NCBI GenBank assembly: GCA_944332205.1
Contig: CALVJN010000013.1
Location: 1-40,085 of the forward strand
Direction of reading: 5' to 3'
Source of the DNA: an uncultured Bacilli bacterium
GTDB taxonomy: Bacteria; Bacillota_I; Bacilli_A; RF39; UBA660
DNA: 40,085 bases
A program made the translations under genes and the position numbers. Each line of letters starts with the position of its first letter. The first letter of the stretch is position 1. Positions 1 through 40,085 of this stretch are shown one piece after another. The notes under the pieces were generated by a model, which had not been told where the DNA came from, did no database searches, and saw only the letters and a program-made list of their open reading frames with translations.

Positions 1-177
1 ATTATTTTCTAAAAAATATTTCCATTGTTCAAAAGTATGTATTTCCAAATTATGATCAAATCCATTATATTTATTTACTTCATGAAACAAAAATTTCCAG
101 CCAGCACTAGATTTTCCTATGTGTAATGGTGGAGTTATTGTAGGTTTCTTTTTAACTACATAATAATTTGTTCCCAT
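1..177 (-). CDS. Phage protein, C-terminus beyond window (partial)
   Basis: An open frame runs from an ATG at 177 off the left edge; 59 codons are visible. It starts MGTNYYVVKKKP and then has HIGKSSAGWKF. I recognise this combination from small uncharacterised proteins of phages and prophages, whose function is unknown to me. It is the most downstream visible gene of the leftward early phage operon and follows the coiled-coil gene by only 5 bp. Confidence is good that it is a real phage gene, low for any function. Confidence 0.7.
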   Translation of the reverse strand, partial: MGTNYYVVKKKPTITPPLHIGKSSAGWKFLFHEVNKYNGFDHNLEIHTFEQWKYFLENN

Positions 178-182
178 ATTAT

Positions 183-557
183 CTATTCTCCTTTATCAAA
201 ATTTAAAATTCTATCTCTTTGCATACTTCTTAACATAGAAGATAAAATTACCTCTTTGTCAGCTTTTAATTCTAAATGTTCTTTTGCTTTATTTATAATA
301 TCTTCTTTTTGTTGCAACTTTTCTTTTAACTTTTGATTTTCTTCAGCATTTGCTTTTAAAAGTATTTCGTGCGTTTCTAGGCTTCCTTTTAGTTGTTTAT
401 TTTCTTTTTGTAAATTATTTAAAAACTCAATAAAATCTTGTACACTATTAACACCATCAAATTTATTGTTTAAAACAAAAAACTCCTTTGTTTTAGTGTT
501 CAAACTAAATACTAATATTTCATCTATACCTTTTACGCAAATTTTTTCTTCATTCAT
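183..557 (-). CDS. Coiled-coil phage protein of unknown function
   Basis: A 124-residue protein. Residues 1-45 look like a small beta-rich segment and residues 45-100 are a Glu/Lys/Gln-rich coiled coil. No catalytic motif or membrane segment is seen. It starts at ATG 557 after a purine-rich ribosome site (AGGAGTGATAAGTA) and lies 12 bp downstream of the gene with the clamp-binding-like tail, in the same leftward operon. I do not recognise the family; a scaffold or adaptor is possible but not shown. Confidence 0.65.
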   Translation of the reverse strand: MNEEKICVKGIDEILVFSLNTKTKEFFVLNNKFDGVNSVQDFIEFLNNLQKENKQLKGSLETHEILLKANAEENQKLKEKLQQKEDIINKAKEHLELKADKEVILSSMLRSMQRDRILNFDKGE

Positions 558-569
558 TACTTATCACTC

Positions 570-779
570 CTAATTAATAAAATCAAAAATTGTAAGTTGT
601 TTTTCATCTTTCCGTTCTTCATTCTTTCCAACATATTTTAATAAATTATCATTATAATCAATTTTGTTATTGTCCATCCATTTTTTTACTATTTCATAAT
701 TTCTATTTGCCAATTTTGTATGCCAGATTAACATTCTAATTGAATACTTAACTTTCTTATTTACTTTTATTTCTTTCAT
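570..779 (-). CDS. Small phage protein with C-terminal sliding-clamp-like motif
   Basis: A basic 69-residue protein ending in KQLTIFDFIN. The QLTIFDF part matches the general QLxLF-type motif by which bacterial proteins bind the DnaN sliding clamp, and many phage proteins carry it at the very C-terminus. The rest is Lys/Asn rich with no recognisable fold. Its start lies inside the end of the HNH gene (23-bp overlap), so the two are probably translationally coupled. A clamp-binding role in phage DNA replication or repair is an inference from the motif and its operon. Confidence 0.6.
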   Translation of the reverse strand: MKEIKVNKKVKYSIRMLIWHTKLANRNYEIVKKWMDNNKIDYNDNLLKYVGKNEERKDEKQLTIFDFIN

Positions 780-1284
780 ATTTTTGCTTCCTTACATTAA
801 TAATTTTAGCTATCATTAGACCTATTTTGGTTAATTCTTTATTTTTGAATATTAAATGTTTGTTTTTTGCTACTAGCTTGTCTTTATTTTCTACTAAAAT
901 TAAATTATCTGAATTAAAATTACTTTTATTCTTATCCAAAAACATAACTGAATGATTCTTTGGTATTTTTCCATTCGTTTGTTCATAAATATAAATTTGT
1001 TTATGCTGATAAACATTCGGTTCTGCAACTTTTATATATGTATAACCATCTTTACTTATAAATTCATATCCAATATTTTTTTTATTATGTGGTATCTGTT
1101 TTTTAAAAAAACGTGTACTTATACCACTTTTAAGGTTGTGTCTCTTTTTGTATTGTTGGATTTGTTTTATTGTTATTTGCCTGTTAAACTTTTGATTTAT
1201 TAAATTAGTTAATTTTTCTGAAGAAATACCTTTTACATTTTCTTTTATAAAGTTCTGTTCTTCTAAATTAAATAATTTATTCAT
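757..1284 (-). CDS. HNH endonuclease, phage type
   Basis: A 175-residue protein. Residues ~5-50 resemble a helix-turn-helix segment (QKFNRQITIKQIQQYKKRH). Residues ~75-140 carry the phage HNH layout: a beta strand with YEFISKDGYTYIKV, then HKQIYIYEQ, and the metal-binding part NHSVMFLDKNKSNFNSDNL. This architecture is common among phage HNH proteins found in early or packaging regions. Some are free-standing homing endonucleases, others help DNA packaging. It overlaps the sigma-like gene by 8 bp and the next gene by 23 bp, so it is an integral operon member. Which role it plays cannot be told. Confidence 0.75.
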   Translation of the reverse strand: MNKLFNLEEQNFIKENVKGISSEKLTNLINQKFNRQITIKQIQQYKKRHNLKSGISTRFFKKQIPHNKKNIGYEFISKDGYTYIKVAEPNVYQHKQIYIYEQTNGKIPKNHSVMFLDKNKSNFNSDNLILVENKDKLVAKNKHLIFKNKELTKIGLMIAKIINVRKQKYERNKSK

Positions 1285-2149
1285 TATTAATACCTATTAA
1301 AGATAAAGTTTTTTTGTCTTTTATTTCATTTTCATTTACTAACTTTGCAGCCTTAATACACGTATTTGCATTGTTTATTATTTGCTGAGCTAATTGTGTT
1401 ACAGCGTATGATTTTCTTATTTCTGTATTTAAATCTTTTTGATTATTATTTAAATTAGAAAGCTGCTCAAATAAATAATCATTTAGCGACTGTAATGTGT
1501 TATCTTTTTTTTGTTCTTTTTTCATAATTACCTCTTCATTATATTTTATTAAAAATACATCTCTATCATTATTTTCTAAATATTCTTTTAATTTTTTTCT
1601 TGCTCTTGAAACTCTAACTCTTATCATTTCTTTCGTTACACCTAATTTATTTGCTACTTCTTCTAAAGTGTGTTCTCTAAATCCTTCAATACCATAATAC
1701 ATTTTTATTGATATTTTATCTTTCTCATTTTTTAAATTGTTTATAGCATTTATTAATTTTTCGATTTCCAACTTTTTTTCGATTTCTTTCTCAATATTTA
1801 CATTTGGATCTGCTATAAAATCTCCATATTCTGTTTTATTTTTATAATCTTCATTAACAATATAATTTAATGAAATATCAGTTCCATTTGGATTAAATCT
1901 TTTTGGCATTGTTTTAAGATATAAATGTCTTGCAATATTATTTTTTATACAAACACAAGCAAAAGAACTGAATTTAGTATCTTGATTTGTGTCATAGTTT
2001 TTAGAGGCTTTTATTAAACCATCTAGCCCATAATCATAATAGTTTTGAAATTCATCATCAGTATTCCAAGATAACTTCATTTTTTTTATTACCAAATAAA
2101 TCAGCCCCAAATTGTTAATTATAAGATTATTTCTTTCTTCATCACTCAC
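1277..2149 (-). CDS. Sigma-70-like regulator fused to a C-terminal phage domain
   Basis: A 290-residue protein. Residues ~8-75 resemble sigma region 2 (helical, with FSSFACVCIKNNIARH), and residues ~130-195 resemble region 4 with an HTH (HTLEEVANKLGVTKEMIRVRVSRARKKL). After residue 208 comes a second helical domain (TLQSLNDYLFEQL and TQLAQQIINNANTCIKAAK) of the kind found as a separate small phage protein. An in-frame ATG at 1525 sits behind its own GAGGTAATT ribosome site, so the tail may also be made alone (82 residues). It probably directs transcription of phage genes beyond the left edge. That is inferred from family and position. Confidence 0.75.
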   Translation of the reverse strand: MSDEERNNLIINNLGLIYLVIKKMKLSWNTDDEFQNYYDYGLDGLIKASKNYDTNQDTKFSSFACVCIKNNIARHLYLKTMPKRFNPNGTDISLNYIVNEDYKNKTEYGDFIADPNVNIEKEIEKKLEIEKLINAINNLKNEKDKISIKMYYGIEGFREHTLEEVANKLGVTKEMIRVRVSRARKKLKEYLENNDRDVFLIKYNEEVIMKKEQKKDNTLQSLNDYLFEQLSNLNNNQKDLNTEIRKSYAVTQLAQQIINNANTCIKAAKLVNENEIKDKKTLSLIGINNE

Positions 2150-2150
2150 A

Positions 2151-2327
2151 CTACACCTCTTTTATTATATATATAAACCATTTTAAAAAATCTTTTTGGC
2201 TTCTAAATTGTGTCTCATATTTTTTTAATCTACTTTTAAAATGAATTTTTTGATATTTATCTGCATTTTTATAAATTTCTCTGAATTTATCTATTTCTTC
2301 AAATAAATATTCACTTATGTGTTTCAT
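2151..2327 (-). CDS. Small phage protein, function unknown
   Basis: A 58-residue protein starting at ATG 2327, chosen over an upstream start because GGAG lies 7 nt before it. It is Lys/Phe/Tyr rich and probably all helical, with no motif I recognise. It overlaps the preceding membrane-peptide gene by 17 bp and precedes the sigma-like gene by 1 bp, so it belongs to one translationally packed operon. Confidence 0.55.
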   Translation of the reverse strand: MKHISEYLFEEIDKFREIYKNADKYQKIHFKSRLKKYETQFRSQKDFLKWFIYIIKEV

Positions 2328-2481
2328 TAATATACTCCGCAAATTTAGGGTCAAATTTTTTAATTACTATTTTTGCTGTTTCCCAGTTATTTTCTAAGAT
2401 TTTATTCTTTTGTTTTTGTTTGTCAATAATTCTTAATAATGCAACAATAATTAACATTAAAATTAATGAAAATTCTCTCAT
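2311..2481 (-). CDS. Single-pass small membrane protein
   Basis: A 56-residue protein from ATG 2481, chosen because GAGAGGAA lies just upstream; a longer frame back to 2529 exists. Residues 3-20 (EFSLILMLIIVALLRII) form one membrane segment, followed by a charged cytoplasmic tail. It is the first gene of the operon that continues through the sigma-like and HNH genes. The function is unknown. Confidence 0.55.
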   Translation of the reverse strand: MREFSLILMLIIVALLRIIDKQKQKNKILENNWETAKIVIKKFDPKFAEYINETHK

Positions 2482-2660
2482 AACGTAATTCCTCTCTTTC
2501 TTATTTACAACATATTTACAATGTTTCATAAATATGGAAATATAATTCTATATTATATTTACCTATTAAAAATCCTTTTTTTCTATGATTTTTCAAGCTT
2601 ATTACAACATTTTTTATAATGAATACTTTTATTAATTTTTTATCATTTTTTTTTATACTT

Positions 2661-2729
2661 TTTGGGATTTTAGGACTAAACTAATCCCTGGTCTAGAATA
2701 AGAAAAATTGACCCAAACTTGTCCTAAAA
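2661..2729. repeat. Interleaved inverted repeats in phage intergenic gap
   Basis: This lies in the 250-bp gap between the recombinase gene and the sigma operon. TTTTAGGAC (2668-2676) pairs with GTCCTAAAA (2721-2729). TTTGGG (2661-2666) pairs with CCCAAA (2712-2717). GGGATT (2664-2669) can alternatively pair with AATCCC (2693-2698). The first two pairings interleave, so an RNA could form a pseudoknot. It could be a recombination site, an RNA element or an origin; nothing decides between these. The rest of the gap is A/T runs and presumably holds the operon promoter. Confidence 0.4.
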
Positions 2730-2781
2730 TTTTACATAAAATAAGTAGGCGGTTTTATGAAAATTGGGATTTTTTAATACA

Positions 2782-3639
2782 TTAAAATTCAATATCATTT
2801 ACAATTCTTTTTCTTGCTTGTGAATTTTTTTTAACATAAATGCTTGTAGTTTTTGGGTTTTCATGTCCAAGAAGATCCTGTAGAGTTAAAGTATCACCAG
2901 GGTGTTTTTCTAAAAAACGATCTGCAAATAAATGCCTAAAACTATGAGCATGAACAATTGATTTTTTCACCTTAGCAATACTAGCTATTTTTTTTAAATG
3001 TTTCCAAAGTGTACTTGTACAAACTATTTTTTGAGGATTTGTTATACTTCGAAAAATAAAGCCTTCTTTAATTTTAAATTCTCGGCAATAATGTCGTAGT
3101 TCTTTAGCTAACTTGTCTGATATAACTAATTCTCTTTCTTTTCCTTTATTGAAAATATTTTTGTTTTCTATTTTTAAATTTTCTACTGTAAAAAATTTTA
3201 ATTCTGATACTCTGATACCTGACATAGCTAAGGTTTTAATAATATAGTAATCTTGAACCATTTTTTCTTTCTTCGCTGCTCTAAGAAGTCTTTTATAATC
3301 TGCTAAAGACATGTAATCTTTATTAATAAATCTATTCTGGCTTCTTATTAAATTTAGTCTTAATTTTACATTTATAAATTTAAAATATTTGTTTAATACA
3401 GTTATCCAAAGATTTCTCGTGTTTGTTGAATTAGAAATATTATTTAAATATTTTTTATAATCTATTAACATTTGCTTATCAATAACCTTATAATCAGAAG
3501 CAAATATTAAAAAATGTAATATTGCGTTTGAATATGCTTTAATTGTAGTTTCTGCTTTTTCAGTTTCGCTTAGGAAATTATTAAAATTATTAAAATTTTC
3601 TTTAAATTCTTCTAAAGTTACTTTATTTTTTTCTTTCAT
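2782..3639 (-). CDS. Tyrosine recombinase (XerC/D-like integrase family)
   Basis: A 285-residue protein with the usual two-part layout. Residues ~10-95 are an N-terminal SAM-like DNA-binding domain and ~105-285 the catalytic domain. The catalytic set is visible: Arg143 (SGIRVSEL), Lys166 region, His232 and Arg235 (HSFRH), His259 (LLGHE) and Tyr268 (TTSIYVKK). The length is normal for XerC/XerD or phage integrases. It overlaps the preceding coiled-coil gene by 17 bp, so it is expressed with the replication genes rather than from an attachment-site-proximal position. Resolution of replicated DNA, or a second integration function, are both possible. Confidence 0.9.
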   Translation of the reverse strand: MKEKNKVTLEEFKENFNNFNNFLSETEKAETTIKAYSNAILHFLIFASDYKVIDKQMLIDYKKYLNNISNSTNTRNLWITVLNKYFKFINVKLRLNLIRSQNRFINKDYMSLADYKRLLRAAKKEKMVQDYYIIKTLAMSGIRVSELKFFTVENLKIENKNIFNKGKERELVISDKLAKELRHYCREFKIKEGFIFRSITNPQKIVCTSTLWKHLKKIASIAKVKKSIVHAHSFRHLFADRFLEKHPGDTLTLQDLLGHENPKTTSIYVKKNSQARKRIVNDIEF

Positions 3640-4069
3640 GATAATTTACCAATGACTGTAAATTTGTTCTTGGTCTAGTTCTTAATTCTTTTTTTGCAAT
3701 AGACAATTCATCAACACTTTTTTTTAATTTTTTTTCTAAATATGATATTTTAGTTTTAAGACCGCCAACTTTTGAACAAATTTTTTTATACCTTTTTTTT
3801 ATTTCCAATTTCTCTTTTTCTAATTTTTTTATTTCTTTTTTATTTTTTGTTAATTCAGTCTTTTGATTTATACTACAATTTTCTTGTATTATTAACTGTT
3901 CTTTTAATTTTTCTAGTTCTTTTTTGTTTTTTGTTTCTCTTTCCGCTTTTCTATTACATTCTTCAATTTGTAAAACCAAATCATTTTTTAATGCATCATA
4001 TTTTCTTAATTTTACAAATGAAAAATTATATATTATTTTTTTTATTATTTTAATTAACTCTTGCTGCAT
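3623..4069 (-). CDS. Long coiled-coil phage protein
   Basis: A 148-residue, very Lys/Glu-rich protein. Residues ~35-130 form an almost continuous heptad-repeat coiled coil; no membrane segment or enzyme motif is present. It overlaps its upstream neighbour by 20 bp and the recombinase by 17 bp. It may bridge replication or recombination proteins, but this is inferred only from co-expression. Confidence 0.6.
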   Translation of the reverse strand: MQQELIKIIKKIIYNFSFVKLRKYDALKNDLVLQIEECNRKAERETKNKKELEKLKEQLIIQENCSINQKTELTKNKKEIKKLEKEKLEIKKRYKKICSKVGGLKTKISYLEKKLKKSVDELSIAKKELRTRPRTNLQSLVNYHERKK

Positions 4070-4247
4070 TCCCTTTTGTATCCTCTATTTGTTGAAAAAG
4101 CAATAAAAGAAGGTTATATTGAAGCTTGTCCATATCTCCAATAGTATCAAGTTTTAGAATCCCTTTAATTAAATTTACGCTAACTTTTTTTGAATTTATA
4201 ATCGAATAAATATTATCTATTTCTACTTTATTAATTTTCTCTATCAT
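4050..4247 (-). CDS. Small phage protein, function unknown
   Basis: A 65-residue helical protein with no motif I recognise. It overlaps the end of the helicase gene by 17 bp and the following coiled-coil gene by 20 bp. Such overlaps on both sides support it being a translated member of the replication operon. Confidence 0.55.
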   Translation of the reverse strand: MIEKINKVEIDNIYSIINSKKVSVNLIKGILKLDTIGDMDKLQYNLLLLLFQQIEDTKGNAARVN

Positions 4248-5469
4248 AGTTACTCCTTACTTTTTCTTCGAATCTTTGTATTGATTTGTCATATTCAAAA
4301 TTGATAATTCCAACCTCCCCGTTCCTATTTTTTCCAATTATTAATTGAATATCTGCTTTTTTATTATCCCCAAATACATTATCATTGTGTAACATTAAAA
4401 CGGCTGTTCCGCTTTGCTCAAGTTCACCAGATTCTTTCAAATCTGAAATTAAAGGCCTTTTATCTTTTGTTTTGTCACTATTACGATTGATTTGTGCTAT
4501 TAAAAAAATTGTACAATCGTGATCTAATGCAATTTGTCTAAGTTCTTTTGTAATTTCTGTAACGCGTTCATATATGCTTTGTCCAGGTTGTATACCTTTA
4601 ATCAATCCAACGTAGTCAATAAAAACAATAGAATGAGAATTTATGCTTTCTTTTATAATTTGTGATCTTATTGTTTTAATTGTTTGACTGCCCGTTATAA
4701 CTTTAAACTTTTTTCGAGATAATTCATTACATTTTTCTTTTAGTTTTTCATCTTGAAAATTTGTTGCAGGATTTTCTAAATATTTGATTTCTATTTTTGA
4801 ATTTAAGCTTACTAGCCTTCTGTAAATTTGTTGTTCAGACATTTCCATGTTGAAATAAATGCAATTATATTTATCAGATAAATTATCTAAAAGATTTAAT
4901 GCAAATGCTGTCTTCCCAATTCCAGGTCGTGCTGCCAAAATTACAAGATCATGTTCTTGAATATTTGCACAATATGAAAATTTTTTAAATCTAAACTCAA
5001 GTTTTTTATTTTCTTTTCTAATTATTTTATACAATTGATCACCATTTAAATAATTATTCTTTTTATTCATTGTAATTTTTTCATATTCATGTATTTTTTC
5101 TAAAAGATTTTCAACGGAAATTTTATTTTGTGTATAACTTTTTATTGAATCTAAAATTTGTGTTTCAATATAATAATTAAGTAATCTCTCTTGATAATAT
5201 TCAAAATGTCCAGTAGTAGCTTCTAAACTCATGCAATCATATAAATAATCAACTATCGAGTTTGCTTCATTTTTATTTTTAAAAAGAGCTTTGTAAGTTT
5301 CTGCAATTCCTACTAGTGACACACTTTTTATTCTTGAAAATTGATCTGCAATAATTTTTAAACTTATTTTTGATTCAATACTTTTAAATGCTTCTAATGG
5401 CACACAAATGTCTTTTATTAATTCTGGTTTTAACAAAAGACAACCTATAATATTTTTTTCAAATTCCAT
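4231..5469 (-). CDS. DnaB-family replicative helicase
   Basis: A 412-residue phage replicative helicase that unwinds DNA ahead of the replisome. Residues ~1-110 match the DnaB N-terminal helical domain and ~150-400 the RecA-like ATPase. Walker A is AARPGIGKTA (residues 179-188) and Walker B is IVFIDYVGLI. A Gln/Arg-rich motif with LIAQINRNSD and the following SGELEQSGTAV are typical of DnaB. The length is slightly shorter than host DnaB (~450), usual for phage versions. It lies 3 bp downstream of the DnaD-type initiator, its expected loader partner. Confidence 0.93.
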   Translation of the reverse strand: MEFEKNIIGCLLLKPELIKDICVPLEAFKSIESKISLKIIADQFSRIKSVSLVGIAETYKALFKNKNEANSIVDYLYDCMSLEATTGHFEYYQERLLNYYIETQILDSIKSYTQNKISVENLLEKIHEYEKITMNKKNNYLNGDQLYKIIRKENKKLEFRFKKFSYCANIQEHDLVILAARPGIGKTAFALNLLDNLSDKYNCIYFNMEMSEQQIYRRLVSLNSKIEIKYLENPATNFQDEKLKEKCNELSRKKFKVITGSQTIKTIRSQIIKESINSHSIVFIDYVGLIKGIQPGQSIYERVTEITKELRQIALDHDCTIFLIAQINRNSDKTKDKRPLISDLKESGELEQSGTAVLMLHNDNVFGDNKKADIQLIIGKNRNGEVGIINFEYDKSIQRFEEKVRSNYDREN

Positions 5470-5472
5470 TTT

Positions 5473-6228
5473 TTAAAACTCCCTATAATAGTCTGAACTT
5501 GCTTCTCTTGTTTCAGAACTTAACACTTTTTCTTCTTTGAGTTTTTTCTTTTTTTTAAAATCAGCGATGTACTGCTCAACATCTGCTACTGATTTTAATC
5601 CTTTACTTTTCCAATTAAAAATTATTTTATCAATATATTTTAATGATAGGTTTCTACTAGTTACAGCCTCTTTTACAGCTAACTTTAAAATTTCAGTTGG
5701 ATATTCCCAAGAAGAAATTACTTCATATTCCATAGAACTAATTGTTCTTCCAAATTCTTCTTCTATAATTTGAAAAATACTTTCTTCTTTATTTATTTCT
5801 TCTTTATTATTACTACTACTATTTACTATACTATTCTCTACTATACTGGGTTGACCATTGGTTGACATTTGGTATACCATTGGTTGACCAAGATTATAAA
5901 CCCCTGATGAATTAATAGATAATTTTTCTTTTTTATCTTGATAAATGGTAGGAACATATCTATCCTTCCTAATATAATTATTTAATCTCCAATGACGGAT
6001 AACAATAACACCATCATCAAATAAAAGAAAGAAACCTCTTGCTACTAAAATATTTACATCATCTTTATTTGCCTTTGATATATCCATAATTTTTCTAATA
6101 TTTGCTACAAAACCATCGTCATCCGCTCTCATACTTGAATGAAAATATAAATTTTGAGCGGTTACTGGTAAATCTAAAAAACAATCTGTATCAACTACAC
6201 TTAAATCAAGCATTCTTTTTCTAGCCAT
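5473..6228 (-). CDS. Phage replication initiator / DnaD-like replisome organizer
   Basis: A 251-residue protein starting at ATG 6228, which has GAGGTGAGT directly upstream. Residues 1-95 form a winged-helix initiator domain typical of phage replisome organizers (RMLDLSVVDTDCFLDLP, RADDDGFVAN, FDDGVIVIRHWRLNNYIRKD). A low-complexity Ser/Asn linker follows. Residues ~160-235 form a DnaD C-terminal domain (ISSWEYPTEILKLAVKEAV, YIDKIIFNWKSKG). It probably binds the origin and loads the adjacent helicase. The linker-coding DNA contains short direct repeats that may be the origin itself. Confidence 0.88.
   Translation of the reverse strand: MARKRMLDLSVVDTDCFLDLPVTAQNLYFHSSMRADDDGFVANIRKIMDISKANKDDVNILVARGFFLLFDDGVIVIRHWRLNNYIRKDRYVPTIYQDKKEKLSINSSGVYNLGQPMVYQMSTNGQPSIVENSIVNSSSNNKEEINKEESIFQIIEEEFGRTISSMEYEVISSWEYPTEILKLAVKEAVTSRNLSLKYIDKIIFNWKSKGLKSVADVEQYIADFKKKKKLKEEKVLSSETREASSDYYREF
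5849..5888. repeat. Iteron-like repeats inside the initiator gene (candidate phage origin)
   Basis: ACCATTGGTTGAC occurs exactly twice (5854-5866 and 5876-5888), spaced 22 bp, which is two helical turns. A third core GGTTGAC lies at 5849-5855. The repeats fall in the linker-coding part of the DnaD-type initiator gene. Several Gram-positive phages have their origin at the same place, inside the initiator gene. Origin function is inferred from spacing and position. Confidence 0.5.
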
Positions 6229-6276
6229 ACTCACCTCAAAACTTTACTTTTTTATTAAACTCTGATATAATATAAA

Positions 6277-6320
6277 TGTTCATTTTGAACAAGGGACCTT
6301 TGGTTTGTGTTTGGTCCTTT
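6277..6320. promoter_or_regulatory. Perfect inverted repeat plus hairpin upstream of replication operon
   Basis: TGTTCATTTTGAACA (6277-6291) is a perfect 6-bp inverted repeat with a 3-bp centre, as expected of a dimeric repressor site. It lies next to TATAAT-like sequence in the 5' region of the initiator gene. It runs directly into a second hairpin, GGACC (6294-6298) with GGTCC (6313-6317), followed on the plus strand by a T-rich run. Operator or attenuator roles are inferred. Confidence 0.4.
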
Positions 6321-6344
6321 TCTTTTTGCAATTTTTTCAATTTA

Positions 6345-6653
6345 TCACCCTAAATTTCGTTCACAAAAATATTCATTTTTTCCAGAGTTAATACATTCAT
6401 TTATAGCATTTTTAGTTACAATATTAAGTAATAAAATTAATCCTAATATAATAGCTATTAGTAAAATCATATATAAAAAATGTGATTTCTTTTTTTTATT
6501 TTGTTTATTTTTTTCTTTAATTTTATCTAATTGTTTTAACATTCTATATTCATCGTTTATTTCTTTATGATTTTCATGTATTTTATTTAAAAGTTTTATT
6601 TCTTCTTCCTTTTCTTTTTTTTTCTTTTCTTTTTCTATATCATTTATGTTCAT
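6345..6653 (-). CDS. Small membrane protein with charged coiled-coil N-terminus
   Basis: A 102-residue protein. Residues 1-60 are almost entirely Lys/Glu/Asn and probably a coiled coil. Residues ~62-85 (LYMILLIAIILGLILLLNIV) are one membrane segment. The last 18 residues contain two Cys. ATG 6653 has AAAGGAGAA upstream. It is the first sizeable gene of the leftward early region, before the initiator. I do not recognise the family. Confidence 0.55.
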   Translation of the reverse strand: MNINDIEKEKKKKEKEEEIKLLNKIHENHKEINDEYRMLKQLDKIKEKNKQNKKKKSHFLYMILLIAIILGLILLLNIVTKNAINECINSGKNEYFCERNLG

Positions 6654-6670
6654 ATTATATTCTCCTTTAA

Positions 6671-6769
6671 TTAATGATATTTTTCTTGTATAAGTTGTGT
6701 AATTTCTTTAATCATTTCTAGTTGTCTTTCTTTTGTAGGCAGATTTATTACAACTATCTTCAAATTCAT
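6671..6769 (-). CDS. 32-residue phage miniprotein
   Basis: ATG 6769 is preceded by GTGGAGGTTTTTATAA, a strong ribosome site, and the frame gives MNLKIVVINLPTKERQ followed by a helical tail ending QEKYH. It ends 17 bp before the next gene's start. The resemblance to short phage peptides beginning ITVVNLPTKE is only from memory. It is the first gene of the leftward early operon, so it could be an immediate-early product. Confidence 0.5.
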   Translation of the reverse strand: MNLKIVVINLPTKERQLEMIKEITQLIQEKYH

Positions 6770-6937
6770 TTATAAAAACCTCCACAATATTTTATTCTTT
6801 TTTTAGTTGGTTGCTTTTTTTCTAACAATTATTTTTTGTAAATAATGTTTATAAAATATATATTTATTTTGGAAAATTAACTTATCTTGTATTTCTCTTT
6901 TTTTTTTCTTATAATGATTTTGAAAGGAGGTATCATT

Positions 6938-7426
6938 CTGGGAAAAATATTAAACTACTTATTGGATAATTGGATTGCTGTTTTATCATTATTTATTTCT
7001 GTAGCTACTTCTTTATATACTTTTTTAACTAATAAAATGAACTTAGAATTTAATATTCAACATTCATCTCAATTCAAGGATGAATACAATAATCCTATAA
7101 TTGTCTCTTGTACAATAAATAATAAATCACAAAGCAACATTTCAATTAATTCAATCGAATTAAAATTAAATAATAAATTCTATCAATCCATAAGAACTCC
7201 TATACAACTTGGCACAGTAAGCTTTACAGTTTTTGATCATGATGTTAATGAAACCAATCAATCAATAAAGTTACCTTTAAAACTTGAATCGTATGATAGC
7301 GTTAATACAAGCTTGTTATTTCCAATTCCAAAAGAAATAATAATACCTAAAAAAATGAAAATTATCGTTTATACTTCTCGTGGAAAAAAAACACTATCTG
7401 TTATTCTCAACAATACTATAAATTAA
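6938..7426 (+). CDS. Membrane-anchored protein in lysogeny region, CTG start likely
   Basis: The frame opens at 6887, but the only good ribosome site (AAAGGAGG, 6923-6930) points to CTG at 6938, giving about 162 residues; ATG 6914 is the alternative. One membrane segment (WIAVLSLFISVATSLYTF) near the N-terminus is followed by ~120 residues that look like a beta-sandwich domain with alternating strands. It lies between the leftward early operon and the repressor region on the opposite strand. That is a typical place for lysogenic-conversion or superinfection-exclusion genes, though function is unproven. Confidence 0.6.
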   Translation: MGKILNYLLDNWIAVLSLFISVATSLYTFLTNKMNLEFNIQHSSQFKDEYNNPIIVSCTINNKSQSNISINSIELKLNNKFYQSIRTPIQLGTVSFTVFDHDVNETNQSIKLPLKLESYDSVNTSLLFPIPKEIIIPKKMKIIVYTSRGKKTLSVILNNTIN

Positions 7427-7462
7427 AGCAATAACTGATAAAATTAATGCTATTATTTCCAT
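7394..7462 (-). CDS. 22-residue hydrophobic peptide antisense to neighbour's 3' end
   Basis: ATG 7462 has AGGAGGCAGAA immediately upstream. The frame reads MEIIALILSVIALIYSIVEN and two more residues before TAG. It is one short membrane helix with a polar tail, similar in shape to small phage membrane peptides and type I toxins. Its 3' 33 bp overlap the end of the plus-strand membrane-protein gene tail to tail. The good ribosome site is the main reason to call it real. Confidence 0.4.
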   Translation of the reverse strand: MEIIALILSVIALIYSIVENNR

Positions 7463-7516
7463 TTCTGCCTCCTATTTTTTTCATATATTACTTTATCCCT
7501 CTTTACTTCACTTTTT

Positions 7517-7756
7517 TTATTTTTTTATCTGCAATCTGTCATATACTTTTGTAAAAAAAGAAGCAATATTTACATTATAATATTCTAGTAAAATATTGAG
7601 AATATAGATTTTCATCGAACTATTTCCATTTTCATATTTACTTAAAGTATCTTTATTTATATGTGTGTCTTCAGATACTTTTAATAATGAAAACTCCTTG
7701 CTTCTTCTTATATCAGCTAACTCTAACCCTATTGCTTTGACTAGTTTTGTTTTCAT
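7517..7756 (-). CDS. XRE-family regulator (Cro-like)
   Basis: A 79-residue protein from ATG 7756, chosen over a longer frame because TAAGGAGGTAAGA precedes it. Residues ~10-65 form the five-helix XRE DNA-binding fold (LADIRRSKEFSLLKVSEDTH, KDTLSKYENGNSSM). There is no effector domain. It is transcribed divergently from the larger XRE gene, across the shared operator at 7786-7828. This is the usual lytic/lysogenic pair, with this one probably the Cro-like antagonist. Confidence 0.75.
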   Translation of the reverse strand: MKTKLVKAIGLELADIRRSKEFSLLKVSEDTHINKDTLSKYENGNSSMKIYILNILLEYYNVNIASFFTKVYDRLQIKK

Positions 7757-7776
7757 TCTTACCTCCTTACAACACA

Positions 7777-7865
7777 ATGTTATCATGACAAAATGCAGAA
7801 GTCAATACATTTTTTCTGCATTTTGTCATTTTTTTATTGAAAAAAATTTTTTGCTATTATATAAT
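7777..7865. promoter_or_regulatory. Divergent promoters and operator of the lysogeny switch
   Basis: A perfect 15-bp inverted repeat, TGACAAAATGCAGAA (7786-7800) and its complement (7814-7828), with a 13-bp spacer, lies between the divergent XRE genes. Leftward promoter: -35 TTGACT (7805-7800), 17 bp, -10 TAACAT (7782-7777); the operator arms cover its -35 and spacer. Rightward promoter: TTGAAA (7837-7842), 17 bp, TATAAT (7860-7865), just beyond the operator. A repressor dimer of dimers on the two arms would shut the leftward promoter. Confidence 0.75.
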
Positions 7866-7886
7866 AATATTTAGAAAGGAGAGCTT

Positions 7887-8237
7887 ATGGCAGAATTTTT
7901 TAGTAAAAATTTAAAATTTTTGAGGGAAGAAAAAGGGCTTTCTCAAAATAAGCTTGCCGAAAAAATAGGAGTTAATCAAACAACAATTGCTAGATGGGAG
8001 GATGATAATAGAGTTCCCACAATAGACAATGCTATTGATGTTGCATCTGCTTTAAATATACCTCTCGAAATTTTGTTGGGCAAAGATTTAACAAAAGAAA
8101 AAAAGAGTTATTTCGACGAACTTGAAGTATTATTTAGTAAAAATAAAGAAATATTAACAGATGATGACAAAGATTATATTAAATTTATTATAGAAAAAAG
8201 AAAAAAAGAAATAGACAAAGAACTTGATAGAGAGTAA
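7887..8237 (+). CDS. Phage CI-like repressor, XRE family
   Basis: A 116-residue protein. Residues 5-65 form a clear XRE helix-turn-helix (EKGLSQNKLAEKIGVNQTTI, then ARWEDDNRVPTIDNAIDVAS). Residues ~70-116 are a charged helical tail, not a LexA-type self-cleaving domain. GAAAGGAGAG precedes the ATG. Release from repression would therefore not go through RecA-triggered autocleavage. The metallopeptidase encoded next door is the expected inactivator, as in ImmR/ImmA systems of Bacillus elements. Confidence 0.85.
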   Translation: MAEFFSKNLKFLREEKGLSQNKLAEKIGVNQTTIARWEDDNRVPTIDNAIDVASALNIPLEILLGKDLTKEKKSYFDELEVLFSKNKEILTDDDKDYIKFIIEKRKKEIDKELDRE

Positions 8238-8289
8238 ATCTAATTAATGAGTATGCTGCTAGTACAGATACTACAAAAAGGGGTAAAAC

Positions 8290-8595
8290 ATGGGAATAAT
8301 TGACCTATTAAACAAAGATATAACGCAACAAGAACTGTTAAATCACTATCATGCTAATATAACTTATATAGAACTGCCAAAATTTTTCTATGGTTTAGTT
8401 TTTGGTTATAGAGGAATATACAACATATACATAAATAAAAATTTATCTTATTATAAAAAAAAGAAAGCAATTCTTCATGAACTTGCTCATATCGAATTAA
8501 ACCATTTAAATAATGACTTATTTGTTTTTTCTATCGAAGGAATTGAAGATGAAGCAGATAAATATGTCAAGTTTTTAATAGAAAGGAAAGTTTAA
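8290..8595 (+). CDS. ImmA/IrrE-type metallopeptidase
   Basis: A 101-residue protein with the zinc-protease signature HELAHIELNH (HExxH plus a third ligand region EDEAD downstream). It follows the repressor gene by 52 bp on the same strand. In ICEBs1 and related phages the ImmA protease cleaves the ImmR repressor after DNA damage or quorum signals. The same pairing here suggests that it triggers induction of the element. It is shorter than typical ImmA (~130-170 residues), so only the catalytic core is present. Confidence 0.82.
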   Translation: MGIIDLLNKDITQQELLNHYHANITYIELPKFFYGLVFGYRGIYNIYINKNLSYYKKKKAILHELAHIELNHLNNDLFVFSIEGIEDEADKYVKFLIERKV

Positions 8596-8599
8596 TAAT

Positions 8600-8899
8600 A
8601 TGATATATTTTTTTATAATAATAATTATACTTATTTGCTATGTTAATTATAAAAAATTAAAAAGATTATCACAATACATAGTTTTTTTAGAAGATGAATA
8701 TTACAATTTAATATTAATTTTAAAAAAATCTACGCCAGATAAACGTGAAGAAATATTAAAAAAGGCTGTACAAACTACTTTATTTAAAAAAATAAAATAT
8801 GATAAAGCTGATAATGTTGGAAGATTTAAAATGATGCATGAAGAAAATAATTTTCAAGCTCATTGTGATAATGATGATAAACGACCGATAGGAATGTAA
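8600..8899 (+). CDS. Small single-pass membrane protein
   Basis: A 99-residue protein. Residues 1-15 are strongly hydrophobic (MIYFFIIIIILICYV), then a basic amphipathic region and an acidic His/Asp-rich tail ending PIGM. It starts 4 bp after the ImmA-like gene, so it is co-transcribed. I do not recognise the family. Position suggests a lysogeny or exclusion accessory. Confidence 0.55.
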   Translation: MIYFFIIIIILICYVNYKKLKRLSQYIVFLEDEYYNLILILKKSTPDKREEILKKAVQTTLFKKIKYDKADNVGRFKMMHEENNFQAHCDNDDKRPIGM

Positions 8900-8907
8900 T
8901 AAAAAAG

Positions 8908-8933
8908 ACCTCGTACCGCAAATACGAAGTCAA
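8908..8933 (-). terminator. GC-rich hairpin, T-run on minus strand
   Basis: GAcCTCGTA and TACGAaGTC form a nine-position stem broken by one mismatch. The T run follows on the minus strand (TTTTTT), so it would stop leftward transcription entering the lysogeny region from the integrase side. Downstream on the plus strand there is another hairpin, CTATAAT/ATTATAG (8990-9006), followed by a short T run. That one could terminate the rightward operon before the integrase. Confidence 0.45.
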
Positions 8934-9059
8934 AAATTTGAAAAACTACTTAGCAACCAACTAAAACTAAAATAATAATATAGAGTTTTCTATAATATCA
9001 TTATAGGAGTTTTTCTATTACATTGTATCATAAAATTAAATGAAAAGGAAGTGGTAATA

Positions 9060-10508
9060 ATGAAAATTGGAGCAGTTTATATAAGAGTATCTACTGAAGA
9101 CCAAGCACGTGATGGTTACTCATTAGATGCACAATTAAAAGCAATTAAAAAATATGCACAAAGCAATAATATTATTATAGAAAGTAAATATATTTTCTGT
9201 GATGAAGGAATCTCTGGTAGAAAAGCAGAAAAGCGTCCTGCTTTTATGGAAATGATAAAGCAAGCAAAATCAAAACCAAAAAAATTTGATTTAATACTTG
9301 TTCACAAGTTTGACCGATTCTCTAGAAACCGAGAAGATTCAGTTGTTTATAAAGCTCTTTTAAAAAAAGAATACAATATTCCAGTAATTTCTATTTCTGA
9401 ACCGCTTGATCCAGATGATAAAATGAGCGTAATTATGGAGGCATTTCTTGAAGCTATGGCAGAATATTACTCTCTTAATTTATCTGGTGAAGTAAAAAAG
9501 GGGCAATTAGAAAAACATTCAAAAGGACAACTACAAACAAGACCATCATTTGGATATAATGTATCTAATAATCGTTTAATAATAAATAATAGCGAAGCTA
9601 AAATTGTTAAATTAATATTCGAACAATATACAATTGAACACTTATCAATGATGCAAATTTGTAAAAATTTAAACAATTTAAAAATTAAAACAAAAAGCGG
9701 AAACAGTTTTGAAAATAGAACAATTTATTATATTTTAAACAATCCAACTTATATTGGTAAATTAAGATATACACCTAATAAAAGAAAAGGTACTTATTCG
9801 TTTGATGATTTAAATACAATTATTGTAAATGGAGACCATGAACCGATTATTAATATAGAACTATGGAATATGACACAAAATGAGCTTGCAAAAAACAATA
9901 AATGGAAGAAACCAAAACAACATATAGATGTTGATCCAAAAACTTGGATAAAAGGTATTGTAAGATGCAAAGATTGTGGATGTACGATGGTAATGAATGG
10001 TAAAAATAAGATACGTTGCAATGGTTACAATAAAGGTAAATGTAATAATAATGTAATGATAAATGTACAGGATATTTATAAACTCATAATAGAAACTATA
10101 AGAGAAACAATTACGCATGGCATCATTAACAATATTATTGAAAAAAAAGAAAAATGTGCAACTAATCAATATGAAATATTAATAGATAAACTTTACCAAT
10201 TAAAAGAAAAAGAAAAACGCATAAAAGAAGCATATCAGGATGGTATTGACACCAAAGAAGAATACAAAGAAAACAAACGCATGATTTTAAAGGAAATAGA
10301 AAAGATAAATAAAGAAATTAAAAATTTAGATAATTCGAAGCAAGAAAAAGAAAGAAAAAAAGAAATTATTGAAAATGGCAAAAAAGTTTATGAAATTTTA
10401 TTAAATGATAAAATATCAATAAAAGAAAAAAACGATGTAGTTCATCATCTAATAAATAAGATTGAATTTGATAAAAACAATAATCTTTTAGAACTTTACT
10501 ATAATTAA
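9060..10508 (+). CDS. Large serine recombinase (phage integrase)
   Basis: A 482-residue integrase starting at ATG 9060 behind AAAAGGAAGTGG. Residues 1-150 are the resolvase-type catalytic domain with nucleophile Ser11 (YIRVSTEDQARDGYS) and the helix with RFSRNRED. Residues ~160-260 are the recombinase domain. A zinc ribbon (CKDCGCTM ... RCNGYNKGKCNN) and a long Lys/Glu coiled coil follow, as in phiC31/TP901-type integrases. It catalyses attP x attB integration without host factors. The gene ends 8 bp from the truncated cotJC, as expected for an integrase next to its attachment site. Confidence 0.95.
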   Translation: MKIGAVYIRVSTEDQARDGYSLDAQLKAIKKYAQSNNIIIESKYIFCDEGISGRKAEKRPAFMEMIKQAKSKPKKFDLILVHKFDRFSRNREDSVVYKALLKKEYNIPVISISEPLDPDDKMSVIMEAFLEAMAEYYSLNLSGEVKKGQLEKHSKGQLQTRPSFGYNVSNNRLIINNSEAKIVKLIFEQYTIEHLSMMQICKNLNNLKIKTKSGNSFENRTIYYILNNPTYIGKLRYTPNKRKGTYSFDDLNTIIVNGDHEPIINIELWNMTQNELAKNNKWKKPKQHIDVDPKTWIKGIVRCKDCGCTMVMNGKNKIRCNGYNKGKCNNNVMINVQDIYKLIIETIRETITHGIINNIIEKKEKCATNQYEILIDKLYQLKEKEKRIKEAYQDGIDTKEEYKENKRMILKEIEKINKEIKNLDNSKQEKERKKEIIENGKKVYEILLNDKISIKEKNDVVHHLINKIEFDKNNNLLELYYN

Positions 10509-10516
10509 AAGTCTCT

Positions 10517-10540
10517 TTAACAATACGTTCCACCATATTG
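10517..10540. other. Prophage-chromosome junction (one att site), inside cotJC
   Basis: On the minus strand the cotJC reading frame matches the family up to QYGG (codons 28-31) and then becomes TYC and a stop. On the plus strand the integrase has just ended. An imperfect dyad, CAATA (10521-10525) and TATTG (10536-10540) around a 10-bp centre, spans the change point. This is the shape of a serine-integrase att site. The exact crossover dinucleotide cannot be fixed without the other end. Confidence 0.75.
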
Positions 10541-10621
10541 TGTTACAAGATATTTTGCCATTCTTAAATCTTTTTGTTTAATGTTTATAGGATATTGTAA
10601 TTTTTTTTGATACTGCCACAT
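10517..10621 (-). pseudogene. cotJC: Spore coat protein CotJC, 5' fragment interrupted by prophage
   Basis: ATG 10621 opens a 34-codon frame. It begins MWQYQKKLQYPINIK and continues DLRMAKYLVTQYGG, which is the conserved N-terminus of CotJC (manganese-catalase-like spore coat protein, normally ~190 residues). After QYGG it runs into element DNA and stops after three more codons. The gene starts 1 bp after the cotJA-cotJB fusion, in the normal cotJABC order. The missing 3' part should lie at the other end of the element, outside the window. Precise excision would restore it. Confidence 0.88.
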
Positions 10622-10622
10622 A

Positions 10623-11096
10623 TTACATATTCCCCCTATCCCATGGCCATGGTTGCTGTACCCATCCAAATGGTACATTATTTAATGACATACTATTAAC
10701 ATTTATAGCCGAATATCTATTTTCATAATCTGCTAATAATTTATTATATGAATTTCTTAACATTGTGAATTGATTAAACATTTCTCTATCATTTGGATAA
10801 TTATCTAAGTATAAATTCAATTCATGCATTGCAAACTGTATTTGATCTAAGTTAAATAATGCTTCCTCTTGTTCATTTTTTGGCTCTATTATTGCTGGTT
10901 GATAGTTTTTATATTGCTGGTATAAATTTTTAAATAAATTTCCTTTAATAAATCCTTCGTATGGACCATATAAAATATTATTAGCTATATTAGTATTAAT
11001 CATATTATTATTTAATCCAAAATTATTTTCATTGTTAAAATTTTCCTCTCTAAAAAAACTTTTATTTAATGTATTATAATAATTGAAATTATTCAT
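10623..11096 (-). CDS. cotJB: CotJA-CotJB fusion, spore coat-associated protein
   Basis: A 157-residue protein. Residues 1-40 are an Asn-rich lead. Residues ~41-67 (YGPYEGFIKGNLFKNLYQQY) match the core of CotJA (xxPxEALKRGTLFPxLYxPY style). Residues ~78-157 are CotJB, with FAMHELNLYLDNYPND and the hallmark end WVQQPWPWD. CotJA and CotJB are normally separate ~80-residue proteins of the cotJ coat operon. Here they are one polypeptide. ATG 11096 follows GAGGAGGTTTTA. A mother-cell sigma -10 lies 38 bp upstream. Confidence 0.88.
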   Translation of the reverse strand: MNNFNYYNTLNKSFFREENFNNENNFGLNNNMINTNIANNILYGPYEGFIKGNLFKNLYQQYKNYQPAIIEPKNEQEEALFNLDQIQFAMHELNLYLDNYPNDREMFNQFTMLRNSYNKLLADYENRYSAINVNSMSLNNVPFGWVQQPWPWDRGNM

Positions 11097-11133
11097 TAAA
11101 ACCTCCTCAATTTAATTTATGTGTTATTGTACC

Positions 11134-11142
11134 TAATGTATG
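11134..11142 (-). promoter_or_regulatory. Sigma-E/sigma-K type -10 element of cotJ operon
   Basis: The minus strand reads CATACATTA, which fits the sigma-E -10 (CATACAnT) and the sigma-K -10 (CATAnnnTA). It lies 38 bp before the start codon. cotJ is sigma-E controlled in Bacillus subtilis. No convincing -35 is seen at the usual distance, so this is a half-site call. Confidence 0.55.
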
Positions 11143-11298
11143 GGGGAATGACTATTTTAATAATTTATTTTAACTTTAATTTTATTATTAAATAAAAAAT
11201 TAATACTTAAGATAATTATTAATATTGATATAACTTTTTAATTATTAAGTGATTATACACGTTATTTTGTACCAGTTCATAATACTTTAAAATGCATA

Positions 11299-11328
11299 AA
11301 AAAAACAACTTTAAACATAAAAGTTGTT
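11299..11328 (-). terminator. Rho-independent terminator of tRNA-His unit
   Basis: The minus strand carries AACAACTTT, a short loop, then AAAGTTGTT followed by a run of T. It lies just downstream of the tRNA and upstream of the cotJ promoter region. The remaining DNA between 11143 and 11298 is AT-rich with no ORF. Confidence 0.75.
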
Positions 11329-11344
11329 CTATTTTATATAAATA

Positions 11345-11421
11345 TGGGGCGAAATATGGGGATCGAACCCATGCATACCGGAGCCACAATCCGGCGTGTT
11401 AACCACTTCACCAATTCCGCC
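11345..11421 (-). tRNA. tRNA-His(GTG)
   Basis: A 77-nt cloverleaf. The 8-bp acceptor includes the extra G-1 paired with C73; D-arm GTG/CAC; anticodon stem CCGGA/TCCGG with loop TTGTGGC (anticodon GTG); T-arm ATGGG TTCGATC CCCAT; encoded CCA at 11347-11345. All hallmarks of bacterial tRNA-His are present. Confidence 0.96.
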
Positions 11422-11440
11422 ATAACAAAAATACTATTTT

Positions 11441-11469
11441 ATTTTATCAATAAATAGCTAAAATTTCAA
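11441..11469 (-). promoter_or_regulatory. Sigma-A promoter of tRNA-His
   Basis: The minus strand has -35 TTGAAA (11469-11464), a 17-bp spacer and -10 TAAAAT (11446-11441). The tRNA begins 20 nt after the -10. Confidence 0.75.
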
Positions 11470-11588
11470 GCTTTTTCAAAAGAAATTAAAATATATTTGA
11501 TTATATGATATTTTTTTACTAAAACACATTATATTTTTAGAAAAATAGACTTTATTAAATTTAATATTAAAGTCTAATATCCTAATAT

Positions 11589-11625
11589 AAAAAACCTCAC
11601 TTCTTTTATTTAAGAAGTGAGGTTT
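11589..11625 (-). terminator. Strong terminator after AAA+ gene
   Basis: AACCTCACTTCTT and AAGAAGTGAGGTT form a 13-bp perfect stem with a 6-nt loop. The minus strand continues with a six-T run. It lies 65 bp downstream of the AAA+ gene. Confidence 0.85.
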
Positions 11626-11689
11626 ATATTATAATATTGTTTTTCAAATTACTTATTAAATTATTATTTAATAAATATCATTTATTCAG

Positions 11690-14200
11690 TTAATCTTCAA
11701 AAAAATCATCAAAATAGTTATCATCATCTTTTTCTGTTTCATCTAATGTTAAATCAGTTGCTATTTTATTGTTTCTATTGTTGATAGTTACATCTTCATT
11801 TAATTTTGTTAAATTGATAGCACTATTAGCCTCTTTATACGATATTTTCCCATTATTTAAATCATTAAAATTAATAAATTTTGCATTATTACTTTCTTTT
11901 CTTCCTAATGTATTAAACTCTTGATTGTATTTTTCGTTAGAGTTATTTTGCAAATTATTTACATCTGCATTATATAGAAATTTCCATTTTTTGGGTTTTA
12001 AATGTTTTTCTTCGATTGAATCATTATTGTTATTTTCACCTATGTTTGGAAACATATCTATTAAATTTCCATTTGATATTCTTATATTATTTTCTGGATT
12101 TATTAGTTGTCCAAAAATATCAGTATTTTTTGGCTTTTCAATGTCTATTTTCTTTCTAGTATCGTACATTGGTGCTCCAAATAAATATTCATTATTTTTT
12201 CTACTACTATTTTCAGTACTGTCATCATTATTGTTTATGTCTTCTCTTGATATTTTAGGATTATTTCCTGAACTCATTAATTGACCAAAAATATCAGTGC
12301 TTTTTGGCTTTTCTAACTCTATATTTCTTCTAGTGTCATACATTGGTGCTCCAAATAAATACTCATTATTTTTTCTACTACTATTTTCTGTACTATCATT
12401 ATTATCGTTTATAGCTTCTCTTGATATTCTAGGGTTATTTCCTGAATTCATTAATTGATCAAAAATATCAGTGCTTTTTGGCTTTTCTAACTCTATATTT
12501 CTTCTAGTGTCATACATTGGTGCTCCAAATAAATACTCATTATTTTTTCTACTACTATTTTCTGTACTATCATTATTATCGTTTATAGCTTCTCTTGATA
12601 TTCTAGGGTTATTTCCTGAATTCATTAATTGATCAAAAATATCAGTGCTTTTTGGCTTTTCTAACTCTATATTTCTTCTAGTGTCATACATTGGTGCTCC
12701 AAATAAATACTCATTTTGATTATCTGTTACATTATAATTTTTATTATCATTTGAGTTTCTGCTTTGTTCTTTTACATCATCTAAAATTAATGAATTTCCT
12801 ATTGAGTCTATTTGCTTATCAAAAATATTATCTGATTTATATTTTATGTTTTCTTTTTCTCGCTCTTTTTCATCTAGTGTATTAGAAAATTCTCCTCCTA
12901 ATAGTATTTTGTCAGCACCACCAGGTTTTAATTCTGTAGTTACCGTATAAGTTTTGGGCATTTTAATAGTTGGCTCATTTTTTTTAATTATTTCTATTCC
13001 ACCGGAAAGGAGTAAATTATCAAGGCTTTTTGAATCATTATTTTGATTAAACTTTTCATTAAACCCTCTTGATATTGCCGTTGGTCCTATTTTAGCAAAT
13101 TTATTTAATGTTTTTTCACTTAAAATTGTTTTTACTGGTTTATTTTCATCCATTGTTCTTTTATCAATTGCTACAGGTATAGTATTTAATTTTTTCAACT
13201 CATCATTATTTTGAATAGAATTTCCAGCTTCTTGTTCATACCTTGTTGGTGCTATTTCTTTTCTCCATTCCTCTACAGGCTTTTCACCTTTTTCTTCTAA
13301 TATAATATCGTTAAACTCTTTATCAAATCTTGGAAGTTCTTTCTTTATAACGTCTGGATAAATATTTTTACTATTCTCTATTGCTTTTCGTATATCAAAA
13401 ATATCCATATATTCGCGATTATCGTATACCGTATATGAAAATGCTTGTTTTAAAAGAGTTAAACAAACGTCTGGATATCTTGACCCTAATGCAAAAATTC
13501 TTTTATATTCACTAGTTATATCTACAATAAAACTCATTATTCTTTCCTGTATAAATGGAGTATATTTCATTTTTCTTGCTGTTTGCTTCTCGAATTTAGG
13601 CAATGTTCCCATCATTATTTTTATAGTTTCTTCTCGTGTTGGTTCTGGAACTTCTATTTTTTGAAATCTTCTAGTAAAAGCTTTATCGCGTAAAATGTAC
13701 CTTTCATATTCTTCAGTCGTAGTTGCTCCGATTACTTTTATACTACCACGACCAAGCCCTTCTTTAAATATATTAGCAAAGTCAAGTGATGAAGAGTCTG
13801 TTGATCCAATTAACATGTGTATTTCATCAATAAACAAAATAACTTTCTCTCTTTTTTTTAGTTCATCAATCATTTTTTGAACTTTGCTTTCACCACTTGG
13901 CATTGTACCTAAAAGTGATGCTGTTTTTATATTTATGATTGTATACCCTTTTAAAGCATCTGGAATATCATTTTTTTGTATTCTATATGCAAGTCCTTCT
14001 ACGATGGCCGTTTTTCCGATTCCTGGTTTTCCTATCAATATAGCAGATTTTTCAGGAGTTAATAGAACAAGAATTAATTCTTTAATTTGTTTATCTCTAC
14101 CAATAGCAGGATTTGTTATAAATTCATTTTCTGTTACATTTTCACCATAACGATCTAGTACACTAAAATTGGCTTCAAAATTAATTAGTTTCTCATCCAT
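11690..14200 (-). CDS. ClpA/B-type single AAA+ domain protein with repetitive disordered tail
   Basis: An 836-residue protein. Residues ~28-300 are one AAA+ module like the first ATPase domain of ClpB/ClpC: NPAIGR, Walker A GKPGIGKT (57-64), Walker B ILFIDEIH (121-128), sensor GATTTEEY and arginine finger RRF (177-179). The KYRG pore loop of Clp unfoldases is replaced by GTMPSGES, and there is no N-domain, second AAA+ ring or ClpP-docking loop. Residues ~330-836 are Asn/Ser/Lys-rich and look disordered, with four 58-residue repeats containing NEYLFGAPMYDTR. Not a standard Clp; more likely a scaffolded ATPase of unknown target. Confidence 0.8.
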   Translation of the reverse strand: MDEKLINFEANFSVLDRYGENVTENEFITNPAIGRDKQIKELILVLLTPEKSAILIGKPGIGKTAIVEGLAYRIQKNDIPDALKGYTIINIKTASLLGTMPSGESKVQKMIDELKKREKVILFIDEIHMLIGSTDSSSLDFANIFKEGLGRGSIKVIGATTTEEYERYILRDKAFTRRFQKIEVPEPTREETIKIMMGTLPKFEKQTARKMKYTPFIQERIMSFIVDITSEYKRIFALGSRYPDVCLTLLKQAFSYTVYDNREYMDIFDIRKAIENSKNIYPDVIKKELPRFDKEFNDIILEEKGEKPVEEWRKEIAPTRYEQEAGNSIQNNDELKKLNTIPVAIDKRTMDENKPVKTILSEKTLNKFAKIGPTAISRGFNEKFNQNNDSKSLDNLLLSGGIEIIKKNEPTIKMPKTYTVTTELKPGGADKILLGGEFSNTLDEKEREKENIKYKSDNIFDKQIDSIGNSLILDDVKEQSRNSNDNKNYNVTDNQNEYLFGAPMYDTRRNIELEKPKSTDIFDQLMNSGNNPRISREAINDNNDSTENSSRKNNEYLFGAPMYDTRRNIELEKPKSTDIFDQLMNSGNNPRISREAINDNNDSTENSSRKNNEYLFGAPMYDTRRNIELEKPKSTDIFGQLMSSGNNPKISREDINNNDDSTENSSRKNNEYLFGAPMYDTRKKIDIEKPKNTDIFGQLINPENNIRISNGNLIDMFPNIGENNNNDSIEEKHLKPKKWKFLYNADVNNLQNNSNEKYNQEFNTLGRKESNNAKFINFNDLNNGKISYKEANSAINLTKLNEDVTINNRNNKIATDLTLDETEKDDDNYFDDFFED
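12074..12715 (-). repeat. Four in-frame 174-bp tandem repeats in AAA+ gene
   Basis: Units run 12715-12542, 12541-12368, 12367-12194 and a diverged, incomplete one from 12193 to about 12074. Units 1 and 2 look identical at DNA level by eye. Unit 3 differs at a few codons (GQLMSS for DQLMNS) and unit 4 fades after NNIRIS. Each encodes NEYLFGAPMYDTR, then an EKPKSTDIF core and an acidic Asn/Ser linker. The gradient suggests recent duplication at the promoter-proximal end. Confidence 0.92.
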
Positions 14201-14280
14201 ATAACATTCCTCCTATTTTTATTAATTATATCATATATTTTTGTTATTTATATATTTTTATTACTTATTTTTTACAAAAT

Positions 14281-14304
14281 AAAAGTCCATGTATAAATGG
14301 ACAT
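14281..14304 (-). terminator. Terminator after XRE regulator
   Basis: GTCCAT (14285-14290) and ATGGAC (14297-14302) form a short stem with a 6-nt loop, flanked by A/T runs on both sides. The minus strand ends in TTTTATTTTG. It lies 6 bp after the regulator gene and probably separates it from the AAA+ gene. Confidence 0.55.
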
Positions 14305-14309
14305 TTTAA

Positions 14310-14666
14310 TTATCGTATTTTTTTATCAATTAGTTCCAACATTCTTTGTGGATTATCTATTAATTTTAAATAGATATCAATATGTTTTCGTAGTTCTTTT
14401 ATTAACCTTATTTCTTCATTGGACATTTTTATACCATAAGTCTTGTTTTTGTCACTTACTACATAAGTATCATTTCCAATAAGGTAATCCAAATCAACTT
14501 TAAATAAATTCGATATATCTATTAAAGTTTCAAGTGACGGTACTCTAGTTCCTTTCTCATAACAACAAATACTTACTTTAGTGACATTTATTGCATCACC
14601 TAATTCTTTTTGTGTCATTTTGTTTTCTTTTCTTAATTCTTTTAATCTTCTTCCAAACAAAACCAT
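14310..14666 (-). CDS. XRE-family transcriptional regulator (host)
   Basis: A 118-residue protein from ATG 14666; an ATG at 14693 is possible but has a weaker ribosome site. Residues ~3-62 are an XRE helix-turn-helix (LKELRKENKMTQKELGDAIN, VTKVSICCYEKGTRVPSLET) ending in the typical VDLDYLIGND. Residues 70-118 are a helical C-terminal part, possibly for dimerisation. It sits alone between the SSB gene and the AAA+ gene, reading the same way. Its targets are unknown. Confidence 0.8.
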   Translation of the reverse strand: MVLFGRRLKELRKENKMTQKELGDAINVTKVSICCYEKGTRVPSLETLIDISNLFKVDLDYLIGNDTYVVSDKNKTYGIKMSNEEIRLIKELRKHIDIYLKLIDNPQRMLELIDKKIR

Positions 14667-14743
14667 TATATCACCACTTTCTGGTAATTCCATTATATTT
14701 AATAGAGAAGTTGTTTTGTTTGAAGTTAACTAAATAGGAATTT

Positions 14744-15070
14744 TTATTTACTATCCGATGATAAGAAAGTTATTTTTTCAGCTACTACTTCAACATAATA
14801 CTTTTTACTTTCATTTTCTTTTTCAACTATTTTACTTTGAATTCTTCCTTTAACACCAACAATATTTCCCTTTTTACAATATTCAACAGTAGATTTTGCT
14901 ATTGAATCCCATAGCACACAATTAATGAAATCTGTTTCATATTCACCATTCATATTTTTAAAGCTACGTGGTATTGCTAAAGTAATGTTTGAAACATTTT
15001 TATTTGTTCCTACCTCGATTAGTTCTGGATCTTTAACTAATCTTCCAACCAAAACTATTTGATTTAAAAT
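14744..15070 (-). CDS. ssb: Single-stranded DNA-binding protein, short, apparent ATT start
   Basis: The OB-fold of bacterial SSB is clear: LVGRLVKDPEL, NVSNITLAIPRSF, DFINCVLWDSIAKSTVEYCKKG and VGVKGRIQSK. A TTG at 15052 would remove the first strand. The family-typical N-terminus (LNQIVLVGRL) is instead encoded from an ATT at 15070, exactly 7 nt after GGAGG. The protein is ~108 residues and ends FLSSDSK, without the acidic DDDIPF-type tail that recruits partners in the main SSB. It may be a secondary SSB. No host replication or ribosomal S6/S18 neighbours are present. Confidence 0.82.
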   Translation of the reverse strand: MLNQIVLVGRLVKDPELIEVGTNKNVSNITLAIPRSFKNMNGEYETDFINCVLWDSIAKSTVEYCKKGNIVGVKGRIQSKIVEKENESKKYYVEVVAEKITFLSSDSK

Positions 15071-15151
15071 ATTCTTCCCTCCTTTCGCTATATTACTCTA
15101 TCATTGTTTTTTTATTCGTTCAAATTAAATAAATAAGAAATTTAGATGATT

Positions 15152-15191
15152 AAAAAAAGAAAAAAAAGAATTTCTATAATAGAAAATTCTT
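15152..15191 (-). terminator. Terminator of suf unit
   Basis: AAGAATTT and AAAATTCTT pair around CTATAATAG. The minus strand continues with a long T run. It lies ~50 bp after sufU and before the ssb ribosome site. Confidence 0.65.
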
Positions 15192-15238
15192 TATTTAATA
15201 ATAAAATATCTCAATTATTAAAAATATATATTTTTTTA

Positions 15239-15661
15239 TTATTCAATACTTTCTAAAATTCTTTTAACCGCCTTAATAGGTAACAGTGCACATTTTTTTC
15301 TACTTGGTTGTTTATATATTTCATTATAAATATTTAGTTCTCCTAGTAAATCTTCATCATATGGCATTTCATTTATCATTCTTTCAAAATTGTCAATCAT
15401 AATTTCTGCTTCTTCAATATTTTTCCCTTTTAATTCTTTTGACATAACTGATGCTGTTGAGGTACAAATTGCACATGCTTCCCCATCAAACTTAATATCT
15501 TCTAAAATGCCATTATCAATTTTTACTGCGACATCAATATTGTCAACACAAGATTCATTTCTTGAATTTTGCCTTTTGTAACTATCATCTTCTGGAATTC
15601 CCCTATTTGATGGATTTTGATAATTATCCAAAATAAGTTCTCTTTTCTTTTTACTATCCAT
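15239..15661 (-). CDS. sufU: SufU, sulfur acceptor / zinc-dependent sulfurtransferase
   Basis: A 140-residue protein of the IscU/SufU fold. The zinc/sulfur ligands of Gram-positive SufU are in place: Cys38 and Asp40 (SCVDN), Cys63 (EACAICTSTAS) and Cys124 (RKKCALLPIKA). SufU accepts persulfide from SufS and passes it to the SufBCD scaffold. It lies 27 bp downstream of sufS on the same strand with AAAGGAGAG before the ATG. The rest of the suf operon (sufC, sufD, sufB) is not in this neighbourhood. Confidence 0.92.
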   Translation of the reverse strand: MDSKKKRELILDNYQNPSNRGIPEDDSYKRQNSRNESCVDNIDVAVKIDNGILEDIKFDGEACAICTSTASVMSKELKGKNIEEAEIMIDNFERMINEMPYDEDLLGELNIYNEIYKQPSRKKCALLPIKAVKRILESIE

Positions 15662-15688
15662 TTTTACTCTCCTTTAATTATATATTTA

Positions 15689-16885
15689 TTATACTACAGT
15701 ATCTAATATTTTATCTTGATCTTTTAACGCTTCAACTAATCTATCAATTTCTTCTTTTGTATTGTATAAGTATAAACTCACTCTACAGGTATTACTTACG
15801 CAAATTACTTCTTGTAGCATTTTAGCGCAATGATTACCAGCTCGTATACAAATTTTAAATTGATTTAAATAAATAGCTACATCCTGACTAAAATATTTTC
15901 CTACATTAAAAAGTAATACACCGGATTTGGTATTTTTATTATATATATTTATGTTTGGTATGGTACTAAGTTTTTCAATCAAATATTTTTTTAACTCTAT
16001 TTCATATTTATGAATTTTATCCATTCCTATTTTATCTAAATAGTCAATAGCTGCTCCCATTCCAATTACACCAGCAATATTTCTAGTTCCCGCTTCTAAT
16101 CTTGCTGGTAAAGCCTTTAACGTATATTCTCCATTGCTTGAAAAAGTTTCGTTCATTCCTCCGCCATATTCCATTGGCACAATCTTTTCTAAAAGTTCTT
16201 TTTTACCATATAATACACCAACACCGGTTGGTCCTAACATTTTATGTGCTGAAATACCCATAAAACTTATATTATATTTTTCAACATCTATTTTTAAATG
16301 TCCAATGCTTTGGGTAGCATCTAAAACAAATAAAATTTTTTTTCTTTCACATAACTTTCCTATCTCTTCTACTGGACGTACATCTCCAATAGTATTAGTT
16401 ATATGGGCAATTGCTATAACTTTAGTCTTATTAGTTATTTCTTTTTCTATATTTTCTACAGTAACTTCATAGTCTTCAGTTAAGTCAGCATACTTTATCG
16501 TAAATCCTATTTTTTTAGACAAATTAATCCAAGGTAGTATATTTGAAGCGTGTTCACCTTTAGTAAGCAATACTTCATCATTTTTTGTTAAAAAATTGCT
16601 CATAAATCCAAAGATTATCATATTAAAGGCTTCTGTAGACCCTTTAGTAAAAATTATTTCTTCTAATCTTTTAGCATTTATAAATTTTCTTACTTTTTCT
16701 CTTGCACCTTCATATTCTTGATCTACTTTTAGACTGTTGTCATAATCGCCTCTATGTGCGTTTGCAGTATATTTTGTATAATAATCAACAATTGCATTAA
16801 TAACCGAATTTGGTTTCATCGTAGTTGCAGCATTATCAAGATAAATAAGACCACTTTTAAATATTTCAAAATCTTCTCTATTCAA
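15689..16885 (-). CDS. sufS: SufS, group II cysteine desulfurase
   Basis: A 398-residue PLP enzyme that removes sulfur from cysteine for Fe-S assembly. Motifs: YLDNAATTMKP, HRGDY, the PLP lysine in SAHKMLGPTGVG, and the catalytic cysteine in RAGNHCAKML of the group II type. The start is set at TTG 16885, 8 nt after GGAGG, giving NREDFEIFKSG as in other SufS; the frame extends to 16900, but that overlaps the ribosome site. The 314-bp gap to the divergent HIT gene is AT-rich and holds promoters only. Confidence 0.93.
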   Translation of the reverse strand: MNREDFEIFKSGLIYLDNAATTMKPNSVINAIVDYYTKYTANAHRGDYDNSLKVDQEYEGAREKVRKFINAKRLEEIIFTKGSTEAFNMIIFGFMSNFLTKNDEVLLTKGEHASNILPWINLSKKIGFTIKYADLTEDYEVTVENIEKEITNKTKVIAIAHITNTIGDVRPVEEIGKLCERKKILFVLDATQSIGHLKIDVEKYNISFMGISAHKMLGPTGVGVLYGKKELLEKIVPMEYGGGMNETFSSNGEYTLKALPARLEAGTRNIAGVIGMGAAIDYLDKIGMDKIHKYEIELKKYLIEKLSTIPNINIYNKNTKSGVLLFNVGKYFSQDVAIYLNQFKICIRAGNHCAKMLQEVICVSNTCRVSLYLYNTKEEIDRLVEALKDQDKILDTVV

Positions 16886-17199
16886 TAAATACACCTCCAA
16901 TATTTTTATATATTTTATTAAATAAATTCAATACTTACTGTTATCTATTAATAATTTATTCAAGAATTGTCTTCATACTCATTTAAAATGTATCATAAAA
17001 AAATATTTAATTTGTTCTAATAATCTATAATACTCTTAATCTATATTTAAATTCATTATATCACAAAAATATAATTTAGTTAAATTTTATGAATAATTAA
17101 TTAAAAATTTACACAATATAATAATGATATTGCTGAATTCACACCAAAAATGCTTTATGCATTTTATTTTTTTTGTTAAAATATTTTTGAGGTGATTTT

Positions 17200-17592
17200 A
17201 TGGATTGTGTTTTTTGCAAAATAATAAAAGGTGAAATACCTAGTTACACTTTATATGAAGACGATTTAATAAAAGTATTTTTGGATATTAATCCTTCCAC
17301 TAATGGTGACTGTCTAATTGTTACAAAAGAACATTATGAAAACTTTTTAGATATACCAGAATATTTAATTTCTCATATTCACAAAATAAGTATTAAAATG
17401 TATTCTATTTTAAAAGAAAAATTGGATACCGACGGATTAACACTTATTCAAAATAATTTTTATGGACAAGATATTAAGCATTATCACGTACATCTTACCC
17501 CAAGATATAAAAATGATAAGTTAACTCATTCTTATAATAAAGAAATTATATTAGAGCTAAAAGAAGTTTTTGAGAAAATTAAAAGTGCATAA
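17200..17592 (+). CDS. HIT-family nucleotide hydrolase/transferase
   Basis: A 130-residue protein. It has the family start CVFCKIIKGEIPSYTLYEDD and the catalytic triad HYHVHLTPR (HxHxH). Such proteins hydrolyse adenosine phosphoramidates or dinucleoside polyphosphates; the exact substrate is not decided by sequence. GAGGTG precedes the ATG. A probable promoter is TTTATG, 17 bp, TAAAAT just upstream. The gene is monocistronic and ends in a shared bidirectional terminator. Confidence 0.92.
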   Translation: MDCVFCKIIKGEIPSYTLYEDDLIKVFLDINPSTNGDCLIVTKEHYENFLDIPEYLISHIHKISIKMYSILKEKLDTDGLTLIQNNFYGQDIKHYHVHLTPRYKNDKLTHSYNKEIILELKEVFEKIKSA

Positions 17593-17610
17593 CTGCACTT
17601 ATTTTATTTT
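17583..17610. terminator. Bidirectional terminator between HIT and EEP genes
   Basis: AAGTGCA (17583-17589), loop TAAC, TGCACTT (17594-17600), then ATTTTATTTT on the plus strand and TTTTAATTTT on the minus. It serves the two convergent genes. Confidence 0.8.
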
Positions 17611-18405
17611 AAAAGCTTTTTTTATTATTTGTACATATTTATTTTCTTGTTTTTTCTTTTCTATATCAATTAAAACATAAATTGGTTTATGATCAGATAT
17701 ATCTTCGCTGTCAATAATTCCTGATTCAACTATTTTCCAATCTTTTGGTATAAATATATGATCAATTGTACTTTTTTTACCATTTGGTGCCATATAAGTA
17801 TTATTTTTTATATTTACTTTTTTCATTGCTTTTTCTTCAAGACTAAGAACAAAATTTTTAAAGTCCGAATCTTTTTCATTCATATTAAAATCACCAGTTA
17901 ACACAGTTGGATATCTTTTTTTGTATTTAAATATTATTTTTTTTAATTTTTCTAACTGTCTTTTTTTTATTGAATGTATTTTGTAATCCAAATGAGTGTT
18001 AAATACTATTATTTTTCCTAATTCTTTATCAGATATTGTTATCATTGTAACAATTCTTGGCGTTATAGATTTGTTTATAATTGAATTTTTTAAATCTTTA
18101 AAGTTATTAGCTAACCATGGCAACCAAATTGTTTTATTAAATCTTACTATTTTGTTAGTTATTATTATATTATTTTCATTATATTTAAATTTTGATAATA
18201 TTCCATTACCATAACGATATTTTCCGTAAAATTTATAATTTGTCAATTTTTGCTTTAGAGTCTTTTCGTATTCTTTAGTTAATTCTTGTGTCCCTAAAAT
18301 ATCTATTTTTTCTTTTTTTATTATGTTAACTAAAATATTTGCATTTTTTTCTTTTTTTGATTTTTCTCCATTTTTTATGTTAAAACTTGCAATTTTTAAG
18401 TTCAT
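17599..18405 (-). CDS. Endonuclease/exonuclease/phosphatase-family protein
   Basis: A 268-residue protein of the DNase I-like fold. Motifs in order: LKIASFNIKNG (metal Asn), ILGTQEL (Glu ligand), VFNTHLDYK, VLTGDFNMNE, STIDHIF and the last DISDHKPIYV (catalytic Asp-His). It has no signal peptide, so it is probably cytoplasmic. Members cut DNA, phosphoinositide-like or other phosphoesters, and substrate cannot be told. It lies downstream of the two YjcZ-type genes but a terminator intervenes. Confidence 0.85.
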   Translation of the reverse strand: MNLKIASFNIKNGEKSKKEKNANILVNIIKKEKIDILGTQELTKEYEKTLKQKLTNYKFYGKYRYGNGILSKFKYNENNIIITNKIVRFNKTIWLPWLANNFKDLKNSIINKSITPRIVTMITISDKELGKIIVFNTHLDYKIHSIKKRQLEKLKKIIFKYKKRYPTVLTGDFNMNEKDSDFKNFVLSLEEKAMKKVNIKNNTYMAPNGKKSTIDHIFIPKDWKIVESGIIDSEDISDHKPIYVLIDIEKKKQENKYVQIIKKAFKIK

Positions 18406-18474
18406 AATAAAACCTCTTTCTAATTTTTTATAAATATATTATAGCAACTGTTTAAATATTAATAAAGTGTAATT

Positions 18475-18500
18475 AAAAAAGTAAGCTATTAATGCTTACT
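18475..18500 (-). terminator. Terminator of YjcZ-type gene pair
   Basis: The minus strand has AGTAAGC, a 7-nt loop, GCTTACT and a T6 run, 20 bp after the second small gene. Confidence 0.8.
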
Positions 18501-18518
18501 AAAATGTATTATACATTT

Positions 18519-18623
18519 TTAAAAAGAAACACATCCACCTATTATTATTGCTAATAATATATATATTACGATAACAATAACATAGTTGTTATGTTTTGGA
18601 CAGTTATTTTCAACAGTTTGCAA
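18519..18623 (-). CDS. YjcZ-like sporulation miniprotein, TTG start
   Basis: A 34-residue peptide. TTG 18623 lies 7 nt after AAGGAGGTG. Residues 1-12 are polar with one Cys (ENNCPKHNN). Residues 13-32 form one membrane helix ending in IIIGGCVSF. The pattern of a short polar lead plus a helix ending I-I-G matches the YjcZ/SscA group of tiny sporulation proteins. It starts 17 bp after its sister gene and shares its sigma-K promoter. Confidence 0.7.
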   Translation of the reverse strand: MQTVENNCPKHNNYVIVIVIYILLAIIIGGCVSF

Positions 18624-18640
18624 GTTGATTCACCTCCTTA

Positions 18641-18721
18641 TTACATGTAGGCACCTAGAATTATTACTAGTAAGATGAACAATACTAAAACTATAGCAGA
18701 TGATGAAACATAATTACCCAT
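18641..18721 (-). CDS. YjcZ-like sporulation miniprotein
   Basis: A 26-residue peptide from ATG 18721 behind AAAGGAGGACTAAATT: MGNYVSSSAIVLVLFILLVI, then ILGAYM. It fits the YjcZ pattern (small polar start, VLFILLVIIGA helix). In Bacillus such peptides are made in the mother cell under sigma-K and affect coat assembly or germination. A consensus sigma-K promoter lies directly upstream, which strongly supports this gene. Confidence 0.78.
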   Translation of the reverse strand: MGNYVSSSAIVLVLFILLVIILGAYM

Positions 18722-18752
18722 AATTTAGTCCTCCTTTTTTTATTACTCACAT

Positions 18753-18779
18753 TATTTTATGGAATTTCAAAAAAAATGT
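18753..18779 (-). promoter_or_regulatory. Consensus sigma-K promoter
   Basis: On the minus strand AAC (AC at 18779-18778) is followed by exactly 16 bp and CATAAAATA (18761-18753). This matches the sigma-K pattern AC-16-CATAnnnTA in full. It sits 31 bp before the first YjcZ-like start codon. Confidence 0.75.
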
Positions 18780-18817
18780 TCGGACTGTGTGAAATTTATT
18801 TAAAATAATTGTTAATT

Positions 18818-18845
18818 TTGACAATATTTGTTATGATAGTAATAT
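18818..18845 (+). promoter_or_regulatory. Sigma-A promoter of prsA-like gene
   Basis: A -35 TTGACA (18818-18823), a 16-bp spacer and a -10 TAATAT (18840-18845), 21 bp before the start codon. Confidence 0.65.
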
Positions 18846-18866
18846 ACTTTATGAAAGGAGAAGAAT

Positions 18867-19844
18867 ATGAAAAAAATAGTTATAAGTATGTTAGTAGTAT
18901 TACTTTTAATAACAGGTTGTGGTAAAGTTCCTGTACTATCCAATGGAGAAGAAGCAGTTATTACTCTAGAGGATGGTGCTATTTCTGTAGATGAATTGTA
19001 TCAAGAAATGAAAAATAAATATGCATTAAGTGTATTGATTGATATGTTAGATGAAAAAATTCTTGGAAATAAATATCCAGAAACTGATGATGAAAAATCT
19101 TATGTTTCAAATATGGTAAGTCAACTTCAACTATACTATGATTATTATTACAACACACAATTTTCGTCTTTTGAACTTTTCATTCAATCTCAATATGGTG
19201 CAAATAATACCCAAGAGCTTGAAGAAATATTTTCTTTAGATTATAAAAGAAATCAAGCTATAGAAGATTATGCTAAATCAATTGTTACTGATAGTGAAAT
19301 TGAGAAGTATTATAATGATAAAATTGTTGGTAATATTGAAGCTAGTCATATTTTAATTACTGCTGATTATGAAGATGATGCTACTGATGAAGAAAAAGCC
19401 GAAGCTGAAAAAAAAGCTTTGGAACAAGCAAAAGAAATTATTGCTAAGCTAAATAATGGTGAAGATTTTGCTACACTTGCAAAAGAATATTCAAAAGATG
19501 GTAGTGCTTCTAATGGTGGTGCTTTAGGTGAATTTAATCGTGGTGATATGGTAGATGAATTTTTTGAAGCTGCACTTGCATTAAATGTTGGAGAATATTC
19601 AAAAGAGCCTGTAAAATCAGAATTTGGTTATCATATAATTTTAAAGACTGCTCAAAAAGAAAAGCCTACACTTGAATCTGTAAAAGAAGAAGTAATTGAA
19701 ACACTTGCTGAAGAAAAAATTACTGATGACGAAAATTTAAGTTACAAAGCTTTAATCGAATTAAGAAAAAATAGTGGCATGACTATTGAAGATAAAGATT
19801 TAAAAGAGCAATATGAAAACTATGTATATAATGTAACAAACTAA
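18867..19844 (+). CDS. prsA: PrsA-like foldase lipoprotein (parvulin PPIase)
   Basis: A 325-residue extracellular lipoprotein that helps secreted proteins fold. The signal peptide ends in lipobox LITGC (Cys ~18). Residues ~150-250 are the parvulin domain, with EASHILI, FATLAKEYSKDGSASNGGAL and FGYHIIL. An acidic helical chaperone region flanks it on both sides, as in PrsA. GAAAGGAGAAG precedes the ATG. It is alone in its transcript, with its own promoter and terminator. It is divergent from the sigma-K miniprotein operon. Confidence 0.92.
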   Translation: MKKIVISMLVVLLLITGCGKVPVLSNGEEAVITLEDGAISVDELYQEMKNKYALSVLIDMLDEKILGNKYPETDDEKSYVSNMVSQLQLYYDYYYNTQFSSFELFIQSQYGANNTQELEEIFSLDYKRNQAIEDYAKSIVTDSEIEKYYNDKIVGNIEASHILITADYEDDATDEEKAEAEKKALEQAKEIIAKLNNGEDFATLAKEYSKDGSASNGGALGEFNRGDMVDEFFEAALALNVGEYSKEPVKSEFGYHIILKTAQKEKPTLESVKEEVIETLAEEKITDDENLSYKALIELRKNSGMTIEDKDLKEQYENYVYNVTN

Positions 19845-19861
19845 AAAGTTATTTAAATGAT

Positions 19862-19900
19862 AAAGCCTCGTTTTTATGTCTAAAAACGGGGCTTTTATAT
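19862..19900 (+). terminator. Terminator of prsA-like gene
   Basis: AAAGCCTCGTTTTTA (19862-19876), loop TGTC, and TAAAAACGGGGCTTTT (19881-19896) form a long stem 17 bp after the stop. The DNA from 19900 to 20032 is AT-rich with nothing else visible. Confidence 0.9.
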
Positions 19901-20032
19901 AATAAAAATATATTATAAAAATAAAATTAATTTGTACTTCTACAAGTCACAAGCAATATTCTAAAATTAGAAGATATTTATAAAACATAAAACTTTTGAG
20001 AAGTATTTTATTATTAGATTTACATTAATATA

Positions 20033-20785
20033 CTATTCATCTAAATATTCTTTAAAGCCCAAACTATACATCTTTTGCTTAATTTTAAGTTCTAATTCTT
20101 TTCCAGAATATTTTTTTGACATTCTTTTATATATTTTTTCATATTCTTTCTTTGCAATACTATTATCTTCAATAAAATTTAAACTATTAATTACAGAATT
20201 TATTAAAGATTTTTCATATCCTAAATTATTCAAATAGTCATTGATTTTATTTTTTAGAAAATATGAACTTTTTGTTTTATTTTTTTTAATTAGTTTATTA
20301 GCTATTATTATTATCCTTTCTTTTTGTAATTTCTCATTAAACATTTTAATTTTGGAAAAAACAATATTTTGATCAATTCCTTTATCAATTAACTCTTTTA
20401 CTATTTTATTTGGTCCATCTTTGCTTAAATTCATTTTATCGTTAATAAACGCAGAAACATAAATTTCATCTTTTATATAATTATTTTTTTGTAGCATTTC
20501 TATTACATTTTTTATAATAGATTCATCGACTTCTTTTTTTAACAAGTATTCTTTTATTTCTTTTTTTGTTCTCATTTTATTTGCTATATATTTTAAAGCC
20601 AAATTATATGCTATATATATTAAATTTTCTTCTTCAATAATATTTTTAATATCATCAGTAATATTTTTCTTAATTAATAAATCATATTTTAAAATTAAAT
20701 CTTGATGAGCAACTAAAACTCTTCCGTCTTCTAAAATAATATTATACATATCATTTTTCTTTTTTATAAATTTATTTATTTTCAT
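20033..20785 (-). CDS. recX: RecX, regulator of RecA
   Basis: A 250-residue protein. It has the RecX three-helix repeats: MRTKKEIKEYLLKKEV, then NYIKDEIYVSAFINDKMNLS and GPNKIVKELIDKGID in the centre, and weaker repeats at the C-terminus ending KQKMYSLGF. RecX binds inside RecA filaments and limits their activity. The N-terminal ~60 residues form the small beta domain found in Gram-positive RecX. It follows rpoZ on the same strand, but a terminator stands between them. Confidence 0.88.
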   Translation of the reverse strand: MKINKFIKKKNDMYNIILEDGRVLVAHQDLILKYDLLIKKNITDDIKNIIEEENLIYIAYNLALKYIANKMRTKKEIKEYLLKKEVDESIIKNVIEMLQKNNYIKDEIYVSAFINDKMNLSKDGPNKIVKELIDKGIDQNIVFSKIKMFNEKLQKERIIIIANKLIKKNKTKSSYFLKNKINDYLNNLGYEKSLINSVINSLNFIEDNSIAKKEYEKIYKRMSKKYSGKELELKIKQKMYSLGFKEYLDE

Positions 20786-20833
20786 ATTATCACCTATAAA
20801 AATTATATCTTATTGTTCAAAAATTGACAAAAT

Positions 20834-20858
20834 AAAAGACATTTTTTTACAATGTCTA
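20834..20858 (-). terminator. Terminator overlapping end of rpoZ
   Basis: AGACATT (20837-20843) and AATGTCT (20851-20857) pair; the minus strand then has TTTTATTTTG. The stem includes the last codon and stop of rpoZ. Confidence 0.65.
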
Positions 20859-21053
20859 TTTTTTTATTTTTATATAACCATCAGCTATTTCTTCTAAAGC
20901 TCTTCCAATATTTTTCTTTGATACATATTTATTAATTGGCATTTGTAAATGCCCAGTTGCTGTTATCTCCTTACTTCTTCTAGCTGAAATGTGTACTAAT
21001 TGATATTTTGAATCTACGATATTTAATAATTTATCAATAGATGGATATATCAC
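20856..21053 (-). CDS. rpoZ: RNA polymerase omega subunit
   Basis: A 65-residue protein matching RpoZ: YPSIDKLLNIVDSKYQLVHI, then SARRSKEIT and IGRALEEIADGYIKI. Omega wraps the beta-prime C-terminus and aids polymerase assembly. The length is normal for Bacillota. In many relatives rpoZ is next to gmk, which is not so here. Confidence 0.93.
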   Translation of the reverse strand: MIYPSIDKLLNIVDSKYQLVHISARRSKEITATGHLQMPINKYVSKKNIGRALEEIADGYIKIKK

Positions 21054-21165
21054 TTTATCACCTTCCCTATTTTAAGAATATATTATTAATTTAATAAATT
21101 CAACAGTTTAGACAAAAATTGACAAAATAATAATTATCGCTTTACATATAATATTGAAATATTAT

Positions 21166-22434
21166 TTATTCTACAACGATCCAAGCATTTGGAACGGGTC
21201 TAGTTTTAGCTTGGAAATTACCATTTCGTGGATTTGAAATTATTTGCCCATTTAATGACATTGCAGTAGAAGTTCCGCCATCTAAATTTGCGGCATTTAT
21301 TGCTCCGTAATCTAACATAATTTGTGTTAAATCATTCATATCAGCACCGATGCTTCCTGCTTGTCTACCATCAATTACGAGCAATAAAACAATTCCATCA
21401 GCTCTTTGTCCAATTGCCGTTCTTGGTGCGTCTCCCCAACCACCATTACCTTTTACAAACGATGGATTTCCATTGACAATTAAAAATGGTCCAAAATCAA
21501 CTGCATCTCTTATTCCTGCCGCAAGTGCTTGACTAGCTGTCATTCTAGATAGTATTAATTTATTATCTTTATTAAATCCAATTATTCCACCGCTATTATT
21601 GGCTCTAGAATTATTTGCAATTAATTTACCATTAGAAATAACAACACCATGTGGAACTCCACCAGTAGAGTTCCAATCTGGGTCATAAAATCCTCCTGCA
21701 TTTATCGCAATAACAGCATTATATCTACTAGAAATCTCCGTTATGAATTGACCATATGAGCTTTGTAATTCATCCCCTATACCTTTAGATACTCCTAGTT
21801 TAACTTTTGAAGAATCATAAATTATTGCTAATTTTCCTTTAAATCCATCGCGTGATATATCAATTATTTTGTATAGATCGTTTCCTTCATCTTTAGTGAA
21901 TATATCTCTTTCATATTCTGTCTTATAAGTTACTTGATTAAAGTTTGGCTCTGTAAAATTAATTAAATCAGGATTAGTCTCTTCACCTGTTTCTATTACA
22001 ACATTATTAGCCAAAACTTTATTTACATCGTAATCATCATAAAACCAAGTTGCAAAATATTGATGATTCATTGTTGTCATTGCTGTCGTAATAAGCCAAT
22101 CTTTAAATTTACTTCCAGGAAAATATAAAATAGTTACTATTGAATATCCACCTACAATATAAAAGAATGCAAAAATAGAAAGAGTTATTCTAAGACTTTT
22201 TTTCAGTCTTTTATTTATTTTATCCGTTCCAGTTTTATAGAAAAAAATACCTGTTACTAACATTACAAAGGAATAACATGCAAGTATTAATATAATTAAT
22301 GATAGTGTATCATTAATTAATCTATTACTATTAACTGATACAATATATAAACTTGATAGTAATGGGAATAGAATTATTCCAATTATAATAAATAATCTAC
22401 CAAGTTTTCTTTTGGGTAATTCATTTTTATTCAC
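21166..22434 (-). CDS. Membrane-anchored phosphodiester glycosidase-domain protein
   Basis: About 422 residues. The start is taken as GTG 22434 (10 nt after GGAGG); the frame also opens at TTG 22443. Residues ~10-125 hold three membrane segments. Residues ~200-422 are the NAGPA/DUF2233 domain with AINAGGFYDP, GGVPHGVVISNGK, PRTAIGQR, INAANLDGGTSTAM and a C-terminal PVPNAWIVV. The family removes sugar phosphodiesters or acts in exopolysaccharide handling at the outer face of the membrane. It lies 14 bp downstream of a coiled-coil membrane protein gene, in one operon with CapA. Confidence 0.86.
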   Translation of the reverse strand: MNKNELPKRKLGRLFIIIGIILFPLLSSLYIVSVNSNRLINDTLSLIILILACYSFVMLVTGIFFYKTGTDKINKRLKKSLRITLSIFAFFYIVGGYSIVTILYFPGSKFKDWLITTAMTTMNHQYFATWFYDDYDVNKVLANNVVIETGEETNPDLINFTEPNFNQVTYKTEYERDIFTKDEGNDLYKIIDISRDGFKGKLAIIYDSSKVKLGVSKGIGDELQSSYGQFITEISSRYNAVIAINAGGFYDPDWNSTGGVPHGVVISNGKLIANNSRANNSGGIIGFNKDNKLILSRMTASQALAAGIRDAVDFGPFLIVNGNPSFVKGNGGWGDAPRTAIGQRADGIVLLLVIDGRQAGSIGADMNDLTQIMLDYGAINAANLDGGTSTAMSLNGQIISNPRNGNFQAKTRPVPNAWIVVE

Positions 22435-22448
22435 TACTTCCAAACCTC

Positions 22449-23060
22449 CTAATCACTATTTCTTCCTAGATAGAAACCATCATTATTTATGTCTATATAC
22501 TCTTTATATTTTGATGCTTTGTATCTATCTACTTCTTTATATTTTTTTTCATCATCTAATTCTTCATTTTCGTCAATAATCCAGTTGTTATATTCATCTA
22601 TTTTACTATTAAAGAATTCTATATCACTAACAAAACTATTTACAGTTTTCTCATAATTAATAATATAAGCATTACATTTGTTGTTAGCATCTTGATCACT
22701 ATAATTTTCATTTAAACAATGGCTTTTTAAATATACTGCTGAATCTTCTACTTCAGCAACTAAGTTTTCATATTTTTTTAATTCTTCAATCATATCATCA
22801 TGATTTTCTTCTATCCCAGTATAATAAGATACATATTCTGAAATATCACTATTAATCAAATCTCTTTTAGTACTAAATTCTTCAACCTTTATTTTAAATG
22901 CTTCATAAATATCCTTTATTTCATCAGCAATAATACTTTCTTCTTGAGCATTTTGAAATTTATTATCTTTATAAACTCTAGTTAAAGTAAATATTATTCC
23001 ACTTAAAATAAATGTAATGCCAATTAAAAAGCTAAATAACTTTGCATATTCCCTTTTCAT
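22449..23060 (-). CDS. Membrane-anchored extracellular coiled-coil protein
   Basis: A 203-residue protein with one N-terminal membrane segment (LFSFLIGITFILSGIIFTL) and an extracellular, acidic helical part containing two Cys (SHCLNE, NKCNAY) that could form a disulfide. No enzyme motif is seen. It lies between CapA and the phosphodiester glycosidase on the same strand with tight spacing, so it is probably a structural partner in cell-surface polymer work. The family is not recognised. Confidence 0.65.
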   Translation of the reverse strand: MKREYAKLFSFLIGITFILSGIIFTLTRVYKDNKFQNAQEESIIADEIKDIYEAFKIKVEEFSTKRDLINSDISEYVSYYTGIEENHDDMIEELKKYENLVAEVEDSAVYLKSHCLNENYSDQDANNKCNAYIINYEKTVNSFVSDIEFFNSKIDEYNNWIIDENEELDDEKKYKEVDRYKASKYKEYIDINNDGFYLGRNSD

Positions 23061-23112
23061 TCAATCACCTACTTTAGTAATATATCATTTATTAATTTTT
23101 TTTTCAATATAA

Positions 23113-24261
23113 TTATAATGGAGTTACTCTATTATTTAAACTTGTAACAATTCCCATATATTTATTATAATGATCTTTATAATTTTCTAAAATATCGTCT
23201 GTTAATAAATTGTAAGGATATAATTTATAGTCATGTCTATAATTAGTTATTTTAGAATCAATATATACTAATTGAGCTGTTGGTTCTTCTAATGTTATGG
23301 TTGTTTGATCATCAATAGTTGTTTTCTTTACCGTCACTCCAGCCATTAATCCTGTCAATTTATTAATACCATACTGAGACGCAATAAAATTCCCAAGTGA
23401 ATATATTACCATAGTATTACCTATAAAATCAATAGGCTGTACTACATGTGGATGATGTCCAATTATAATATCGACATTTAAACTTGCCAGATACTCGGCA
23501 ATTATCTTCTGTTCTTCAGTTGGATTGTGAGTATATTCTTCTCCCCAATGCATAGATACCATTAATAAATCAACTTTATCTCTTAATCTTTCTATATCAG
23601 CTTTAACTAATTCTTCATCATATACTGTTATTAGATAGGGCTCATCTTTAAAGGTATTTAAACCATTTGTTGTAGTTGTATAAGCTAAAAGTGCATATGT
23701 TATTCCATTCTTTTCCATAATATTTGGAGTTATTCTATTTTCTTCACTAGAATAACTTCCTGCAGTCATTATGTTTTCTTTATTACGCCAATAATCAAGA
23801 GATGAATAAATTCCTTCTTTACCTTTATCTAAAGTGTGATTATTAGCAAGTGATACTAAATTAAAACCTAAATCTAAAAATGCATCCCCTACTTCTTTTG
23901 GAGCATTAAATCTTGGATAACTTGAAAGCCCTAATTCTACACCTCCAAGGATTGATTCTTGATTATAGAATGCTAAATCATAACTTTGAATAATTGGCTT
24001 AACTAACTCTAACATTTTTGAGAAGTCATAGCTTCCATTTGTTGTTTTTGCATCATCATAAATAGCACCATGTATTAAGCAGTCACCTACCATTATTAAT
24101 GATAAGCTTGTTTCTGTAACTTTAGGCTCTTCTACTTCTACTTTAGGAATTTCCTTTTCTAATAATACTTGTGCTGAACTCAAAAAAAATATAAATATTA
24201 TTAAAATTATTATAAAGAAAACATTACTATATTTTACTTTTAATTTTCTTTTATTACTCAT
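23113..24261 (-). CDS. CapA-family (PGA synthesis) metallophosphatase-like protein
   Basis: A 382-residue protein. Residues ~12-32 are a signal anchor. The CapA fold follows: LIMVGDCLIHG, YNQESILGG, NLVSLANNHTLDKG, MSMHWGEEYTHNP, IIIGHHPHVVQP and IYSLGNFIASQ. The metal-site residues (Asp, Asn-His, His-His) are all present. CapA/PgsA proteins take part in poly-gamma-glutamate or capsule formation, but no capB/capC ligase genes are nearby, so another surface polymer is possible. It leads a three-gene operon with the coiled-coil and glycosidase genes. Confidence 0.9.
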   Translation of the reverse strand: MSNKRKLKVKYSNVFFIIILIIFIFFLSSAQVLLEKEIPKVEVEEPKVTETSLSLIMVGDCLIHGAIYDDAKTTNGSYDFSKMLELVKPIIQSYDLAFYNQESILGGVELGLSSYPRFNAPKEVGDAFLDLGFNLVSLANNHTLDKGKEGIYSSLDYWRNKENIMTAGSYSSEENRITPNIMEKNGITYALLAYTTTTNGLNTFKDEPYLITVYDEELVKADIERLRDKVDLLMVSMHWGEEYTHNPTEEQKIIAEYLASLNVDIIIGHHPHVVQPIDFIGNTMVIYSLGNFIASQYGINKLTGLMAGVTVKKTTIDDQTTITLEEPTAQLVYIDSKITNYRHDYKLYPYNLLTDDILENYKDHYNKYMGIVTSLNNRVTPL

Positions 24262-24328
24262 TTATATCACCAACTTCTTAGATTATTTTAACATATATTA
24301 ATTATATTGTAACATTTTATTTATCAAT

Positions 24329-24351
24329 TAAAAAAGTCTCTTTCGAGACTT
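24329..24351 (-). terminator. Terminator after CotD-like gene
   Basis: AAGTCTC, loop TTTC and GAGACTT form a 7-bp stem at 24334-24351, with T6 on the minus strand. The stem overlaps the stop codon of the CotD-like frame. Confidence 0.8.
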
Positions 24352-24480
24352 ATCTAAATTGACAACATGAACCACATTGCACATTAGTACATGTATTTTC
24401 TTCACAACATGAATAACTTGGTCTATATGTATGTCTAAATACATGATTGTTAATTATTTTAGTTCTTATTGGGCAAACAT
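24350..24480 (-). pseudogene. CotD-like spore coat gene, frameshifted near its start
   Basis: ATG 24480 lies behind AAAAGGGGGCAAGCAC but reads MFAQ and stops. Shifting frame by one base at the CCC run (24471-24473) gives PIRTKIINNHVFRHTYRPSY followed by SCCEENTCTNVQCGSCC and three more residues. The PIxTKIINNHxxRHxY part and the Cys-rich tail resemble CotD-type inner coat proteins. One extra C in the CCC run would make a perfect 44-codon gene. The cause may be a sequencing error, a real mutation, or frameshifting. It lies 25 bp after the NERD gene. Confidence 0.6.
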
Positions 24481-24504
24481 GTGCTTGCCCCCTTTTGACA
24501 GATT

Positions 24505-25290
24505 TTATTTCTTAATATATCTACACTTTGGAAAATTAGAACATCCAATAAATTTTCCATATTTACCATTTCTTTCAACTAATTCATTGCCACACTTTGG
24601 ACATATCATATTATTTTCTAATTCTTTATCAAATTTAATTTTAACATGAATATCTTTTATATGTTGCTTTCTTAATGACTTATCCCCAATATTATTCTGA
24701 ATAATAATCTTTGATAATTCTTTTATATCATTATTAACAATAAATACTTTATACTTTAAAATCTCATCATTTAAATAATCAACTTGCGTAACTATACTGT
24801 TACCTTTAACATCAATCTTTGCTTGATTAGAAAAACATATAACAGATATAAAAGATTTATCATCTAACTTAAGTAAACTTGATAAAGATTTTATATGTCC
24901 AAAATTTTGATGAATAGGATTTAAAAAATAACTTTTATTTTTTCCTAAATACTGACACCATTTATTATCAAATTCTTTTCCTTTTATCAAACCATAATAA
25001 TTTTTCATTTCAATTACAAAAATACCAAACTTAGATAAAACTAAATGATCTATTTGATGAGTTCCATTTTCATCTTTTATCATAATATCATTTAAAATAA
25101 TATATTTATCTTTAGGTAATTTTCTTAATTCTAATTTTACCCAAAATTCTCCCATAAAACCTCTAAATTTCGGATAAAATATTTTTATTAATATACATAA
25201 TATTATTAAAATAATCGTTTGTAATAATAACTTTGAATTATTTGAATATATATTTATAATAACTTCAAAAAAACTTTTAATTGCTTCCAT
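24505..25290 (-). CDS. NERD-domain nuclease-related protein with topoisomerase-type zinc finger
   Basis: A 261-residue protein. An N-terminal membrane segment (LLQTIILIILCILI) precedes the NERD domain (residues ~48-160): GEFWVKLELRKLP, ENGTHQIDHLVLSKFGIFVI and EMKNYYGLIKG. The IDHLV...EMK arrangement is the nuclease-like core. The C-terminus is a four-Cys ribbon of the topoisomerase I type (CPKCGNELVERNGKYGKF and CSNFPKC). The NERD family is linked to DNA processing, with no fixed role. It sits between the serine recombinase and the CotD-like gene. Confidence 0.88.
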   Translation of the reverse strand: MEAIKSFFEVIINIYSNNSKLLLQTIILIILCILIKIFYPKFRGFMGEFWVKLELRKLPKDKYIILNDIMIKDENGTHQIDHLVLSKFGIFVIEMKNYYGLIKGKEFDNKWCQYLGKNKSYFLNPIHQNFGHIKSLSSLLKLDDKSFISVICFSNQAKIDVKGNSIVTQVDYLNDEILKYKVFIVNNDIKELSKIIIQNNIGDKSLRKQHIKDIHVKIKFDKELENNMICPKCGNELVERNGKYGKFIGCSNFPKCRYIKK

Positions 25291-25322
25291 AAAACCACAT
25301 CCAAATCAATTATATCACGATA

Positions 25323-26891
25323 CTAAATAAAATTATTAAAAGTAACTTTAATATTTATTGTTTTATCTTCAAATATTTCAATTTTTTCAATTAAGTTAAT
25401 TATTAATTCTCTACTTAGTTCTTTCATAGATAAAAATTTATTAACATACTCATTAATCATTTTATTTTTAGACTCTTCACTGAAATTTTCATTAATACTA
25501 TTGTTTAAATTATTATATTTTTGTTGTTTTACATCTAATTCGTTTTCTAATTTTGTTTTAACTCTATTAAATTGCTCTTCAGTTATCACTTTATTTAATT
25601 TATCAAAATAGATATTATCTAAATTATTAATAATGTTATTTATTTCAGTTTCAAGAAATGATGTTTCTTTTTTTATATTTTCTTTACTATCTTCATTTAT
25701 ATTTTTTAAAGTTTCTTCTTTTATTTTCTTTCTATCAATATAATTTAAACATAATTCTTTTAATGTATTTAAAATAGTTTTTTCTAATATATCATAATTA
25801 TTAGAATGAGTTGTACATACATGACTTTTCATATATGTTCTATAATAATTGCACATTGTATAACATCTATTATCTTTTTTTCTTCTTGAAGTAACTGATA
25901 TTCTATGCCCACAATCACCACAATATAATAAACCAGCTAATAAATTAATTTCTTTTTTTTCATTTCTTCCGACATTTTTAGGGATCCTTTTTTGTACTTC
26001 ATAAAAGATATCTTTATCGATAATAGCCTCATGAGTATTTTCTACAATTATATAATTTTCATGATTATTTTTAATAATTTTTTTTACTTTATAATTAACT
26101 TTATTTCTTTTATTTTGAACTAAATCTCCAGTATACATTCTATTAGTTAAAATATCTCTAATTGTCTTAGCGTGCCATAATCCGTAATTAAAATGATAAT
26201 TATTTTTCCATTCAAAACTATAATATTCTGCTGGCGTTTTTACTTTTTCATTTGTTAATTTTAAAGCTATTTTATAGCAGGTTAATCCCTCTAAACACAT
26301 ATCAAATATTCTTTTAACAATAACTGCTTGCTCTTCAAAAATTACTAATTTGTTTTTATCATTAGGATTTTGCATATAACCAAAAGGAGTTCTTCCTCCT
26401 ACCCATTTACCTTCTTTTTGCTTTGCTCTTAAACTTGATTTAATCTTTTTAGATATATCTTTTGCATACATATCATTCATAATTGCTTTGAAAGGAGCAA
26501 TATCATTATTGGAATTATCTAAATAAGTATCAATATTATCAGTAACAGCTATATATCTAACTCCATGACTTGGGAAAAATTTTTCTATCAATTCCCCTGT
26601 ACCAATATAATCTCGCCCCAAGCGTGACATATCTTTGGTAATAACCATATTAATTTTTCCCTTTAAGATATCATCTATCATTCTTTTAAATGCTGGTCTA
26701 TCAAAATTAGTACCACTATATCCATCATCAATATAAATATCAACAAGTCTTAAATTATTTTCTTTAACATATTGAGTTAATAAACTCTTTTGATTTGTAA
26801 TACTTTCACTCATCTCAGTTTTATCGTCATCCTCACGAGATAACCTAATATATAATCCAACATTAGAAAACATATTTATTCCTTTGCTCAT
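25323..26891 (-). CDS. Serine recombinase of TnpX/TndX type, full length (copy 1)
   Basis: A 522-residue large serine recombinase. Residues ~10-160 are the resolvase domain with nucleophile Ser18 (LYIRLSRED) and DMSRLGRDYIGTGELIE. Then come a recombinase domain, the zinc ribbon CGDCGHRI ... CNYYRTYMKSHVC, and a long coiled coil. The start ATG overlaps the stop of the 58-codon companion ORF (ATGA), indicating coupled translation. A second ATG at 26873 has AAAGGA upstream. It could move a small element, but no cargo boundary or termini are identified. Confidence 0.93.
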   Translation of the reverse strand: MSKGINMFSNVGLYIRLSREDDDKTEMSESITNQKSLLTQYVKENNLRLVDIYIDDGYSGTNFDRPAFKRMIDDILKGKINMVITKDMSRLGRDYIGTGELIEKFFPSHGVRYIAVTDNIDTYLDNSNNDIAPFKAIMNDMYAKDISKKIKSSLRAKQKEGKWVGGRTPFGYMQNPNDKNKLVIFEEQAVIVKRIFDMCLEGLTCYKIALKLTNEKVKTPAEYYSFEWKNNYHFNYGLWHAKTIRDILTNRMYTGDLVQNKRNKVNYKVKKIIKNNHENYIIVENTHEAIIDKDIFYEVQKRIPKNVGRNEKKEINLLAGLLYCGDCGHRISVTSRRKKDNRCYTMCNYYRTYMKSHVCTTHSNNYDILEKTILNTLKELCLNYIDRKKIKEETLKNINEDSKENIKKETSFLETEINNIINNLDNIYFDKLNKVITEEQFNRVKTKLENELDVKQQKYNNLNNSINENFSEESKNKMINEYVNKFLSMKELSRELIINLIEKIEIFEDKTINIKVTFNNFI

Positions 26892-27121
26892 TTAACCATT
26901 TCACATGAAAAATAATTACTATTTAACAGCGATATGTTTTTATCATTTTTTAAAACTATGTTTCTAAGATTTTTTGATATTTGTATTTTTAAAGTTTTAA
27001 TTAATATTTCATTTATATTTGGACCAGAATCATTATATATAATATTTATCTTATATTTATTCATAATTCATCACAGTTAAATTTATGTTAATACAAAATA
27101 AAAAAGACTATTCAAATCTTT
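26216..27121 (-). repeat. Direct repeat, copy 1 (recombinase 5' half plus companion ORF)
   Basis: This matches 29293-30197 in the same orientation with a constant 3077-bp offset up to a 1-bp indel near 27070. From 26216 to about 26824 the two look identical by eye. From 26825 to 27121 they differ at many scattered positions. The match ends at a weak hairpin near 27101-27121. Confidence 0.9.
26888..27064 (-). CDS. 58-residue companion of serine recombinase (copy 1)
   Basis: ATG 27064 opens a 58-residue frame starting MNKYKINIIYNDSGPNINEI and ending NYFSCEMVK. Its TGA overlaps the recombinase ATG. A near-identical ORF precedes the second, truncated recombinase copy, with mostly conservative changes (E19N, N32I, S49N). 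That supports real translation. It is basic, with no motif I recognise. A directionality factor or regulator of the recombinase is a reasonable guess. Confidence 0.65.
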   Translation of the reverse strand: MNKYKINIIYNDSGPNINEILIKTLKIQISKNLRNIVLKNDKNISLLNSNYFSCEMVK

Positions 27122-27264
27122 CTTAATAACAGTAGCTTTTTATATTTTTCGATTATAAATAATATAAAATTATTTCTAACTATAGCTTTAAATTAAATGA
27201 TATCTATTGTTATATAAAGCATTATAAATTATTACTTTTATTAGATTTCTTTTGTAAAATACTC

Positions 27265-27744
27265 CTACATTAGTTTTAAATCTTTAGATGTTAAAAAAAC
27301 TACTTTATCTTTGCATTCTTTTATTTTATCTAGTTTTTGTTTTTCATTTTTAAAATATAATCTAGCAATTCTTAACATATCATAAAATTGAAATAAAGTA
27401 GGTGGATAATTATATTTTTCTTTGCCAAATCTTTGCTTAAACCATCTTTTAATTACTCTTTTATATACTATAAATTTAGAAATTTTTAAATAATAAATTT
27501 TATCACAACACTCTAATCCTTTTTCAAATTTATTTCTACCAACATCTTCAATTATCCAAGATTTTTTCTTTATAATCTTATTAAACATAGTAGCTATTTC
27601 TTTATCAGTTCTTTTAGTATGATTATTTTTATCATCATACACAATACAATCTAACTCATATGCCTTAATATTATATTTTTTAGATAATATTTTAGAAAAA
27701 GTTGTTTTCCCAGATCCAGAAGGGCCAATAATATATATTTTCAT
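27265..27744 (-). CDS. P-loop small kinase, FlaR / adenylate kinase-like
   Basis: A 159-residue protein. Walker A is IIGPSGSGKTTFSKIL at the N-terminus. It then has YELDCIVYDD, a WIIEDV strand and a lid-like basic segment KRVIKRWFKQRFGKEKYNYP. This is the pattern of the family annotated as topology modulation protein or shikimate/adenylate kinase-like. The substrate is not known. It lies between the two recombinase copies and may be captured cargo or an old neighbour. Confidence 0.8.
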   Translation of the reverse strand: MKIYIIGPSGSGKTTFSKILSKKYNIKAYELDCIVYDDKNNHTKRTDKEIATMFNKIIKKKSWIIEDVGRNKFEKGLECCDKIYYLKISKFIVYKRVIKRWFKQRFGKEKYNYPPTLFQFYDMLRIARLYFKNEKQKLDKIKECKDKVVFLTSKDLKLM

Positions 27745-27825
27745 ATTTACTCACCTTATAAATACATTATATCACGCTGCTAAATATTTACATAAAAATT
27801 CAATTTATCCTTTTTATTATTAAAT

Positions 27826-27861
27826 AAAACGTCATTATAAATCTTTAAATAATGACGTTTT
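27826..27861. terminator. Bidirectional terminator after zinc dehydrogenase
   Basis: AAAACGTCATTAT (27826-27838) and ATAATGACGTTTT (27849-27861) form a 13-bp perfect stem with a 10-nt loop, 25 bp after the dehydrogenase stop. Confidence 0.85.
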
Positions 27862-27885
27862 CATATACATTATTATTTTATTTGT

Positions 27886-28905
27886 TTAATCATTCATATC
27901 TATTATGTATTTTATTTCGTTTTCAATTCCTTTTTCAAGGTTTTCTAACGTTTTTTGAACTTCTTCCATTTTAATTACTTTAGCAAAAGGCTCTAAATTA
28001 ATCTTGCCTTCTTCCATTAATTTTATAACATCTTCAAACTCTTGCCTTGTAAAAAATAAACTACCAGAAAGATGATATTCATTATTTACAAAGTTAAATA
28101 CATTTATATCAGGTTGTTCTCCATAGGCAATTAGTACCATGTTACCACCTTTACGTAAATTATTTAATCCAGTTGTACTAGCATTCTTATTTCCAGAACA
28201 TTCAATAACTGCATCAAATCCAGCTGGAGCAATTTTCTTTAAATTCTCTGATATATTTTCATCAAGGGCATTTAAAACATTATCTACAAAACCAGAATTA
28301 CGTGCAATTTCTATTCTTTTAGGATTTGCTTCAGAAATAGTTACATTTGCACCTTTAACATGAGCACAAGCTGCTGCAAATAATCCAATAGCACCTGCAC
28401 CTGTAATAAATACATTTGTATCTTTTTCAACCTTTGCTAAATTTACTCCATGAAGAGATATTGCGGCTGGTTCTACCATTGCTGCTAAAATATCACTAAC
28501 TGAATCAGGTATTAATCTAACCATATCTTCTCTTACAGCAACATATTGCCCATATCCACCATCAGTTCCAATACCAGGTCCGCCATCTAAAACATGATCA
28601 CAAATATTTTCATGTCCACTATTACAGTACTTACAATTTAAACAAGAATCAATCTCCATTGCTACTACTCTATCACCAATTTTAAAATTTGTGCTGTTTC
28701 CCGGATCAGAAATTACACCACAAAATTCATGACCTATAACAAAGTTAGTACCTGCTCCATATCCAGTAGCCCATATCATATGTATATCGCTTCCACAAAT
28801 TCCTGTTTTGCTAATTTTAATAACCACTTTATTATCTTTTGCAACAGGTATATTCTTTTCAATCATTTCAAATTTTTTAGGTGCAACTAAAGTTAACGCT
28901 TTCAT
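27886..28905 (-). CDS. Zinc-dependent medium-chain dehydrogenase (polyol/threonine type)
   Basis: A 339-residue protein from ATG 28905, preceded by AAGGAGGGAAAA. Catalytic zinc ligands: ICGSDIH and GHEFCG. The structural zinc has the four-Cys loop CLNCKYCNSGHENIC. The NAD(P) Rossmann motif is TGAGAIGLFAAA. The family oxidises alcohols such as sorbitol, threonine or butanediol; the substrate is not decided. It is monocistronic and flanked by the two direct-repeat recombinase copies. Confidence 0.92.
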   Translation of the reverse strand: MKALTLVAPKKFEMIEKNIPVAKDNKVVIKISKTGICGSDIHMIWATGYGAGTNFVIGHEFCGVISDPGNSTNFKIGDRVVAMEIDSCLNCKYCNSGHENICDHVLDGGPGIGTDGGYGQYVAVREDMVRLIPDSVSDILAAMVEPAAISLHGVNLAKVEKDTNVFITGAGAIGLFAAACAHVKGANVTISEANPKRIEIARNSGFVDNVLNALDENISENLKKIAPAGFDAVIECSGNKNASTTGLNNLRKGGNMVLIAYGEQPDINVFNFVNNEYHLSGSLFFTRQEFEDVIKLMEEGKINLEPFAKVIKMEEVQKTLENLEKGIENEIKYIIDMND

Positions 28906-29069
28906 TTTTCCCTCCTTACTTAAATTTACAAACAATTAACTTATAAATTAATAGATTAATAGTTAATATAAAATAAAAAGAAAACTTGCCTCTATTTTAA
29001 ATATGTACTATTATCTCTTATATTATAACATAATAATAAGATTTTTTCCTATATTTTTTGTATTTTAAT

Positions 29070-29117
29070 AATCTATCATAAATTATCACTCTTGTCCTTG
29101 AGTATTTATGATAGATT
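29070..29117. repeat. 14-bp perfect inverted repeat downstream of truncated recombinase
   Basis: AATCTATCATAAAT (29070-29083) and its exact complement (29104-29117) enclose a 20-nt loop. It may be the terminator for the leftward recombinase remnant, though the T run is weak. The left arm plus loop shares 22 of 23 bases with 31373-31395 just after the CotD-like gene. Confidence 0.65.
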
Positions 29118-29122
29118 AAACT

Positions 29123-29968
29123 TTATTTTAATTTAGATTTATTATTATATTTATTTGTATAATAATTTATTGATTTTGAAACTAAATCTTCACTCATTTT
29201 CTCAATACATTCCTTTGATTTTATAGCGATTAAAAAATTATCTTTTCCCATCATCTCAATTAAATAACTTATCATTAAATGAGCATAATCATAACTATAA
29301 TATTCTGCTGGCGTTTTTACTTTTTCATTTGTTAATTTTAAAGCTATTTTATAGCAGGTTAATCCCTCTAAACACATATCAAATATTCTTTTAACAATAA
29401 CTGCTTGCTCTTCAAAAATTACTAATTTGTTTTTATCATTAGGATTTTGCATATAACCAAAAGGAGTTCTTCCTCCTACCCATTTACCTTCTTTTTGCTT
29501 TGCTCTTAAACTTGATTTAATCTTTTTAGATATATCTTTTGCATACATATCATTCATAATTGCTTTGAAAGGAGCAATATCATTATTGGAATTATCTAAA
29601 TAAGTATCAATATTATCAGTAACAGCTATATATCTAACTCCATGACTTGGGAAAAATTTTTCTATCAATTCCCCTGTACCAATATAATCTCGCCCCAAGC
29701 GTGACATATCTTTGGTAATAACCATATTAATTTTTCCCTTTAAGATATCATCTATCATTCTTTTAAATGCTGGTCTATCAAAATTAGTACCACTATATCC
29801 ATCATCAATATAAATATCAACAAGTCTTAAATTATTTTCTTTAACATATTGAGTTAATAAACTCTTTTGATTTGTAATACTTTCACTCATCTCAGTTTTA
29901 TTATCATCTTCACGTGATAGTCTAACATATAATCCAACACTAGAAAGTATATTTATCTCTTTATTCAT
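29123..29968 (-). pseudogene. Serine recombinase copy 2, truncated and fused to foreign tail
   Basis: 281 codons. The first ~225 residues are nearly the same as copy 1, including nucleophile LYVRLSRED; residues ~26-225 are identical. After AEYYS the sequence leaves the recombinase and continues as YDYAHLMISYLIEMMGKDNF with a ~35-residue helical end. The recombinase domain end, zinc ribbon and coiled coil are missing, so integration activity is unlikely. The tail resembles the C-terminus of a peptidase-MA-like protein (YxxxxLMxxYLIExxGKxxF). This suggests that a deletion fused two genes. Confidence 0.8.
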
Positions 29969-30197
29969 TTAACCATTTCACATGAAAAATAATTATTATT
30001 TAACAGCGATATGTTTTTATCATTTTTTAAAACTATGTTTCTAAGAATTTTTGATATTTGTATTTTTAAAGTTTTAATTAATATGTTATTTATATTTGGA
30101 CCAGAATCATTATATATAATATTTATTTTATATTTATTCATATTAATCACTATTAAATTTATGTTAAAACAAAACAAAAAAGACTATACAAGTCTTT
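29293..30197 (-). repeat. Direct repeat, copy 2
   Basis: Partner of 26216-27121. The identity stops abruptly at 29293, where the foreign tail begins, and on the other side at a hairpin (30176-30199). The two repeats bracket ~2.2 kb with the kinase and dehydrogenase genes, so recombination between them would delete those genes. Confidence 0.9.
29965..30141 (-). CDS. 58-residue companion of serine recombinase (copy 2)
   Basis: Same length and layout as copy 1 (MNKYKINIIYNDSGPNINNI to NYFSCEMVK), and it again overlaps the recombinase start by ATGA. The frame extends upstream to 30177, but the copy comparison places the start at ATG 30141. Conservation of frame, despite base changes, implies selection until recently. 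Confidence 0.6.
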   Translation of the reverse strand: MNKYKINIIYNDSGPNINNILIKTLKIQISKILRNIVLKNDKNISLLNNNYFSCEMVK

Positions 30198-30199
30198 TT
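30176..30199. terminator. Bidirectional hairpin at edge of repeat copy 2
   Basis: AAAAAGACT, loop of five, AGTCTTTTT. It can stop transcription on both strands. The matching place in copy 1 (27101-27124) has a decayed version. The 240 bp from here to the desulfoferrodoxin gene are AT-rich with no ORF. Confidence 0.65.
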
Positions 30200-30418
30200 A
30201 AATAGCAATAATAATTGTACTTTCAAATTATAAATACCATAAATAACTTTAGATACTTTTTAAAATATATAATCAATTTAATAATTAATTTATACTTAAA
30301 AAGTAAAGATCAATATTTTAACTAATTTTAACATTGTTCTAAAATAAATGTAATAAAAGAATTATAAAAATGTAAGTATTAGAAAAATTATTTAATTACA
30401 ATATATTTAAAAATCATT

Positions 30419-30796
30419 TTATTCTACTTCTTTTGACCATAATCCATGTTTATTACAATAAGAATATATAATTGCTCCTTTTTCGTATGGAGTAATATAT
30501 TCAGCATTATCACCTGGATTTAAGTAAATTGTTCTTATCTCATTTATATATTTTACAGCTATCCACTCAATATAATGATCATCCTCCATAACATGATTAA
30601 CTTTTATATTAATATTATTATCAAGTATTTCATAACTAGGAATATGTTTTTCAAAACTAGCATCAACACTATTGGGTTTAAGTTCTACCATTTCACTATC
30701 GCAACACATTATTCCACAATCATCACATGTACAATCTTTCATAACATTTATTAATGCACCACATTTTAAACATTTTTTTATTTTTAATTCTTTCAT
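30419..30796 (-). CDS. dfx: Desulfoferrodoxin / superoxide reductase
   Basis: A 125-residue protein that reduces superoxide in anaerobes. The N-terminal desulforedoxin-like part has CLKCG and CC (residues ~9-31), with extra Cys between them (DCTCDDCG), so the iron-binding loop is longer than usual. The C-terminal SOR centre is complete: KHIP, NHVMEDDHYIEW and CNKHGLW give the four His and one Cys ligands. GGAGGGAAAA precedes the ATG. It supports an anaerobic host. Confidence 0.93.
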   Translation of the reverse strand: MKELKIKKCLKCGALINVMKDCTCDDCGIMCCDSEMVELKPNSVDASFEKHIPSYEILDNNINIKVNHVMEDDHYIEWIAVKYINEIRTIYLNPGDNAEYITPYEKGAIIYSYCNKHGLWSKEVE

Positions 30797-30866
30797 TTTT
30801 CCCTCCCAATTTAAACTACATTATACAACATTTTTAAATAAAATTATTCTAGCAATAAACTAACCT

Positions 30867-31277
30867 TTAATTTATTACCTTTTTTCTTATTTTATTTAAT
30901 ATTAAAACAAGACTTACACCTAAAAAGATATGTCCAATTCCTGCACAACCTGAAATAGCTGCATTTAATGCTTTTGATATTTCGGAACCTGTTACTTGAA
31001 CAATTCCTCTTACAAGAAGAAATAATACCATAATATTTAATCCTATATGATAAGTTAAAAATAATTTATTTGTTTTTTTGTCAGAAAAAGAAAAGGTTTT
31101 ATCTAACAATAAAATAACCATAAAGAATAACATTCCAAGAACTAAATAATGTAAGTGAAGATAACCTAAGGTTGTTTCGCCAGTAAAATTATAAAATTTT
31201 GTAAATTCTCTAAAAAACACTCCCCCTACTAATCCTAATATAGCATAAATAAATGCCCAATTCATATAACGTTTCAT
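30867..31277 (-). CDS. Four-helix membrane protein, DUF2871-type
   Basis: A 136-residue protein from ATG 31277, which has AAAGGAGGAATATT upstream. Four membrane segments are evident, with conserved-looking LGYLHLHYLVLGMLFF and GHIFLGVSLVLIL; the His residues could bind a metal or haem. It matches my memory of the DUF2871 family of unknown function. It sits 70 bp from the desulfoferrodoxin gene in the same orientation. Confidence 0.75.
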   Translation of the reverse strand: MKRYMNWAFIYAILGLVGGVFFREFTKFYNFTGETTLGYLHLHYLVLGMLFFMVILLLDKTFSFSDKKTNKLFLTYHIGLNIMVLFLLVRGIVQVTGSEISKALNAAISGCAGIGHIFLGVSLVLILNKIRKKVIN

Positions 31278-31306
31278 AATATTCCTCCTTTGATTAATTA
31301 TACCAC

Positions 31307-31337
31307 ACAAAAAGACATTCTTCATCAAAATGTCTTC
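31307..31337 (-). terminator. Terminator of CotD-like gene
   Basis: AAGACATT (31312-31319) and AATGTCTT (31329-31336) pair; the minus strand ends in TTTTTG. It lies ~50 bp after the CotD-like stop. Confidence 0.7.
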
Positions 31338-31384
31338 TATTTCGTGCTTATTTTATCTCATTTTATTTGGTCTATCATAAATTA

Positions 31385-31597
31385 TCAATCTTGTGGTACT
31401 TCATGCATAATTGTTCTATTGATAACTCTTTCTTGCATTGGTTCAATAATAGGTTGTTGTGTTCCACCCATTATTGATTGTGTCCCCATCTGCTGATTAT
31501 TATTCATATTTACATCAATATTCATACTAATTTCATTATCACCAGAAAAATTTTGATTAAAAGTATTTTGTCTTGGGCACCCTAATGTATTAAACAT
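31385..31597 (-). CDS. CotD-like spore coat protein
   Basis: A 70-residue protein rich in Asn, Gln and Met. The C-terminal PMQERVINRTIMHEVPQ matches the core of CotD-type coat proteins (PxxTxVxNxxxxHxVP) and parallels the frameshifted gene at 24.4 kb. The middle is a low-complexity Asn/Met stretch. TAGGAGGAATAATAA precedes the ATG, and CATATTATA, a mother-cell sigma -10, is 22 bp upstream. It is expected in the inner spore coat. Confidence 0.65.
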   Translation of the reverse strand: MFNTLGCPRQNTFNQNFSGDNEISMNIDVNMNNNQQMGTQSIMGGTQQPIIEPMQERVINRTIMHEVPQD

Positions 31598-31619
31598 TTA
31601 TTATTCCTCCTATCTAGTC

Positions 31620-31628
31620 TATAATATG
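31620..31628 (-). promoter_or_regulatory. Sigma-E/sigma-K type -10 before CotD-like gene
   Basis: The minus strand reads CATATTATA, fitting CATAnnnTA. No clear AC-type -35 is seen 16 bp upstream; AATATC further up is sigma-E-like, but the spacing is long. Confidence 0.4.
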
Positions 31629-31671
31629 AAATATTTAAAAATAGAGATATTTTAATTGCCTAAAACTACTA

Positions 31672-32820
31672 TTAGTTTGTTTTCCTTTTATTTTTAGAAA
31701 CTAAATTATTTAAAATTATAAATAATATTATAAATATTATAATAACAAAAATATTTATAAAATACTTTGTTAAACTATTAAAATTAAAAGTTTCTATTTG
31801 GCTTATAAATTCATTATTATTTATAAAATAATACGATGGCAATAATTTAGAAATATTAATTACAAATTCCGGTAAATATTTACTTGGTACAAAAGCACCA
31901 CATAGAAAGCTACTCCCCAATGCAATTACATTTACTATACCATTAATGGCTTCTTTTAAATTTATAATTGTTCCTAATAAAAAAGATAATGCTAAGGCAC
32001 ACACCATAAAAACAAATGAATTGAACATGTATAAAAGTCCATACCAACTAAACATAGCTTCTTTAATTAAAATTAAACTAATAAACACATATATTATCCA
32101 AATTATTACCGAAAAACTTAAAGCTGCTAAAAATAAATTTTTATTGTGCTTTTTATAATTACAACTGCTTACAATTATTCTCTTATTAATCATCTCTTGC
32201 TTAAAACTATTTAATACTGTACTTATTACGAAAAGGCAACTTGCTAATAAACTATAATTGGCAAAATTGTAATAAATTGTAGTTTTTAATAAATTGTTAA
32301 CTTTTATATTTGAAGAAACTTCTATATGGCTTTCTTCTTTTAGAATAGAATTAATTTTGCTAATTAAATTATCTACATTGTCATAATCATTTTTATATAT
32401 ATTAATTAATTTTAAATATCTATTCAAAAGCATATCCATATATTTAGAATTAGCATCCTTTGTTGTTTTAACATAAATCTTTGTTTCTTTATTATTTAAA
32501 ATATAATCAGTAAAATTTTTTGGTATTATTATTAAATAATTAATATCCCTATAAAAAAGCGCATCATTTATTTTATCTTTATCGTTTTCTATGTTTTTTA
32601 TATTTGAATTTTGTTCTAGATAATTATATAAATTATCAATTATTTTACTTTCATAGTCATTATTAACTATCAATATATTTGGTTTTTCAGCAGTAAACCC
32701 TATATTATTGTTATTTACTTCTAAATTAAATATTGCGAAAAAAAACAAAATTAATGTATACAATAGTATTGCATATTTATACTCTTTAACTACTTTAAAA
32801 AATGTCTTAAATACTATCAT
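31672..32820 (-). CDS. ABC-2 type transporter permease (second)
   Basis: A 382-residue protein with one N-terminal membrane segment, a ~150-residue extracellular domain and five C-terminal segments; LGSSFLCGAFVPSKYLPEFV is the typical ABC-2 loop. It overlaps the first permease gene by 14 bp. With the neighbouring permease and ATPase it forms a heterodimeric exporter. The substrate is unknown; multidrug or peptide export are common for the family. Confidence 0.87.
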   Translation of the reverse strand: MIVFKTFFKVVKEYKYAILLYTLILFFFAIFNLEVNNNNIGFTAEKPNILIVNNDYESKIIDNLYNYLEQNSNIKNIENDKDKINDALFYRDINYLIIIPKNFTDYILNNKETKIYVKTTKDANSKYMDMLLNRYLKLINIYKNDYDNVDNLISKINSILKEESHIEVSSNIKVNNLLKTTIYYNFANYSLLASCLFVISTVLNSFKQEMINKRIIVSSCNYKKHNKNLFLAALSFSVIIWIIYVFISLILIKEAMFSWYGLLYMFNSFVFMVCALALSFLLGTIINLKEAINGIVNVIALGSSFLCGAFVPSKYLPEFVINISKLLPSYYFINNNEFISQIETFNFNSLTKYFINIFVIIIFIILFIILNNLVSKNKRKTN

Positions 32821-33946
32821 ATTTTTGACTCCTTAATCTAACAATAGATATCATTACCATTATAGAAGAAAATATTAACAGGCTTATAATATTAAAATAA
32901 AATCTATCCATTGACTGATAATAATAAATAGAATAGAAACCATCTGTTATCATATTAGCTGGATTTATTATATTTAATAAGGGCATATTCTTATCAACTA
33001 TATATTTCATTGTTATTCCCATCATACCTGATAAAAAACTACCTAACATAGTAATTGACAATATTATTCCTATTTTTATATTTTCATTTGTTTTAAATAA
33101 TGCTGCTATTGCCACTCCTAACGTTAGTCCTGCTATACTACCTGTTACTGTCATAATTAAAGTATTAACAATATTGTTACCATAATCAACATTTAAAATA
33201 AAAATAGTATAGCTTAAAAGCAAAAGAGAACCTATTAATTGAATTAAAAATGCTGCTAATAAACTACTTAACAAAAGGGTACGTTTTTTGATACTTGAAA
33301 TTGCTACTCTTGCCCCTTGCTTACTCATATTTGCTAAAATGTTATTTATTGCATACATTCCAAATACTCCACCATATAAACAACTCATAGCGATAAGAGT
33401 ATAATATTCAATCATTGTATAACTCAAATTATCAGATGACATATCAACAACTTTAGTAATGTTATTATTAATTTTATTATATAACTCTTCTAAATTAATA
33501 TTTTTTTCAGTACTACTTATATCTTTAATTATTATTTTTGTTTCAATAATTTCGTCTATAATATATTTAAATATTGTCTGTTCAATTCCATTTTCTTTTA
33601 TTGTTATTAAATATTTACTATTTTTTATTTCTAAATAACCTATTATTTCTTTATTTTCCAGCAATTCTTTTGCTTTTTCTAAATCAGTATAAATCGTTGA
33701 AAAAATTTCATTGTTATTATCTTCTGATAAATAACCTAAAACCGATAATAATAATTTATCATTTTTTAATTCCTCATTATTAATTATAGCAATATTAATC
33801 TTTTTTAACTTCTCGTTGTTTTCAATATTAGAAAATGTCATATAAAAAAATGTTCCAAGAATTATAGGAAAAAAGAAAGTCCAAAAAACTAAACTTTTAT
33901 TCTTTAACAAAAAAAGAAAACTATATTTAAAATTATGTAAAAACAT
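32807..33946 (-). CDS. ABC-2 type transporter permease (first)
   Basis: A 379-residue protein of the same architecture. The start FLLKNKSLVFWTFFFPIILG is followed by an extracellular domain and six C-terminal segments including LSGMMGITMKYIVDKNMPLL. It starts with an ATG sharing one base with the ATPase stop (TAATG), so translation is coupled. The two permeases probably pair. Confidence 0.88.
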   Translation of the reverse strand: MFLHNFKYSFLFLLKNKSLVFWTFFFPIILGTFFYMTFSNIENNEKLKKINIAIINNEELKNDKLLLSVLGYLSEDNNNEIFSTIYTDLEKAKELLENKEIIGYLEIKNSKYLITIKENGIEQTIFKYIIDEIIETKIIIKDISSTEKNINLEELYNKINNNITKVVDMSSDNLSYTMIEYYTLIAMSCLYGGVFGMYAINNILANMSKQGARVAISSIKKRTLLLSSLLAAFLIQLIGSLLLLSYTIFILNVDYGNNIVNTLIMTVTGSIAGLTLGVAIAALFKTNENIKIGIILSITMLGSFLSGMMGITMKYIVDKNMPLLNIINPANMITDGFYSIYYYQSMDRFYFNIISLLIFSSIMVMISIVRLRSQKYDSI

Positions 33947-34884
33947 TAGTCTTTCAAATCCTTTCCTGTTAACTCAAGGAAGACGTCATTTAACGTAGGC
34001 ATTTCAGAATAAATTTTATTATAACTAATTTTTTCTTTCTTTAAATAATCAATTAATTTGGTAAAATTATTTTTCCCTTTTATAAAAGTTATTTCTAAAT
34101 TTTCAAATCTATATTCAACATTTTTTACATTTTGTAATTTTTTAAATTTTTCAATATGATTTCTATCTAGATTATTTATTTCAATTGTTACTTTCTCCTC
34201 AATTCCTGTCAATTGTTTTAATTCTTCTTTTGTTCCTTGGCAAATTATTTTTCCTTTGTCTAATATAATTATTCTGTCACAAATTTTTTCAACTTCTTCC
34301 ATATAATGGGTTGTGTATATGATTGTTGCCCCATTTTCTCTAAGTTTTTTAATTCCTTCCAGAATATTATTTCTACTTTGCGGATCAACAGCTACTGTTG
34401 GTTCATCAAGAAAGATAATTTTAGGTTTATGAGCAATTCCGCAAGCAATATTTAAACGCCTTTTTAATCCTCCAGACAATGCTTTTGGTTTATAATTAAC
34501 AAATTGTTCTAATTTTACTAATTTAATTGCATCATCAACATACTTTTTCCTTATTTTTTTATCTTCAATATATAATCCACAAAAATAATCAATATTTTCA
34601 TATACTGTTAACTCATCAAATACAGCAATTTCTTGAAATACAACGCCAATTTCTTTTTTTATGTCATATGAATCTGGAGTTATTTCTTTTCCTAAATAAC
34701 AAATATTTCCTTTGTCATAACTTAAAAGTGAAAGCATTGCATTTATAGTAGTTGTCTTGCCACTTCCATTAGGTCCTAGAAGTCCTAAAATTTCATTTTC
34801 AAAAACATAAAAAGACAAATTGTCTATAGCTTTTATTTTCCTATATTTCTTAGTCAAATGTTTAACTTCAATTATTTTTTTCAT
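33946..34884 (-). CDS. ABC-2 transporter ATP-binding protein
   Basis: A 312-residue ATPase. Walker A is GPNGSGKTT, signature ALSGGLKRRL (LSGG), Walker B IIFLDEP, and switch His in YTTHYMEE. The Gln-loop reads VVFQEI. The C-terminal ~80 residues are the DrrA/CcmA-type extension. It drives the two permeases encoded directly downstream. The three genes form one transcript. Confidence 0.93.
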   Translation of the reverse strand: MKKIIEVKHLTKKYRKIKAIDNLSFYVFENEILGLLGPNGSGKTTTINAMLSLLSYDKGNICYLGKEITPDSYDIKKEIGVVFQEIAVFDELTVYENIDYFCGLYIEDKKIRKKYVDDAIKLVKLEQFVNYKPKALSGGLKRRLNIACGIAHKPKIIFLDEPTVAVDPQSRNNILEGIKKLRENGATIIYTTHYMEEVEKICDRIIILDKGKIICQGTKEELKQLTGIEEKVTIEINNLDRNHIEKFKKLQNVKNVEYRFENLEITFIKGKNNFTKLIDYLKKEKISYNKIYSEMPTLNDVFLELTGKDLKD

Positions 34885-34961
34885 AATATTCTTCCTTTAC
34901 TGAAAAATTATACCATATATAAAAAAAGTCTTATATATTTTTTGTGTAAATTATAGTAAAT

Positions 34962-34990
34962 AAAAAGCTCTATATTTTCATAGAACTTTT
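34962..34990 (-). terminator. Terminator after the 400-residue unknown gene
   Basis: AAAGcTCTAT and ATAGAaCTTT pair around ATTTTC. The minus strand then reads TTTATTT. It lies ~25 bp downstream of the gene at 35013. Confidence 0.6.
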
Positions 34991-35012
34991 ATTTTTATTA
35001 ATCTGACTATTT

Positions 35013-36215
35013 TTATTTAATTGGATGCCTATTTTTAAAATCATATTTTATTATTTTTTTATATTGCTCATTACTAGAATCTTTACCATAATCACTATCT
35101 AATTCTGTTTTATCGCCAATATTATGAGTTTTTTCTGGAAAAAATATTTTTTTAGCATATTCTCTAATATATTTAACAAATCCTAAATATCCTAAACTTG
35201 ATTTTTCTTCTTTCATACATTCCTTATAAATGTCGTCAGAAAAATCTGCACTCTCATATTCGTCTAATAATTCGAAGGGTTCATCATTAATATCAATATT
35301 TTCACAATCTATATCTTTTAATCCTTTTATATATTCGGCAAATAATTCTTGTAATCCTAAAGGTTCTATTGCTTCTCTTACTATATCTTCAATACTAGCT
35401 AAAAAGCTTAATTTTCTTTCGTTTAAATATTCTTCTGCTGCATCTAATACTTTTTCTATTTTTTCTTCATTTAAATAATCATTATATATATTCCAATTTT
35501 TCTTTATATACTTCATACTTTTTACAATGTCAGATAGCAATTCCGGTGAACATGAAATATAATCACTTAATATTGGATCTATTTTTCTTAAATAATCTAA
35601 AAGAAACGTTCTCTCCCCATATTTTTCTAATTCTTCGCTGCTTTTAAAAGAAATATGTAATAATCCACTAAAGCTACAATCTAATCTTTCAAAAAATATC
35701 TCATCTATCATTTGTTGAGCAATATAATCTTTTAATATTTTTTGTTCAGGAAACAATACTTCTACAAGTTGAAATGGTGTACAATTTTCAACGATGTCTT
35801 TATCCTCTGTTTTATAAAATTTTGCTATATTTTGCATAGTAAAAAAATAAAATGATAAATTTTTTAATCGATATTTTTCAGTATCAAATTGAATTTCATT
35901 ATTAAACAATCTTTCTAGCATAATGCTAATTTTAATCTTTTCTATGACTTCTACATCGCTATTTTCAAAATATGGATTAACAATTTTAGTTACAAAATCA
36001 ATATCATCTTTGAAAATTTCAATTATTGCTGCAACAAACGCACTATTTAATTTTACTGAGCTAGAACATAGATTATACATTCTTTTATCATGAGTAACTC
36101 TCATAACATCAATCATAAATTTCGGATCATCTTCTAATTCGTCTATACTGTATCTGTCTAAGTCATTTCCAGAAATATAATTAAAAATAATTTCATTACT
36201 ATATTTTTTTTTCAT
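35013..36215 (-). CDS. All-helical protein of unknown function
   Basis: About 400 residues from ATG 36215, taken because GGGAG lies 6 nt before it. The N-terminus has IDELEDDPKFMIDVMRVTHD, then many amphipathic helices, giving a HEAT-like overall look. An acidic stretch (~310-330) and a Lys/Asp-rich tail follow. No membrane segment, signal peptide or catalytic motif is visible. I do not recognise it. It is monocistronic, between the ABC exporter and the SDR gene. Confidence 0.7.
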   Translation of the reverse strand: MKKKYSNEIIFNYISGNDLDRYSIDELEDDPKFMIDVMRVTHDKRMYNLCSSSVKLNSAFVAAIIEIFKDDIDFVTKIVNPYFENSDVEVIEKIKISIMLERLFNNEIQFDTEKYRLKNLSFYFFTMQNIAKFYKTEDKDIVENCTPFQLVEVLFPEQKILKDYIAQQMIDEIFFERLDCSFSGLLHISFKSSEELEKYGERTFLLDYLRKIDPILSDYISCSPELLSDIVKSMKYIKKNWNIYNDYLNEEKIEKVLDAAEEYLNERKLSFLASIEDIVREAIEPLGLQELFAEYIKGLKDIDCENIDINDEPFELLDEYESADFSDDIYKECMKEEKSSLGYLGFVKYIREYAKKIFFPEKTHNIGDKTELDSDYGKDSSNEQYKKIIKYDFKNRHPIK

Positions 36216-36269
36216 AGGCATCTCCCAATGTATGTATTATTGTATATAATAGTTAAAATTTGTCAATAA

Positions 36270-36297
36270 AAAAATAGGAGTGTAGTTCTATACTCCC
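36270..36297 (-). terminator. Terminator overlapping end of SDR gene
   Basis: GGAGTGTA (36277-36284) and TATACTCC (36289-36296) form an 8-bp stem with a 4-nt loop; the minus strand has a T7 run. It includes the SDR stop codon. Confidence 0.8.
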
Positions 36298-37076
36298 ATT
36301 GTTAAAGTTTCAGGCAATGTGCTTCCACCATCTATTACAATTCCTTGTCCTGTTATATATGATGATTCATCGCAAGCTAAAAATGCTGCCAATTCTCCTA
36401 ACTCTTCAATTGTTCCTAATCTTTTCATTGGAATTGCTGATGATATTCCTTCTATAACACTATCAGGATTATTAGGACTACTTTCAATAGCCATTTTATC
36501 AACCATTGGCGTTCTTATGTATCCTGGCATAATAGCATTAACTCGAATATCATCATCTATTACTTCTCTTGCTAGTGCTTTAGTAAATCCTAAAATTGCT
36601 GCTTTTGTCGTTGCATAGGCCACTTCTCCGCTATCAGCTACCATCGGTCCTGTTACGCTAGACAAATTAATAATTGATGCATTTCTTTTTTTCATATATT
36701 TAATTGCAGACTTTGTAACATTCCAAGTTCCCTTTATATTAATATCAAAATGCATATCTCGTAATTCATCACTCATACTTTCAAATTTTTCTAATCGGCA
36801 TATTCCTGCATTGTTAACTAAAATATCTATTCCTTCATATTTTTTTCCAACTTCATCAATAATTTCAGCTACTTTACTAGCATCACGAATATCAACACAA
36901 TATCCTTCAACTGCATTATTATCATTTTTTAATGATAGCACTGTGCTTTCTAGTGACTTATCATAATCTAATATAATTACCTTGGCTCCATAATTTAAGA
37001 ACACTTTAGCTATCCCTAAACCATTTCCCATAGCTCCACCTGTTATTATAGCTACTTTATTATCTAACTTTTTCAT
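36288..37076 (-). CDS. Short-chain dehydrogenase/reductase
   Basis: A 262-residue classical SDR. The cofactor motif is TGGAMGNGLGIA, with LDYD after beta-2 suggesting NAD preference. NNAG and the catalytic Ser-Tyr-Lys (INLSSVTG ... YATTKAA) are present, and PGYIRTPM follows. The C-terminal SSYITGQGIVIDGGSTLP is typical. The substrate is unknown. It is a single gene with its own terminator. Confidence 0.93.
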   Translation of the reverse strand: MKKLDNKVAIITGGAMGNGLGIAKVFLNYGAKVIILDYDKSLESTVLSLKNDNNAVEGYCVDIRDASKVAEIIDEVGKKYEGIDILVNNAGICRLEKFESMSDELRDMHFDINIKGTWNVTKSAIKYMKKRNASIINLSSVTGPMVADSGEVAYATTKAAILGFTKALAREVIDDDIRVNAIMPGYIRTPMVDKMAIESSPNNPDSVIEGISSAIPMKRLGTIEELGELAAFLACDESSYITGQGIVIDGGSTLPETLTMGV

Positions 37077-37113
37077 ATATCCTCCTATTTTTATTTTATA
37101 TAGTTATTTAAAA

Positions 37114-38028
37114 TCAATCAATTTTATTTTCTTTATTTTTTTTATTATTACATCTTTTTACAGTTATCTTCATTGGATTTACATGAATTACTGCTAAATA
37201 TATTTCGTCCAGTTCTCTTATTATTTCTTTTTCCAATTTATTAGCAATATCATGACTTTTGAAAGTTGATAGATTACCGTTAACATAAATAGTAAAAGAT
37301 ATTTGATAGCGATACCCAACTGGTGTGGAATTAAAATGAATAATTTTCTTCACTTCTTTATGTCTTTTTATTATTTCAAATACTTTTTGTTTTGTAACAC
37401 TATCAATTGATTTGTCCATCAATATATCGTAACTTTCTTTAAAGATATTAACAGCTGTTATAAATATCCAAATGGCTATACCAATTCCTACTATTCCATC
37501 CAGCAAATAAAAGTTATTTTCAGCAAAAATAACTGAAATTAAATTTAAAGTAGTAATAAAGAAGTCATTTCGATGATCTTTTGAGTTAGCTTTTATTAAT
37601 AAATTATTATACCTTTTAGATATTGAGTTAGTGTATATGTAAAGTGATGCTTTAATTATCATTGTAATTAGGCAAACAATAATTAACCAAATTGAAAATG
37701 TATATTTTCCTCCATTTAAAATTGAAGAAAAAGAATTTTTAAAAATTGTAAATGTCATTAAAATCATTACAATACTAATTAATAATGAATATATATATTC
37801 TGCCTTTCCATGACCTAAATTATGGTCATCATCAGATGGTGTACTAGCTATTTTATTTCCAATAAAAGTCATAAACGAAGAAAATATGTCTCCTGCACTA
37901 TTAAAAGCATCAGCTATCATTGCTTGACTATTTGATATAATTCCAATAATTGATTTAATGATAAGCAAAAATAAATTTCCTATTATTCCAACGATACTTG
38001 CTATTTTTACTTCTCTAAAACGATTCAT
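37114..38028 (-). CDS. Cation diffusion facilitator family transporter
   Basis: A 304-residue metal/proton antiporter with six membrane segments. The metal site is seen as DAFNSAGD in helix 2 (Asp with Asn/Asp variation) and KDHRNDF in helix 5 (HxxxD). The loop after helix 2 has DDDHNLGHGKAEY, as in the MntE/Zn group. The C-terminal cytoplasmic domain holds His-containing strands (VKKIIHFNS, LAVIHVNP). It exports Zn, Mn or Fe; which one cannot be told. Confidence 0.9.
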   Translation of the reverse strand: MNRFREVKIASIVGIIGNLFLLIIKSIIGIISNSQAMIADAFNSAGDIFSSFMTFIGNKIASTPSDDDHNLGHGKAEYIYSLLISIVMILMTFTIFKNSFSSILNGGKYTFSIWLIIVCLITMIIKASLYIYTNSISKRYNNLLIKANSKDHRNDFFITTLNLISVIFAENNFYLLDGIVGIGIAIWIFITAVNIFKESYDILMDKSIDSVTKQKVFEIIKRHKEVKKIIHFNSTPVGYRYQISFTIYVNGNLSTFKSHDIANKLEKEIIRELDEIYLAVIHVNPMKITVKRCNNKKNKENKID

Positions 38029-38116
38029 TTATATCCCACTTTCTTTTTATAAATAACAAAATTATATCACTTTTTATGCTTTTTAAATATTAAAAATTAA
38101 AAAAACTAATAATAAA

Positions 38117-38800
38117 TTAATTTAAAATTAGTCTTTTCTTTTTTTTTATTTCATAAATTTCGTCTACTTGATTACAAACATTTTCTGAATGTGTAACGAT
38201 TATTACACATTTATCATCTTTTTTTGCTAAATTTCTTAGTATTTTTAAAATATCATTTTCTGTTTCTTTATCTAGATTACCTGTTGGTTCATCTGCTAAA
38301 ATCATACTAGGATTATATGATAGACTTCTAGCAATTGCTACTCTTTGCTGTTCTCCACCAGATAATTTTAAAACTCGTCTATCAGCTTTACTTTTATCTA
38401 AGCCAACATCTTCCATTAATTCTATAGCTTTACTTTTTTTATCTTTTATTTTTAAATTACTTATGTTCATCGATAATATTATATTTTCTGCTGCTGTTAA
38501 ATGAGGTAAAAGATTATAACTTTGAAATACTATTCCTATATCTTTACTTCGATAATCATCTAAATTAATATTTCTAAGTTCTTTATTATTGAATGTTATT
38601 GATCCTTCATATTCATTTTCTAGTCCACTAATTAATGATAACAAAGTCGTTTTTCCACTACCACTTTTTCCTTTAATTGCATATATTTTACCTTTTTCAA
38701 ACTCAAAATTTAAATTTTTAAATACATAATCATTCTTATCAGCATCAGAATATCTATATGATAAATTTTCTATTTTTAAAATAATATTTTTCTTACTCAT
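38117..38800 (-). CDS. LolD/MacB-like ABC ATPase without adjacent permease
   Basis: A 227-residue ATPase. Walker A GKSGSGKTTLL, Q-loop IVFQSYNLLPHLTA, signature LSGGEQQRVAIARSL, Walker B MILADEPTGNLD and switch VTHSE. It belongs to the group working with FtsX-like or bacteriocin-type permeases. No permease gene is found in the window on either side. Two tiny ORFs precede it on the same strand (one membrane peptide, one frameshifted). The transporter may be incomplete here or use a permease elsewhere. Confidence 0.9.
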   Translation of the reverse strand: MSKKNIILKIENLSYRYSDADKNDYVFKNLNFEFEKGKIYAIKGKSGSGKTTLLSLISGLENEYEGSITFNNKELRNINLDDYRSKDIGIVFQSYNLLPHLTAAENIILSMNISNLKIKDKKSKAIELMEDVGLDKSKADRRVLKLSGGEQQRVAIARSLSYNPSMILADEPTGNLDKETENDILKILRNLAKKDDKCVIIVTHSENVCNQVDEIYEIKKKKRLILN

Positions 38801-38892
38801 TATGATCTCTTTGCAAAGATAAACTATTAATATAATTAGGTAGGTGTATTAATCTATCACTTAATACTATTCCAATAGTTAAAAAATAATGT

Positions 38893-39095
38893 TTATTCAA
38901 CATCAACATATTCATCACCAATTTGTTCAACTTGTTTAATAAAAATGCCCACTTTTGTTAAATCATTAATAATATTTGATTTGAATAGTACATCTATTAC
39001 TTTTTTTCAACATTCTTTTTTCCATATCCTGTTACTAACATTTTAGTCATATCATTATTATTAATTACTATCACTTGATATTTCTTCTCTTCCAT
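38893..39095 (-). pseudogene. Small protein gene split by a frameshift at an A7 run
   Basis: ATG 39095 opens MEEKKYQVIVINNNDMTKML, then VTGYGKKNVEKK and a stop. One more A in the A7 run (T7 at 39001-39007) would continue it as VIDVLFKSNIINDL through to EQIGDEYVDVE, ending at 38893, about 67 residues in all. The coding character after the stop is clear. Cause unknown: mutation, slippage or a homopolymer sequencing error. It overlaps the upstream membrane-peptide gene. Confidence 0.55.
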
Positions 39096-39192
39096 CTTTA
39101 TTACTCCATTCATCAGATTTTTTTGATACTTTTAAAGCTGAATATAAAAACAATATTATTGTTATAAATATAAATAAAAATATTATAAACAT
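39061..39192 (-). CDS. 43-residue membrane peptide
   Basis: ATG 39192 follows AAAGGAGGAAAT. Residues 2-19 are one membrane helix (FIIFLFIFITIILFLYSA) and the rest is a charged Ser/Asp/Glu tail. Its 3' end overlaps the frameshifted ORF by 35 bp. It is the first gene of the small operon leading to the orphan ABC ATPase, directly downstream of the GC-rich structured segment. Function unknown. Confidence 0.5.
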   Translation of the reverse strand: MFIIFLFIFITIILFLYSALKVSKKSDEWSNKDGREEISSDSN

Positions 39193-39224
39193 ATTTCCTC
39201 CTTTATTATTTTCAGTTTAATTAT

Positions 39225-39367
39225 GTTTTATCAAACGACTATCAATATAGTTACCACTGGACTTTCACCACTTCCCATCAAGGAAGATACTCTCGATTGT
39301 TGCGACGGTTTTATCACGCTCGACTATCGATTGAATATGCGTATCATTATCTGTATTTGATAAAAAC
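39225..39367 (-). ncRNA. Candidate structured RNA, GC-rich, closed by a 10-bp stem
   Basis: No ORF covers this stretch, and its G+C is clearly above that of its surroundings. TTTTATCAAA (39226-39235) and TTTGATAAAA (39356-39365) pair to enclose 120 nt. Inside are ACTAT/ATAGT (39238-39251) and CTTCC/GGAAG (39271-39286) hairpins. A repeated block, GATAGTCG then TGATAAAAC, occurs at both ends on the minus strand. It follows a terminator and precedes the ribosome site of the 43-residue gene, so a 5' leader element or independent sRNA on the minus strand is likeliest. It matches no class I can name. Confidence 0.5.
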
Positions 39368-39383
39368 TATTTAATTTTTAGAA

Positions 39384-39419
39384 CAAAAAAATTGGGTGAG
39401 AGAATTTCTCCTCTCACCC
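39384..39419 (-). terminator. Terminator of sigma-region-4 protein gene
   Basis: GGGTGAGAG (39394-39402) and CTCTCACCC (39411-39419) form a 9-bp perfect stem. The minus strand follows with AATTTTTTTG. Confidence 0.88.
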
Positions 39420-39448
39420 TTTATACTGAAATAGACAAAAAGTATAGT

Positions 39449-39910
39449 CTAAAATTTAAATTTTTTTGAATTTTTTTCTAAAGCTCTATCAATACTAAAC
39501 TTAACAGCCATTTTTGTACAGTTTTCTTCTTTAGCAATTTGCTCTAATGTTTTATTTTGAAAAAAGTATTTATAAATTCTTTTTTTCTGAATAGTTGGTA
39601 AAGAACTTATAACTTTTCTTATATCATCAATTATTAAGTTATTTAATAATTCATCTTCTATTGAATCAGTCTTTGAAATAATTTCATCATTATACTGCCC
39701 AGATAAAATATAATCATTATATTCTTTAAATCTAGCATTCTCATACTTTTCATTTTCATCAAATAAATCATATATTTCTTTATTAACTTTGATTTCTTGC
39801 AATAGTCCTTTACTATCATAAAAACTAATAATATATAAGTCATCTTTTGTACTACTACTTAATGTATATGGATTATCAATAAACTTTCTTCTAATAGGAT
39901 GCTTGTCCAT
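39449..39910 (-). CDS. Sigma-70 region 4-like protein (mobile-element type)
   Basis: A 153-residue protein from ATG 39910, which has AAAGGAGAG upstream. Residues 1-95 include a beta-rich segment with YIISFYDSKGLLQEIKVNKE and an acidic helix. Residues ~100-150 are a sigma region 4 HTH (SLPTIQKKRIYKYFFQNKTL, EQIAKEENCTKMAVKFSIDRA). No region 2 is present, so it is not a complete sigma factor. Such proteins are frequent regulators in Clostridia/Bacilli conjugative or integrated elements. It lies ~100 bp from an IS3-family end. Confidence 0.75.
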   Translation of the reverse strand: MDKHPIRRKFIDNPYTLSSSTKDDLYIISFYDSKGLLQEIKVNKEIYDLFDENEKYENARFKEYNDYILSGQYNDEIISKTDSIEDELLNNLIIDDIRKVISSLPTIQKKRIYKYFFQNKTLEQIAKEENCTKMAVKFSIDRALEKNSKKFKF

Positions 39911-40007
39911 CTTCTCTCCTTTCAACTTTTTTCAAAAATTGAAAGAAGGTGGTCCTCTTATTTTGAATCTAATAATTTCACCACAAAAAAAACTACGCAC
40001 ACTAAAT

Positions 40008-40085
40008 GTGAACTTGTCAATAAAAAGTAGACACAAAAAGTTCTAATTAAACCCTAATTGAGTTCTATACTCGATTGGGGTTTTA
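40008..40085 (-). mobile_element. End of an IS3-family insertion sequence (rest beyond window)
   Basis: The last 13 codons of a transposase OrfB are visible on the minus strand, stopping at 40043: KTPIEYRTQLGFN matches the LTPxEYRxQL end of IS150/IS3-type transposases. About 30 bp further, TGTGAACTTGTCAATAAAAA begins near 40008 and looks like the terminal inverted repeat of such elements (TGxACTTGxCAATTTT style). The inner end and the other repeat are outside. A target-site duplication cannot be checked. Confidence 0.7.
40043..40085 (-). CDS. IS3-family transposase OrfB, C-terminal fragment at window edge
   Basis: Only the C-terminal KTPIEYRTQLGFN is visible. The frame is open to the window edge. 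This is the typical C-terminal signature of DDE transposases of the IS3 family (IS150 group). Nothing can be said about completeness. Confidence 0.65.
   Translation of the reverse strand, partial: KTPIEYRTQLGFN

Follow-up and report, generated by a model that had tools for sequence, protein, structure and literature searches.

Locus and features

The window is the whole stretch of DNA that was analysed: 40,085 nucleotides from an uncultured Bacilli bacterium (GCA_944332205.1, contig CALVJN010000013.1, positions 1 to 40,085). Close to its far end a structured RNA lies on the minus strand (39367-39225), behind a gene for a sigma-70 region 4-like regulator and in front of a small membrane-peptide ORF. 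The features of the locus are collated below in the direction of transcription; L011 and L066 are two relatives of the same genus.

39449-39925, minus: gene for a 158-aa sigma-70 region 4-like regulator, of a kind found upstream of most relatives
39394-39419, minus: hairpin resembling an intrinsic terminator, between the sigma-like gene and the RNA
39367-39385, minus: boxA remnant TGTTCT----AAAAATTAAATAG; L011 retains TGTTCTTTGAAAACTAAATA
39225-39367, minus: whole RNA element, compact pemK/canT-type (fold, Rfam match, pair count)
39355-39365, minus: 5' arm of closing stem P0, UUUUAUCAAAU (comparative pairing)
39254-39350, minus: RF02913 (pemK RNA) match, 37.1 bits, cut-off 34.8 (Rfam search)
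39341-39350, minus: AUAAUGAUAC, the best-conserved element, beginning with the three bases that the inactivating canT(S3) change hits in Tn916
39301-39325, minus: P1 tip, AGTCGAGCGTGATAAAACCGTCGCA, the same as the Tn916-type tip but for one missing C
39271-39286, minus: P2 hairpin, CUUCCUUGAUGGGAAG; the sequences differ in L011 and L066, the pairing is kept
39258-39270, minus: P3, UGG-UGAAAGU-CCA, the stretch GGTGAAAGTCC noticed earlier; pemK-specific, no riboswitch loop
39238-39251, minus: P4 hairpin, ACUAUAUUGAUAGU (comparative evidence, fold)
39226-39236, minus: 3' arm of closing stem P0, GUUUGAUAAAA (comparative pairing)
39061-39192, minus: ORF for a small membrane peptide of 43 aa, immediately following the RNA and preceded by a ribosome site
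38892-39096, minus: remains of the module's next small ORF, disrupted by a frameshift

An earlier note, made from the sequence alone, had described 39225-39367 as a GC-rich, non-coding segment between a terminator and a ribosome site, and each of these points was confirmed. The segment has a G+C content of 37.1% (window, 24.1%), a level reached by only 1.1% of 143-nt stretches; no plausible protein is encoded by the segment; and it is flanked by the terminator at 39419-39394 and by the ribosome site preceding the 43-aa ORF. A short ORF starting similarly to the latter is present in L011 and L066. The minimum-energy fold of the minus strand comprises the closing stem, perfect over 10 bp (11 with a G-U pair, 39365-39355 with 39236-39226), and four inner helices, in agreement with the closing stem and inner hairpins that had been noticed. 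The folding energy, at z −1.1 to −1.5 relative to shuffles, was not significant and, being only modestly below them, was dropped as proof of structure; the structure therefore rests on comparative evidence. The internal repeat GATAGTCG..TGATAAAAC remarked on in the earlier note is present, but it carries no significance: copy one is the P1 tip, in which AGTC-GAGCGTGATAAAACCGTCGCA matches Tn916 minus one C, and copy two is made up of hairpin P4 and the 3' arm of the closing stem. Because Tn916 and other relatives have no such repeat, the likeness of these two unrelated parts is a coincidence.

Just 5' of the sigma-like gene, a conserved GAGG(A/T)CCACC-like element was observed (39947-39956, minus; also at L008, L021, and L065). 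It encodes an 'RSPP' peptide in a spurious frame at many loci and may belong to the leader or promoter of the regulator operon.

Assignment to RF02913

A sensitive Rfam search of 38950-39460 returned RF02913, pemK RNA, at 37.1 bits (E 3.4e-5; curated cut-off 34.8 bits), and the same score was obtained in the genome search. The segment had been put forward as a candidate new RNA, a proposal to be refuted by a significant Rfam hit; with a significant match to a known class, it belongs to a known structured-RNA family and is neither a new family nor a known riboswitch. The match extends over the whole model, and AUAAUGAUAC, helices P1 to P3, and the GGUGAAA loop are shared; both the AUAAUGAUAC start and the loop, GGUGAAAnUCC, are present in the window copy. 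It differs in that P1 of the window carries a 38-nt extension, as does P1 of Tn916. This insert in the first helix is probably the cause of the negative outcome of the default whole-window Rfam scan, in which only a tRNA was found and pemK RNA was missed. Neither the closing stem P0 nor hairpin P4 is covered by the Rfam model (61 positions), which also leaves out boxA and the 5' domain; it is typed 'Cis-reg', with hits that carry no functional description.

The faint resemblance to cobalamin or FMN riboswitch loops that had been pointed out was not substantiated: neither model gave a match up to E 10 in the sensitive search of 38950-39460, and the loop is the pemK-specific one. A riboswitch reading was dropped in view of the missing family match and the variable downstream genes. 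A wcaG match of 26.5 bits (cut-off 42) fell in the terminator region and was discarded as being under the cut-off.

As a separate observation, the default Rfam filters lose this pemK RNA with its Tn916-type P1 insert, and published family counts may be too low.

Comparative structure

Conservation and covariation were evaluated in an alignment of 22 sequences with 28 pairs, from which the 5' domain had been cut out beforehand so that P0 could be aligned. Pairing was kept in 96.1% of the paired cells (74.9% in shuffles), a share that is favoured by the definition of the structure from the same 22 sequences; the double changes are not favoured in this way, and 149 double-change cells were counted against 40.5 in shuffles, with 26 pairs showing double changes, 10 of them contributed by P0. 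The covariation was 0.716 (0.293 in shuffles), and sliding the partner registers destroyed the signal and gave nothing similar. Among the consensus helices (22 sequences including the window), P1 and P3 are paired at 100% and P2 at 89%, its register being off by one in the window rows. P0 forms a perfect 10-bp stem in 24 of 49 loci, as against 5.7% of cross-locus combinations of 5' and 3' arms. The closing stem, absent from the Rfam model, is genuine.

Compact form

In Tn916 and nearly all relatives, a 5' domain of approximately 100 nt lies between P0 and AUAAUGAUAC. It has a closing stem of its own (helix of at least 7 in 31 of 34 loci versus 28% of cross-locus combinations). The domain is absent in the window, L011, and L066, all of one genus; in this compact form the 5' arm of P0 is followed by ACAG and then directly by AUAAUGAUAC. 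P2 and P4 vary in sequence among the three copies with the pairing kept, and joint changes were found at pairs 25-128 (CG, CG, UA) and 29-90 (UG, UA, CG); by these compensatory changes, the compact form was under selection as an RNA. It represents a natural deletion or minimal variant, pointing to a part that may be dispensable. When an exact 19-base pattern of the compact form was searched among genomes, L011 and L066 were the only true relatives. The remaining hits, one of them in a viral contig, were rejected, the rest of the RNA being absent. At L091, from the same genus, the compact RNA is preceded by genes for XRE repressors and for holin- and endolysin-like proteins (translations judged by eye), which suggests a prophage as the source element of the compact RNA.

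Relationship to canT of Tn916

Plasmid pCF10 carries a Tn916-type element (L059) with an RF02913 match of 55.0 bits (E 3.3e-9) at 2323-2423; the match lies after orf8 (1810-2040) and before xis (2501-2704). The vanB element of pMG2200 (L060, Tn1549-type) gave 57.8 bits in the same orf8-xis interval, and at L024 the RNA lies 3' of orf7/orf8-like genes and 5' of a Tn916-type xis and integrase. A weak, sub-cut-off match to RF03532 (SQ2397) was additionally seen at 904-1057 of L060.

The orf8-xis interval is canT, a cis-acting, orientation-specific, processive antiterminator, which works without any other Tn916 gene, is inactive in trans, and acts on foreign terminators too, and whose mutants excise normally (Wirachman and Grossman, PMC11658703). 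Antitermination is abolished by canT(S3), an ATA>TGC exchange whose first base is nucleotide 283 counted from the orf8 stop, and by canT(D162), a 162-bp deletion from +229 to +390 (PMC11658703). On the assumption that the spacing in the pCF10 element equals that in Tn916, which is supported by the presence of ATA at the predicted place, canT(S3) maps to L059 2323-2325, i.e., the first triplet of AUAAUGAUAC and the first bases of the Rfam match, and canT(D162) corresponds to L059 2269-2430, which takes out the whole match. The link between pemK RNA and canT thus explains the failure of both mutants. The AUA of AUAAUGAUAC, needed for canT activity, is intact in the window copy. Within a fragment of 400 bp, canT(S3) had only a small effect, and a fragment of 291 nt that included the region was inactive (PMC11658703), so the pemK core by itself may be insufficient for antitermination.

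The window RNA shares with canT its place behind a sigma-like regulator gene, AUAAUGAUAC, the closing stem, P2 to P4, and an almost identical P1 tip. It differs in having neither the 5' domain between P0 and AUAAUGAUAC (L059 2194-2322 in Tn916) nor an intact boxA, and in being followed by an ABC ATPase gene, whereas xis-int follows canT; the two sigma-like proteins show no likeness by BLASTP. HK022 put, the Bacillus EAR, and conAn2 of pLS20 (PMC11658703, PMC8955417) have the same role, processive antitermination by a cis-acting RNA, but are likened by role alone; nothing points to common descent. PMC11658703 makes no mention of Rfam or boxA. Within the literature searched, no further paper on canT with Tn916 and antitermination was found, nor any earlier report equating pemK RNA with the canT core, and we treat this identity as apparently unreported. 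It unites an Rfam class without assigned function and an experimentally shown antiterminator, and it provides canT, whose sequence logic its discoverers had been unable to read from folding predictions, with a covariation-supported structure. As a new-family candidate the segment is ordinary, being of a known class; its interest is that an RNA class hitherto an orphan is assigned to a known mechanism.

Distribution and gene neighbourhood

Among the genomes sampled, RF02913 was present in 3 of 12 of the genus, 10 of 98 of the family, and 22 of 193 of the order; for the class the count was 30 of 395. Single genomes hold as many as five copies, and this patchy spread in multiple copies is the pattern of a mobile element. 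A sigma-70 region 4-like protein is encoded upstream on the same strand at at least 35 of 50 loci. Whether the RNA always precedes ABC ATPase genes had been raised as a point to check, and among the relatives it does not: at the 48 loci with reading frames, the downstream genes were serine recombinases (20), PemK (12), phage tail-fibre-like genes (6), and Tn916-type integrase (5), ParA also being among them. PemK, at only 12 of the 48 loci, was dropped as the regulated gene, and L027, inside a reading frame, was set aside as a probable false positive.

The tail-fibre-like genes directly follow the RNA at L007, L008, L013, L021, L023, and L025, possibly reflecting late-gene antitermination in prophages; at L013 the RNA is found without an upstream sigma-like gene.

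boxA

At 37 of 50 loci a boxA-like element, TTCTTTGANAACTGAATA, was found upstream of the RNA with at least 16 of 18 positions matching; shuffles gave means of 11-13. The same element also precedes 16S rRNA in L039 and lies on the 16S-23S spacer side in L041, for which reason we take it to be the NusB/S10 boxA; same-class genomes served as the reference, the assembly of the window genome having no 16S gene. Thus, the boxA-like UUCUUUGAAAACUGAAUA stands before most relatives as it does in same-class rRNA operons, whereas in the window it is broken, the TTTGA core being gone. The active 452-bp canT fragment of Tn916 begins at L059 2166, within boxA (2160-2169), so an intact boxA is dispensable in that reporter. 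Its role may lie in processivity or in the natural context. A hairpin 5' of boxA, conspicuous in L003, L017, L023, and L065, among others, is not general and was rejected as an obligatory part.

Proposed function and alternatives

The window RNA belongs to the pemK family (RF02913), and its structure, position, and critical bases show homology to the canT core of Tn916; it is probably a cis-acting, canT-type antiterminator behind a sigma-70 region 4 gene. Its function by relationship would be antitermination rather than ligand sensing, and we infer that the window copy antiterminates, or once did, in the manner of canT, with the polymerase as the direct target. The activity itself was demonstrated for Tn916 canT only, where neither the sigma-like protein nor any other Tn916 protein is required (PMC11658703). 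In the proposed course of events, the polymerase would transcribe past the sigma-like gene, and the emerging nascent RNA would fold into a multibranched structure (P0 with P1 to P4) that displays AUAAUGAUAC and GGUGAAA.UCC. The RNA would then act on its own polymerase, such that later terminators are ignored and the downstream genes of the element are read; in element circles or induced prophages, the regulator transcript might run into a long structural or transfer operon. On the window minus strand, few terminator-like sites lie downstream of the RNA.

The copy may not be active at present, because it lies in what looks like a decaying remnant of a mobile element. Its boxA core is missing, a frameshift splits the next small ORF into two parts similar to the two halves of the intact ORF in relatives, and the recombinase that L011 and L066 keep downstream is gone, with an ABC ATPase gene in its stead; hence the copy looks partly decayed. 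Together with the low Rfam score, these observations favour a relic, i.e., a former canT-type antiterminator that is nonfunctional in the present genome, and such a state has nearly an even chance of being the true one. Against it, the copy retains AUAAUGAUAC, the GGUGAAA loop, and every helix intact, and two other genomes of the genus retain the compact form with compensatory changes.

A cis-regulatory leader for a single downstream gene, acting as a riboswitch or by translational control, is unlikely. The 'Cis-reg' type, the name pemK, the position before small ORFs, and the PemK gene next in line at a quarter of the loci (12/48) point that way; however, the downstream genes, among them integrases, PemK, tail fibres, and ParA, are too diverse to share a single ligand or target, no riboswitch family was matched, and the Tn916 homologue is an antiterminator that acts even on foreign terminators (PMC11658703). 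A DNA element without RNA function, such as an attachment or recombinase-binding site, could account for the inverted repeats and for the recombinase gene often found a few hundred bases away, but is highly improbable given the covariation including G-U pairs, the conserved loop, the six loci that precede tail genes instead, and the orientation specificity of canT with normal excision of its mutants (PMC11658703). A separate trans-acting small RNA, to which the upstream terminator and a nearby promoter-like site might be referred, can scarcely be credited, as there is no terminator at the 3' end of the RNA, promoter hits are at chance level, and canT is not trans-acting (PMC11658703).

Beyond the window, the antiterminator reading would predict antitermination in about one in thirteen of the genomes sampled in the class. 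We suggest tentatively, and at somewhat less than even probability, that pemK RNAs are a widespread family, used by conjugative elements and prophages of Bacillota for processive antitermination in cis, and that the genus of the window possesses a compact form of approximately 140 nt working without the 5' domain and boxA.

Other features of the window

Two further features were recorded. The region 29123-29968 is a truncated near-copy of 25323-26891 (serine recombinase), with approximately 230 N-terminal residues shared, and it appears to be the product of a recent duplication or recombination. An AAA/ClpB-like ORF at 11690-14200 (minus) contains several long tandem protein repeats (EYLFGAPMYDTRRNIELEKPKSTDIF...).
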